A DNA stretch of 47,949 bases from a virus: IMG/VR virus record IMGVR_UViG_3300030419_000870, positions 1 through 47,949 of that record; one strand, given 5' to 3'. The position numbers and the translations under genes were made by a program. Numbering within the stretch: position 1 is the first letter of the stretch; the number at the start of each line of letters is the position of its first letter. Positions 1 through 47,949 of this stretch are shown one piece after another. Under the pieces are notes generated by a model that was given only the letters and a program-made list of their open reading frames with translations, was not told where the DNA came from and ran no database searches.

Positions 1-47
1 GTCCTCCAGGATATCACTGCGTTATCCACAACGTAACACAAGAATAA
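1..47 (+). CDS. major capsid protein, C-terminal fragment (5' end outside window)
   Basis: The first 47 bases are the last 15 codons and stop of the major capsid gene. They are identical at the nucleotide level to the end of the complete copy at 45677-46816 (ending YHCVIHNVTQE). This is one half of a terminal overlap rather than a second gene, and it shows that the window is cut inside the capsid gene. Confidence 0.9.
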   Translation, partial: PPGYHCVIHNVTQE

Positions 48-60
48 ATTAAAAGAACTT

Positions 61-84
61 TGGGAGTAGCTCCACCTGCTCCCA
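61..84 (+). terminator. hairpin behind capsid gene, possible weak terminator
   Basis: TGGGAGTAG (61-69) pairs with CTGCTCCCA (76-84): a 9-bp stem with one G-U pair and a 6-nt loop, followed by TTGTTCTGCT. The U content is modest, so it may be an attenuator or a processing site. The same hairpin is at 46830-46853. Confidence 0.5.
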
Positions 85-123
85 TTGTTCTGCTATAGTA
101 AGATATATTATGGAGAAAGATTA

Positions 124-453
124 ATGGCAAATAAAATACAAAATGTAAAGTACACAGGTAGTGGTACAGCTTCACCATCAATTGATTTGCATTCAAAAGT
201 AGTTTGTGGTTTTTTACCAGGTGCTGACTGGAATGGAACAGCACTTACTTTTAAATGGTCTTCTGATGGAGCAGCATGGAAAGATGTAAAAAACTCTTCT
301 GGTAGTGCAGTTTCAGTAACTGTAGCTGCAGATGACGTTGCAGTTGTTGACCCTAAAGATTGGTATTTTGCATCAGGAGGATATTTACAAATAATATCTG
401 GAACTACTGAAGATGCTAGTTCAGAAATAAAAGTTTTATTAAGAAGCGTTTAG
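124..453 (+). CDS. small virion-associated protein behind capsid (left variant)
   Basis: This 109-aa protein starts at ATG 124, preceded by GGAGAAAG; an upstream in-frame ATG lacks a ribosome site and is not conserved in the other copy. It is beta-rich, with no signal peptide or membrane helix. It is homologous to the protein at 46893-47222, with 18 differences in 109 residues by my count. Its place directly after the capsid gene and before the head-tail adaptor suggests a head decoration or stabilising protein, but no family was recognised. Confidence 0.8.
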   Translation: MANKIQNVKYTGSGTASPSIDLHSKVVCGFLPGADWNGTALTFKWSSDGAAWKDVKNSSGSAVSVTVAADDVAVVDPKDWYFASGGYLQIISGTTEDASSEIKVLLRSV

Positions 454-462
454 GACTCAACA

Positions 463-1455
463 ATGAGTACTAACATAAGAGGTCTTATAGATAGGGTTTA
501 CAGAGAATATCTTGAACCTAATGATGATATACAATCTTTCACTTATTTAACTTCTACAATTACTAGTTCTGCTACATCAGTAGTTTATAATGGTAATGCA
601 ATTACAAGTGAAGAAGAAGATTCAATGTCTGCTGGTAATTTTATTGAAATTGACCAGGAGTTATTATTAATTACTGCATTAGATACTACTTCTACAACAT
701 TAACAGTAATGAGAGCTGCTAGAGGTACTACTGCTGATTCACATGATGCCAATGCTATTATTAAAATTAATCCACCTTTTCCTAGAAAAAATGTATTTGA
801 TGCTGTATCAGACCAAATAACAAATCTTTATCCAACACTATATGCAGTTGAAACTAAATCACTAACTACAGGTACTGGTTATACATTACTTGACAGTACT
901 GGTGATAATTACTTAGTGACACCTATAAAAGCTATATCTCAATATACAGATTGGTCATCAGGTTCAGACCAAACAGGTTTAACTTTTAAAGGTGTTGCTG
1001 TAGAAATGATTGATTTACCTAACCCATTTACTTATACAAATTCCTCTGGTAATGAAACAACAGTAACATTTAGTACAGGACCAAGTGTAGTTCATGCAAT
1101 TCAATGGTCAGGCATAGCATCAGGACATACAGCTTATGTAACATTTAAAAAGAAATTTGTCCAGCCTACTCTTGAATCAAATACGCTTGCTACGATAGGA
1201 TTAGAAGATGAATATGAAGCTATTATTATGGCTGGTGTGGCTGCACATATGCTTAGTGGCAGGGATATTCCTGCTGCAACAACTGAGTATATTACTGACC
1301 AATTAGGTGTTGCTAATTTTCCAGTAGGTGCTGCTTCAAATATTAGAAATGGATTATTATCTTACCAACAAACTTTAATAGACCAAGCTAAAAAAGACTT
1401 GAAAGCTAGATATCCAGAACCAGTAGCTCTTAATCAAATAACATATCCAAGCTAA
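463..1455 (+). CDS. head-tail adaptor / tail-tube-like structural protein
   Basis: This 330-aa protein begins MSTNIRGLIDRVYREYLEP. An N-terminal helix is followed by a beta-rich region (about residues 25-105) of the 'DQELLLIT...TVMRAARGTTADSH' type seen in phage adaptor and tail-connector proteins, then a region with VFDAVSDQITNLYP and a C-terminal helical part. It overlaps the next gene by 1 base. A diverged copy starts at 47425. The role as connector between the portal vertex and tail is inferred from order (capsid, small protein, this gene, tail protein). Confidence 0.6.
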   Translation: MSTNIRGLIDRVYREYLEPNDDIQSFTYLTSTITSSATSVVYNGNAITSEEEDSMSAGNFIEIDQELLLITALDTTSTTLTVMRAARGTTADSHDANAIIKINPPFPRKNVFDAVSDQITNLYPTLYAVETKSLTTGTGYTLLDSTGDNYLVTPIKAISQYTDWSSGSDQTGLTFKGVAVEMIDLPNPFTYTNSSGNETTVTFSTGPSVVHAIQWSGIASGHTAYVTFKKKFVQPTLESNTLATIGLEDEYEAIIMAGVAAHMLSGRDIPAATTEYITDQLGVANFPVGAASNIRNGLLSYQQTLIDQAKKDLKARYPEPVALNQITYPS

Positions 1456-3422
1456 TGCCTAGAGTACCTACAACGGCAAGTGTTAGTAACCCACATCAAA
1501 GAGGGTATGATTTTAGAATAGATAGTAAATTATTTAGAGCTTCTACATCTCAAGATAGACAAATGGTAATTAGAACAGAAGAGTTTCCTAATCAGCAAAT
1601 TAATTTAAAACAGAATCCAGAAGATATTAGCACTAACATAGGACAGATTTTTTCTAGAAATAACTTTTCTGGTGGTCAAGGTTTAGATACTGCACATAGA
1701 AAAAATGCAAAAGAAGATGATTCTATTAAATTTTGGGATAGTGCTGGAGTAGATGTATTTAATATTGATAAAGGTGAAAACTATACAGTAAAACTATTAA
1801 ATCAAATGTCTAATAGTCCTGAACAAGCAACATCATCAACAGATGGAGATAACTATACAGCAAGAGTTGGTACAACTTTATATGCTTCTGATGATGGAAC
1901 TTTATATAAATCAACAGATGGTGGTGATACATGGGCTACACAATCAATAAGTATTACATCTGGTTATCAAATAAAAGGTTTAGCTGTATTTGGTAGTTTA
2001 TTATATGTTGTTGCAAACAATGGTAGTAATGGAGAAATAATTAAATGGGATGGAAGTAGTGCAACACAAGTAGATACAGATAAAATATTTAGTGGTATAT
2101 GGTCTGCTAAAGGAGTTTTATTTGTAACTTGGGTAGAAAGTAATATTGCATATATACAACAATATGATGGAGGTACAGGTACTACATTTGCTACTGGTAG
2201 TTCTATTATTACTTTAACTCAAGGTCAAACATTTACTGATTTAGTTGATGCTGGTGCTGTTGTATTAGCTACTGCAACTGATGGATATATATATTCAATT
2301 AAAGATATAACTGGTACTTTTACACTTAAAGGACAAACTGAAATAACTGGAGAAATTCCAACTTGTATAGCTGAAGCACAAGGAATAATATTTTATGGAA
2401 CTAAAGAAGAACAAACTGGTTCTACAACAATAGGTAGATTTTATAGAGCAGATTTATCTGTAGCTGATGATTTATATATATTATCAAATAATCAATTAAT
2501 TAAAGAATGGGAAAATTCTGGTATTGATTCATCTCCTAAAACATTATTTGTTAGTAGAGATTCTGTATATACAGGAATAAAAGAAAGTACAACAGAAGCT
2601 AATTTATGGAGATATTATTTACCAACAGCTGGTTTAAGTAGAACTTATAAATGTGATATAGCTACAGGAACATTAGATGTTATATCTGGAATAGAATATA
2701 TAAATTCTAAATTTGTTGTATTAGTACAACAAGAAGGTATATTTTTACAACAATCTACTTATGAAAATACAGGTTATATTATATTGCCTAACGCAGATTT
2801 TTATACTTCAGATGAAAAACAATGGGTTGGAACAACTGTAGAACATGAAACTATTGATGATTCAAGACGTGTTCAATGTTATATCAGTACTAAATTTGAA
2901 GATATTAATAATCCAGATTCAACTAATTGGTTATTAACTAATGACTCATCTACAGGTAGAGGTAATGAAGAAGCACAAATTAACGAAAACTCTAGATATT
3001 TATCAACAAAAATAGTATTAACATCTAAAGCTGATTTTACTGCAACACCTTCTTTTAATTCAGTAGCAGTAAGAGCATTGCCTAGACCACAAGTTGTAGT
3101 TGTAGATTTACCAGTTAATTTATCTGACCAATATGAAAGAGCAAATAGAAAAAGAATTAAAGTTAGAAATCTTGGAGAAACAATTTATCAAGAATTAAAA
3201 GAATTTGAAGGAGATTCTGTTACTCTAGAAATTTATGACCCAGCAGAAACTATTAGGGGAGTTGTTGAAAGTGTCGCATATCCTGTAATAAATAATGCTA
3301 GTATAGGTTCAGTAACACAATATTGTACTGTAAGAGTTAAGGGTGTAAGAGCAAGTAGTTCTGTAACCCCATCTAGTAATATACTTGGTGTTGGTACTAT
3401 AGGTGTGATAAGATTAGGATAG
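1455..3422 (+). CDS. large tail protein with BNR/beta-propeller-like segment
   Basis: This 655-aa protein has around residues 140-165 a sialidase-type BNR/Asp-box-like stretch (LYKSTDGGDTW), within alternating beta segments that run to about residue 450. This suggests a beta-propeller followed by a C-terminal beta domain containing a basic segment (RANRKRIKVRN). It is overlapped by the adaptor and lies directly upstream of the fibre gene. A tail tube or tail-hub role is inferred, analogous in position to tubular protein B of podoviruses; no enzymatic residues are evident. Confidence 0.55.
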   Translation: MPRVPTTASVSNPHQRGYDFRIDSKLFRASTSQDRQMVIRTEEFPNQQINLKQNPEDISTNIGQIFSRNNFSGGQGLDTAHRKNAKEDDSIKFWDSAGVDVFNIDKGENYTVKLLNQMSNSPEQATSSTDGDNYTARVGTTLYASDDGTLYKSTDGGDTWATQSISITSGYQIKGLAVFGSLLYVVANNGSNGEIIKWDGSSATQVDTDKIFSGIWSAKGVLFVTWVESNIAYIQQYDGGTGTTFATGSSIITLTQGQTFTDLVDAGAVVLATATDGYIYSIKDITGTFTLKGQTEITGEIPTCIAEAQGIIFYGTKEEQTGSTTIGRFYRADLSVADDLYILSNNQLIKEWENSGIDSSPKTLFVSRDSVYTGIKESTTEANLWRYYLPTAGLSRTYKCDIATGTLDVISGIEYINSKFVVLVQQEGIFLQQSTYENTGYIILPNADFYTSDEKQWVGTTVEHETIDDSRRVQCYISTKFEDINNPDSTNWLLTNDSSTGRGNEEAQINENSRYLSTKIVLTSKADFTATPSFNSVAVRALPRPQVVVVDLPVNLSDQYERANRKRIKVRNLGETIYQELKEFEGDSVTLEIYDPAETIRGVVESVAYPVINNASIGSVTQYCTVRVKGVRASSSVTPSSNILGVGTIGVIRLG

Positions 3423-3425
3423 TTT

Positions 3426-5477
3426 ATGGCATTAGTAGAAAGTAAATTAAGTAACGCATACGAGACAACATTAGCTGCTGCATTATTAGCAGACAGTACT
3501 GATACAACAATATCAGTAGCAGTTGCACCAACAGATTCTGGTAATACTGCTATTTCTCCTTCTACTGCTACTCCTATGTATCTTATTATTGACCCTGATT
3601 CAGATACTTTAAGAGAATACATAAGAGTTACAGCTATATCTGGAACAACATTAACTGCTGTTAGAAATATTGATTCTGGTGGCGGTGGGTTAAAAGCACA
3701 CTCTATTGGAGCAAAAGTAAGACAAGCTCCTGTAGCACAAATGTTTGATGATGTTCATGATAGAATTAATACATTAATTAATACTGCTGGTACTGCAGTT
3801 AATACATCTGATGGTTTAGTTAAAGACCAAGATGATATGTCATCAAACTCTGCATCACATCTTGCAACACAACAATCTATTAAAGCATATGTAGATGCAA
3901 CTATACAAACAGAAGAAACTATAGAAGACTTTGTTGGAGGTATGTTTTCTAGTAATACAGAAACATTTATTACTGCTACATATGATGACTCTGACGGTAC
4001 ATTAGATTTAGTAGTTCCAGTTCTTGATGAAGATAATATGTCATCTGATAGTGCTAGTCATTTAGCTACACAGCAATCCATTAAAGCTTACGTAGATGAT
4101 GTTGCACAAACAACAGAAGAAGTTCAAGATATTGTAGGAGCTATGTTCTCAAGTAACACTGAGACAAACATTAGTGTTACTTATGACGATTCAGACGGAA
4201 CTATAGATTTAGTAGCAGATTTATTAACTGAAGAAGCTGTTGAAGATTATGTTGGAGGTATGGTAACTGGTAACACAGAAACCTTTATAACAGTAACATA
4301 CGAAGATAGTGATGGTACTTTAGACTTTGTAGTACCTGTTTTAGACGAAGATAATATGGCTAGTGATAGTGCAACTCACTTAGCTACTCAACAATCTATA
4401 AAAGCTTATGTTGATGGTTTAGTACAAACTGAAGAATCAATAGAAGATTTTGTAGGTGGAATGGTCACTGGTAATACTGAAACTTTTATAACAGTAACTT
4501 ATGAAGACTCAGATGGAACTATGGATTTTGTTGTTCCTGTTAAAGATGAAGACGATATGTCTTCAGATTCAGCTACACATCTAGCTACTCAACAGTCAAT
4601 TAAAGCATACGTTGATACAGTCGCACAAACTACTGAAGAGGTTCAGGATATTGTAGGTGCTATGTTTAGTAGCAATACTGAAACAAGAATATCAGCTACA
4701 TATGACGATTCAGATGGAACTATCGACCTTGTAGTTGATGATATGACTGCTGATACACAACTTACTACTGAAGCAGTACAAGACATAGTTGGAGCTATGT
4801 TTAGTTCTAATACAGAAACTAGAATAGCTGTTACTTATGATGACTCTGATGGCACTATTGATTTAGTAGTCGATGATATGACTACTAATACACAACTTAC
4901 ACAAGAACAAGTTGAAGATTATGTCGGTGGTATGTTAGATGGTGATGAAACATTTATAACAGTAGCTTACGATGATACAGATGGAAATATAGATTTTACA
5001 GTACCAGTATTAGATGAAGATGATTTCTCTTCTGATTCTGCTTCACATTTAGCAACACAACAATCAATTAAGGCTTATGTAGATGGTATAGGTGTTAGTA
5101 CAGAACAAGTACAAGATATTGTCGGTGCAATGTTTTCAAGTAATACCGAAACAAATATTACAGCAACTTATCAAGATGCAGATGGAACTATAGACTTAGT
5201 AGTTGCAGCAGTAGATAGTACAGCTATTGTAGATGGAGATTCAGACTTTACGATTGCAGATGGTACTGCTAATGGTATACATTATGAATTAGATAATACA
5301 GATATGGCTAATTGGAATGCAGGTGGTATTGCATTAACAACAGCAGGTGGAATCTTTAGACATCATCAAACACAAGCTGCAACATATACAGTAGCTGCAA
5401 ACGAAGGAGCTGTTTTAGCTGGTCCAATAACAATTACAGGGACAGTTACAAATTCTGGTACGATGGTCGTTATCTAA
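3426..5477 (+). CDS. tail fibre built from repeated modules
   Basis: This 683-aa protein has a non-repeated N-terminus (about residues 1-125, probable attachment part). Tandem modules follow: five copies of HLATQQSIKAYVD and eight of a V-G-(G/A)-M module followed by an SNTET.I..TYDDSDGT.D-type strand pair. A C-terminal beta domain (about 600-683) is different. QQSIKAYVD repeats are familiar from marine phage fibres, where they form a trimeric shaft (family knowledge). The repeats are near-identical as protein but strongly different in codons. It runs into the docking-module gene with a 1-base overlap. Confidence 0.8.
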   Translation: MALVESKLSNAYETTLAAALLADSTDTTISVAVAPTDSGNTAISPSTATPMYLIIDPDSDTLREYIRVTAISGTTLTAVRNIDSGGGGLKAHSIGAKVRQAPVAQMFDDVHDRINTLINTAGTAVNTSDGLVKDQDDMSSNSASHLATQQSIKAYVDATIQTEETIEDFVGGMFSSNTETFITATYDDSDGTLDLVVPVLDEDNMSSDSASHLATQQSIKAYVDDVAQTTEEVQDIVGAMFSSNTETNISVTYDDSDGTIDLVADLLTEEAVEDYVGGMVTGNTETFITVTYEDSDGTLDFVVPVLDEDNMASDSATHLATQQSIKAYVDGLVQTEESIEDFVGGMVTGNTETFITVTYEDSDGTMDFVVPVKDEDDMSSDSATHLATQQSIKAYVDTVAQTTEEVQDIVGAMFSSNTETRISATYDDSDGTIDLVVDDMTADTQLTTEAVQDIVGAMFSSNTETRIAVTYDDSDGTIDLVVDDMTTNTQLTQEQVEDYVGGMLDGDETFITVAYDDTDGNIDFTVPVLDEDDFSSDSASHLATQQSIKAYVDGIGVSTEQVQDIVGAMFSSNTETNITATYQDADGTIDLVVAAVDSTAIVDGDSDFTIADGTANGIHYELDNTDMANWNAGGIALTTAGGIFRHHQTQAATYTVAANEGAVLAGPITITGTVTNSGTMVVI

Positions 5478-5668
5478 TGGCTAATGTAAAAGTAAACACA
5501 ATATCGCTAGTATCTGGCAACAATGTTGCTATGTCAAATTCTTTAAATTTAAAATCATATACTACTACACAGCGTAACGCACTAACAAGTGCTGCTGGTG
5601 ATGTAATTTACAATACAACAACAAGTACAGCACAATTTTATAATGGAAGTGCTTGGTCTGATTTATAA
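5477..5668 (+). CDS. stand-alone fibre docking module
   Basis: This 63-aa protein consists only of the module that forms the N-terminus of the next two adhesins: residues 18-62 contain LNLKSYTTTQRNALTSAAGD and FYNGSAW. It overlaps both neighbours by 1 base, so it is intact and in the operon. It could be a cap or adaptor on which adhesins assemble, or the remnant of an adhesin that lost its tip; the clean stop and start favour a functional small protein. Confidence 0.65.
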   Translation: MANVKVNTISLVSGNNVAMSNSLNLKSYTTTQRNALTSAAGDVIYNTTTSTAQFYNGSAWSDL

Positions 5669-6741
5669 TGAGTACATTAGAAACAAACTCAATAGCTAAA
5701 TATTCTGGCAATAATGTTTCTATTGATGATGCTTTAAATTTAAAATCTTACACTACAACACAAAGAGATGCTTTAACTTCTGCTGCTGGAGATATCATTT
5801 ACAACTCAACTACAAATAAAACACAGTTTTACAATGGTTCAGCTTGGGCAGATACAGGTGTTTCTTTTATAGATATGGAATATTTAGTTATTGCAGGAGG
5901 TGGTGCTGGTGGACATAGTTCATCATCTGCAAAACAAGGTGGTGGCGGTGGTGCAGGAGGTTACAGAAGTAATGTTTCTGGAGAAAACACAGGTGGTAAT
6001 GTATCAACAACTAATGCTTTTACAACATATTTTATACAAAAAGGAACATCTTACACAGTAACTGTTGGTGGTGGTGGTTCTTCTAATGCAACAGGTGGTA
6101 TTGCAGGTCAAGGTTCAGATAGTAGATTTGGAAAAATAATATCTTCTGGTGGGGGTGCTGGTGGACACGGTACAGCAGAATACAGTGGTCAAACAGGTGG
6201 TTCTGGTGGTGGAGGTTCTACAGCTAATAAAGGAAAAGGAATTGCTCATCAAGGTTTTGCTGGTGGAGAATATGGTGCTATAGGTGGGGGTAACACAAAC
6301 AACGCAGGTGGTGGAGGCGGAGGTGCTAGTTCTGTAGGTGCAGATGGTGCTTCAGCTAATGGTGGTAATGGTGGTGCAGGTTTAGCTTCTGAAATAACTG
6401 GCTCTAGTGTAACTAGAGGTGGTGGTGGTGGAGGAGGAACAGGTGAAAACTCTTCTGGAGGTGCAGGAACAGCATCTGGAGGTGGTGGAGCAGGTGGCTA
6501 CAGAGCTAATGGAACTGCTGGTACTGCTAACACTGGTGGCGGTGGAGGTGGTGGAGGTTCTTATAACACTGCCAGAGATGGTGCTGCTGGAGGTTCTGGA
6601 ACAGTTATACTTAGATGGGTTACTGCTGATGCAACTATTGGTGGAACAAGAACAGGTTTAACTGATGGTGGAGTACAGACAGATGGTTCAGATTCATATA
6701 TAGTTTTTACAGCAGGAACAGGAACAGTGAGTTTTAGCTAA
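5668..6741 (+). CDS. glycine-rich tail adhesin 1
   Basis: This 357-aa protein has a docking module (residues 1-62, LNLKSYTTTQRDALTSAAGD), then a beta strand (MEYLVIAGGGAGG), then about 230 residues packed with runs of glycine, and a conserved end (GSGTVILRWVTAD plus a short beta tail). Poly-glycine regions of this type form packed glycine helices at the tips of T4-like adhesins such as gp38 of Salmonella phage S16 (family knowledge), with variable loops binding the receptor. It is a likely receptor-binding protein and the first of three paralogues. Confidence 0.75.
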   Translation: MSTLETNSIAKYSGNNVSIDDALNLKSYTTTQRDALTSAAGDIIYNSTTNKTQFYNGSAWADTGVSFIDMEYLVIAGGGAGGHSSSSAKQGGGGGAGGYRSNVSGENTGGNVSTTNAFTTYFIQKGTSYTVTVGGGGSSNATGGIAGQGSDSRFGKIISSGGGAGGHGTAEYSGQTGGSGGGGSTANKGKGIAHQGFAGGEYGAIGGGNTNNAGGGGGGASSVGADGASANGGNGGAGLASEITGSSVTRGGGGGGGTGENSSGGAGTASGGGGAGGYRANGTAGTANTGGGGGGGGSYNTARDGAAGGSGTVILRWVTADATIGGTRTGLTDGGVQTDGSDSYIVFTAGTGTVSFS

Positions 6742-7796
6742 TGAGTGAATTAAAAACAAATCAAATATCAACAAATGATGGCAATAATGTAGCTATAGAT
6801 AACTCTTTAAATTTAAAATCTTACGATACAACTGCACGAAATGCACTTACATCAGTTGCTGGAGATATGATATATAATACTACAACTTCAGCAGTAGAAG
6901 TATATGATGGTTCATCTTGGACTTCTGGTACCAAAGTAGTAACAGTTGACTATTTGGTTGTTGGTGCTGGAGGAGGCGGCGGCAAATCAGGTCAACATAA
7001 TCTTGGATTAGGAGGTGCTGGTGGAGGTGGAGTTTTAGCAAGTTATAATAATGAAGCCTCTGGAGGTGGTGATACTTCTTTAGAAAGTTTAACTTTATTA
7101 GCTGATGGTTCAACAACATATACAGTTACTGTTGGAGCAGGAGGCACAGGTGGTACTAATATAGGAAATCAAGGTGGATTTACAGAGTTTAGTGTTATAT
7201 CTGCTAGTGGTGGAGGAGCAGGAGCGCAAAGATACGCAAGTGCAGCTCAAAAACCTGGTGGTTCTGGTGGTGGTGGTACTGCAATAAATGGTCCTGCTGC
7301 AGGTCTTCCAAATCAAGGTTATGGCGGTGGTACAGGTAATAACTTCACAGGTAATAATAATGACCACGCTGCAGCTGGTGGTGGTGGTGCTAGTGCCGTT
7401 GGTGCTAATTCTAGTGGAGGCACAGGTGGTGCTGGTGGAGCTGGATTAGCTTCTACAATTACTGGTTCTTCAGTAACATACGCTGGTGGAGGCGGCGGTG
7501 GTGGAGGAACTGGCGGTGGCGGTGCTGGAGGAACTGGTGGCGGTGGTGCTGGTGGCGGACAAGCTGATGGTTCAAATGGAACTGCTAATACTGGCGGTGG
7601 AGGCGGTGGTTCTTATGGAAGCACAACTGCTGATAGAGATGGTGGAAATGGTGGTTCTGGAATAATTATTTTAAGATATCCAACAGCAGATGCAACTATT
7701 ACAGTTGGTTCAGGTATAACTTCATCAAGTGCAACAGATGGTAGTGATACAGTAATAAGTATGACAGCAGGAACAGGAACAGTTACATTCGCATAA
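6741..7796 (+). CDS. glycine-rich tail adhesin 2
   Basis: This 351-aa paralogue has the same layout as adhesin 1: docking module (LNLKSYDTTARNALTSVAGD), VDYLVVGAGGGGG, glycine-run body and the SGIIILRYPTADAT end. The glycine-run body differs in its loops, as expected for different receptor specificity. It starts on the stop codon of adhesin 1 (1-base overlap). A promoter-like sequence and an accessory gene follow. Confidence 0.75.
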   Translation: MSELKTNQISTNDGNNVAIDNSLNLKSYDTTARNALTSVAGDMIYNTTTSAVEVYDGSSWTSGTKVVTVDYLVVGAGGGGGKSGQHNLGLGGAGGGGVLASYNNEASGGGDTSLESLTLLADGSTTYTVTVGAGGTGGTNIGNQGGFTEFSVISASGGGAGAQRYASAAQKPGGSGGGGTAINGPAAGLPNQGYGGGTGNNFTGNNNDHAAAGGGGASAVGANSSGGTGGAGGAGLASTITGSSVTYAGGGGGGGGTGGGGAGGTGGGGAGGGQADGSNGTANTGGGGGGSYGSTTADRDGGNGGSGIIILRYPTADATITVGSGITSSSATDGSDTVISMTAGTGTVTFA

Positions 7797-7821
7797 TGGT
7801 AGAAAAGATTTTAATATAGGT

Positions 7822-7827
7822 TATAAT
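7822..7827 (+). promoter_or_regulatory. possible internal promoter (-10 TATAAT) before accessory gene
   Basis: TATAAT lies 11 bases upstream of the ATG at 7839, with AGGAAA between. No good -35 box is visible. It could drive the downstream tail accessory genes separately from the long upstream transcript. Confidence 0.4.
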
Positions 7828-7838
7828 AGGAAACAGAT

Positions 7839-8228
7839 ATGGCACATTACGCATTTTTAGATGATAATAATATAGTAACAGAAGTAATTACTGGTGTTGA
7901 TGAAGACGCAAAAGATGACTTACCTGATGGATTTGATTCTTGGGAAGCTTGGTATGGAGATTTCAGAGGTCAAACCTGTAAAAGAACTTCTTACAACACA
8001 AGTGCTAACGCACATAGTGATGGGGGAACTGCTTTTAGAGGTAACTATGCTGGTATAGGTTATACTTATGATGCAGAAAATGATGTATTTTATAGCCCAA
8101 AACCTTTTAGTAAATGGGTATTAGATGAAACTAAATGGATATGGAAAGCACCAAGTGATATGCCAACTGATGGTAAATTATATATTTGGAATGACAATGC
8201 AGGTGCTTGGGAAGAAGTGGTAGAATAG
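7839..8228 (+). CDS. tail-fibre accessory protein, MAHF-type, copy 1
   Basis: This 129-aa protein begins MAHYAFLDDNNIVTEVITG and has the block GIGYTYDAENDVFYSPKPF followed by W-rich repeats. This family is common beside fibre genes of marine phages and cyanophages (known pattern; biochemical role not established). Its paralogue at 9640-10038 also directly follows a poly-glycine adhesin, so each pair resembles an adhesin with an assembly factor or partner subunit. AGGAAA precedes the start. Confidence 0.65.
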   Translation: MAHYAFLDDNNIVTEVITGVDEDAKDDLPDGFDSWEAWYGDFRGQTCKRTSYNTSANAHSDGGTAFRGNYAGIGYTYDAENDVFYSPKPFSKWVLDETKWIWKAPSDMPTDGKLYIWNDNAGAWEEVVE

Positions 8229-8232
8229 ATTT

Positions 8233-8367
8233 ATGGCTAGTGAAATAAAAGTAGATACAATATCAGAAAAAACATCTGCAAATGGTGTTACAATAGATGG
8301 TGTTTTAATTAAAGATGGAGCTGTAGATGGATACGCTTCTATCGGATTAGTAATAGCGTTAGGATAA
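8233..8367 (+). CDS. small fibre docking-type protein, 44 aa
   Basis: This short ORF begins MASEIKVDTISEKTSANGVT and continues IDGVLIKDG; ATG 8233 follows the previous stop by 4 bases and the stop is at 8365-8367. The EIKVDTISEKT...GVTIDGVLIKDG signature is widespread at the N-terminus of marine phage fibre proteins. Here it stands alone with a hydrophobic end (YASIGLVIALG). It is a second free-standing docking module in this cassette. Confidence 0.65.
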   Translation: MASEIKVDTISEKTSANGVTIDGVLIKDGAVDGYASIGLVIALG

Positions 8368-8376
8368 GGTAAATAT

Positions 8377-8709
8377 ATGGCAGAAACTTTTCATAGTAAA
8401 GCAGCATTAGTAACTAATAGTGCTGATACAAACTTGCTTACCGCAGGAAGTGGTGAAACATTAATTATTATTCATTGCCAAGTAGCAAATGTTGATGGTA
8501 CTAATGCAGCAGATTTATATATAGACATGGTAGATGATGAAACATCTGATGTTACTGCAGCTTTAGCTCACACTATAAGTGTCCCTGCAGACAGTGCAAT
8601 TAATCCTATTGGAGGAAAGCTAGTATTAGAAGCAGGGGATAAAATAAATATATGGGCAGGAGCCGCATCTGACCTAGAAGTCACGATTTCTTATTTAAAG
8701 ATTACATAA
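8377..8709 (+). CDS. beta-sandwich tail-associated protein
   Basis: This 110-aa protein is almost entirely alternating beta strands, ending LEAGDKINIWAGAASDLEVT; similar 'LEAGD..' proteins occur near fibre genes of marine phages. It has no signal peptide and no catalytic motif. It sits between a docking module and adhesin 3 and is probably a structural part of the fibre or baseplate. Confidence 0.6.
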   Translation: MAETFHSKAALVTNSADTNLLTAGSGETLIIIHCQVANVDGTNAADLYIDMVDDETSDVTAALAHTISVPADSAINPIGGKLVLEAGDKINIWAGAASDLEVTISYLKIT

Positions 8710-8710
8710 C

Positions 8711-9640
8711 ATGACAAAAGGTACGAATAAAGACTTTTTTGGCTACATAGGTCAAAATACTGGTACTCAAACAGCAATTACTAATCAAGGACGTTTTGTT
8801 CCTAATGACATAATTTATTTAAAAGGAAAAAGTCAATGGGATAGTCCACTTGTAGTTGAATATTTAGTTATAGCTGGTGGTGGTAGTGGCGGCAATGGTA
8901 ACGAACAAGGTGGCGGTGGTGCAGGAGGATTTAGAAATTCTGTACAAACTGAAAACACTGGTGATGGTGGAACAGCAGAAGCTACTTTAGAACTTGCTCC
9001 TGGAACTTATGGAGTTACAGTAGGTGGTACTGCTACAGATAGCACATTTGATACTAACGGTGTAGTTTCAACAATAACATCAACACGTGGCGGTGGTCAA
9101 GGACAAAGTGGTGGTTCTGGTGGAGGCGGAGGAGGCTCCGATACAAATAATGGACACCCAGGTGGTTCTGGTACTGCTAATCAAGGTAATGACGGCGGTG
9201 AAGGCGGCGGTCAAGGTGGTGTTAGTAATAATGCTGGCGGTGGTGGAGGTGGCTCTGGTAACGCAGGTTCAAATGGTCGTAATGGTCACGTTGGCGGTGC
9301 AGGCGGAAATGGACAAGCTTCTTCAATAACTGGTGCTTCGGTAACTTATGCAGGTGGTGGTGCAGGTTCTGGACACAATGCAAATAACAGTAATGCTTCT
9401 GGTGGAAACGGCGGTGGCGGACGAGGCGGCAAACAAGGACAATCTGGTAGTGCTAATACTGGTGGAGGCGGTGGTTCTGGTCGTGATAGTTCTGGTACTT
9501 CTGGTGGCTCTGGTGTTGTTATATTAAGATATTTAACAGCTAATGCTGGTGGTTTCTCTGTTTCTGGTGGTTCAACTAGTACTTCTGGTGATTATACAAT
9601 TCATAGCTTTACTTCTTCTAGCAACTTTGTGATTTCATAA
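8711..9640 (+). CDS. glycine-rich tail adhesin 3
   Basis: This 309-aa third paralogue differs at the N-terminus: instead of the LKSYTTTQR module it has a short KDFFGYIGQNTGTQTA segment. The shared VEYLVIAGGGSGG strand, glycine-run body and SGVVILRYLTANA end follow. A different N-terminus suggests attachment through a different partner, possibly the small proteins at 8233 or 8377. It is a likely alternative receptor-binding tip. Confidence 0.75.
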   Translation: MTKGTNKDFFGYIGQNTGTQTAITNQGRFVPNDIIYLKGKSQWDSPLVVEYLVIAGGGSGGNGNEQGGGGAGGFRNSVQTENTGDGGTAEATLELAPGTYGVTVGGTATDSTFDTNGVVSTITSTRGGGQGQSGGSGGGGGGSDTNNGHPGGSGTANQGNDGGEGGGQGGVSNNAGGGGGGSGNAGSNGRNGHVGGAGGNGQASSITGASVTYAGGGAGSGHNANNSNASGGNGGGGRGGKQGQSGSANTGGGGGSGRDSSGTSGGSGVVILRYLTANAGGFSVSGGSTSTSGDYTIHSFTSSSNFVIS

Positions 9641-10038
9641 TGGCACACTTTGCAGAACTTAATGATAGTAATGAAGTAATTAATCTTATAGTAATTAATA
9701 ACTTTGATATATTAGACGAAGACGGTAAAGAAAGCGAAGCAATAGGTATTGCATTAGCTAAAGAAATTACAAATAGTTCTAATGATTGGGTTCAAACTTC
9801 ATATAACAATAATTTTAGAAAACAATTAGGAGAACCTGGTTTTACTTATGATGAAACAAAAGATATTTTTATTGCACCAAAGCCTTATGCTTCTTGGACT
9901 TTAGATGATAACAGTGATTGGCAACCACCAATAGCTAAGCCAGATTACGATGGTGATGGCAGTGAGTGGTGGTGGCAAGAAGATGAAAATAAATGGGGTA
10001 AATTAAATTCTGAAGGTGAATGGGTTTATAACGAATAG
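9640..10038 (+). CDS. tail-fibre accessory protein, MAHF-type, copy 2
   Basis: This 132-aa paralogue of 7839-8228 begins MAHFAELNDSNEVINLIVIN and carries GFTYDETKDIFIAPKPYASW and a W-rich acidic end. It starts on the stop of adhesin 3. The two paralogues share the N-terminal strand and the YTYD..D.F..PKP block but little else, in line with co-evolution with their own adhesin. Confidence 0.65.
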   Translation: MAHFAELNDSNEVINLIVINNFDILDEDGKESEAIGIALAKEITNSSNDWVQTSYNNNFRKQLGEPGFTYDETKDIFIAPKPYASWTLDDNSDWQPPIAKPDYDGDGSEWWWQEDENKWGKLNSEGEWVYNE

Positions 10039-10042
10039 CTTG

Positions 10043-10048
10043 TATAAT
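10043..10048 (+). promoter_or_regulatory. promoter-like -10 box for leaderless gene at 10056
   Basis: TATAAT is separated from the ATG at 10056 by only 7 bases, so the transcript would start at or next to the start codon. It lies inside a small inverted repeat (AGCTT...AAGCT). No Shine-Dalgarno sequence and no convincing -35 box are present. Confidence 0.5.
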
Positions 10049-10055
10049 AAGCTAT

Positions 10056-10583
10056 ATGGATAATAAACCGTATAAAATTTACGACGGTGTGTTAGATGAA
10101 GGAGATTTATTTCATTACCGTAGATATTTTAAAGAAAACACTTTTCCTTGGTATTACCATAGTAGAACCACTATGTTAAAAGGTGATGATGAATTTATGT
10201 TTACACATACATTTTTTAATAATGGTGCAAGAAACTCTGAACGTATGTGGGATATATTAGATATAACAACTAGAGTTGCACATTTATCTGAATCTAAGAA
10301 TCAAAAATTAATGCGTATTAAATCAAATCTTTATACAAATCAAGGTGAGAATACTGAAATGAAACCTCATAGAGATTTTGTAGATTTAGATTATGATTTT
10401 AAAACTTGTATTTTTAATTTAACTACTTGTAATGGTGGCACAGTTTTATTAATTGATAATGAAGAAGTTTTAATTCCATCTGTTGAAAATCAATTAATAG
10501 TTTTTGACGGAAACATAGAACATTTTGGAATAACACAAACAGATAAAAAAGTAAGAGTTCTTATTAATTATAATTTTTCATAA
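10056..10583 (+). CDS. 2-oxoglutarate/Fe(II)-dependent oxygenase-like protein
   Basis: This 175-aa protein has the double-stranded beta-helix iron site: H105-x-D107 (in KPHRDF), distal H156 (NIEHFGIT), and R167 (KVRVLINY) as likely 2-oxoglutarate ligand. Such enzymes hydroxylate proteins, nucleic acids or small molecules and are frequent in marine phages (family knowledge). Position beside the fibre genes suggests modification of a tail protein or host surface component, but the substrate cannot be read from sequence. It appears to be transcribed from its own leaderless promoter. Confidence 0.75.
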   Translation: MDNKPYKIYDGVLDEGDLFHYRRYFKENTFPWYYHSRTTMLKGDDEFMFTHTFFNNGARNSERMWDILDITTRVAHLSESKNQKLMRIKSNLYTNQGENTEMKPHRDFVDLDYDFKTCIFNLTTCNGGTVLLIDNEEVLIPSVENQLIVFDGNIEHFGITQTDKKVRVLINYNFS

Positions 10584-11326
10584 TGATTGAAATTTATCCC
10601 AGAGATAAACGTTTTGAAGAATTACTAAAATTATATCCACCAGTTCAAGCAAATAGATTTTTACCAGATTGGTACAAAAAACATAATATTAAAAAACGTG
10701 GTTCTGCTGCTTCATCACAAGTAAGTGATGACATAAGACACGCAAAACAATGTCCAGCTATACAAGACTATGTAACTCACGGTGTCATAATTCCAGCTTG
10801 GTCTGATATGTATTTTATTAAAGATGATAAAGATGATTATTCGTGGAACATTACAGTTGGTATGCAAATAAATGATTTTGTATGGATTGATAAACAAGGA
10901 ATAAAACAAACTGAAGATATGGGATTGAATGTAGTAAAAAATTATGGTGTTTTAAAATTAATATCTCCTTATTACTGGAAGACTCCAGAAGGGTATGGTA
11001 TATATTTTAATGACCCATTTTATAATCATAGAAATAATATAAGATTATTACCTGGTTATGTTGAAACTGATAAATGGCACCAAACAAATTTTCCATTTGA
11101 ATTTATAAAAGATTACAATACAGAAGAAGAAAAAGTTTTATTTGTAAAAGCTGGGGACCCTTTAATTCAACTAACACCTTACAAGATTGATGATATCAAA
11201 AAGAATACAAAATTTGAAATTAAAAATTATGATGAAAATTTAATAAAAGAAATAGAAAAACAAAATATAAAACATACTTCTATGTCATTAAATTGGAACG
11301 AGTATAGGCTTCATGACAAAAATTAA
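10583..11326 (+). CDS. unknown protein, paralogue of next gene (copy 1)
   Basis: This 247-aa protein shares with the following gene the signatures RFLPDWYK (NFIPEWFK in the other), the segment CPAIQDYVTHGVIIPAW and an SWNI/SWEI strand pair. It is mostly beta with conserved Trp and Pro. Proteins of this look occur near fibre genes of marine phages, but I know no function. It overlaps the oxygenase by 1 base, so co-translation is likely and a shared pathway is possible. Confidence 0.7.
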   Translation: MIEIYPRDKRFEELLKLYPPVQANRFLPDWYKKHNIKKRGSAASSQVSDDIRHAKQCPAIQDYVTHGVIIPAWSDMYFIKDDKDDYSWNITVGMQINDFVWIDKQGIKQTEDMGLNVVKNYGVLKLISPYYWKTPEGYGIYFNDPFYNHRNNIRLLPGYVETDKWHQTNFPFEFIKDYNTEEEKVLFVKAGDPLIQLTPYKIDDIKKNTKFEIKNYDENLIKEIEKQNIKHTSMSLNWNEYRLHDKN

Positions 11327-12029
11327 ATTTGTAACTGTTTCAGATGTGTTATTTTATGAAGAAGAATTACTTCCTCAACCAATTTCTAATTTTATTCCAG
11401 AATGGTTTAAAGATATTAAAAATTATTCTAATGATTCTAAACATGATATTACAAGCAAAGTTAAAACTGTTAAAACTTGTCCAAGTTTTGTAGATATATT
11501 TCAACAAGGTTATGTAATACCAGCACCAGTAGATTATGTTTTTAAAGTAAATACAAAAGAAGATTGGTCTTGGGAAATTCCACTTGCTTTTGAAAAAGAA
11601 AATAAAATGATAGATGTAGATATTCACGATGATATACAAATGGTTGACCACTTGCCTAAAAATTCTAAAATAAAAAAAGTATTTAAACTTAATTTACCAT
11701 TAAGAGTTATAACACCAAAAGGTTATAGTTGCACACAGTTGCCAATGCCATATACTTATAACGATAAATGGGAACTAAGTTATGGTGTTTTAAAAACAGA
11801 TGTTATACATGAAATAAATTTACAAATAAATATTCTAACAAACGAAGAAGTTCTTATTAAACAAGGTACACCATTGGGTGTTTACATACCTTTTAAACGT
11901 GAAGAATATAATTTAGAAATTACAAGATTACAAGATGACCACGAAGCTAGTAAAATGATTAATAAAAGTCTTTTAAAACTGCACGGTAGATTTCCATCAC
12001 AATATTTTAAAAAATTTCATAGAAAATAG
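11313..12029 (+). CDS. unknown protein, paralogue of previous gene (copy 2)
   Basis: This 238-aa protein overlaps the previous gene by 14 bases. It has the same architecture: FIPEWFKDI near residue 27, CPSFVDIFQQGYVIPAP in the first third, a beta-rich centre and a basic end (GRFPSQYFKKFHRK). It is a tandem duplicate that diverged strongly. The pair could form a heterodimer acting with the oxygenase; this is speculation. Confidence 0.7.
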   Translation: MTKIKFVTVSDVLFYEEELLPQPISNFIPEWFKDIKNYSNDSKHDITSKVKTVKTCPSFVDIFQQGYVIPAPVDYVFKVNTKEDWSWEIPLAFEKENKMIDVDIHDDIQMVDHLPKNSKIKKVFKLNLPLRVITPKGYSCTQLPMPYTYNDKWELSYGVLKTDVIHEINLQINILTNEEVLIKQGTPLGVYIPFKREEYNLEITRLQDDHEASKMINKSLLKLHGRFPSQYFKKFHRK

Positions 12030-12052
12030 AATAACAAAACCTTAATAAATTA

Positions 12053-12061
12053 TGCTATAAT
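12053..12061 (+). promoter_or_regulatory. extended -10 promoter for leaderless small ORF
   Basis: TGCTATAAT is a perfect extended -10 element, with 8 bases between it and the ATG at 12070. There is no Shine-Dalgarno sequence. It probably starts a transcript for the small membrane, nuclease and lysis genes that follow. Confidence 0.55.
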
Positions 12062-12069
12062 GTCTCATC

Positions 12070-12210
12070 ATGGATTATTTAATAGGATTTTTATTGGGTT
12101 ATTATGCTCGTATATTTTTTAATTGGTTAAAAGAATTAGCTGAAGTTAAATTACCAGATAATTATAAACAAGAAGACTGGGACTGGTTAGATACTAATGA
12201 CCAATACTAA
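12070..12210 (+). CDS. small membrane protein, 46 aa
   Basis: This short ORF begins MDYLIGFLLGYYARIFFNWL: one N-terminal transmembrane helix, then an acidic, Trp-rich cytoplasmic-type tail (EDWDWLDTNDQY). It starts 8 bases behind the extended -10 box and overlaps the next gene by 14 bases. It could be a small lysis or membrane-remodelling protein; no family was recognised. Confidence 0.55.
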   Translation: MDYLIGFLLGYYARIFFNWLKELAEVKLPDNYKQEDWDWLDTNDQY

Positions 12211-12382
12211 CGGTTATACAAACAAAGAAATGTTACACCTTATTAGGGTAGAAGTACAAAACCTACATGAAAGAATTGATTTTCTTCACGAAAAAATAAA
12301 TAAAACTCCTACAAGAGCTGAAATTGTTGGTTGGTTAGTTGGATTAAGTAGCACAGCAGCGTTTTTAAATACTATAATGTAA
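12197..12382 (+). CDS. small tail-anchored coiled-coil protein
   Basis: This 61-aa protein has a heptad-like helix (residues 10-38, LIRVEVQNLHERIDFLHEKI) and a C-terminal hydrophobic segment (about 44-60). It has one predicted membrane anchor at the C-terminus. It lies in a run of four small membrane or coiled-coil genes and is possibly a lysis accessory (spanin- or holin-like) by context only. Confidence 0.6.
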   Translation: MTNTNGYTNKEMLHLIRVEVQNLHERIDFLHEKINKTPTRAEIVGWLVGLSSTAAFLNTIM

Positions 12383-12385
12383 AAT

Positions 12386-12598
12386 ATGAAAGCACAAGTA
12401 AACCTAGGACAAATACTACAAGGTGGATTAGCTGCGTTAGTTGGTTGGTTATTTAAAACAGTTAATGACCTTCAACAAGAAGTAGCCACGCTAAAAGCAC
12501 AAGTTATTGCATACCAGGATAGTATTAGTGGATTTAATCAAAATTTAATAATAATAGAAGAAGTAATTAGAGAAATACTATTTAAGGTAGGTGGCTAA
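12386..12598 (+). CDS. small membrane protein with coiled coil
   Basis: This 70-aa protein has an N-terminal hydrophobic helix (about residues 8-25, ILQGGLAALVGWLF) followed by a coiled-coil-like helix (26-66). It is a mirror image of the previous protein's topology, so the two could assemble through their coils across or along the membrane. Its stop codon overlaps the next start (TAATG). Confidence 0.6.
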   Translation: MKAQVNLGQILQGGLAALVGWLFKTVNDLQQEVATLKAQVIAYQDSISGFNQNLIIIEEVIREILFKVGG

Positions 12599-12636
12599 TG
12601 GGCGACTGTTGCGGTAGCTGTAACTGTGGGGGCTAA
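12598..12636 (+). CDS. cysteine-rich mini-ORF, 12 aa
   Basis: ATG 12598 overlaps the stop of the preceding gene and opens a 12-codon frame encoding MGDCCGSCNCGG, with four Cys in 12 residues. It ends at TAA 12634-12636, overlapping the GTG start of the nuclease in another frame at a G5 run. It may be a coupling peptide that carries ribosomes to the weak nuclease start, or chance. Confidence 0.3.
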   Translation: MGDCCGSCNCGG

Positions 12637-12979
12637 ATACTATTACGCTGTAGAAATACTTAAAGTAGTTGATGGAGATACAGTAGATGTCAGAATTGAT
12701 TTGGGTTTTGATGTGTGGCATAAATGTCGTGTACGACTTATGGGCATCAATGCTCCTGAATCACGAACAAGAGATAAAGAGGAGAAAGTCAGAGGGTTGG
12801 CTGCTAAGGAGTGGTTATCTAAAGAGTTCTATGATGCAGTAGATTCTATTGAATTACAATCTCATGGTAAAGGTAAATTCGGAAGAATATTAGGAGAATT
12901 TTTTATTAACGGTGTAAATATAAATCAACAAATGGTAGATGAGGGCCATGCAGTGGAGTATCATGGTGGCAAACGATAG
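12626..12979 (+). CDS. thermonuclease (SNase-like) family nuclease
   Basis: This 117-aa protein has the staphylococcal nuclease OB-fold motifs: VVDGDTVDVRIDLG (residues about 12-25), RVRLMGINAPESR (about 34-46, with catalytic Arg and Glu), and KFGRILGEFF (about 83-92, second catalytic Arg). The usual secretion signal is absent. It starts at GTG 12626 without a strong ribosome site and probably depends on coupling. Likely role is Ca2+-dependent DNA/RNA hydrolysis, perhaps host nucleic acid degradation late in infection. Confidence 0.8.
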   Translation: MGAKYYYAVEILKVVDGDTVDVRIDLGFDVWHKCRVRLMGINAPESRTRDKEEKVRGLAAKEWLSKEFYDAVDSIELQSHGKGKFGRILGEFFINGVNINQQMVDEGHAVEYHGGKR

Positions 12980-12982
12980 TAG

Positions 12983-15142
12983 GTGTTCAATAAACTTTCA
13001 CGCATTTGTATTGCGTTATCATTATTAATACCTATACCTGTAATTGCTGATGAAACAGATAATTCTACAAGTACTACTACCACTACTGTATCTACTACTA
13101 CTACTACTACTACTATCCCAGAAGGAGAAGTGGAGGAGGTAGAAACATTTGATGGGACAACTACCACAACTACCACAACTATCCCTGAAAACGGCTCTAC
13201 AAGCACGACAACGACTACTACGACTACTACAACAACTGTACCTGAAACTTGGGAACAAAGTACAGATATAGTTATACCTGAAGATGAACTTGATATACAA
13301 GGTAATGAAGTAGAAAATAATATAGATATAAATAATACATGGTCAGGTCAATATGGTTGTGATGATTATTGTATTAATTTAGAGTTTAGACAACACGGTG
13401 GTGATGGTGAAGATTATGAATTTGATTTACCTGAAACAACAACTATTGATGAAGTAGAACATGACATAGATATTTATGAAGTTGGTTTTACTATTGGTGC
13501 TTTAAATAATCAAAGTACAGTAACTTACACTCATACTGATGAAACTACACAAACTAATACTATTGATGCACAAACTTTTACAAGTGCTGAAAGTATGTAT
13601 GAAGTTATTGTTTATAACATAAGAGAAACTCTTACAACATTTATAGATAAATTTACATTATCACTTAATGATTGGACTTTAGTAGATGACATAAGTTTTA
13701 AATATACAACTACAACTACTACTACTACCTTGCCTCCTTTTATAGCTCCAGAACCAGAACCTGAACCAGAACCATATATACCACCACCTCCTCCTGAACC
13801 TGAAACGTTTGAGGTTGTAATGGAAGATGGAACTGTTAGTAAATATGAAGAACATGAAATAGAAGACGGTACTGTTGAACGAGATAATGAACGTAAAAAG
13901 AATTTTGATTTATATGGTGTAGAATTAACTGACGAACAAGTTGAAAGAGGAGATTTAGAACTATATGACATCGAAATTATTGAAGAAGACATGGAAGAAA
14001 TCGGAGACGAGTTTTATGATGATGATTTTATATATGATGATTTGGAAGACGGATATGAAAATGAAGAGTTTATTGAACTTACTGAAGATGAAATACTTGA
14101 GCTTGAAGAACAAATGGAAAAAGATGCTAAAGCTCTTGAGCTTAAAGAAAATGAAGAGTTTATTGAAATCATTGAATTTGAAAATGATGAAGAATTTGAA
14201 GAGTTTGTTGAAACATATATTGAAATAGAAGAATTTCTTGAAGAATTTGAAGAAGTAGAAATTATAATTATTGAAGATATTGAAGATATAGAAGTAGATG
14301 TTTTTGATATTATAATAGCTAATGACCTTTTTCCACCAAAAGAAGAAGATGTTATTGAAGATTTAATAGAGGTACAAGATGAGTTGGTCGAAGATATATT
14401 TGAAGATGACACCTTTACAGAAGAAGAATTTCAAGAAGAAATTTTGGAATCAGATGAAGAAGAAGTAGTTGAAATATTTACCTTTTTTAAAGATGAAGAA
14501 ACTATTGAATTAACTGAAGAAGAACTTAAAGAAGAAGTTGCTGAAATTGAAGAAGTAATTGATATACCTATTATTGAGGAGGAATTATCTAATGAAGAAG
14601 TTGAAGAAGCCATTGAAGTATATGTGCAAGAACTCGACACAGAAGAAGTTGTAGAAGTACTTGAAGAAGTTAATGATGTTGGTGTACAGAATTTAGAACA
14701 AGTATCTGAAGAAGTACAAGAAGTTATTCAAGCTGTAGTTGAAGAAGCTATTGAAGATGTAGAAGAACTTACTGAAGAACAAGTAGAAGTTGTTGCTGAA
14801 GTATTACAAGTTAAAACTGAAGACGTAGAAATAATTGCTGAAGCTGTAAAAGAAGATGAATCTGTCGCTACTGCTGTTGAAGAATATGTAGAACGTGCAG
14901 TAGAAAATGCTGATGTTGAAAACTATACATTAGCTGATGTTGTTACAGAAGTGCAATTTGAAGAGTTTTTAGATAGTCCAATTGAAGTATTAACAGATAT
15001 CAACATACAAGAAATAAATTTAACAACCATTGGAGATGACATGACTAATGACCAGAAAGAAAAAGCACAAGAAGTTGTAGTGCCTGTTATTTTGACTAGA
15101 ATAGCTACTATGGCAGCATTTGTATTTAGGAAATCATTATGA
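12983..15142 (+). CDS. large secreted acidic protein with Thr-rich linkers and C-terminal membrane anchor
   Basis: This 719-aa protein starts at GTG. A signal peptide (residues 1-22, ending PIPVIA) is followed by three Thr-run linkers each ended by IPE or VPE (27-88), a beta domain with a Cys pair (C126, C130; about 95-240), another Thr run, a Pro/Glu segment (254-275), and more than 400 residues dominated by Glu, Asp, Val and Ile in long helices. It ends with a hydrophobic helix plus basic tail (VPVILTRIATMAAF, then FRKSL). Topology: exported and membrane-anchored. Thr runs ending in VPE recall surface proteins of marine Actinobacteria (inference). Possible roles are receptor masking or superinfection exclusion, cell-envelope remodelling, or lysis. 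Confidence 0.7.
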   Translation: MFNKLSRICIALSLLIPIPVIADETDNSTSTTTTTVSTTTTTTTIPEGEVEEVETFDGTTTTTTTTIPENGSTSTTTTTTTTTTTVPETWEQSTDIVIPEDELDIQGNEVENNIDINNTWSGQYGCDDYCINLEFRQHGGDGEDYEFDLPETTTIDEVEHDIDIYEVGFTIGALNNQSTVTYTHTDETTQTNTIDAQTFTSAESMYEVIVYNIRETLTTFIDKFTLSLNDWTLVDDISFKYTTTTTTTTLPPFIAPEPEPEPEPYIPPPPPEPETFEVVMEDGTVSKYEEHEIEDGTVERDNERKKNFDLYGVELTDEQVERGDLELYDIEIIEEDMEEIGDEFYDDDFIYDDLEDGYENEEFIELTEDEILELEEQMEKDAKALELKENEEFIEIIEFENDEEFEEFVETYIEIEEFLEEFEEVEIIIIEDIEDIEVDVFDIIIANDLFPPKEEDVIEDLIEVQDELVEDIFEDDTFTEEEFQEEILESDEEEVVEIFTFFKDEETIELTEEELKEEVAEIEEVIDIPIIEEELSNEEVEEAIEVYVQELDTEEVVEVLEEVNDVGVQNLEQVSEEVQEVIQAVVEEAIEDVEELTEEQVEVVAEVLQVKTEDVEIIAEAVKEDESVATAVEEYVERAVENADVENYTLADVVTEVQFEEFLDSPIEVLTDINIQEINLTTIGDDMTNDQKEKAQEVVVPVILTRIATMAAFVFRKSL

Positions 15143-15327
15143 TTAAAAGACTATGGTCTTGGTTTATTGCAGCAATTAAAGAAACATTAAACCTTAGTTG
15201 GACTTTAGTAGGTTTAGTTATTGCTACATTAACCTTGACAGGTTCTGCTCAACAAATAACAGGTTTAGCTACTATAATTACATTAGGTGTATGGTTGCTT
15301 ACCATTGGATTTAGGAAGGAAAAATAA
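15139..15327 (+). CDS. small two-helix membrane protein, holin-like
   Basis: This 62-aa protein has two hydrophobic helices (about residues 19-36 and 42-58), with basic ends MIKRLW and GFRKEK. It overlaps the stop of the acidic protein (ATGA). Size and topology suit a holin or a membrane partner of the upstream anchored protein, but no family signature was recognised. Confidence 0.55.
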   Translation: MIKRLWSWFIAAIKETLNLSWTLVGLVIATLTLTGSAQQITGLATIITLGVWLLTIGFRKEK

Positions 15328-15521
15328 TGAGTGATTTATCAGTAACTGATGCAGATACTTTAGTTATATTAAAAGAATTAGTTAGTAGAACTAACAATAA
15401 TCAAGATAAAATGTTTAAAGTTAATGCAGTAAAAGTAAGGGAAGATACATTAATGATAACTAATATTAATGTCATACAACCTTTGTATATTAAAAATCCA
15501 GACGCAGGAGAAGAAGAATGA
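15327..15521 (+). CDS. unknown small protein
   Basis: This 64-aa protein begins MSDLSVTDADTLVILKELV: a helical N-terminal half, a basic centre and an acidic end (GEEE). It has no membrane segment. It overlaps both neighbours by 1-4 bases in the lysis block; its last codons form the GGAGAAGAAG ribosome site of the next gene. Confidence 0.6.
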   Translation: MSDLSVTDADTLVILKELVSRTNNNQDKMFKVNAVKVREDTLMITNINVIQPLYIKNPDAGEEE

Positions 15522-16102
15522 AACTAGAAGTATTAAGAATAAGTTCACAAGAAGATTCAACATCTGGAATTTTATTTGATGTTGTTAACGGTAAAAGAAA
15601 ATTTCTTTGCTATACACTGGAAGATGAACAACGTGATGTAAAAGTCTGGGGTGAAACAAGAATACCTGCTGGTGAATACAAACTTTCATTAAGAAAAGAA
15701 GGTGGATTTCATAGTAGATATCAATCTAAGTATGGTGATATGCACAAAGGTATGATACATGTTAATGATGTACCAGGGTTTGAATATATTTTATGGCATA
15801 CAGGTAATACTGACGAAAATACTGCAGGTTGCTTGCTATTAGGAGACTCTCAAACAAGTAATCTTGTACAAAAAGATGGGTTTGTAGGCTCTAGTGTTAA
15901 TGCTTATAAGAAAGTATATCCTTATGTTGCTGCTGCTATATCACAAGGTGATGTATATGTGACATATATAGACCACGATGGTAATGTAGATACTAATGAC
16001 AATCAAGATGTGAATAGTAATGACATAACAGAAAAGCTTTCTGAAATTTCTGGAGAACTTCAAATAATTAAAGCTAAACTGGATGGACATGAAATACGTT
16101 AA
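15518..16102 (+). CDS. DUF5675-type cell-wall enzyme (candidate endolysin)
   Basis: This 194-aa protein's residues 1-150 match the DUF5675 pattern: TLEDEQRD, RIPAGEYKLSLR, and the core HVNDVPGFEYILWHTGNTDE...AGCLLLG, with H94, N97 and C105 placed like the His/Cys pair of L,D-transpeptidase-type folds. A C-terminal coiled segment (about 165-190) is extra. Proteins of this family are frequently encoded next to phage holins and are thought to act on peptidoglycan; activity is inferred. It has no signal peptide, so export would depend on the holin. Confidence 0.7.
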   Translation: MKLEVLRISSQEDSTSGILFDVVNGKRKFLCYTLEDEQRDVKVWGETRIPAGEYKLSLRKEGGFHSRYQSKYGDMHKGMIHVNDVPGFEYILWHTGNTDENTAGCLLLGDSQTSNLVQKDGFVGSSVNAYKKVYPYVAAAISQGDVYVTYIDHDGNVDTNDNQDVNSNDITEKLSEISGELQIIKAKLDGHEIR

Positions 16103-17978
16103 GTTTCAACCTAGTAAAAAGTTTGGGGAAAAAGCAGGTCCTGATGATATACAACCTTGGAAAGATGACCAAGGTATTCAAAAATATGCTAAAGAACAAT
16201 CTGAAGGATTTAAAATCAGCGATATTCAAAGTGGTCAGGACATTGTAGAAAAAGATGTATTTACTGATAGTACAGCTACAGTACAAAAAGATTATAAACC
16301 TCAAACACCTGAAGCTGCATCTCAAAGATTAAGAGAAGAAGCAGGATTTGATATTGATACAGAGATTGAATTAAGACAAAGTATACATGATGAATATCAA
16401 GGTAAAAAAATGGATATTGGTGTTAAAAATGTACCAGGTACACAAAGAAAAAAAATACAAGTTGATACATCAGAAAGTAAACCTACAGTATTAGGTAGTA
16501 AAGACAAGCCTTTTATAGACCCTTTTACAAAACAAAATTTAACAGGTAAAGTTGGAGATTTACCTCATACAGTTGAAGGTTATAAAGGTATGGATATAAC
16601 TGAAAGTAGAAAAGCTTTTAAAATTTCTGAAGAATTATCACAAATGAAAACTAAACGTTCAAATATTATAAGAAGATTAAATAAAGAAATGTACAATATA
16701 GATTATTCTGACAAAGTTTTAACTGAAACTGATTTTAAGAAAGCTTTATCTGTTTCTAAAGGTGAAGGTATAGGTATATCTGAAGCAGTTCTACGTGAAA
16801 CACAAACCCCAACTGAAAGAATTGCTGAAGTTGGAGATGTTTTTGAACAAAAAGCTGACTACAAAGCAACAAGTGCATATGATTATTCTTTAGTTGAAGA
16901 AGGTAATAAATTAAGAGATTATCAAGAAGATGTTAAACAAAATAGATTTCCTGATACATCTATAGAAGATAGGATTGAACGAAGTGGTGTTGAAAAAGGT
17001 ACTCATTATCCAGCTGCTGGAGAAGATAGAATTGATACAGGTAAAAGAAAATATGATGTAGCTAATTTAAATGAAGCTGCTAATTTATCTGGTAGTTCTA
17101 TGACAGGTGGAGGTGCTCCTGGACTAGGTTGGAAACAATTAGATTTAATACAAAGAAGTGTAGTTCCTTTTCAAACTGTATCAGTTGATAATCAAGCAAC
17201 AATACCATTTGCTGCAGATGATTATTCAGTACAAGCTAAAAGAATATTAGGTCCAACAAAAGCTAAAGCACATATGTCTTCTATTTTAGATAAAAATATA
17301 AAAAGAAATTTAGATGATTATAACAAATTATTACAAACACATAAAAAAATCGAGGCTGCTGCAACTGAGTACGCGGTTATACGTAAAGATATTGCTGACA
17401 CAATAGGGGGTAAACCTACAAAAGCTAATGTAGAAAAATATTTTACTACAAAAACTGGTGTTAAAAGCACAGGTGCATTTAGAGATAAAAGAAGTGCAAC
17501 TATTGCTGGATTAGATAAAGAAAAAATGGCTGGTTTACCAGATATAAGTCGTAAAAGATTAAACATGTTAAAAGGTTTAGATGAACCTTCTGGTATTTCT
17601 GGTATGTATAGAGGTAATATACCTGAAGAAAGTAGAATTAAATCAGAAGGACTAAAAGGCACACAACAAGTTGTACCTAATCCACAACCAACTACAAGAC
17701 GTGAAGCAGCTTACAAAAAACGTACACTATCAAACATACAAAGAGCTGAAAAACTTATTTCAACACCACCTGTAGCCTTAAGTAAGAGTGAACAAGATAT
17801 TAGAAAGAATTTAAAGAAAGCTATTGCTGCATCTGGTGGTATAAAAGCAGTTAAAAATTTAGGAAAAATATTAGGTAAAAGTAATCCAGCTTTAACTGGT
17901 TTAACTATGTTGCCTAAAAAAACTTTTGAAGATATACTAAATAAATCTGGTATAATATATAAAAAGCCAGAAGCTTAA
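16083..17978 (+). CDS. large hydrophilic protein, probable virion component
   Basis: This 631-aa protein is rich in Lys, Asp and Glu with long, probably disordered stretches, a Gly-rich patch near residue 340 (SGSSMTGGGAPGLGW) and a basic C-terminus (IRKNLKKAIAASGG, then LPKKTF). The start overlaps the previous gene by 20 bases; a second in-frame ATG two codons later is equally possible. No catalytic motif is visible. It resembles internal or structural proteins of marine phages in composition only. Confidence 0.65.
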   Translation: MDMKYVKFQPSKKFGEKAGPDDIQPWKDDQGIQKYAKEQSEGFKISDIQSGQDIVEKDVFTDSTATVQKDYKPQTPEAASQRLREEAGFDIDTEIELRQSIHDEYQGKKMDIGVKNVPGTQRKKIQVDTSESKPTVLGSKDKPFIDPFTKQNLTGKVGDLPHTVEGYKGMDITESRKAFKISEELSQMKTKRSNIIRRLNKEMYNIDYSDKVLTETDFKKALSVSKGEGIGISEAVLRETQTPTERIAEVGDVFEQKADYKATSAYDYSLVEEGNKLRDYQEDVKQNRFPDTSIEDRIERSGVEKGTHYPAAGEDRIDTGKRKYDVANLNEAANLSGSSMTGGGAPGLGWKQLDLIQRSVVPFQTVSVDNQATIPFAADDYSVQAKRILGPTKAKAHMSSILDKNIKRNLDDYNKLLQTHKKIEAAATEYAVIRKDIADTIGGKPTKANVEKYFTTKTGVKSTGAFRDKRSATIAGLDKEKMAGLPDISRKRLNMLKGLDEPSGISGMYRGNIPEESRIKSEGLKGTQQVVPNPQPTTRREAAYKKRTLSNIQRAEKLISTPPVALSKSEQDIRKNLKKAIAASGGIKAVKNLGKILGKSNPALTGLTMLPKKTFEDILNKSGIIYKKPEA

Positions 17979-17979
17979 A

Positions 17980-18258
17980 ATGTTAAAAAAAATAAGAGCA
18001 AGAACATCTAAAGGTACATTCAAGAAGGATGTGGTGTGGACCCCTTGGAACGAAGCATGGAGTTATAAGATGAGTGAAGACTTAAAAGACCTTATTGAGC
18101 GAACATCTTGGACATTTGTCGAGGCCTTTATTGGAGCCTTGACTGTTGCCCCATTAGTTGGTGTAGAAGCTGAAACAATTCAGTTGGCTGCATTAGCTGG
18201 CGGTGGTGCTGCATTAGCAGTAGTTAAGACATACGCTAAAAAACAAATTAGTAAGTAA
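17980..18258 (+). CDS. holin, r1t-like family
   Basis: This 92-aa protein has residues 32-90 (DLIERTSWTFVEAFIGALTV, then a PLVGVE turn and a second Ala/Gly-rich helix AALAGGGAALAVVKTYAKK) that match the two-helix pattern of r1t-type holins (DL-ER-..-TF-.. then a turn and a small-residue helix). A basic N-terminal extension of 30 residues is unusual. Such holins are typical of phages of Gram-positive hosts including actinophages. It permeabilises the inner membrane at lysis. It is adjacent to the DUF5675 enzyme block. Confidence 0.7.
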   Translation: MLKKIRARTSKGTFKKDVVWTPWNEAWSYKMSEDLKDLIERTSWTFVEAFIGALTVAPLVGVEAETIQLAALAGGGAALAVVKTYAKKQISK

Positions 18259-18259
18259 T

Positions 18260-18640
18260 ATGTCTGCTAACGAAAAGAAATACGATTGGTCTACACATGG
18301 TATGACTGAACGTGAAATGCGTTCACGTATACATTCACACAGAGAGATGGCTTATAAAGCTGCTGAAGTTGCTGTAGCTAATAGGGTTCCATCTGCCTTT
18401 TTTGGTCGTGATTTTCGTATGTGGGCAAAGAAAAATCCTGATGCACCTTTCATGAAGTCTGTTGAACAAGGTGGCACAGGTGGCTATGATGCTTTAATTA
18501 AGCAAGCTGAAAGAAAATATTATGCGGATAAAAGGTATGTAGCAAGAACACAAACTGCGCTAAAACTAACTAACGCATTAAATATTAAAAAAGCTAACAA
18601 ACTTAAAAAAGATATACAAAAATTAGTATCGGGGGGATAA
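18260..18640 (+). CDS. unknown basic helical protein
   Basis: This 126-aa protein begins MSANEKKYDWSTHGMTEREM: helical, His- and Arg-rich, with a basic C-terminus (NIKKANKLKKDIQKLVSGG). No known motif was found. It directly follows the holin and its stop overlaps the next start (TAATG). It may be a DNA-binding or packaged protein; uncertain. Confidence 0.6.
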   Translation: MSANEKKYDWSTHGMTEREMRSRIHSHREMAYKAAEVAVANRVPSAFFGRDFRMWAKKNPDAPFMKSVEQGGTGGYDALIKQAERKYYADKRYVARTQTALKLTNALNIKKANKLKKDIQKLVSGG

Positions 18641-18696
18641 TGCCAATAAGTAAAAAAGGTAAGAAAACTGCTTATAAAAAGAAAAAACGTTATTGA
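18640..18696 (+). CDS. 18-aa strongly basic peptide
   Basis: ATG 18640 overlaps the previous stop; the frame encodes MPISKKGKKTAYKKKKRY: 10 basic residues of 18. Coupled translation is likely. It could be a DNA-condensing or packaged peptide. It is the last gene of the plus-strand block. No U-tract hairpin is seen between it and the convergent minus-strand block (18697-18772). Confidence 0.45.
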   Translation: MPISKKGKKTAYKKKKRY

Positions 18697-18772
18697 TAAT
18701 AAGCAGAAAGATTATTTAAAATCCTGTTTTAATTGTTTGGATTATTTTTATGGTCCTACTTATAAAGTATGT

Positions 18773-19078
18773 TTAAGATGTAGGGTCGTACCACTTATAT
18801 TTCAAAGTTAATTCTTCACCAATTATTAATTGAACTAATGTTTTTAATATATAACCATGGTTTAATTCAACAATTTCACAGTTAGGAAACTCACTATGAT
18901 TAATAAAGCCACCTAATGGTGTTCTTATAAGGCCATCTTTAAATGCTTTATGGTCATTTTTAATGTGAGTTATTCCTAATATCTTTCCTTTTCTTATAGG
19001 TTTGGTCGCAAATAAACCTAACCCATCTACTTTAGACCTTTTAATTGTAAGAGTATCTGGTAGTGGTCTATAATTCAT
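18773..19078 (-). CDS. compact SET-domain protein (predicted lysine methyltransferase)
   Basis: This 101-aa protein is a nearly bare SET domain: GLGLFATKPIRKGK (residues 19-32, SAM-binding N-motif), GGFINHSEFPNCE (56-68, the NHS..PNC core), GYILKT and IGEELTLKY (86-94, with the catalytic Tyr). No post-SET cysteines are present. The minimal size is like the 119-aa vSET of a chlorella virus (family knowledge). It would transfer methyl groups from SAM to a protein lysine; the target is unknown. The start overlaps the upstream gene by 11 bases and this is the last gene of the early operon. Confidence 0.8.
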   Translation of the reverse strand: MNYRPLPDTLTIKRSKVDGLGLFATKPIRKGKILGITHIKNDHKAFKDGLIRTPLGGFINHSEFPNCEIVELNHGYILKTLVQLIIGEELTLKYKWYDPTS

Positions 19079-19673
19079 CTGGATAAGACCATGTTTGTTC
19101 TATATTAAAGTATGGATTATGTTCTGGCCATTTCCATGCTTTCATAATGTGTGTATTATTTACACTATCTAATTCATTTGGTCCTACATATATAGCATTA
19201 GCTACTTGATTAAAGAAATATCTTGTACATTTCTTTTTGTCAAAAGCATTTACATACTTCATGTCACATAATAATTTTAATCTTTTTAACCATTGTAATG
19301 TTTTAATTGTGACTTCACCTGATGGTACTTTCTTTTCTGCCACCATAAAATTATCAGTATGTTTTATTTTACCATTTAAAGGAAAACTAAAGCGCTGGCC
19401 AGCTAATTTGGCACCATCTTTTAACAAGACATCTAAGTCATGTGTAAATTTAATGCTTATGTCTAGTTCTTTTGTAATGGAATAACTTACGAATACTCGT
19501 TTGCCCTTTGGCGTCAAACCCAGAAATCTTTTTCCGCCAAAGACATCCATTGCACTAGCCATATTAAGTAGCTTTCGCTTTTGTGTTTTTCTTATATCAC
19601 TAAGTATAACATATCTGTCTATGTTCATCTCTTTACTATTTGCCGTAGCAAATTTAGTGTCAATTACATTCAT
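19068..19673 (-). CDS. unknown early protein
   Basis: This 201-aa protein has an N-terminal basic helical region (DIRKTQKRKLLNMASAMD), a beta segment with FLGLTPKGKRVFVSY, and a C-terminal part rich in aromatic residues (MKAWKWPEHNPYF). No motif was recognised. It is coupled to the SET gene downstream and to a 64-aa gene upstream (1-base overlap), so it may act with the SET enzyme, for example as its substrate adaptor; this rests on context alone. Confidence 0.65.
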   Translation of the reverse strand: MNVIDTKFATANSKEMNIDRYVILSDIRKTQKRKLLNMASAMDVFGGKRFLGLTPKGKRVFVSYSITKELDISIKFTHDLDVLLKDGAKLAGQRFSFPLNGKIKHTDNFMVAEKKVPSGEVTIKTLQWLKRLKLLCDMKYVNAFDKKKCTRYFFNQVANAIYVGPNELDSVNNTHIMKAWKWPEHNPYFNIEQTWSYPDEL

Positions 19674-19867
19674 TATTCTTCTTCATCTCTCTTTTCTTGG
19701 ACGTAATATTGATAGTTATAGTCATTTACAAATTGAGATAGTAGTATGTCAACTTTCTCTGTATTTGCAGGTGTCTGTGTTACAGGACTACCTAATTGGT
19801 CAATTAGTGCTAATGCCCATTTGCGCAATTGCATAGGACTATTAAATATGTTTTCGTTATTTGTCAT
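19673..19867 (-). CDS. unknown small early protein
   Basis: This 64-aa protein begins MTNNENIFNSPMQLRKWALA: a helical start and an acidic end (QEKRDEEE). No motif was recognised. It lies between the lysozyme and the 201-aa gene with minimal spacing. Confidence 0.6.
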   Translation of the reverse strand: MTNNENIFNSPMQLRKWALALIDQLGSPVTQTPANTEKVDILLSQFVNDYNYQYYVQEKRDEEE

Positions 19868-19870
19868 AAC

Positions 19871-20275
19871 TCACCTTCCCCAGCAGTGTTTACTACTGTT
19901 CCAATGGTGCCAACCATCGTTGTACACCAGCCATGAAGCTACTGCAGTAGATGTCCATGGGTCGTATCTGTCATTTTTTATGTTTAACTTAGGTGTTAAC
20001 CAGGCCCAAGTATTGTCGTTAAACTGCCATAATCCTACATCTCGTGTACCATCTTTATTAATGCCCACTGCGCTATCTTTACCTCTGCTTTCGCAATAGA
20101 TAATAGTTAAAGCTTTTATTCTGTCTTCGTTATTGTCAAAGTACATTGATATTAATGGTGTCCATTGTGATACAAACTCTACTTTACGTTGTGTATCTCG
20201 ACACGAAATATACTCAGCCATGCTGTCCACACTCACAGGAATGGATAATGCACAACTGAGTATAATTCCGAACAT
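19871..20275 (-). CDS. exported transglycosylase/lysozyme-like enzyme
   Basis: This 134-aa protein has an N-terminal signal-type segment (MFGIILSCALSIPVSVDS), then the goose-type/SLT lysozyme-like core: YCESRGKDSAVG with catalytic E62, DVGLWQFNDNTW (79-90), and a W-rich C-terminus ending in a Cys. It would cleave peptidoglycan glycan strands outside the membrane. It is encoded in the early strand, away from the holin, and carries its own export signal. This suggests peptidoglycan remodelling, entry or early wall processing rather than holin-timed lysis. Two Cys outside the signal region could form a disulfide. Confidence 0.75.
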   Translation of the reverse strand: MFGIILSCALSIPVSVDSMAEYISCRDTQRKVEFVSQWTPLISMYFDNNEDRIKALTIIYCESRGKDSAVGINKDGTRDVGLWQFNDNTWAWLTPKLNIKNDRYDPWTSTAVASWLVYNDGWHHWNSSKHCWGR

Positions 20276-20278
20276 AAA

Positions 20279-20590
20279 TTAGGATGTCATCTGTCTTTTT
20301 TTATTTAGTTTTCTGCTTTTCATACTGTCTTTTCTAGTATCATTCGGCATACTTACTAAGTAATAAAGAAAATGACCTTTCTCCTTCGCTGGCAACGTTA
20401 CAATGTCGTAACCTGCTTTACGAAGGTCATGCAATACTCCACCGAATCGTGTGCATCGCAAGTCAAATACAAACTCACCGTTTGAAATTGGGTCTTTAAA
20501 CCTTTCGGTTATTAACACATATTCAATTAGTTGTGATTTGCTTTTGATATATTGAGGTATTTTTTTACCTCTAAATGATTTTACTATCAT
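20279..20590 (-). CDS. probable winged-helix DNA-binding protein
   Basis: This 103-aa basic protein has the segment DLRCTRFGGVLHDLRKAGYD, then a beta wing (HFLYYLVSMP) and a very basic end (KSRKLNKKRQ), matching a small winged-helix layout. AAAGGA precedes the ATG. A regulatory or recombination-associated role is plausible given Sak and the zinc protein upstream. Confidence 0.6.
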   Translation of the reverse strand: MIVKSFRGKKIPQYIKSKSQLIEYVLITERFKDPISNGEFVFDLRCTRFGGVLHDLRKAGYDIVTLPAKEKGHFLYYLVSMPNDTRKDSMKSRKLNKKRQMTS

Positions 20591-20604
20591 TTTATCCTTT
20601 CCTG

Positions 20605-21177
20605 TTAAAATGGTGCCTCGTTGTCAATACCCCAATCTTCTGGAATACCGTTATTATCGTTATCAAGCCACCAAGATTTACGCCACTTGCCTGTGTGTCC
20701 ACCACATATGGCAGGGTCGTTTGTACTACAAACGAAGTCTGGGCTTTTGTCAGACTTCTTATTATTTCTATTGTCATAAACCATTTGTCCACAATATGGA
20801 CATTTTAGGTCATCACGATATTGTCTTTTTTCGTCCAATTTATCTACTATCTTTCCGACAACTTCTCCTGCAGGTTTAACTCCAGGGGTTATGTCTTCTA
20901 TTGGTCCCATTATTGTTTCCACTTTCTTAATTATATCAAGAGTATTAAATTCTTCTTGAGTATAACTAACTGGCATATCTACCAGTTTTTCAATGAAAGT
21001 AAAATACATTTCTAATTGTTTATCACTCCAATTAGTTTTATCTGTAGGGAACTTTCGTATAGTTGCATATTGATTAGCACTGCCAAGTATTTTATTAATA
21101 GTTTCCTTGTCATTTACTTTGCTACTTAATATGTTTTGAACAGTATTAGCTATAAATTCAACATTTTGTTTAGCCAT
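20605..21177 (-). CDS. zinc-ribbon protein beside annealing protein
   Basis: This 190-aa protein's start is taken at the ATG that overlaps the stop of the upstream Sak gene (ATGGCTAA); a TTG start 3 codons earlier is less likely. The helical N-terminal two thirds are followed by a zinc ribbon with CPYCGQMVYDN and, further on, Cys in DFVC and AICGGH. The end is W-rich and acidic. The tight overlap suggests a partner of the annealing protein, such as a recombination mediator or nuclease subunit; no catalytic residues are seen. Confidence 0.65.
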   Translation of the reverse strand: MAKQNVEFIANTVQNILSSKVNDKETINKILGSANQYATIRKFPTDKTNWSDKQLEMYFTFIEKLVDMPVSYTQEEFNTLDIIKKVETIMGPIEDITPGVKPAGEVVGKIVDKLDEKRQYRDDLKCPYCGQMVYDNRNNKKSDKSPDFVCSTNDPAICGGHTGKWRKSWWLDNDNNGIPEDWGIDNEAPF

Positions 21178-21703
21178 CGCCAACAATCTGGTCCATTATA
21201 GCATTCATATTATCTAAGTCTTCCTTAGATGGTTTATTTTCTTTCTTACGCATGTCAACTTTTGTCACGATGATGTCATCTTCGCGTGAAGTAACTTGCT
21301 CCGCAGAAGCTTCTTCTTCAGTTTGTTTGCTGCCTGACCATAGCTCTACACCAAGACCAAACCTCATACATGCACGTTTAAATGCATCAGATTCAGCATC
21401 TTTAAGATTAGTTCCATCATTAAACTTTTCATTGTTTAATTTGAATGTATCTATATCCCCAAATCCGTCATATGAACCCATTCCCTTTATATCTATAGTG
21501 CCTTTAGCACCTACTATTCTCTTCTCTCCATTGTGAGTTCCATAAATTGGTTCACAATACCAAGAATACACTATACCGCTATCACGTAGTCTTTCTACAT
21601 AATTAGCATGTGGTACGTAATCCCCAAACTTTCCAGCTGGTGCTTTACGCACCAATTCTTTTGGAAATGGGGATAACAGTGTGCTGGTATCTATTTCTAC
21701 CAT
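21170..21703 (-). CDS. single-strand annealing protein, Rad52/Sak-like
   Basis: This 177-aa protein has residues 25-118 of the Rad52/Rad22 family: KFGDYVPHANYVERL, VVGAKGTIDIKG-type central strands, and the hallmark DAESDAFKRACMRFGLG (102-118). It binds ssDNA and anneals complementary strands, supporting recombination-dependent replication and concatemer formation. The C-terminal acidic/basic tail (120-177) is probably flexible and may contact SSB. The start is preceded by AAAAGGAG, behind the hairpin at 21730-21761. Confidence 0.8.
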   Translation of the reverse strand: MVEIDTSTLLSPFPKELVRKAPAGKFGDYVPHANYVERLRDSGIVYSWYCEPIYGTHNGEKRIVGAKGTIDIKGMGSYDGFGDIDTFKLNNEKFNDGTNLKDAESDAFKRACMRFGLGVELWSGSKQTEEEASAEQVTSREDDIIVTKVDMRKKENKPSKEDLDNMNAIMDQIVGDG

Positions 21704-21729
21704 ATTATCTCCTTTTCATATTCGTTGTA

Positions 21730-21761
21730 GGTCTCTTCCAACCCAGGGGGGAAAAGAGACC
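21730..21761 (-). promoter_or_regulatory. leader hairpin A (8-bp stem, 16-nt loop) before annealing gene
   Basis: On the transcribed strand GGTCTCTT pairs perfectly with AAGAGACC around a 16-nt loop, TTCCCCCCTGGGTTGG. The hairpin ends 16 bases before the ribosome site of the Sak gene and starts just behind the stop of the 53-aa gene. A third arm copy (AAGAGAC, 21762-21768) overlaps that stop and creates a 15-bp palindrome. Stem length, loop length and loop sequence resemble hairpin B at 26628-26659. Confidence 0.65.
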
Positions 21762-21766
21762 GTCTC

Positions 21767-21928
21767 TTATTCTTCTTCTAAAATAGTACTTAATTGTGTT
21801 ATGCCACGCTCTATTGGTATAAACTTTACTCCGTTATCAGTTGTAATAACGAAGAATGGTTTTGCACCAAGCCCAGCATATTCAATTGCTACTCTTTTAG
21901 CTTTTGAATTGACAATGTTATTAGACAT
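21767..21928 (-). CDS. unknown small early protein, 53 aa
   Basis: This short ORF begins MSNNIVNSKAKRVAIEYAGL and continues with PFFVITTDNGVKFIPIERG, ending LEEE. It is a mixed alpha/beta small domain without Cys. The ATG at 21928 has a weak AGGA just upstream. It lies between the metallophosphoesterase and Sak genes in the same direction with normal spacing, so it is very likely a real gene. Confidence 0.65.
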   Translation of the reverse strand: MSNNIVNSKAKRVAIEYAGLGAKPFFVITTDNGVKFIPIERGITQLSTILEEE

Positions 21929-21944
21929 ATCCTATCCAATTGTT

Positions 21945-23009
21945 TTATACATTACCTAGTTTAACAAGATATTCTGCAGTTATCCCATGTTTTGGCTTAC
22001 AAAATAATAACCACTGACATGGTTTACCCATGCTAGCTAGTTGTTCTAATGCATATGTGTTATAGCTTTCAGTACTTCCATTAACCCATAACCTAATATC
22101 ATTAAGATACATAGTTGTTGGTGTATGAAAATGCCCTGCAATAGCATAATCAAAGTCTGGCATCATACCATTAGCTGCTAATGTTTTCCATCCTTGAAGC
22201 TTTTTACCAAAGCCATACCATGGAAATCCACTGAATCCTCTAATATTATCTCCATGCCATATTAGAAACTTACAATCTTCTCCCAAATTAGCTATATCAA
22301 ACCAATGATTATCGCCTGTACTATCTGGAATGGTCCATTGTATTCTTTTTTCGTCTCTATATACCATAGCCATAATGTTTCCTAACATCCTATCAGCGTT
22401 TGTATCAGGGTGATAGTCCTTTCTATTACGTCCACCTAAGTGTCCGTGGTTTCCTATTACCCAATGAACATCTACTTCATCAAAATTAGCAAGCAATATG
22501 TCAAAAAACTTTGTCATTATTCTAGGCCCATCAATTGTCACTTGTTTATATAGAGAACTATCTATTAAGTGTGATTGACCAGGAAATATTAACTCCCCTT
22601 CTATTATGTCACCTGCTGCAAACACTGCACATTTTGATATTGGATGTGCTTGTCTCTGTAAGTTAGTAAGTTCAACTACTTTATGTGCATATTCAACTAC
22701 TCTTTCTTCAGCAATTTCAGAATTATAATCTGGTGTTACTTTAGCTAATTGAATATCAGATAAGACTGCAATTGCAATCTCTTCGCTTTTACTACGCTTA
22801 ACCTGTGTAGGTTTAGGTATTTTTGGCTTATCCCATAGTTTTAAGTTACTATCTACAGCTTGATATACTGCATCAACCATATCTTCTTTACGATTTTTAG
22901 CTTTATCTAATTGTTTTAAGAGTTTTAAGTTGTCTTTCTTAAGCTCTTGTATTTGTTTAGATTCAGCTTCTGCAAGTATCTCATCTATGTTTGGTTTTTT
23001 ATTCGCCAT
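21945..23009 (-). CDS. calcineurin-like metallophosphoesterase
   Basis: This 354-aa protein has an N-terminal coiled coil (about residues 10-45), then the metallophosphoesterase motifs in order: VLSDIQLAK (D85, with Q where the family's usual D-x-H has His), AAGDIIEGE (D134), VIGNHGHLG (N187, H188), LIWHGDN (H252), and AGHFHTPT (H293, H295). The family includes Mre11/SbcD nucleases and phosphodiesterases. The location beside Sak suggests DNA end processing, but a nucleotide phosphatase is possible. The start overlaps the upstream 79-aa gene by 11 bases. Confidence 0.75.
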   Translation of the reverse strand: MANKKPNIDEILAEAESKQIQELKKDNLKLLKQLDKAKNRKEDMVDAVYQAVDSNLKLWDKPKIPKPTQVKRSKSEEIAIAVLSDIQLAKVTPDYNSEIAEERVVEYAHKVVELTNLQRQAHPISKCAVFAAGDIIEGELIFPGQSHLIDSSLYKQVTIDGPRIMTKFFDILLANFDEVDVHWVIGNHGHLGGRNRKDYHPDTNADRMLGNIMAMVYRDEKRIQWTIPDSTGDNHWFDIANLGEDCKFLIWHGDNIRGFSGFPWYGFGKKLQGWKTLAANGMMPDFDYAIAGHFHTPTTMYLNDIRLWVNGSTESYNTYALEQLASMGKPCQWLLFCKPKHGITAEYLVKLGNV

Positions 23010-23238
23010 TATTTAACTTTTCTAAATAGTTAGTCATGGCTGTTTCAGAAATTTTAATACCATAATTTTCTTTTAAAATCCTACATAAACTGTAAGGTTT
23101 CATTTTGATATTATCTTCTGTGATTCTTTTTTTTACTGCTACCCAAAAAGGAACAGCCTCTTCAGTAATCTTATTCTCTACAAAATTACCTTTGAGGCCA
23201 TATTCCGCTTCTTGTAACAGTTTATCTATATCTGTCAT
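22999..23238 (-). CDS. small HTH-like protein
   Basis: This 79-aa protein has a C-terminal half (SLCRILKENYGIKISETAMT) that reads like a helix-turn-helix with turn at YGIKIS. The ATG at 23238 is 7 bases behind a good -10 box, so the mRNA should be nearly leaderless. It is first in the promoter-driven sub-operon (79 aa, phosphoesterase, 53 aa, Sak and onwards) and could regulate it or guide the phosphoesterase to DNA. Confidence 0.65.
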   Translation of the reverse strand: MTDIDKLLQEAEYGLKGNFVENKITEEAVPFWVAVKKRITEDNIKMKPYSLCRILKENYGIKISETAMTNYLEKLNNGE

Positions 23239-23245
23239 ACAAATG

Positions 23246-23273
23246 AGTATAACAGAATATAAGCCAATGTAAA
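23246..23273 (-). promoter_or_regulatory. promoter for the recombination sub-operon
   Basis: On the minus strand TTTACA (-35) and TATACT (-10) are spaced 16 bases apart, and the start codon follows 7 bases after the -10 box. It is the best -35/-10 pair seen in the early strand. It lies immediately after the structured terminator at 23278-23343, so it restarts transcription. The predicted mRNA is leaderless. Confidence 0.7.
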
Positions 23274-23277
23274 TGAA

Positions 23278-23343
23278 TTAAAGAGAAAAGGTGACGCTTT
23301 ACCTAGGAAAGGAGTACTAGGCTCACTTGCGTGATGCGCCACC
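23278..23343 (-). terminator. three-way-junction RNA / terminator with anti-Shine-Dalgarno loop
   Basis: Transcribed-strand reading: outer stem GGTGGCGC with GCGTCACC (8 bp, one G-U). Inside are hairpin TCAC-GCAA-GTGA (GNRA loop) and hairpin CCTAG-TACTCCTTTC-CTAGG. TTTTCTCTTT follows. It sits 7 bases behind the VWA gene stop and just before a promoter, so termination is the simple reading. The 10-nt loop is the exact complement of GAAAGGAGTA, the ribosome site used by the phage's early genes, and resembles the CCUCCUUUC tail of 16S rRNA. Confidence 0.65.
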
Positions 23344-23350
23344 CTTTCCA

Positions 23351-24862
23351 TTATTGTAGCTGGTTTAGCTCCAAAGCAAAGCGTTTAACCTGTTCAATAT
23401 TAGCTAATCGTACTATTCCAGATTGATTCATAATCTGTTTACACTCCTTTAATAGATTAGCTGAACTTGTATTATCTTTTCCAAATACATACATATCAGA
23501 TACCCATATTCTTTTAGGTGCTTGTTTACTTAACCACCTTAATGCTGGGCCATCTACTAGGTTTCCGCCACCAGACCATTTGTCTAGATAATCTTGTTTA
23601 ACTCTTTTACCCTTATCACCTATAATTCTAAGTGAACCAGTGTCGTAAGAATAATGTTCTTTATTATTTGAAGAGTTATACATAGCTATCTTAACTGCTG
23701 GTAGCATTTGCATAATTTGTAAGATATCATCTCCAGTAAAAGACATTGAACCTGAAGCATCTATTAATATAGTTCCTCCATATACTCTTTGTCTTTGTTT
23801 AAAGACTTTCTTATCAATACACCACCTATTCATGTATTTAGGGTTAACACCATAATCCATAGGTCTGTATTCTCTACCACCTTTAATTTTGCCTTGAAGG
23901 TTAACATTAAGTTCTGGTGTATAGATATCCATCTTACCCCATCTACCTGTCATGTCATTAATATCTGGTTTATAGTTCATATCAGCACCTTGTGTCATGC
24001 CATGTAACTGTTGTTTAGTTTGTAACAAAACTTCTTCAATGCTTTCTCCTGAACCTTCAGATTCACCTTCACCTTCAACATCATTACCAGGTCTACGATT
24101 ACTTACTGATTTAAGTCGTTCTGCTTCTTTAGCTTTACGTATGGATTCATAAACCTGCTCATCAGTAGGTTTCTCATTAAAATCCTCACGTAATTTATGC
24201 AATATTTTTGCAGCATTACGTACTTTTCTATAACTAACCGACATTTGATAAGAACCACGTGATGTACAAATTCTTTCATACAAACTTTTTGCTGTTTTAA
24301 TTGCAAAATTTATTTGTGATTTTCTATATCCAGTTAATTCGTTTGTATCACATATTTCATGAAACAAATTAATAAAGCTTTCATATTCTCTATTATTTGC
24401 GAATCTATGCCAGATATATCTATTCTCATCATCTTCTGGTATGTACCACATTTGTGACATTAAGTAACATATCAATTCATATTCAGAGAATTTATAGATA
24501 GCTGTATTATGTGTTTTCATAAATTTATGTTCACACATAACTATTCTATCTATTGGTATATTTTTACGTGATAATAAATAATTAATACGTACTTCTTCAC
24601 ATATTTCTACTGAAAATGAATCTTCATCTTCTGATAACTTACCAATAGTTTGTGGTGACCACTTAACATGACCAAGTTCGTGTCTTCTAATCATTTTTGA
24701 ATGATTAATTCCACAATCTTCACACTCATTATCAAGTGGTACATGCATTTCTTTAGATAGATTGGAAGTTCTTGGACGGTCTGCGTCTTCAAATATATTC
24801 CAACCTGCTTTACCAGAAACTATCTCTGGAAATGGTGCATTAGGGCTACTATTCCTCTTCAT
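23351..24862 (-). CDS. VWA-domain protein with N-terminal metallopeptidase-like HELGH motif
   Basis: This 503-aa protein has an N-terminal domain with C47-x-x-C50, HELGH (61-65) and acidic residues at 86-90 as possible third zinc ligand. This resembles the putative metallopeptidase plus VWA-like pair described as DUF2201. The middle is helical (about 100-255), then comes a low-complexity Gly/Glu/Ser linker (258-275) and a C-terminal VWA-like domain with MIDAS motif DASGSMS (368-374) and SDMYVFG. It overlaps the upstream MoxR ATPase gene by 14 bases. MoxR/VWA pairs act as metal- or cofactor-insertion or complex-remodelling chaperones. Confidence 0.75.
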   Translation of the reverse strand: MKRNSSPNAPFPEIVSGKAGWNIFEDADRPRTSNLSKEMHVPLDNECEDCGINHSKMIRRHELGHVKWSPQTIGKLSEDEDSFSVEICEEVRINYLLSRKNIPIDRIVMCEHKFMKTHNTAIYKFSEYELICYLMSQMWYIPEDDENRYIWHRFANNREYESFINLFHEICDTNELTGYRKSQINFAIKTAKSLYERICTSRGSYQMSVSYRKVRNAAKILHKLREDFNEKPTDEQVYESIRKAKEAERLKSVSNRRPGNDVEGEGESEGSGESIEEVLLQTKQQLHGMTQGADMNYKPDINDMTGRWGKMDIYTPELNVNLQGKIKGGREYRPMDYGVNPKYMNRWCIDKKVFKQRQRVYGGTILIDASGSMSFTGDDILQIMQMLPAVKIAMYNSSNNKEHYSYDTGSLRIIGDKGKRVKQDYLDKWSGGGNLVDGPALRWLSKQAPKRIWVSDMYVFGKDNTSSANLLKECKQIMNQSGIVRLANIEQVKRFALELNQLQ

Positions 24863-25592
24863 CTTTAACTTTTATTTCGTTAAAGTTTATATCGTCTGTT
24901 AACATAACAGCATCTAATAACTCTTCACCTCTATTACCAAATACTAAATAAGCTGCAGTTTCTTTATCAACTCCATTTTGTATTAAGTCAAAGAACTCTT
25001 TCCAACTTCTAATAGATAGTCTTATGTCAATATCTTCTGTCAAAGAAGTATCTTCAATAACTTTATGCCATGACTTAGGAAAGACTTGCAGTGCAGCTGG
25101 ATGAATTTTATCAACCAATATCTTCACTGGGAATCTATCTTTTAATGCCATAGGCAAACTATCTGGGTCTGAGTTAGTAGTTGCAATAACTGTAAATCCA
25201 GCTTTTGGTTTTACAGTTTCTTTATTGTCATTATTTAATGTCAACTGTGCAATTTGTTTATCATCTAATATAGCATGCAAGAATGTCATTGCGTCTGGTG
25301 ATGCATGGTCAATTTCATTAACTACTAATCTTGCACCTTTACGCCATGCTTGTATTGCTATACCATCATGCCACTCAAAGCCACCAGAACTATTAGGTTT
25401 ATAAAAACCTTCTAAGTTCGCACTAGCTGTATCTTCTGTCATGGTTATTTGATACACGTTAGGTTCCCCTTCCATGTTATAACCAACTTTATTCGTAGCT
25501 GCTGCAAATGTTTTACCTGTACCAGGTGGTCCATAAAGCAGTACTCTATCGGCTTGGCCAATAGCACTAGCTACTAATTTCCAACAATCCAT
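24849..25592 (-). CDS. MoxR-type AAA+ ATPase
   Basis: This 247-aa protein is read from the ATG (MDCWKLV) that follows GAAAGGAG; a longer upstream reading is not supported. It has Walker A GPPGTGKT (21-28), Walker B-type LVVNEIDHA (88-96; Asn replaces the usual Asp before Glu), and sensor-1-type FTVIATTNSD (132-141). It is compact and typical for MoxR ATPases, which drive conformational change in a VWA partner. The partner gene is directly downstream and overlapping. The Acidianus two-tailed virus also encodes a MoxR/VWA pair (established knowledge), so viral use is not unique. Confidence 0.8.
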   Translation of the reverse strand: MDCWKLVASAIGQADRVLLYGPPGTGKTFAAATNKVGYNMEGEPNVYQITMTEDTASANLEGFYKPNSSGGFEWHDGIAIQAWRKGARLVVNEIDHASPDAMTFLHAILDDKQIAQLTLNNDNKETVKPKAGFTVIATTNSDPDSLPMALKDRFPVKILVDKIHPAALQVFPKSWHKVIEDTSLTEDIDIRLSIRSWKEFFDLIQNGVDKETAAYLVFGNRGEELLDAVMLTDDINFNEIKVKDEEE

Positions 25593-25605
25593 AGATTGCT
25601 CCTTT

Positions 25606-25911
25606 CTAAAATGGATTAAAAGGTATATATATTGCATATATACCTATATTTCCATTATCTTGTTTACGTTGTTTAAGTTCAAACTTACCCTTGTTTTTCA
25701 AATGTCGAATATTTGCTTGCGACATGCTTTCAATATTCTTTTTAACACCTGATATCCAAGTATCAGTTTCTCCTATTTTGTACCATACTTCTGGTGTAGA
25801 TAATAAAGTTTGTACTTTATCATCTGTTAGTAATGTTGGCTGTTTACCACTTCTACTTAAACCAACTGCAGGTGGGTCTTCTCTTGAAATATTGTCATTA
25901 ACAATACTCAT
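25606..25911 (-). CDS. unknown early protein
   Basis: This 101-aa protein begins MSIVNDNISREDPPAVGLSR. Its centre (DKVQTLLSTPEVWYKIG, then ANIRHLKNKGKF) could be a small helical DNA-binding fold. AAGGAGG precedes the ATG, and the start overlaps the previous stop. No family was recognised. Confidence 0.6.
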   Translation of the reverse strand: MSIVNDNISREDPPAVGLSRSGKQPTLLTDDKVQTLLSTPEVWYKIGETDTWISGVKKNIESMSQANIRHLKNKGKFELKQRKQDNGNIGIYAIYIPFNPF

Positions 25912-26411
25912 TCTTCCTCCTTATTTGCCCAATTAGCCACATCACGTAGGAAAGTGTCATTTCTTTGTATAAATGCATTCTCCATATCGGTATGTATTTG
26001 CTGTTCCATGTCTTCTATGACTGCAGACACTGTTGTTGGGTCGGTAAATATCCAATTTGCTATAAATTCCTTATGTAATAAATAGTTATAGAACACTTCT
26101 AAATGTTCCGCTGTATCAACTGGCATTTCCTCTAAGGCACTTGGCCATGAAGCTACTATTTCAGCTTTACGTGCATCATCTACACGTAGTGCTTCATCAA
26201 TAGCTGCACGTATGGAATTAGCTTGTACTTCATATCTAAATACCACTCTTTTGTGGTCTTCTAATTCTGCCCAAGTAAATAATTTTCCATTGTCTCCAAT
26301 TCTTTCTTGCATATGTATATCATCTGCATGATATGCTAAAGTCACTGCATAATTATGAAGTGGAGATGTATTTATTTTAATTAGATGGTTTGATTGGTCA
26401 CTATCACTCAT
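25908..26411 (-). CDS. unknown acidic early protein
   Basis: This 167-aa protein is acidic and helical, with Trp-containing patches (GKLFTWAELEDHKRVVFRYE, ANWIFTDP) and a KEEE end. It has no Cys-based or nucleotide-binding motif. It is coupled to neighbours by 4-base overlaps. It may be a host-factor inhibitor or DNA mimic by composition only. Confidence 0.6.
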   Translation of the reverse strand: MSDSDQSNHLIKINTSPLHNYAVTLAYHADDIHMQERIGDNGKLFTWAELEDHKRVVFRYEVQANSIRAAIDEALRVDDARKAEIVASWPSALEEMPVDTAEHLEVFYNYLLHKEFIANWIFTDPTTVSAVIEDMEQQIHTDMENAFIQRNDTFLRDVANWANKEEE

Positions 26412-26608
26412 TGTTCTTCAGTAGATAAGTTTTTCTGATATGCTTTATCAACTTGATATTCCAAAGCTTCTTTCCACATAGCAGCAGTCAAACGCGTTGA
26501 TTCAATAACATCGTCATTTTTAGACCATGCATTTAAATCATTCCAAATCCAACGAATTACAGTTTTTAATTGATGTTCTGTTAGATTTTCGATATTGTTT
26601 ATATCCAT
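26408..26608 (-). CDS. unknown small helical early protein
   Basis: This 66-aa protein starts at ATG (MDINNIENLTEHQLKTVIRW) behind AGAAAGGA. A longer in-frame reading would run through hairpin B and is rejected. It is helical and amphipathic, with Trp/Asn-rich WNDLNAWSK. It is coupled to the 167-aa gene. Confidence 0.6.
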   Translation of the reverse strand: MDINNIENLTEHQLKTVIRWIWNDLNAWSKNDDVIESTRLTAAMWKEALEYQVDKAYQKNLSTEEQ

Positions 26609-26627
26609 ACTGTCCTTTCTGTTAGTA

Positions 26628-26659
26628 GGGCTGTTAAATCCCAGTAGGAAAAACAGCCC
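26628..26659 (-). promoter_or_regulatory. leader hairpin B (8-bp stem, 16-nt loop)
   Basis: On the transcribed strand GGGCTGTT pairs perfectly with AACAGCCC around TTTCCTACTGGGATTT. It lies between the stop of the 95-aa gene and the ribosome site of the 66-aa gene. The stem sequence is unrelated to hairpin A, but stem length (8), loop length (16) and the loop pattern TTYCC..CTGGG are shared, as expected for a conserved RNA structure rather than a DNA operator. There is no U-tract, so it is not a terminator. Confidence 0.65.
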
Positions 26660-26668
26660 GTACACTAA

Positions 26669-26956
26669 CTATTTGGTATATCTACCCCAAAGGGTTTTTG
26701 TACCATTTATATTTCTAGCCGCAAACTCCATCGACAAGTGTCCATACTTTTCATTGTAATTTTTAGCTAGGGTCCACAGACTACCTGAGTCCATTTTCCT
26801 TGCTTCTAGACATACCCATTGGTTTGGGTGTTCCATTAGCTTTCTATCCCATCCCAACCTATAAAACTTAGGTTGTGAGCCACTACGAAAGTAGCCCTTA
26901 GATGGTAATTCAGTTAAAGTCATTCCGACTTCAACTTTTTCTATATATTGGTTCAT
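26669..26956 (-). CDS. unknown basic early protein
   Basis: This 95-aa protein is read from ATG 26956 (MNQYIEKVEVGMTLTELPSK) behind AGGAGG; a GTG one codon earlier is possible. It has many Trp/Lys/Arg (FYRLGWDRKLMEHPNQWVCL) and a basic C-terminus. It could be a nucleic-acid-binding protein; no family was recognised. Confidence 0.65.
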   Translation of the reverse strand: MNQYIEKVEVGMTLTELPSKGYFRSGSQPKFYRLGWDRKLMEHPNQWVCLEARKMDSGSLWTLAKNYNEKYGHLSMEFAARNINGTKTLWGRYTK

Positions 26957-26966
26957 CACGAACCTC

Positions 26967-27053
26967 CTATTCTCTTGCTAGTGCAAGTCTGAAATAACCT
27001 AACACCTCCTTAATTTGTAATGTGCTAAGTTCCTTTCTTTTTTTCTCACTCAT
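26967..27053 (-). CDS. 28-aa basic leader ORF
   Basis: ATG 27053 opens a 28-codon frame, MSEKKRKELSTLQIKEVLGY then FRLALARE, ending 10 bases before the next ATG. AGGAG is only 2 bases from the ATG, which is short. The reading direction, spacing and Lys-rich helix suggest a real small protein or a translated leader coupling to the 95-aa gene. Confidence 0.45.
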   Translation of the reverse strand: MSEKKRKELSTLQIKEVLGYFRLALARE

Positions 27054-27084
27054 AGCTCCTATAAGAGAATGGTATATATAGACA

Positions 27085-27112
27085 CCAGTCAATAATTATA
27101 AACATTGACTGG
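27085..27112 (-). promoter_or_regulatory. palindromic operator enclosing a -10 box
   Basis: CCAGTCAAT and ATTGACTGG form a perfect 9-bp inverted repeat around a 10-base spacer which, on the minus strand, contains TATAAT. A dimeric repressor bound here would cover the promoter of the downstream small genes. Alternatively the arms form a weak hairpin behind the 73-aa gene, but they are AT-rich and no U-tract follows. Confidence 0.5.
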
Positions 27113-27119
27113 AATCTAT

Positions 27120-27341
27120 TTACACTGGTTCTGGTTTAAAAGTATAAATATCAAAGTTATGCGCTAAAATATTTGGTCCACTTTTTAACCTTTTGCCATT
27201 AGATATTATTTTTGTTACTTTGGCCACTGCTTCATCAACACTTGTGTCTTCTTCAAATTTAAAAGTAACTGTTAGTTCTGGATACCAATCTTTTTTGCTA
27301 TCGTCACCTAACATGTAAACATCTTTACTCACAGCAATCAC
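27120..27341 (-). CDS. unknown small early protein
   Basis: This 73-aa protein starts at GTG 27341 behind GAAAGGA; later in-frame GTG or ATG codons lack a ribosome site. It has a beta-alpha-beta look (LTVTFKFEEDTSVDEAVAKV, then a basic turn NGKRLKSG and YTFKPEPV). No family was recognised. It overlaps the upstream gene by 17 bases. Confidence 0.6.
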   Translation of the reverse strand: MIAVSKDVYMLGDDSKKDWYPELTVTFKFEEDTSVDEAVAKVTKIISNGKRLKSGPNILAHNFDIYTFKPEPV

Positions 27342-27576
27342 ATGTTCCTTTCCCTATTAATTTCATTCTTATGTCATCTCTTAATGTAAAGACTGCAACA
27401 GTTTTATTATGTCTAGTGCAACCTATTAACATTTGATTGTCATCATTAATAGCTACTTCATTTCTTACATAATCTCTAGGTGATTTACCATTAGGTAATT
27501 CATTTATACAAATTTTACAATGTAAATAAGAGATAACTATATCTGATGTTATTTCTTCTGATATTGGATTATTCAT
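27325..27576 (-). CDS. small Cys-rich, probable zinc-binding early protein
   Basis: This 83-aa protein has CKIC (about residues 20-23) near the start, GCTRHNK in the middle and GTCDCCE at the C-terminus: enough ligands for one or two zinc sites. It overlaps neighbours on both sides by 8-17 bases. It is one of several small zinc proteins in this operon, a pattern typical of phage proteins that bind host complexes. Function unknown. Confidence 0.6.
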   Translation of the reverse strand: MNNPISEEITSDIVISYLHCKICINELPNGKSPRDYVRNEVAINDDNQMLIGCTRHNKTVAVFTLRDDIRMKLIGKGTCDCCE

Positions 27577-27742
27577 TATTTATCTTAATAGCATCGCCAT
27601 GATTAATAACTTTTGTTATTTTTAAATTCAAATGGGGATACATATTTATTAATTTACCTGCCATTGCATCAACATCTTTGATGTGTGGTGGCAATAAAAA
27701 TGTTTTACTTCCACTGTATCTAACTTCTATTTTATCTACCAT
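27569..27742 (-). CDS. unknown small early protein
   Basis: This 57-aa protein starts at ATG 27742 (MVDKIEVRYSGSKTFLLPPH) behind GAAAGGAAG; an upstream in-frame start would read through the ribosome site. It has a ferredoxin-like beta-alpha-beta pattern. The leader CTATCTATGAAAGGA is repeated before the 84-aa gene at 28011, so the two genes share a duplicated translation-initiation region. Confidence 0.6.
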   Translation of the reverse strand: MVDKIEVRYSGSKTFLLPPHIKDVDAMAGKLINMYPHLNLKITKVINHGDAIKINNE

Positions 27743-27756
27743 ATTGTTGCTTCCTT

Positions 27757-28011
27757 TCATAGATAGGTGGGTACCCAATCATTACAATTTTTACAATACA
27801 TTTCTTCATTTGTATCATCATAAGCTACAAGTTTATTACCACATGTTTCATGATAATATCCTTGTGCTTCTTTACTTAATGCAGCAAGTATGTTATCCAT
27901 TTCTTTGTCTAATCGTCTTGCTTCTTTATGATATGCAAACCAACGAATTGGGTTATAGTCAAAAAACTTTAGCCCAAATTCTATTTTAAATAGTTTATAT
28001 ACCAATTTCAT
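27757..28011 (-). CDS. small protein with C-terminal zinc ribbon
   Basis: This 84-aa protein has a basic, aromatic N-terminal half (FKIEFGLKFFDYNPIRWFAY) followed by a helix and a C-terminal ribbon HETCG...YCKNCNDW (Cys at about 57, 72 and 75). GAAAGGAGG precedes the ATG. It could bind nucleic acid or a host enzyme. It follows the structured region 28020-28190. Confidence 0.6.
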   Translation of the reverse strand: MKLVYKLFKIEFGLKFFDYNPIRWFAYHKEARRLDKEMDNILAALSKEAQGYYHETCGNKLVAYDDTNEEMYCKNCNDWVPTYL

Positions 28012-28019
28012 TGTTGCCT

Positions 28020-28190
28020 CCTTTCATAGATAGCTTGTAACACACAAGAAAAGGTGGTATGAACTTACCATTTAAACTCATGTGCTACAAGCTACCTACT
28101 TAGTACGTATATACAAGGGGTATATTTTGTTAGTAAGTAGCTCAGTACTTTGCTTTTTATAATGCCAGGGCTAGTGCATTACAAAGTACT
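28020..28190 (-). ncRNA. structured intercistronic RNA with three stems
   Basis: On the transcribed strand three long inverted repeats occur in a row. First AGTACTTTG pairs with CAAAGTACT, enclosing TAATGC/GCATTA. Next AGCTACTTACT pairs with AGTAGGTAGCT, enclosing TATAC/GTATA. Last AGCTTGTAGCACA pairs with TGTGTTACAAGCT (13 bp, one G-U), enclosing TGGTA/TACCA. The first stem overlaps the stop of the 63-aa gene; the last ends just before the ribosome site of the 84-aa gene. There is no U-tract, so this is a leader or processed RNA rather than a simple terminator. Confidence 0.55.
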
Positions 28191-28370
28191 ATCTATATCA
28201 CTTTTTAATTTAGTGACTGATTTAACCAATTCTTTATCTAACTTAGACATTTGTTCTAAGCATTTTTGAATACCCTCTAGAGTTTCATAAATATTACCAA
28301 GATGTTTTACAACTTCTTTTGTTACTAACTCTCTTACTTCATCAGTAAATTTAGATGACATGTCATCCAT
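28179..28370 (-). CDS. unknown coiled-coil early protein
   Basis: This 63-aa protein begins MDDMSSKFTDEVRELVTKEV: one long amphipathic helix with heptad spacing of Leu/Ile/Val through most of its length, likely a dimeric coiled coil. It overlaps the upstream gene by 8 bases, using its GGAGATAC as ribosome site. Confidence 0.6.
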   Translation of the reverse strand: MDDMSSKFTDEVRELVTKEVVKHLGNIYETLEGIQKCLEQMSKLDKELVKSVTKLKSDIDSTL

Positions 28371-28722
28371 ATTGTATCTCCTCTATGTCTTTGTTTAATA
28401 AATAATTTAACAAATCATCAAATGTCTTTGTTAAATCACCATTAGTTATTTCTTCTATATATGGCAAATCATCAGAATATTCATCATTAATTTCTATACC
28501 TTCTGGTACATAATATGTTATTTGAAATAAATCACCCCAAGTATGAATAATTTCCCATCCTAATGACATTTCATCGATTGTTAAGACGAAACTTACTCCG
28601 CCCCTTTGGTTATCTTCACCATTTGTCTTAATAACAAGCTCTGACATACATTTATCTTTTATTACATCTGGAATACAATCTAAGATTGCCCCAGCTGAAT
28701 AAGTAGTTATCTCATCTTCCAT
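28363..28722 (-). CDS. unknown acidic early protein
   Basis: This 119-aa protein begins MEDEITTYSAGAILDCIPDV: strongly acidic throughout, with beta strands (FVLTIDEMSLGWEIIHTWGD) and an acidic helical C-terminus. GAAAGGAG precedes the ATG. Charge and size would fit a DNA mimic or inhibitor of a host enzyme, but nothing specific was recognised. It is first gene behind the promoter/hairpin C leader. Confidence 0.6.
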   Translation of the reverse strand: MEDEITTYSAGAILDCIPDVIKDKCMSELVIKTNGEDNQRGGVSFVLTIDEMSLGWEIIHTWGDLFQITYYVPEGIEINDEYSDDLPYIEEITNGDLTKTFDDLLNYLLNKDIEEIQYG

Positions 28723-28750
28723 TTCTATCTCCTTTCCAGATATAAATAGT

Positions 28751-28785
28751 AGGGCCGACTGGACCCGCGGGGAAAAGAAGGCCCT
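28751..28785 (-). promoter_or_regulatory. leader hairpin C (related loop)
   Basis: On the transcribed strand AGGGCC pairs with GGCCCT around a 23-nt loop containing CTTTTCCCCGCGGGTCC. It resembles loops A and B (TTTTCC then GGG) but is larger. It is 20 bases upstream of the ribosome site of the 119-aa gene. Confidence 0.5.
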
Positions 28786-28808
28786 GATTTACCCTAGCGC
28801 TACTAATA

Positions 28809-28814
28809 AGTATA
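28809..28814 (-). promoter_or_regulatory. possible promoter (-10 TATACT)
   Basis: TATACT on the minus strand, preceded by GTG, stands behind the strong terminator and the 23-aa ORF and ahead of hairpin C. The -35 region is AT-rich without a clear TTGACA. It would start the leader C transcript. Confidence 0.4.
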
Positions 28815-28827
28815 CACTAGGCATTCT

Positions 28828-28899
28828 TTAATATAAATAATATATATTTAGTCCTGTAAATATCAATATTATCCATATCAACGCTAATAGTTTACGCAT
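28828..28899 (-). CDS. 23-aa membrane peptide
   Basis: ATG 28899, 5 bases behind AAAGGG, opens MRKLLALIWIILIFTGLNIY then YLY: a single hydrophobic helix with a basic start. It lies just downstream of a strong terminator, so it is made only on read-through or from a local promoter. It could be a small membrane toxin, inhibitor or signal. A longer same-frame reading overlapping the SSB gene is not supported. Confidence 0.5.
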   Translation of the reverse strand: MRKLLALIWIILIFTGLNIYYLY

Positions 28900-28914
28900 A
28901 CTAACCCTTTCTTT

Positions 28915-28954
28915 TAAAAAATATAGAATAGGGGATTGCTCCCCTACCCTATAT
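28915..28954 (-). terminator. strong intrinsic terminator behind SSB gene
   Basis: ATATAGGGTAGGGGA pairs with TCCCCTATTCTATAT (15 bp, two G-U) around a GCAA tetraloop and is followed by a run of T on the minus strand. It lies 12 bases behind the SSB stop and closes the second early transcription unit. Confidence 0.85.
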
Positions 28955-28966
28955 ATCCTTTCGTTC

Positions 28967-29518
28967 CTATTCCTCTTCGGAATAAGAAAACTCACCTTCG
29001 GTCTTTTTAGGTGCATTCCAAATGTTCTTGATAACAAGCTCATTTTGATATTGCATTACACCATTTCTCTCATAGTTATTAGATTGAATTACACATTCAA
29101 CTGTTAACCTTCCAAATGGTCGTGGTTTACCTTCATCCCACTTAGCTTTGAGAAATTCTTCAATTTGCTCAACTAGCTCATCTCCATAAGCAACACAGTT
29201 TAAACCTGCTTGCTTATTATCTCTACCATCAAAGATAAATTTAAGACCATTCATAAATTTATCCCCTGTTCTGGATGCAACTCCAGTACCTGGTGCTCCA
29301 TCTTTTGTTATAGTTGTCAACGCACCAGTTGCAACTATCATATTCACTCTATCGAGTGAGTTGGGATAATTTGCTAACATCGTAGCTCCTTTCCTATTAT
29401 CCATATTAACGAACCTTTGTCCGTTAAATCTTAAACCATACTCGAAGCAACTATTACACATCAATCCAGAGTTCTCTAAGATTTCGTGCTCTAGTTCTCC
29501 ACTACAATATGGACACAT
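28967..29518 (-). CDS. zinc-ribbon/SSB fusion with internal start (single-stranded DNA-binding protein)
   Basis: From ATG 29518 (MCPYCSGELE, behind AAAGGAG) the 183-aa reading has a zinc ribbon (CPYC...CNSC, first 25 residues). After about 20 linker residues it runs without a stop into an OB-fold SSB-like domain of about 137 aa (LTVECVIQSNNYERNG core) ending in the acidic tail GEFSYSEEE. The SSB part has its own ATG at 29380 behind a perfect AAAGGAG, so two products, zinc-SSB and SSB (28967-29380), are expected. It binds ssDNA for replication and recombination with Sak. Confidence 0.7.
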   Translation of the reverse strand: MCPYCSGELEHEILENSGLMCNSCFEYGLRFNGQRFVNMDNRKGATMLANYPNSLDRVNMIVATGALTTITKDGAPGTGVASRTGDKFMNGLKFIFDGRDNKQAGLNCVAYGDELVEQIEEFLKAKWDEGKPRPFGRLTVECVIQSNNYERNGVMQYQNELVIKNIWNAPKKTEGEFSYSEEE

Positions 29519-29542
29519 ACTAACTCCTTTCATTAGTACTTC

Positions 29543-29600
29543 GAAGGACTTCGGCGACTTCAAACCATATATTAAATGGCGCGCTCCTTTCAAGTCCTTC
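29543..29600 (-). repeat. 9-bp inverted repeat in the SSB leader
   Basis: GAAGGACTT and AAGTCCTTC flank a 40-nt loop that carries GAAAGGAG not followed by an ATG. It lies between the 46-aa gene and the zinc-SSB start, so it could fold into the leader and influence which start is used. Confidence 0.5.
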
Positions 29601-29610
29601 AAACTACTAA

Positions 29611-29751
29611 TTATCTATCTAAATAACTAGCTACATACAATACTTCAACATAATTATTAGGCATTTCATCAGCTGTTTCCCAATCATCTGAATATGCATT
29701 ATCAAATGATTTTATTAAGCTTTTTAAATGACTTACTTTTCCTACAAACAT
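29611..29751 (-). CDS. unknown small early protein, 46 aa
   Basis: This short ORF begins MFVGKVSHLKSLIKSFDNAY and ends VASYLDR. GAAAGGAG lies 6 bases before the ATG, so translation should be strong. A helical, basic N-terminus is followed by an acidic centre. It is first gene behind the terminator at 29875 and the conserved box at 29782-29808. Confidence 0.65.
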   Translation of the reverse strand: MFVGKVSHLKSLIKSFDNAYSDDWETADEMPNNYVEVLYVASYLDR

Positions 29752-29781
29752 TATTTACTCCTTTCTAAATAAATAATATAA

Positions 29782-29808
29782 AATCACAGTGGATAAAAAA
29801 TACCCAGC
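29782..29808 (-). promoter_or_regulatory. 27-bp conserved leader box, copy 1
   Basis: This 27-bp segment matches 30161-30187 at 23 positions (transcribed strand GCTGGGTA..., ending CCACTGTGATT). Both copies stand 30-40 bases upstream of strongly translated early genes. It is probably a shared early promoter or operator, or a leader RNA element; no consensus -35/-10 pair explains it. The half-site CTGGGT is also in hairpin loops A and B. Confidence 0.55.
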
Positions 29809-29874
29809 CGAGACGAAAGAGAAAGTCGGAAAAGAATATTAACGCTACTACTACTTCCAGCGTAGGCTTGAATT

Positions 29875-29914
29875 TAAAAAAAAGCTAGGGACATGCTTTC
29901 GCACATCCCTAACT
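29875..29914 (-). terminator. strong intrinsic terminator behind the first early gene
   Basis: AGTTAGGGATGTGC pairs with GCATGTCCCTAGCT (14 bp with three G-U) around a GAAA tetraloop, and T8 follows on the minus strand. It begins 8 bases after the stop of the 65-aa gene, making that gene a separate unit. Confidence 0.9.
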
Positions 29915-29921
29915 TATGTTG

Positions 29922-30119
29922 CTAACCTAGTAATACAGTAAGCGATACTCCATTCTTCTGTAACAAGTCATAAACACACTTCTTATGAACTTGTAAGCTT
30001 CGGAAACTTGGGACGATTTTATCACCATCTTTAGACCAAGATTTAACTGTAGGAAACCTACCTTGCGGTCTCCCATCATCATTTACAGTGAATTCATCAC
30101 TACATAGTTCACATTGCAT
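29922..30119 (-). CDS. first early gene, small zinc-binding protein
   Basis: This 65-aa protein is read from ATG 30119 (MQCELCSDEF) behind GAAAGGAG; a longer frame would include the ribosome site. CELC near the start and HKKC near residue 47 form a likely zinc site. It is basic in the middle (GRFPTVKSWSKDGDK). Being first off the early control region and singly terminated, it may be the most abundant early protein and a host take-over or regulatory factor (inference). Confidence 0.65.
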   Translation of the reverse strand: MQCELCSDEFTVNDDGRPQGRFPTVKSWSKDGDKIVPSFRSLQVHKKCVYDLLQKNGVSLTVLLG

Positions 30120-30160
30120 AATTAACTCCTTTCGCAACATTTATTATATATATTTTATAT

Positions 30161-30187
30161 AATCATAGTGGTTATAAAGTACCCAGC
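30161..30187 (-). promoter_or_regulatory. 27-bp conserved leader box, copy 2
   Basis: The partner of 29782-29808 (23 of 27 identical), located about 40 bases upstream of the first early gene. AT-rich sequence containing several TATA-like hexamers lies between it and the ribosome site. Confidence 0.55.
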
Positions 30188-30214
30188 TTAAGCATATGAG
30201 ATATCATATAAGCA

Positions 30215-30364
30215 ACAGTCATTTGGTATCATTTAAATCTACTAGGGGTCATATTAAATAAAGTACTGTCATATTCTTACATACTGTCATTACTTTATTT
30301 CATATGAACAAGCTCTGCTTGTATTAACATCTGTTATATGACATAGAACTATGTTCTATGACAT
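30215..30364. repeat. TGTCAT/ATGACA repeat cluster
   Basis: TACTGTCAT occurs exactly twice (30264-30272 and 30282-30290, 18 bases apart). Related CAGTCAT is at 30216-30222 and GGTCATAT at 30247. Inverted ATGACAT is at 30339 and 30358. The spacing and mixed orientation resemble operator or iteron sites for a sequence-specific protein. Confidence 0.5.
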
Positions 30365-30386
30365 ATCTTTGACCTACAGATGTTAA
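30308..30386. repeat. nested inverted repeats, possible origin or regulatory cruciform
   Basis: Three perfect inverted repeats are packed together: ACAAGC-TCT-GCTTGT (30308-30322); TTAACATCTGT (30324-30334) with ACAGATGTTAA (30376-30386); and, inside the latter, CATAGAAC-TAT-GTTCTATG (30342-30360). No U-tract follows on either strand, which argues against a plain terminator. Confidence 0.65.
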
Positions 30387-30622
30387 TCTGACCTTTCACT
30401 TATATTAATGTATCTAGTAAAAAATATGATGGTAATCTCTAGAACGTAAGTAAGGAAAGGGGTTTTGGACGTAGCGGGCTATATAAAAAAAGCTGCTTGA
30501 TTTGAAAATTTCTACAGTTCTTGGGTACTTAGTTTGTGTTTCTACTGTATCGTGTGACCGATTCTAAGCTTTCTGACTCCCGATGCCAACTTTACCTGTG
30601 ACTGTTTACTATCTCCTAATGT

Positions 30623-30652
30623 TTGTATATTTTTGTAATATAGCACTATACT
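30623..30652 (+). promoter_or_regulatory. promoter for the terminase/virion operon
   Basis: TTGTAT (30623-30628) and TATACT (30647-30652) are spaced 18 bases apart. A leader of about 30 bases with AAAGGA precedes the terminase ATG at 30690. Confidence 0.55.
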
Positions 30653-30689
30653 GAAATCTACGCAACAATCTACAAAGGATTAGACTTTA

Positions 30690-32597
30690 ATGCCAAATGT
30701 GATATGTGCAGCACCTAGCTGCAGGAAGAAATTATCTGGCCGCCAACGTAAGTTTTGTAGCACCCAATGTAATAAAAGAACCTGGGCTCAAACCAAAAGA
30801 CATAATGAGAAAGTTGAAGAAAAACCAATAAATAAAGATTTTAATTCAGACGATGGGGATTATGCAAGTGTACGTAGGGGCAAACATTATGATGAATTTA
30901 GACTTAAGTATGCCGAGCAAATCGCAGACGGCACCCTCACTGTGGCAGATTGTGCCAGAGAACTAGAAACTACGTCAGCAACCGTCTCTAGGATGCTCTC
31001 AGCATACAAAACAGACATTAAGAACGAAGTAGCAGCCGAAGACTGGGAAGTTGATGATAAAGCTGCTGCATCATTAAAAAATTTTTCTAGCTTTCGCAAC
31101 AGATACTTCGCTACAGAAACAGGGGAGAAATATGAAACTGCTGAATTTCATACAAACTGGATTAAAAACATTTTAGATAGTATTAAAAACGGTAAAGAAT
31201 TATTAATACTGTCACCCCCACGACATGGCAAGACTGAGTTATTAATACATTTTGCTGTGTACCAAATAATGAAAAACCCAAACATAAGAATAATGTGGGT
31301 AGGTGGAAACGAAGATATAGCAAAGAACGCTGTATCAGCTGTATTAGAACATCTTGATGATAATGAAAGACTTCAAGAAGATTTCTGCCCACCTGGAAAA
31401 AACTTTAAACCTGATAATAGGTCAGGTAAGCAATGGTCACAAAATCAATTTACTGTAGGTACAAGAACAGTACCAGGTATTAAATCTCCAACTATGGTAG
31501 CTGTAGGTAAAGGTGGAAAGATATTATCAAGAGACTGTGATTTAATAATTGCAGACGACATTGAGGACCATCAGACAACAATGCAACCTGGTGCAAGAGA
31601 AAATACTAGACAATGGTGGACTACAACTCTTTCATCTAGAAAAGAGGAACATACAGCTGTAGTAGTAATTGGTTCAAGACAACACTCTGATGATTTATAT
31701 CATCACTTACTTGCTAATGATGAATTTGATAGAATAGTTGAAACAGCTCATTCAATGGAATGTACTATACCTGAACATACTGTAGATGAACATGTAGATT
31801 GTATGTTATGGCCTGGAAAGAGAACTTACAAATGGTTAAATACTCGTATGCAGGCAGCAGAAACAACAGGTGGTAGAAAAATATTTGAAATGGTTTATTA
31901 CAACCAGGCATATGTTGAAGGTACACAGATATTTACAATGAACATGATTGACCAATGCATGAGACCTGATTTGATTATGGGGCAGGTACCAGGCAACTTA
32001 CATTTAGTTGCTGGACTTGACCCTGCATCAGCTGGATATCAAGCAGCTGTATTATGGGGTATAAATGCTTACAGGGGAGAACTCTTTCTTATTGATATTG
32101 AAAATAGACAAGGTGGCGGAGTTAAACATGCTTTACAGATAATATCTGATTGGTATCATAAATATGATTTAGCACATTGGATTATTGAAGAGAATGGATT
32201 TCAAACTGCTATTAGGCAGGATGATAAAATAAAAGAATTTGTTTTAAGAAGTGGAGTTACTATGCAAGGACATGTTACTGGAAAAAATAAACATGACCCT
32301 ATGTATGGTGTAGGTTCTATGGCTGCATTATTTGAAAATCAAAAAATTATATTACCTACTGGTGATTCTGCAAGTCAAGCTAAAGTAAATGCTTATAGAC
32401 AACAATTACTTTATTTTGACGGAAAGCCAGTTTCTCAGCGAAATAAAGAAAAAACTGATATAGTTATGGCAGGGTGGTTTCCTATGAAAGTCTTTAGAAG
32501 AATGAATAAGGAACAACTCGCAGATATGGGACTAGATTATAATGCTAGTTACACAGATTTTGGTTACACAGAGTATAATGAGGCACCATGGGGATAG
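30690..32597 (+). CDS. terL: terminase large subunit with N-terminal zinc-finger and HTH module
   Basis: This 635-aa protein is the DNA-packaging motor ATPase and nuclease. Residues 6-27 form a C4 zinc site (CAAPSC...FCSTQC), and 82-107 a helix-turn-helix (LTVADCARELETTSATVSRM). Walker A PPRHGKT (176-182), Walker B LIIADDIED (285-293), the coupling motif VVVIGSRQHSDD, and the RNase H-like nuclease start LVAGLDPAS (D444) with FLIDIEN follow. The zinc/HTH front is unusual and may replace a separate small terminase, which is not seen elsewhere. It overlaps the portal gene by 10 bases. Confidence 0.9.
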   Translation: MPNVICAAPSCRKKLSGRQRKFCSTQCNKRTWAQTKRHNEKVEEKPINKDFNSDDGDYASVRRGKHYDEFRLKYAEQIADGTLTVADCARELETTSATVSRMLSAYKTDIKNEVAAEDWEVDDKAAASLKNFSSFRNRYFATETGEKYETAEFHTNWIKNILDSIKNGKELLILSPPRHGKTELLIHFAVYQIMKNPNIRIMWVGGNEDIAKNAVSAVLEHLDDNERLQEDFCPPGKNFKPDNRSGKQWSQNQFTVGTRTVPGIKSPTMVAVGKGGKILSRDCDLIIADDIEDHQTTMQPGARENTRQWWTTTLSSRKEEHTAVVVIGSRQHSDDLYHHLLANDEFDRIVETAHSMECTIPEHTVDEHVDCMLWPGKRTYKWLNTRMQAAETTGGRKIFEMVYYNQAYVEGTQIFTMNMIDQCMRPDLIMGQVPGNLHLVAGLDPASAGYQAAVLWGINAYRGELFLIDIENRQGGGVKHALQIISDWYHKYDLAHWIIEENGFQTAIRQDDKIKEFVLRSGVTMQGHVTGKNKHDPMYGVGSMAALFENQKIILPTGDSASQAKVNAYRQQLLYFDGKPVSQRNKEKTDIVMAGWFPMKVFRRMNKEQLADMGLDYNASYTDFGYTEYNEAPWG

Positions 32598-34387
32598 AGA
32601 ATTTAGATATTAAAAATTACAGGGAGATAGTTGATAACGCTGCCTCTCTAGTGGCTGGAAGGCCTTCAAAAGAAAGACAAGTACAAAAAGCAAGAATTAA
32701 GGCCATACTTAATGGTGGGCCTGATGGTATGAAAGCATTGCTTGGAAATAAAATGGAAACCTCAGATGCTGATTTATTACCAGCTCCTAATATGCTTCAA
32801 TCAGGTATAGATAGACTCGCACAGAAAATATCTGGTATTCCACAAGTAAGAGTAGATATTTTAAATCATAATAGTTCGGATAGAGCAAAATTCAGAGCAG
32901 AGAAGTTAGAAAGAATTGTTACAAGTTATGACGAGAAACAAAATCTTTCGCTACAATTAGGACAGGCAGCTAGATGGTTGCCAGGTTATGGTTACTGCGC
33001 TTGGATAATAACGACACGCACAGATAAAAATGGTTATATATACCCAACTGCAGAACTCCGTGACCCTTACGATACTTTCCCAGGTAACTTTGGACCTGAC
33101 CAAGAACCAAGAGAATTAGCGGTATTAAGAAGAATACCTAGATATAAACTTGCTCAACTTTATCCTGAATTTGCTAAAGATATTTTAAATCCAGATGAAA
33201 GTGAAAGTACAGAATCAGCTTATGGTCCAGGTGGTGGAAGTATTGGTACAGGTTATGATAATCAAAAAGATAACAACTGGGAAGATAATACTGGTCAAGG
33301 CGTAAGAATAATTGAATATTATGATGCAGGTGGTACTTATGTAGTATTCCCTGAAAAGAAAATGATTCTTGATTTTATACCAAACTTCTTAAGTGGTACT
33401 CCATTTATATTTATGAAAAGAATTTCTTTTGATGAATTAAAAGGACAATATGACCACGTTATAGGTTTGATGGCTATGATGGCAAAAATAAATATTATGT
33501 CAGCTATAGCTATGGAAGACTCTGTATTTACAGAAACTAATATTTCAGGTGAACTCGAATCAGGACAATATAGAAAAGGTAGATTTGCCATTAACTATCT
33601 AGCTCCTGGAACACAAGTGTCCAAACCACAAAACAATATTCCTTATCAATTGTTTCAACAAATAGATAGATTAGAAAGACAATTAAGAATGGTTGGTGGT
33701 TACCCAGTAACTGACGACTCACAATCTCCTAACTCTTTTGTTACTGGTGCTGGTCTATCAGAATTAAATAGCACTATGTCATTAATGATTAATGAATATA
33801 GAGAAATAATTAAACATGGTTTACAAAAAATGGATGAAAAGAGATTAGAGCTAGATTCATTATTAGCTGCTCAATTCCCAGAACTACAAAAGAAACCTAT
33901 ACAAGGTTTTTATGCTGGTACTGCATTTTCAGAAAATTATTCTCCTATAGCAGATATTGGTGGAGATTACAGAACTAGACGTGTTTATGGAGTTATGGCT
34001 GGTTTTGATGAACCACAAAAAATTGTGACTGGGTTGCAATTGTTACAAGCAGGTGTTATAGACGTAGAGACCTTACAAGATAATATTGATGGTCTAGATA
34101 ATATAGCTAAGGTACAAGAACGTATTAGAAAAAATAAAGCAGAAAATGTTTTATTTGAATCTGTTCTTGCTAGAAGTGCTGAAGGTGACCCTGCAGCAAC
34201 ACAAGCCGTAATAGCAATTTATGAATTTCCAGCAGAGATGACAGAAATATTAAGATTATTCTATACTCCACAAGAACCACAATTAACACCTGAAGAAGAA
34301 GCTTTTATGGCACAACAAAATCAACAAATGATGCCTCAACAAGCAGGACCTCCTGGTATACAACAAGCATTAATGGGAGGTATGTAA
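32588..34387 (+). CDS. portal protein
   Basis: This 599-aa protein follows the terminase directly. It shows the expected order: helical N-terminus with NGGPDGMKALLGNK, a clip/wing beta region with RDPYDTFPGNFGPD, a long stem helix region around IDRLERQLRMVGGYPV, and a Gln-rich C-terminal tail (EEEAFMAQQNQQ). It forms the dodecameric vertex through which DNA is packaged and ejected. Identification rests on position, length and fold pattern. Confidence 0.8.
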   Translation: MGIENLDIKNYREIVDNAASLVAGRPSKERQVQKARIKAILNGGPDGMKALLGNKMETSDADLLPAPNMLQSGIDRLAQKISGIPQVRVDILNHNSSDRAKFRAEKLERIVTSYDEKQNLSLQLGQAARWLPGYGYCAWIITTRTDKNGYIYPTAELRDPYDTFPGNFGPDQEPRELAVLRRIPRYKLAQLYPEFAKDILNPDESESTESAYGPGGGSIGTGYDNQKDNNWEDNTGQGVRIIEYYDAGGTYVVFPEKKMILDFIPNFLSGTPFIFMKRISFDELKGQYDHVIGLMAMMAKINIMSAIAMEDSVFTETNISGELESGQYRKGRFAINYLAPGTQVSKPQNNIPYQLFQQIDRLERQLRMVGGYPVTDDSQSPNSFVTGAGLSELNSTMSLMINEYREIIKHGLQKMDEKRLELDSLLAAQFPELQKKPIQGFYAGTAFSENYSPIADIGGDYRTRRVYGVMAGFDEPQKIVTGLQLLQAGVIDVETLQDNIDGLDNIAKVQERIRKNKAENVLFESVLARSAEGDPAATQAVIAIYEFPAEMTEILRLFYTPQEPQLTPEEEAFMAQQNQQMMPQQAGPPGIQQALMGGM

Positions 34388-34566
34388 TGGATAATACAGA
34401 ATTAGAGTATTGGAATATTATTGAAAATAATTTTGGAATAGTAGATGCATTAGATGAAGAAGAAGTAAATATTTTTAATGAATATAAAAATCAAGCTTTT
34501 ACTGTTATTAACCCTGCTCCAGGTGTAATCATAATGATAAGAGATAATTATTATGACGAAATCTAG
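34387..34566 (+). CDS. unknown small acidic protein, 59 aa
   Basis: This short ORF begins on the last base of the portal stop (TAATG): MDNTELEYWNIIENNFGIVD, ending MIRDNYYDEI. It is acidic with a hydrophobic centre. It overlaps the next gene by 14 bases, so translational coupling connects all three. No family was recognised. Confidence 0.6.
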   Translation: MDNTELEYWNIIENNFGIVDALDEEEVNIFNEYKNQAFTVINPAPGVIIMIRDNYYDEI

Positions 34567-34981
34567 AAGAGGTGGATACAGGAAGCCCTCAACTCCAGCA
34601 GCTGTAAGTGGGCCAGGTGCTTTAAGTCAAAGAACTGACGGCAAACAACCTATTGTAAGAATGCCTGACGTACCTCAAGGTCAACAAGAAGCTTTATCTG
34701 CACAACAAGAAGTTAGTGGACTTGGAGATAGTGGTGGAGCAAACTCACCATTTCCATTTCAAGCTGGAGGAAGTGTACAAGATGGTGTTATGGGTTCAAC
34801 CAATTATCTTGAACAAGATGCAACGGCTGGAAATATTTTTCAACAAAATGTTCCACCTGCACAATTTCTACAAGAAGATTTAGATATCTTAATGGAAACT
34901 GTTGTTGCAAATAATCCAGATAATTTAATATTTAAAGAATTGCTTAATGCTAGAAATGCTCAGAAATATAGAAAAGAATGA
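34553..34981 (+). CDS. unknown protein between portal and giant virion protein
   Basis: This 142-aa protein has a first half that is disordered-looking, Gly/Pro/Gln-rich with a basic start (MTKSRRGGYRKPSTPAAVSG). The C-terminal 45 residues are helical (FLQEDLDILMETVVANNPDN). Similar 'basic disordered plus helix' proteins often stand behind portals in marine phages; a role in head assembly is possible. Confidence 0.6.
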   Translation: MTKSRRGGYRKPSTPAAVSGPGALSQRTDGKQPIVRMPDVPQGQQEALSAQQEVSGLGDSGGANSPFPFQAGGSVQDGVMGSTNYLEQDATAGNIFQQNVPPAQFLQEDLDILMETVVANNPDNLIFKELLNARNAQKYRKE

Positions 34982-37900
34982 GACTCAATTTCATTCAAGA
35001 AAAGAAACTAGGTTATCTAGGAAATATCGAACAATCTAAGTATGATGCTGCACAACAGTTCTTAGATAATAATCCACAATACACAACTAGACTAAGTGCT
35101 TTATCAGAAAGGTATGCTAATTTACCTTTAGAAGTTTTAGACCCTTTAGCTAGAAATACTGAATTACCTGTTGATTCACCATCAATAGTTGAATTATGTG
35201 ATGAATATAATAAACAATGGTGCGCACAAGCTTCAGAAGTTTGGGAAACTTCAAGAGAAAAACATAACACTGGCAAGCATATAGAAGATATGACTATGCA
35301 TTATTCAGATATTTTATTTGGTTTAGGTTCTTTAGCTTATGCTCCATTCGATGATGAAAAAGATATTAAAGTTGGAAAAACACAAACATCATTATGGTTT
35401 GTTGCATTACAAGATGCTTTATCTGAAATAACTGTTAAATGGAATCCTTTCAATGTAAGTCCTAGTATTCCAGAACCATACATGAATCAAGAAACTGGTG
35501 AATTAATTTCAAACGAACAATACGATGCATTAAATCCTATGGAAAAAATGTTATATGCAATACCTGGTGCTAGGTATTTAATTAAAGATAATTATCCAAT
35601 ATTTAATTCTAGAGTTTGGGCTTATGCACAGCAATTAAATGCTATGGATAGATACATGGAACAAGGTTATACAAAAGAAGAAGCACAAAAGTTTATACCT
35701 ATTGATTTTGAAAAAACTAAAGTTGAAGGTCTTGGTGAAAAAGAAAATTGGTTAGACGAAACTAAACAATGGCTTAAATTTGCTAAAGAAGCTGATGAAC
35801 AAGGTGGTGAAGCATATTTATTTGAAATGTTAAATCAAGTATCATTAGGTCAACCTGTTAATTACAACAGGGACAATAAAATTACTGTCGAGTCTTTAAT
35901 AGCTGAAAATCAACCTGAGTTTGAAGATTTATTAAAAACAATGTCATATGACGAAGCTGTAAAATATACATATGCAAGACTTGGAACACCAATTGTTAAA
36001 CCAAATGAAGATGGAGAAATAAATTGGACATCAATTCAAAATCCAAATCAAATTGAAGCTTTTGCTGGTAGAAGATTTATATACAATCCTGCTATGGCAC
36101 AGGAATATGCTGACACACATGAAATGAATATGAATGAAAAATTAAATATAAAAATTCCATATTCACAAGGAAGATACCAAGCATCATTACAACATAGAGT
36201 TGGAAGTGAAGCATATAATTCTGCTTCTGGTTGGATAGATGGTAAAGCAAGAATAATTCCTGAACTGTTTGGTGGTTTTGTAGTAAGAGGACTTAGAAAA
36301 GCAAATAAATTATTAAAAGTTGTAAACAAATATGAAGATGATTTAGTTTTTGATGATTTAAAAAAACAAGAAATTGCTACTAATTGGGCAAAACAAAATA
36401 ATAGAAATCCAATAACTGGTGAAGCAGTAGATAATATTGATGAAGTATTACCTACTCTTAATTTACAAACAACTAAAATTAATAAATTTACTGATGAGTT
36501 AGCTTCTGAATTAAAAAATGCTAAAAAACAAAGTAAAAAAATGAGAAAACAATATGGTTTATTTGGTGGAGTTGCACCAGGTGTTTTACATGGTACTCCT
36601 AAGTTACTTACAGATAGATTAGCTGCTGGTGGAAAATTAAAATCTTATGCAGATAATAAATCATTATATAATTTAGACCAAGATTATTGGACAAAAGAAT
36701 TTCCTTATCAAATTAAAAAAGAATTAGTAGATACAGATACTGAAGATGGTATAAGAAAAATATTTGAATACGCATATGGAGATGGGTATATGGGTAAAGG
36801 TATGCAAACTCCATTTAAATTACATAGTTTGCCTAAAGGTCAATCTTATATGTTAAATGAAGCAATTAGAAAAGTAACTGGAACTAATCCTGGACTTCCT
36901 TCTTTAGGTTCAATTGCTGGTAGAGGTATAAGTAAAGCAATACAAACTGTTGATAATGCAAGTAGAGGTGTTTTTAGAAGAAATGCAACAAATATTAGAT
37001 TAGCTACACCAGATGTATTAAGTGATTTAAGAGTTTTAAGAAAAGCAGATTATAGAACTTGGTTAGATGGTGGAGAAAGAATAGGTAGAAATTTAGGTTT
37101 TTATTCTGAACTTACTGGTGGTATGTCACCTTATTGGAGAAAGAAATTTGCTACAGTTCCTGGAGCAGTAATTCCTTTTTCGAATAAACAAGATGGTTAT
37201 AACACTGTTGTTAAACACATATTAAATTCAGGAATTAATCCAAAAATAGCTGATAATTTATTAAATGAATTTATTGGAATGAAATACACAATAAATAATG
37301 TTTTAAAATTTGGTAGAAAATTAGGTGGTGCTGATATTGATAAAGTTGCTGTAGAAGCAAATCCTAGAAGAGCTCAAATTGTAGAAAATCATCTCAAAAA
37401 ATTATATGATAGAGATGAACAAATACAACAATATTTAGTTGACCCTAATGTAGGTAAAATGATACCTAATCAATGGACAGTAAGACAAGTTGATGATGCA
37501 GGTAATACATGGTTTGTTCCTACAATAACAAAGTTATCAGAAGCAGCACAACAAGGAGCACCTTTAATATCAAGAAGAATTATTGATAGAGCATTAGGAA
37601 AAAGATTTGACGAAGTTCCAGATTTTGAAAATGGACGATTTGTTGAAAATGCAAAAATGTATATTGAAGATTTACAAGAACAAGGTGGTCTTTTAAAAAA
37701 TATTAAAATTCCTGGTAAAAGTATTGAAAAAGATATTTTTACAAATGTATTAGATAAATGGATGTCATATTATCAAAAACCAAGAATGATTACAAAACAA
37801 GCTTTAACATCAAGAGTTTTATTAGAAGAGCAATTATTTTTTGCTGTACATCCTGATTTAAAAGGTGCATTAGATTCTCCATTCTTTTATTTTCAATGGC

Positions 37901-40812
37901 TTTATAGTTATGGTCAACTTCCAAAAAGACATTGGTTAAAAAATGTAATGAAAAATATTATGGATTCTGGAGAAGATGTTAATGAAGTAACATTATCACA
38001 TGCATATCATGAAGCTATACAAGCTAACTTTGCTTATAGTGGATTTAATTTAGCAAAAATAAATAAAAGAAATACACAATATGTTCCTGTTTCTATGGAT
38101 AGTCCTAAAGCATTAGAAGCAAGAGTATTTCAATATGAAAAATTATTTTTAGACCCTATATCTAGAAAAGTTGCAAGTTTTGATAAATGGGATGATGTTG
38201 TAGCATGGTCACAATCTCCAGAAGCAATTAAACTACGTGAGCGTTTAATTGATGCAACTGGTTCTACTTTTACTACTCCACCAGAAAATTCTATAAGAAA
38301 ACAAGAAAATTGGATAAATTATTTAATGGAAAGAGAAAATGAAATACGTATGAATACTGGTATGAAGTTAACAGAAAGTAGACATTACGGAGAAAATGCT
38401 GATGGAACTTTTTGGCATGATGTTTCAGATGCTTTTATAGGTTCTCCTGAATTAAGAGATGGAATAGCTACTGGAAAAATTATAAATAAAAATGGTAAAG
38501 AAATTAGTTTATTACCTAAATTTGAAAATGCTTTTGAAAAATATAGACCTCAAGATAGAAATAAAGTTAAAAGATATATTAAATCACTTATGGAAGAAGA
38601 AATTGATGGAGAAAAATTATACGACTTTGGATATGCAATACTTCCTAAAAACCCTAGAGCAAATGAATTTGCTGAGCTTGGTGATTTTGTTGATGATAAT
38701 ATGGAAAGAATATTTGAATATTTATTAACTTCACCATTAGCTAGATTAAATAGAGCTCCAATATTTAAACAATTACGTTGGGCTATTTTATCTGATAATG
38801 TACAAAAATTTAGTCCTAAATTACAAAAGAAATTAATTGATGAAGCTGAAGCAGCAAATATTCCTAAATACATGATTAATAAAATAAAAGGATTAGCTGC
38901 TTTAAAAAGTGGAAAAATAGATGATTATGATTCTTGGAGTGATATAGCTAATTCATATGCTTTACAAACAATGAAATCATTTTTATATGATACAAAAAAT
39001 AGACATAGAATTTCTGATGTAACTAGAAATATATTTCCTTTCCCAGAAGTATTTATTGAAATGGGTAAAAGGTGGGGTAAAGCCGCATTCTTAAATCCAT
39101 ACTTAGGAAGATATATTGCTTTAGGTAATAAAGGATTTCAAACATTAGATGGTCAAGATGTATATGCTGGTCAAGGTGTATTTGGTGTTGACCCTGTAAC
39201 TGAACAAGAAGTATTTTTATATCCTTTTGCAGGAGCTTACAATAATTTAGTCTATGGTGATGGTGCTAATTTTAAAATGGTTCCACAGGGATTTGTTAGC
39301 GGTATTAACATGGTTAGTACACAAAAATGGCCTTCTACACAACCAATGGTTCAATATCAATTAGACCAATTAATGGATGCAACAGAAGTTAATCAAACAT
39401 TTCAAGACCAATTTTTTGGTGATTTTCCACCTCCAAAAGATTTAGAAACAGCTATTAAAGGAAATCCAATTCCTTTCTTAAGTAAATTTAAAGCAGCAAC
39501 TAAAGGTTCTTTAGGTGGTACTGAATTACTTTGGGAAGCTATAAGTGATACTTATGTAGATAAAGATAATAATTTTCAAGAATGGGATATGAATAATATG
39601 TATATGTCAATGAGAGCTGAATCAACATTAAATTTATATGAAGCTGTTAAAGGAAGTTACGACCAACAAAGATTATTAGAAACAGGCCAATTAGATAAAT
39701 ATATTAATCATTTAATGGATAACTGGGATGGAAAAAAAGAAGTAATAGGATTTGATGAATTACTTAATTATTATCAACAAACTGGTGCTGAAACATATCC
39801 TTTTGCACCAGGAGAATTAACTCCTGAAATATTAGATAGAGCTACATTACAATGGTCTGCACATAAAGCTCAAGTTAGTTTATTAATTAGAAGTCTTGCA
39901 CAATATGCTTTTCCTACAGGTTTTTCACTTAGAAGTGCTATTACTGATAAATCAGGTAAATGGTGGAGTGTTGCAGTATTAGCAGAAGAATATAATAATT
40001 TAGTAGAAAAACATAATGGAAATCAAAGAGATGCTTCAAATGAATTTTGGTTAATTTATGGTATAGACCATGCATATCTTACAACTTCTACAAAAGATAA
40101 AACAGGTTACGCTAAAGTTTATGACCGTTCAGTAGTTCAATGGAAAAAAGAAAATAAAGATGAAATTACAATGTTGCCTAAATCATACAATTATTTAAAT
40201 CCATCTAATCCACAAGCTGAAAGAACTTATGATGAAATGATTCATGAAACTACTAGAAATCCAAATGAATTTATGTACGCACAAAACGATACAGTAGCTT
40301 GGTTTAAAAAACAAAGATATGCTGAAATAACAAGAGCTACATATGGAGATAATCAAATAGCTGATTATCTAATAAGAGCTTATACTAATGCATTAGAAGA
40401 TGCTCACCCAGGTTTTAATGATGCTTACGGTAAAAGAGAAAAGCTTGACCCACAAACTATATTTGAAGAAATGGAAGCGTTATGGACTACATTAGATTTT
40501 CCAATGAATTATGAAGCTGGACAAGGTTTTAATAAATTTTATGAATATTATTGGAAACCTGCTGTATTAGAATCACAAAGTCTTTCAGGTAGTGGTTCTA
40601 CAACTTGGTGGAGAACATCTAAAAAAGGTCAAGCAGTTGCTTTAAGAAGTCGTGTATCAGTAGGTGCTTATGCAGTTATACAAGATTATCCAGAATTTTT
40701 ATCTATTTATCAAAACGTAATTTTAAGGTTATTTGCTTCTGACACAGAAATGTTAGATTATAATACAGCATTAGAAGAACAAAGAAAACAAGAAAGTACA
40801 CGAAATAGATAA
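34978..40812 (+). CDS. giant virion protein, candidate internal/ejection protein
   Basis: This 1,944-aa protein is encoded by the largest gene, about 12% of the window. It is mostly helical, charged and without signal peptide. Recognisable only as composition: many Trp-containing helices, basic/aromatic patches (RKKFATVPGAVIPFSNKQDG) and no enzyme motif I can defend. Its place between portal and scaffold/capsid, and the lack of a tape-measure gene behind the capsid, suggest an internal protein ejected with DNA to extend the tail, as in podoviruses. It could instead carry a hidden enzymatic domain. Confidence 0.65.
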   Translation: MRLNFIQEKKLGYLGNIEQSKYDAAQQFLDNNPQYTTRLSALSERYANLPLEVLDPLARNTELPVDSPSIVELCDEYNKQWCAQASEVWETSREKHNTGKHIEDMTMHYSDILFGLGSLAYAPFDDEKDIKVGKTQTSLWFVALQDALSEITVKWNPFNVSPSIPEPYMNQETGELISNEQYDALNPMEKMLYAIPGARYLIKDNYPIFNSRVWAYAQQLNAMDRYMEQGYTKEEAQKFIPIDFEKTKVEGLGEKENWLDETKQWLKFAKEADEQGGEAYLFEMLNQVSLGQPVNYNRDNKITVESLIAENQPEFEDLLKTMSYDEAVKYTYARLGTPIVKPNEDGEINWTSIQNPNQIEAFAGRRFIYNPAMAQEYADTHEMNMNEKLNIKIPYSQGRYQASLQHRVGSEAYNSASGWIDGKARIIPELFGGFVVRGLRKANKLLKVVNKYEDDLVFDDLKKQEIATNWAKQNNRNPITGEAVDNIDEVLPTLNLQTTKINKFTDELASELKNAKKQSKKMRKQYGLFGGVAPGVLHGTPKLLTDRLAAGGKLKSYADNKSLYNLDQDYWTKEFPYQIKKELVDTDTEDGIRKIFEYAYGDGYMGKGMQTPFKLHSLPKGQSYMLNEAIRKVTGTNPGLPSLGSIAGRGISKAIQTVDNASRGVFRRNATNIRLATPDVLSDLRVLRKADYRTWLDGGERIGRNLGFYSELTGGMSPYWRKKFATVPGAVIPFSNKQDGYNTVVKHILNSGINPKIADNLLNEFIGMKYTINNVLKFGRKLGGADIDKVAVEANPRRAQIVENHLKKLYDRDEQIQQYLVDPNVGKMIPNQWTVRQVDDAGNTWFVPTITKLSEAAQQGAPLISRRIIDRALGKRFDEVPDFENGRFVENAKMYIEDLQEQGGLLKNIKIPGKSIEKDIFTNVLDKWMSYYQKPRMITKQALTSRVLLEEQLFFAVHPDLKGALDSPFFYFQWLYSYGQLPKRHWLKNVMKNIMDSGEDVNEVTLSHAYHEAIQANFAYSGFNLAKINKRNTQYVPVSMDSPKALEARVFQYEKLFLDPISRKVASFDKWDDVVAWSQSPEAIKLRERLIDATGSTFTTPPENSIRKQENWINYLMERENEIRMNTGMKLTESRHYGENADGTFWHDVSDAFIGSPELRDGIATGKIINKNGKEISLLPKFENAFEKYRPQDRNKVKRYIKSLMEEEIDGEKLYDFGYAILPKNPRANEFAELGDFVDDNMERIFEYLLTSPLARLNRAPIFKQLRWAILSDNVQKFSPKLQKKLIDEAEAANIPKYMINKIKGLAALKSGKIDDYDSWSDIANSYALQTMKSFLYDTKNRHRISDVTRNIFPFPEVFIEMGKRWGKAAFLNPYLGRYIALGNKGFQTLDGQDVYAGQGVFGVDPVTEQEVFLYPFAGAYNNLVYGDGANFKMVPQGFVSGINMVSTQKWPSTQPMVQYQLDQLMDATEVNQTFQDQFFGDFPPPKDLETAIKGNPIPFLSKFKAATKGSLGGTELLWEAISDTYVDKDNNFQEWDMNNMYMSMRAESTLNLYEAVKGSYDQQRLLETGQLDKYINHLMDNWDGKKEVIGFDELLNYYQQTGAETYPFAPGELTPEILDRATLQWSAHKAQVSLLIRSLAQYAFPTGFSLRSAITDKSGKWWSVAVLAEEYNNLVEKHNGNQRDASNEFWLIYGIDHAYLTTSTKDKTGYAKVYDRSVVQWKKENKDEITMLPKSYNYLNPSNPQAERTYDEMIHETTRNPNEFMYAQNDTVAWFKKQRYAEITRATYGDNQIADYLIRAYTNALEDAHPGFNDAYGKREKLDPQTIFEEMEALWTTLDFPMNYEAGQGFNKFYEYYWKPAVLESQSLSGSGSTTWWRTSKKGQAVALRSRVSVGAYAVIQDYPEFLSIYQNVILRLFASDTEMLDYNTALEEQRKQESTRNR

Positions 40813-42002
40813 TGGCAACAGCAGAAGAATTACAACAGTTACAAGATGAATTAGAACTGGATTTAAATGATATTATTAATAATCCTGGAAATTATGGTTT
40901 TACTGAAGAAATTGCAGTTTATTTAGAAGGTTTAATTGCAGACGCTGATAGCAATATTAATACAATTGGAATACTTGCTAGACAAGCAATTAGTAACCAA
41001 GTTACTTTAAATAATAATAATCAATTGCAAATGCCTCCTTGGTTTGACCAAGAAAATAAAAGATTTGTAACTATAAAAGACGAAGATGGAAATCCTCTTT
41101 TAAATGCAGATGGAAATATGCAAACAATAGAAATTGATAAAACAACTATGTTTCCTTCAACTAACTTTTTTGAATCATTTATTAGTTCATTAACAAGAAG
41201 CGAAACACAAGCTATTCAAGATGTAGCTATATCAAAAGGATATATAACTGAAGAAGATTTAGGACCAGAAATTAATGGTATAAAAGGAAATATAACAAAT
41301 GCTTTAATAGCTGAAGTAATGACTTATGCAGTTGAAGAAATGGAAAGTTGGTATCCAGAAAGTCCAGAAAGAAATGATTTAATAAATAATATAAATAAAG
41401 CTAGACAAGTTGGAGGACAAGATAATAATTTAAACTCTTTGTTTGGAGGAGTTAATTTTGATACAGCTATATCAGATGATTTAATTATAAGTAGAGAAGT
41501 ATTTTCATCAGCTTTAAAAAGCTTTTTAGATTTAAAAGAATTAGATGAAGCACAAATAGATATTGAAGCAGCTAAAAAAATACAATCTGAAATAAGACAA
41601 CCTACTGATTTCGATTTAGAAACTGAATTGTTTGATTTATATAAACAATTAAATAATGGAAGAGAAATGAGTGATTTTAGAAAAGCAGAATTTGCTAATG
41701 ATATAGCTAAGAAATGGTCTCCTTATGTACAAGCTTTAATAGCACAAGATAAATCTATTAGAGCTAATGAAGTATATAGTGAATATTTTGAAAAAGTAGG
41801 TGCTGGAGCAGGATTACAAGAAGAGTATGGTGGATTTGTAAGGTTTGAAAGATTAAAACCAGAATTTCAAGCAGTTAATCCTTTAACTGAAGCACAAGAA
41901 CAAGTTAAAGATGAATCACAAGAAGTTGCTGATTTCGAACAAGAAGGAGATATGATAGAACAAATGCAACAAAGTTATTTACAATGGAGACTAAATGGAT
42001 AA
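40812..42002 (+). CDS. unknown virion-block protein, helical
   Basis: This 396-aa protein begins MATAEELQQLQDELELDLND: acidic and helical with coiled-coil potential, and a central Asn-rich turn region. It starts on the stop of the giant gene and overlaps the next by 8 bases. It is probably an internal core component assembled with its neighbours; no family recognised. Confidence 0.6.
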   Translation: MATAEELQQLQDELELDLNDIINNPGNYGFTEEIAVYLEGLIADADSNINTIGILARQAISNQVTLNNNNQLQMPPWFDQENKRFVTIKDEDGNPLLNADGNMQTIEIDKTTMFPSTNFFESFISSLTRSETQAIQDVAISKGYITEEDLGPEINGIKGNITNALIAEVMTYAVEEMESWYPESPERNDLINNINKARQVGGQDNNLNSLFGGVNFDTAISDDLIISREVFSSALKSFLDLKELDEAQIDIEAAKKIQSEIRQPTDFDLETELFDLYKQLNNGREMSDFRKAEFANDIAKKWSPYVQALIAQDKSIRANEVYSEYFEKVGAGAGLQEEYGGFVRFERLKPEFQAVNPLTEAQEQVKDESQEVADFEQEGDMIEQMQQSYLQWRLNG

Positions 42003-42660
42003 TGATAATTTAGAAGGTTGGCCGCCTGATGACCCTAAAGAATTTGGTATAGAAAAATATTATGAAAAAAAAGCTATTGAACAAAATCTAGAAGGTATTC
42101 AACGAGCTACCGCTGAAGAAATGAATAGATATTGGTGGAGATATGATGAAGAAGCTTCAGCAGCTGAAAAAGATTATATGGAAAGATATACAAGTGGTGA
42201 TTTAACAGATGATGAAATAAGAGATTTAGAAATTGAAACTAATAAATTTTTATCAGAAGAGTCTGATAATTTTAAACCTTTAAAAAAGACTCAAATTAAA
42301 AAAGCTATGGGTAAAGTATTTTCTGTATTAATTGACCCTGTTGAAGAAGCTGTTGTTGCAACATTAAGTAAATTAGGTTTAGGTGCTGCAGGTATGGCTT
42401 ATGTTAAATATGAAACTGCAAATTTTATAGGAAATATATTACTAGGTGCAGGTGCAGGTTCAGCACAAGCACAACTAGCACAATCTGCAATACTTGCAGA
42501 AGCATTAGGATTAGATGTAGATTCTGAAGAATATGTTGAAGGATTAGAAAGTAAAATAGTAGAAAGTACGTTAGCAGGTGTACATCGTGCAACAAAAATG
42601 TCTCCTTCTTTTAAAGCTGAAGAATATATATATAATGCTATAAAAGGATTTGGTAAATAA
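41995..42660 (+). CDS. unknown virion-block protein with small-residue hydrophobic helices
   Basis: This 221-aa protein has an acidic N-terminal half. Residues 105-185 are rich in Ala, Gly and Leu (ATLSKLGLGAAGMAYVKY, FIGNILLGAGAGSAQAQLAQ), like membrane-inserting or channel-forming helices of ejection proteins. A membrane-channel role on DNA entry is an attractive guess given the neighbouring giant protein. Confidence 0.6.
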   Translation: MDNDNLEGWPPDDPKEFGIEKYYEKKAIEQNLEGIQRATAEEMNRYWWRYDEEASAAEKDYMERYTSGDLTDDEIRDLEIETNKFLSEESDNFKPLKKTQIKKAMGKVFSVLIDPVEEAVVATLSKLGLGAAGMAYVKYETANFIGNILLGAGAGSAQAQLAQSAILAEALGLDVDSEEYVEGLESKIVESTLAGVHRATKMSPSFKAEEYIYNAIKGFGK

Positions 42661-43856
42661 TGGCATATCAAATAGATTATGGACCACAAGGTACAACTCT
42701 TATACAAGTTGGAGATAAGTTTTATTTAGCTTATCAAGATGCAAATACAATATATTATTGGGAAGTAGATGCTTCAGAATTAACTGCATTAACTGATGCA
42801 CCAACTATAACTTATGATAACTTTGGTGTAGTAACTACTCCTATAAAAGGATTTCAAAATTATACACCTGAAGAATGGTCAAGAATAAAATCAGAAAATA
42901 ACTTATGGTTTGCTGGACAAGTACAAGATGTAGGAAATAATAAATTTGTTATTGAAAATGTAATTAGTGGTATTAAAGACGTTATTGCTAATGAACCTTG
43001 GTCAGAAGATACTAGATTTTTAAACCTTGTAACAGAAGCAATGATAGAAGACCCTAAAAATTGGCAACAAAATTTAGAACTTGACCCAGAAAATAGGTTT
43101 ATGAACTTAATAAATGAATATGGTTATAGCAAATCAATGTTTAATCGTATGAGAACATACGGTAGAGATGATATAGCTAAAGGTCAAATGGAAGCTGAAG
43201 CTCATAATTTAGTACTTAGTATTTTAGATACATTAGAAGCAACATTAGATGAAGATACTACTGCTTGGGCAGCTAGGCAATATGCAATGGGTAAATGGAG
43301 TCAAACTTATTTAACACAACAATTAACTGCTGCTACTCAAAAACATTCAATTTATGAAACAGATGCTTCATTTCAAAATGTATTAGATAACGGAGTTATT
43401 GGATTTTCAAATAAAGGTGAAGATGAAATTAGAAACTTATTAGATACTTGGTTACCTAAATCTTTACATGAACCTTATTTAAATCAACTATCATCTTTAG
43501 CTGGACAATTTATTAATAATCCAGATTTTGCATTAAATTTTGAAGAAAAATTAAAAGATGAAAGATTTGCTTTTAATAGTAATTGGGATAGAGAAATACC
43601 TTGGTCAAATATAATGGGTAATGCAAAAACATTAGTAGAAAAACTTTGGGGTGTAGTACCAAGTGAAGATGATGCTATCTTTGGTTCAATATTATTAACT
43701 AATGATATTAATAAACAATCAGAATTAATACGTTTAGAAGGATTAAATAGAGGTTATGCAGGACCTACAGCTGATTTAGTAACCGCATTAACTCAAGGTT
43801 TTGGTACTGAAGTTGTACCAATGCAAGATTTTAGATTAAATACAGGAGGTAAATAA
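42660..43856 (+). CDS. unknown virion-block protein
   Basis: This 398-aa protein begins MAYQIDYGPQGTTLIQVGDK: an N-terminal beta segment (about 1-60) followed by helical domains rich in Trp. It overlaps neighbours by 1 base on each side. Shared architecture with the next protein (beta start, then long helices) suggests related building blocks. Confidence 0.6.
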   Translation: MAYQIDYGPQGTTLIQVGDKFYLAYQDANTIYYWEVDASELTALTDAPTITYDNFGVVTTPIKGFQNYTPEEWSRIKSENNLWFAGQVQDVGNNKFVIENVISGIKDVIANEPWSEDTRFLNLVTEAMIEDPKNWQQNLELDPENRFMNLINEYGYSKSMFNRMRTYGRDDIAKGQMEAEAHNLVLSILDTLEATLDEDTTAWAARQYAMGKWSQTYLTQQLTAATQKHSIYETDASFQNVLDNGVIGFSNKGEDEIRNLLDTWLPKSLHEPYLNQLSSLAGQFINNPDFALNFEEKLKDERFAFNSNWDREIPWSNIMGNAKTLVEKLWGVVPSEDDAIFGSILLTNDINKQSELIRLEGLNRGYAGPTADLVTALTQGFGTEVVPMQDFRLNTGGK

Positions 43857-44962
43857 TGGCATTAGTTCAAATGAGAACTGATGGTGGTTCCTATTCTATG
43901 GTTGACCCTGTTCTTGTAAGCGATTATCAAGATATGGGTTGGACACTTACAAGTGATTTACCTGAGTTTCAACAAGATGTAACTGGTTATGGTGCAAATG
44001 TAAAAGTATATAATCCAGATAGAACAGTTACATTAGATAGTGGTGATACTATTAAATATCAACCTGAAATTACAGGTTATGTAAATACTGGTGGAGGAAT
44101 GCAAACTCCTGTTATTTCACCACCTACTACTAAAAGTGGAAGTACTACTATATCAAGTCCTACATTTACATATTCTCAAGGGTTAGATGTTGCTAGAGCT
44201 ATATATACATTTTTAGATGATAATTTATTAGATATTTTTGCAAAAGAATGGGCTAAATATGGTGACCCTCAAGTAGCAATAGGATTAACTAGAAAAAGTT
44301 CTGAATGGGAAAATCAATTTGGATATTTAAAACGAGCTGATGGAACATTAATTATGTCAGAACTAGATGCTATAGGTAATATAACTTCTTATAAAAATAC
44401 TTTAAAAGAATATAATATTTCAGATTTTAGTTTATTTGAGAAAAAATTTGAAGGAATGGTTGCAAGTGGTGTATCACCATTAGAATTTCAAGATAGAATT
44501 GATTTAGTTTATAACGCAGTAATTGATGATATACCAGAAGTTCAAAGATTATATGCTGAACAATATGGTATTAATGCATCTAAAGAAGCTATATTTGGCG
44601 CATTAATAAACAAAGATGTAGAAGATGCAGTATTAGCTAATGAAATTACAACACTTCAATTACAAGCAGAAGGTACTTCTAGAGGATTTTCTACATCATT
44701 TGCTAGAGCTGATGAATTAAGATTACTAGGTTTAGATAGAAGTGGAGCAAGTAAACTTTATGAATCTGCTTCTAATGTAATGAGTAGAGCTGGAAGAGCT
44801 GGAAGAACATTAGGATTAGATACTTTAGAATCTGCAGCAGTAGGTAATGTAGATGCACAACAAGATATTATGCGTACTGAAGCACAGGTATTATCACAAA
44901 GCAGTATGCAAACTGGTTTACTAAAAAAAGATGGTAAAGTTACTGGACTTCTTGAAACTTAG
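43856..44962 (+). CDS. unknown virion-block protein
   Basis: This 368-aa protein has an N-terminal beta region and Thr/Ser/Pro-rich linker (about residues 75-105), then a long helical part, ending with a small-residue helix (SRAGRAGRTLGLDTLESAAV). It is the last gene before the promoter and structured leader of the scaffold/capsid unit. Confidence 0.6.
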   Translation: MALVQMRTDGGSYSMVDPVLVSDYQDMGWTLTSDLPEFQQDVTGYGANVKVYNPDRTVTLDSGDTIKYQPEITGYVNTGGGMQTPVISPPTTKSGSTTISSPTFTYSQGLDVARAIYTFLDDNLLDIFAKEWAKYGDPQVAIGLTRKSSEWENQFGYLKRADGTLIMSELDAIGNITSYKNTLKEYNISDFSLFEKKFEGMVASGVSPLEFQDRIDLVYNAVIDDIPEVQRLYAEQYGINASKEAIFGALINKDVEDAVLANEITTLQLQAEGTSRGFSTSFARADELRLLGLDRSGASKLYESASNVMSRAGRAGRTLGLDTLESAAVGNVDAQQDIMRTEAQVLSQSSMQTGLLKKDGKVTGLLET

Positions 44963-44964
44963 TG

Positions 44965-44970
44965 TATAAT
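44965..44970 (+). promoter_or_regulatory. promoter -10 box for scaffold/capsid unit
   Basis: TATAAT preceded by TG lies 3 bases behind the stop of the previous gene. No strong -35 box is visible. It would produce a 5' leader of about 190 nt ahead of the scaffold gene. Confidence 0.55.
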
Positions 44971-44976
44971 AGTTTT

Positions 44977-45160
44977 ATGCGTTGCGTGGTCCGCTAAAAT
45001 AGACCTGCATCAGCTTTCAAAGCCTGCGTAGAAAGCTTGTATTTAAACCGCAGAGTAAGGACTTAGGGATTAGTTACCCAGCCCAAAAGTCAAGTGTGAA
45101 GGGTAACACCGCGGCTAGGTTCCACAGGCTTAGTCTGATAGGTAAACACTGTGAGGAGGT
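44977..45160 (+). ncRNA. structured 5' leader RNA of the scaffold/capsid transcript
   Basis: This gene-free stretch is visibly richer in G and C than its surroundings. Pairings seen: AGCTTTC (45012-45018) with GAAAGCT (45031-45037); CTGCG in that loop (45024-45028) with CGCAG (45049-45053), giving an H-type pseudoknot; GTTACCC (45073-45079) with GGGTAAC (45101-45107); GGACTTAG (45059-45066) with CTAGGTTCC (45115-45123), enclosing the latter; and CACAG (45123-45127) with CTGTG (45149-45153), next to the AGGAGG ribosome site. It could stabilise the capsid mRNA or control translation; no known family fits. Confidence 0.65.
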
Positions 45161-45165
45161 ACGAA

Positions 45166-45636
45166 ATGGACGAATTTGAAGCACCAGAAAACTCAGGTGC
45201 AAAGGCAATGCGTGAAACCATTGATAGAAAGAGTGATGAGAACGCTAAATTAAAAGCGGAATTAGAAGCTCTTAAGACTGAAAAGATGGATGGAATATTC
45301 CAACAGATGGGTCTTGATTCATCAAAAGGTTTTGGTAAAGCCCTAAAACAAGTGTATGACGGAGAAGCTAATTTAGAAGCAGTCTCCGAATTTGCAAAAG
45401 CCGAGTATGGTTACGAGGCAGGCAATGTGGCCCAAGAGGAAGTCACACCCCCTGTTGAAGAACAACCTGCGGTAGTTGACGATGCGAGAGCTAGAGTTGC
45501 AGCCCTTGATTCAAATTCAGAAAGTGAAGTGCCAATGGATGTTCTGGAGCAGCTCCAGGAGATTGTTGCTAAAGGTACTCCGAAAGATAGTATCAGAGCA
45601 AAACTTACTCTACAGGAACAAGCTAAGAACTCTTAA
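45166..45636 (+). CDS. scaffolding protein
   Basis: This 156-aa protein starts at ATG 45166 with AGGAGG 6 bases upstream; the in-frame GTG at 45151 overlaps the ribosome site and is rejected. It is acidic, with a coiled coil at residues 18-45 (SDENAKLKAELEALKTEKMD), a flexible Pro/Glu middle and a helical C-terminus with basic end (LTLQEQAKNS). This is the usual layout of capsid scaffolds, and the capsid gene follows at once. Base composition is less AT-biased than the neighbouring genes. Confidence 0.75.
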   Translation: MDEFEAPENSGAKAMRETIDRKSDENAKLKAELEALKTEKMDGIFQQMGLDSSKGFGKALKQVYDGEANLEAVSEFAKAEYGYEAGNVAQEEVTPPVEEQPAVVDDARARVAALDSNSESEVPMDVLEQLQEIVAKGTPKDSIRAKLTLQEQAKNS

Positions 45637-45676
45637 ATATAAGTACAAGCTAAACAACTAAATACGGAGGTATAAA

Positions 45677-46816
45677 ATGGCAAGCATAAGCTTGACAAAT
45701 AATACAATTTACTCCCAGAATATTAATAATTTTACTGGTGAGTTATTTCGTGTTGGTGGTCAAAGGACTCCCTTCCTCTCCGCAATCGGTGGTTTAAATG
45801 GCGGTAAGGTATTACAGTCAACTTTTTGGCAAATTCAAGTAGCTGATAGTGCAACAATTTCTTCTGAACCTACTAAAGGTCAAGAAGGTGCTCAACCTAC
45901 AGAATACTTAGGTAGAGACAGAGTTGCATTTACAGGCGTTACTCAGGTTTTCCATAAAGGTGTAAAAATGTCTTATACTGCTATGGCTACTTATCAACAT
46001 CAAAATCCATTTGACTTGAGTGCAAATATTATTAACTCTTCAGATGGTGATGGAACAGTTACAGCAGCTGACAAATTAGGTCTAGCTGGTGGTAACCCAA
46101 TTGTTGATGAGTTCTCAGAGCAATTAACTTTAGCTCTTGAGAAATTAGCAAGAGAAGTAGAATGGTTCGCATTTAACGGAACATTCGCTGACGGTGCTAA
46201 TACAACCCCTGGTTCAGGAACAAGAGAAATGCGTGGTTTATATGAGTATCTACAGTTAAACAAGAATGCTAGCAATACTGCAGCTTCTGTTGCTAACGGT
46301 GGTAATGCTTATTACAACGACACAGATGGAGATGACACAGGAACAAGACAAAAGATGACATGGGATACTGTCGCTGGAGTCATGAAGAGAATGTATGATG
46401 CTCAGGCACCAATGATTCAACCTGTTCTTGTTGTAACTCCAGGTCAACTTCTATCTCTTAACAAAGAGTTAGTAGAAGCCACAAGTCCTGCAACAGCAAT
46501 GAACGCAGCTATCCTACCAAGAGATAGAAATATCGCAGGTGTTGATATCGATACAATCGTTACTCCTTTCGGAGCTATCGGATTGATGGTTATCGACCCT
46601 AACATAATGCCTAACTCTAAGGGTGCAGCTTTCTTGCTTGACTTTGCTTTCATACAACCAGTGTTCACAAATATCCCAGGATATGGAACAGTGTTTGTTA
46701 GAGACTTAGACCAAGACGATTACGCAAGAGTTGGTAAGGCAGTATACATGGAGATGGGAATTGATTTCGGTCCTCCAGGATATCACTGCGTTATCCACAA
46801 CGTAACACAAGAATAA
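45677..46816 (+). CDS. major capsid protein (HK97-fold, SU10-like)
   Basis: This 379-aa protein has GGAGG before the ATG. The sequence pattern GGQRTPFLSAIGG, GVTQVFHKGVKMSYTAMATY, KLAREVEWFAFNGTF (E-loop and spine helix region) and the late beta strands (FGAIGLMVIDP, AAFLLDFAF) fit the SU10/DUF5309-type HK97-fold capsid proteins. About 379 residues is normal for the family. It is the most GC-rich, best-translated-looking gene of the window. The end is duplicated at 1-47. Confidence 0.85.
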   Translation: MASISLTNNTIYSQNINNFTGELFRVGGQRTPFLSAIGGLNGGKVLQSTFWQIQVADSATISSEPTKGQEGAQPTEYLGRDRVAFTGVTQVFHKGVKMSYTAMATYQHQNPFDLSANIINSSDGDGTVTAADKLGLAGGNPIVDEFSEQLTLALEKLAREVEWFAFNGTFADGANTTPGSGTREMRGLYEYLQLNKNASNTAASVANGGNAYYNDTDGDDTGTRQKMTWDTVAGVMKRMYDAQAPMIQPVLVVTPGQLLSLNKELVEATSPATAMNAAILPRDRNIAGVDIDTIVTPFGAIGLMVIDPNIMPNSKGAAFLLDFAFIQPVFTNIPGYGTVFVRDLDQDDYARVGKAVYMEMGIDFGPPGYHCVIHNVTQE

Positions 46817-46864
46817 ATTAAAAGAACTTTGGGAGTAGCTCCACCTGCTCCCATTGTTCTGCTA
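46770..46864. repeat. 95-bp exact direct repeat, right copy (pairs with 1-95)
   Basis: Identical to bases 1-95. It contains the capsid 3' end and its hairpin. Identity stops at 46865; from there on genes correspond one to one with the left end but with many substitutions and one additional gene. Confidence 0.95.
46830..46853 (+). terminator. hairpin behind capsid gene, possible weak terminator
   Basis: The same 9-bp stem (TGGGAGTAG with CTGCTCCCA) as at 61-84, 13 bases behind the capsid stop and followed by TTGTTCTGCT. It may lower transcription of the tail genes relative to capsid. Confidence 0.55.
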
Positions 46865-46892
46865 AGATAATAAGGATTAAGAGAAAGATTTT

Positions 46893-47222
46893 ATGGCTAA
46901 TAAAATACAAAATGTGAAGTATACAGGTAGTGCAACAGCATCACCATCAATTGATTTACACTCTAAATTAGTATGTGGTTTCTTACCAGGTGCTGATTGG
47001 AATGGTACAACTATTACTTTCAAGTACTCCTCAGATGGAGCAGCTTGGAAAGATGTAAAAGAAACAGATGGTAGTGCAGTAAGTTATACAGTTGCTGCTG
47101 ATGATGTAACAAGGTGTGACCCTAGTGGTTGGGCTTTTGCATCAGGAGGATATTTACAAATAATATCTGGTTCTACTGAAGATACTAGCTCAGAAATAAA
47201 AGTTTTATTAAGAAGTAGTTAG
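46893..47222 (+). CDS. small virion-associated protein behind capsid (right variant)
   Basis: This 109-aa homologue of 124-453 has the same length and the same start MANKIQNVKYTGS. Differences are concentrated at KETDG (KNSSG on the left) and VTRCDPSGWAF (VAVVDPKDWYF), as in surface loops. It is a strain variant of the same gene rather than an obvious second function. Confidence 0.8.
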   Translation: MANKIQNVKYTGSATASPSIDLHSKLVCGFLPGADWNGTTITFKYSSDGAAWKDVKETDGSAVSYTVAADDVTRCDPSGWAFASGGYLQIISGSTEDTSSEIKVLLRSS

Positions 47223-47230
47223 GAGCATCA

Positions 47231-47425
47231 ATGAGTATGCTCTTAATGCTTAAAGAAGGTAGAGCTTTAGAAATAGATTCTAAAGGTAGTACACCTATAC
47301 AAGAATCATATCCATTAGAAGACGCTGTACCTGTAAGTGAAGTACGTAGTGCTACCTTTGGTATGGCTATGTTTGGACAATCACACTTTGCTAAAACAGT
47401 AAATGCAGAAGATAAGGCAGCTTAA
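47231..47425 (+). CDS. unknown 64-aa protein present only in the right variant
   Basis: It begins MSMLLMLKEGRALEIDSKGS and has a Gly/Met/Phe-rich patch ATFGMAMFGQSHF. It is inserted between the small virion protein and the adaptor, where the left end has only 9 bases. The start and stop fit the neighbours (TAATG overlap with the adaptor). It is a gene-content difference between the two variants; function unknown. Confidence 0.6.
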   Translation: MSMLLMLKEGRALEIDSKGSTPIQESYPLEDAVPVSEVRSATFGMAMFGQSHFAKTVNAEDKAA

Positions 47426-47949
47426 TGAGTACAAATGTAAGAGGATTAATAGATAGAGTTTTTAGAGAATATCTAGAACCAAATGATGATTTAAATTCAT
47501 ATACTGCATTAGCTTCAGGAATATCTAATAGTGCAACTTCAATATCTTTTAACGCAGACCTTTTGACACAAGAAGAAGAAGATGTTATGGACGCAGGAAC
47601 TATAATTGAATGCGACCAAGAACTTATGTATTGTACAGATGTAGATACAGTTAATAACACAGTTACAGTTGTTAGAGGTGTTAGAGGTACAAGTGCAGAT
47701 TCACATGATGCTGGTGCAATTTTAAAGATTGCTCCTGTATTTACACGTAAAGCTGTGTTTGATGCTGTATCAGACCAGATAACAAATCTTTATCCAACAT
47801 TATATGCTGTTGAAACTAAAGAAGTAACAAGTGGTACTGGTTATACATTACTTGGAAGTTATGATTCACCAGGTACAAATAATTATTTGGTAACTCCTAT
47901 AAAAGCTATATCTCAATATACAGACTGGTCTGCAGGTTCAGACCAAACA
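47425..47949 (+). CDS. head-tail adaptor-like protein, 5' part (right variant, runs off window)
   Basis: The first 175 codons, homologous to 463-1455. It begins MSTNVRGLIDRVFREYLEP and shares VFDAVSDQITNLYPTLYAVE. It is strongly diverged in the segment after residue 25 but nearly identical around residues 105-125 and 150-170. The 3' end lies outside the window. Confidence 0.8.
   Translation, partial: MSTNVRGLIDRVFREYLEPNDDLNSYTALASGISNSATSISFNADLLTQEEEDVMDAGTIIECDQELMYCTDVDTVNNTVTVVRGVRGTSADSHDAGAILKIAPVFTRKAVFDAVSDQITNLYPTLYAVETKEVTSGTGYTLLGSYDSPGTNNYLVTPIKAISQYTDWSAGSDQT

Follow-up and report, generated by a model that had tools for sequence, protein, structure and literature searches.

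A leader RNA of tandem pseudoknots upstream of the scaffold and capsid genes in a group of marine phages

The mRNA for the scaffold and capsid proteins of a marine phage is predicted to begin with four H-type pseudoknots in tandem (PK0–PK3, eight helices), which lie between a −10 promoter box and the ribosome site of the scaffold gene and almost certainly form a cis-acting leader of that mRNA. We identified them in a 47,949-nt stretch of viral DNA (the window, positions 1-47,949 of IMG/VR record IMGVR_UViG_3300030419_000870; Table 1). The leader is roughly 190 bases long from the −10 box to the ribosome site, and follows a gene whose stop lies at 44962; from the sequence, the transcript is predicted to start near 44977. 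The gap contains no sense ORF of at least 40 aa in the window, and has a G+C content of ~47%, compared with ~30% in the DNA upstream. A preliminary description of the window had pointed out the TATAAT box, the gene-free gap and the raised G+C, all of which we found as stated. Its proposal of a structured, pseudoknot-bearing RNA ahead of the scaffold and capsid genes is borne out by strong covariation, both in the alignment of close homologues (A1) and in two diverged leader types (B and C) described below. On a larger scale (44960-46800), G+C steps up at the leader from ~0.26-0.36 to 0.38-0.50 across the scaffold and capsid genes. The scaffold gene was named from its position before the gene for the major head protein: its product matches a family without assigned function, phrog_7813, and the annotation head scaffolding protein is given to the genes in this place in Mycobacterium phages Bernal13 and Gaia.

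Table 1. Positions of the leader elements and adjoining genes in the window
Feature	Coordinates	Strand	Description
−10 promoter box, TATAAT	44965..44970	+	Invariant in 39/39 aligned type A leaders
PK0, 5′-terminal H-type pseudoknot	44978..45008	+	S1 44978-44981/44992-44995, TGCG/CGCT (in the window the outermost pair is T.T); S2 44984-44991/45002-45008, GCGTGGTC/GACCTGC
PK1, H-type pseudoknot	45012..45053	+	S1 45012-45018/45031-45037; S2 45024-45028/45049-45053
PK2, pseudoknot	45060..45107	+	S1 45060-45066/45085-45091; S2 45073-45078/45102-45107
PK3, H-type pseudoknot	45113..45155	+	S1 45113-45119/45129-45135; S2 45122-45127/45149-45155
Shine-Dalgarno GGAGG of scaffold gene	45155..45159	+	Invariant in 39 leaders; 6 nt 5′ of ATG 45166; adjoins PK3
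Scaffold gene	45166..45636	+	ORF; ATG 45166 shares the frame of the GTG listed at 45151
Major capsid protein gene	45677..46816	+	phrog_1328 major head protein, E 1.2e-27
Terminator-like hairpin	46830..46853	+	14 nt 3′ of capsid stop; TGGGAGTAG-CTCCAC-CTGCTCCCA, then a T-rich stretch

We drew the eight-helix structure (48 pairs, 1870 cells) by eye from A1, an alignment of 39 distinct homologous leaders in 206 columns. In this alignment 98.0% of the cells pair, compared with 92.3% in shuffles, and both sides have changed at 19 of the 48 pairs, compared with 10.1. Double-changed cells, which count sequences and not independent events, number 91 against 17.9 in shuffles; none of 500 shuffles matched A1 on double-changed pairs or cells. 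When the partners were slid by 1-3 columns, pairing fell to 30-40%, a control that alone would flatter the model, as the structure was written from the same alignment. The chief evidence for the fold is the exact exchanges at many positions, and each of PK0–PK3 has at least one stem with compensatory changes. Furthermore, G-U pairs greatly outnumber A-C mismatches (163 and 15, respectively, in three alignments), indicating that the sense RNA is the molecule under selection.

The helices of PK0 are paired in 90.4% (S1) and 99.1% (S2) of the cells of A1, and its double changes replace G-C and C-G by A-U. PK1 contains the 7-bp hairpin of the preliminary description (S1, AGCTTTC/GAAAGCT), whose loop CTGCG pairs downstream with CGCAG to form S2, as had been proposed; the element is real and conserved. 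S2 is 100% paired, with an A-U/G-C exchange in nine sequences. S1 shows zero compensatory changes within A1, in which four rows are off by one base at this helix, explaining most of the unpaired cells there. It is rewritten with its pairing kept as GATTTC/GAAATC in loci L084, L106 and L144, as GATTTTG/CAAAATC in L090, and as CGATAGG/CCTATTG in L100 and L105. In PK2, S1 and S2 are 97% and 100% paired, with double changes at four and three pairs, respectively; the final two pairs of S1 are absent in the window itself. Both stems of PK3 are 100% paired and have double changes at five and three pairs, with at most three pair types per position; its loops are 2-3, 1 and 13 bases long, and loop sizes throughout the leader suit H-type pseudoknots. 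PK3 S2 (CCACAG/CTGTGaG) is the stem that had been noted to end beside AGGAGG; it is likewise genuine and conserved, and terminates on the first G of GGAGG. Two unpaired motifs are also conserved, GAGTAA 3′ of PK1 and TCAAGTG within PK2. An 8-bp helix enclosing a 7-bp stem had been proposed as well. The stem, GTTACC(C)/(G)GGTAAC, holds and corresponds to PK2 S2, but the enclosing helix, GGACTTAG/CTAGG(T)TTCC, does not: 61.2% of homologue cells pair, compared with 67-77% after one-column slides, and shuffles do equally well. PK0, PK2 S1 and PK3 S1 were absent from that description.

Conventional predictions did not reveal this fold. The nested minimum-energy fold of the window leader (−47 kcal/mol) is unremarkable, with 172 of 200 shuffles folding equally well, because the energy model is blind to pseudoknots. 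The RNAalifold consensus recovered part of the structure but cannot represent the two stems of a pseudoknot together, and its local hairpin at PK1 is lost in L100 and L105. The leader is a new structured RNA of an undescribed family. As anticipated, no known family matched: Rfam 15 at the curated gathering score gave zero matches in the window and in loci L053, L070 and L105, and a permissive search of the leader returned just two chance lncRNA matches (E 5 and 7). ARAGORN found no tRNA or tmRNA, and literature searches found no description of the leader RNA. We rejected a small-ORF reading, as the longest complete sense ORF ranges from 8 to 51 aa across the leaders and the loops vary by single bases. 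Thus, neither a lack of covariation nor a conserved small ORF, the outcomes named beforehand as speaking against a structured RNA, was seen.

Nearly all of 120 distinct upstream regions bear one of a few leader types. Besides type A, to which the window belongs, there are two diverged lineages with different sequence, in which three tandem pseudoknots with compensatory changes occupy the same place. Type B (27 distinct sequences, 33 pairs) has 96.3% of its cells paired, a score lowered by some rows in shifted register at the last helix, and 62 double-changed cells, compared with 19.9 in shuffles; in its counterpart of PK0, three pairs are doubly changed, in 21 cells. Type C (28 sequences, 32 pairs) has 97.4% of cells paired and 83 double-changed cells, compared with 24.9 in shuffles; one of its six helices (63-67/91-95) is invariant and therefore unproven. 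Types A and B share a common frame, GGTC/GACC in PK0 and CCTAC/GTAG in PK1, and thus are probably homologous. In a hybrid type, PK0 and PK1 of type A are joined to a last pseudoknot resembling that of type C. Between lineages, then, the architecture is kept more than the sequence. A fourth leader sequence, unlike A, B and C, occupies the corresponding site in L221, ~600-800 bases 5′ of the capsid gene.

An exact 16-mer from PK0 is present in 96 viral contigs, of which we fetched 80. In 74 of these it lies 5′ of the scaffold gene or at the usual place of that gene; the remaining six matches, in contigs without structural genes and with no credible leader by the covariance model, we regard as chance. 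Of 69 contigs with the PK1–PK2 pattern, 68 have it where expected, the exception (L277) being a contig without structural genes. Starting from the capsid protein, which has 213 candidate relatives in IMG/VR, we fetched 80 loci, and 44 of them carry a leader alignable to that of the window. Capsid relatives among named phages infect Mycobacterium, Propionibacterium and Bifidobacterium, and one Actinomycetota MAG (RS345) holds two relatives, one with a type A and one with a type C leader. Judging from this one MAG and the distant capsid relatives, the host is probably an actinobacterium, and the leader is carried by a large marine phage group probably infecting Actinomycetota. In the cultured relatives Bernal13, Gaia and B22 the gap before the scaffold gene is 69, 42 and 201 nt, respectively; the leader model had no match in any of five cultured relatives tested.

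Leader type requires three changes, the minimum, on both the scaffold tree and the tree of the upstream protein, compared with 11 on the capsid tree. The leader is thus inherited with its neighbours, while capsid genes are swapped between lineages; hopping of leader types among phages is ruled out by the agreement of the upstream-gene and scaffold trees with leader type. That the leader serves differing capsid genes argues against its recognition by the capsid protein.

Both ends of the putative transcript are structured. Across the types, nearly every leader has TATAAT or TATACT 7-11 nt 5′ of its first paired base (mostly 8-9 nt in type A, 8-11 nt in type B and 7 nt in type C), the few odd spacings being due to ambiguous −10 matches. 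Taking the usual start as 7 bases past the −10 box, this spacing fits a predicted 0-4 unpaired bases at the RNA 5′ end, which would be almost buried in three different sequences. Downstream of the capsid stop, a hairpin with a T-rich tail, its stem changed yet pairing, is found at 110 of 114 homologous loci. The loop of this hairpin (CTCCAC, ATCCACC or similar) and the TTCTGCT that follows are near-constant across lineages, while the stem is variable; the near-constant loop suggests that the hairpin is more than a plain terminator. Together, the scaffold and capsid genes resemble a single transcription unit whose two ends are structured.

The explanation that we favour, tentatively and as somewhat short of an even chance, is that the scaffold-capsid mRNA is armoured at its 5′ end by the leader, which would also serve as its translation platform. 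This mRNA would start from a promoter of its own where the upstream gene ends; PK0 would follow directly after the first 0-4 bases, and PK1–PK3 would continue, with little unpaired RNA, up to the Shine-Dalgarno sequence. The array would hide the 5′ end from pyrophosphohydrolase and from 5′-end-sensing RNases such as RNase E/G, which need it single-stranded, and would offer RNases little unpaired RNA inside the leader, leading to a long mRNA life. Being compact, the leader could not pair with the ribosome site, allowing ribosomes to load at the full rate, and the hairpin 3′ of the capsid gene would close the other end of the unit. The transcript start, the protection from RNases and the effect on translation are features that we infer.

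The stabilisation of the mRNA, already raised in the preliminary description, would fit the anatomy of the leader, and conservation of architecture above sequence is expected of a mechanical role. RppH and RNase E require single-stranded 5′ ends, and structure at the 5′ end stabilises mRNA (PMC3997798). The MAG holding the type A and type C phage contigs encodes an RNase E/G; RNase J was not found in this, possibly incomplete, MAG. Against protection as the role, a single 5′ hairpin suffices to protect an mRNA, so that four pseudoknots seem to exceed the apparent need, and the conserved unpaired GAGTAA and TCAAGTG hint at a specific partner. A broader form of the armour reading is possible though rather doubtful: the leader would exemplify a new class of phage RNA, a modular tandem-pseudoknot 5′ armour and the counterpart, among bacterial viruses, of nuclease-resistant viral RNAs. 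In streamlined marine Actinomycetota it would make capsid mRNA exceptionally long-lived, and it would have been retained over long evolution while its sequence was rewritten lineage by lineage.

In a rival reading, the scaffold protein, or a different protein of the phage, would bind the pseudoknots and steady PK3 over the ribosome site, so that scaffold synthesis stops once capsid assembly is saturated. The scaffold protein of phage P22 regulates itself post-transcriptionally. T4 gene 32, whose product gp32 acts on its leader pseudoknot, provides a phage precedent for autoregulation (PMC3014915). PK3 S2 does end on the first G of GGAGG, but GGAGG remains mostly unpaired. Similarly, leader type follows scaffold lineage without exception (three changes, compared with 11 on the capsid tree), but it agrees equally well with the upstream gene, so vertical inheritance, with the capsid gene moving, explains the linkage. 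Moreover, PK0 and PK1 of type A persist with scaffold proteins that are just 29-32% identical (L100, L105 and L119). We consider autoregulation of this kind unlikely.

It is less probable still that the nascent leader binds RNA polymerase and allows read-through of late-operon terminators. An RNA of this kind, putRNA, exists in phage HK022, and it is likewise a cis-acting phage leader with a conserved fold; it acts, however, in an early operon, where it targets RNA polymerase (PMC9378689). The leader described here is promoter-proximal and heads a late transcription unit, with the terminator-like hairpin downstream of the capsid gene as a possible target. Yet a conserved hairpin right after that gene suggests a wanted transcript end, and structure extending to the ribosome site is not needed for antitermination; to our knowledge, put does not consist of pseudoknots in tandem. 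Similarly improbable is a role purely in translation, in which the array would enhance or meter it by recruiting or positioning 30S subunits without affecting decay. The Shine-Dalgarno region lies within ~10 nt of the last pseudoknot in the types read, and the most abundant virion proteins are encoded in the unit that the scaffold gene heads, but the 5′-terminal place of the first pseudoknot in every lineage would be left unexplained. Finally, although its size (~190 nt) and ornate fold recall phi29 pRNA, the leader is very unlikely to be released as a separate, packaged or trans-acting RNA, as the preliminary description had also suggested: type A leaders were found only just 5′ of the scaffold gene, a model search found no copies in 198 other Actinomycetota genomes sampled, no terminator precedes the scaffold gene in the window, and the last helix, PK3 S2, extends into the ribosome site by one base.

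Among known leaders, that of gene 32 in T4, T2 and RB69 likewise places an H-type pseudoknot 5′ of the ribosome site of a phage mRNA. It has one pseudoknot, in contrast to three or four here, followed by an unstructured A+U-rich operator that is absent here, where PK3 directly adjoins GGAGG, and it precedes the gene for a single-stranded DNA-binding protein and not capsid-assembly genes. The 5′ stabiliser of E. coli ompA resembles our leader, as predicted, in its paired 5′ end, abundant mRNA and strong ribosome site; it is a simple hairpin, whereas consecutive pseudoknots occupy the whole leader here. Several H-type pseudoknots in series occur in tmRNA and in the 3′ UTR pseudoknot domains of plant viruses. 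The former has a tRNA-like domain and a tag ORF, neither of which we found, and the latter are 3′ elements of RNA viruses. The manA and wcaG motifs of Rfam are structured RNAs of marine metagenomes and phages (PMC2864571), associated with metabolic genes and T4-like cyanophages; the leader has no Rfam match.

The leader family occurs in about 100 or more marine phage contigs, and the evidence for its four pseudoknots in a row is unusually clean. As the architecture is kept while the sequence changes in several lineages, RNAs that differ widely can all inform on one function. The leader provides a test case for whether pseudoknots at the 5′ end of a bacterial mRNA block decay, and bears on how phages boost capsid synthesis within a shared late operon. 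Since nested-only prediction misses the fold completely, leaders like it may be common yet have escaped notice.

Several other features of the window were noted. Its two ends (46770-47949 and 1-975) encode the same genes, with 85% and 73% DNA identity. The contig seems to exceed one genome length, continuing into a copy or a related strain, and chimeric ends are thus possible. Record IMGVR_UViG_3300020468_000009 also has two capsid genes (L224 and L237). Adjacent long ORFs at 3819-7783, which possibly encode tail or fibre proteins, are rich in imperfect repeats (67-77% identity), both inside single ORFs and from one ORF to the next. A small ORF on the minus strand (18773-19078) has a partial match to a SET domain (E 6e-8).
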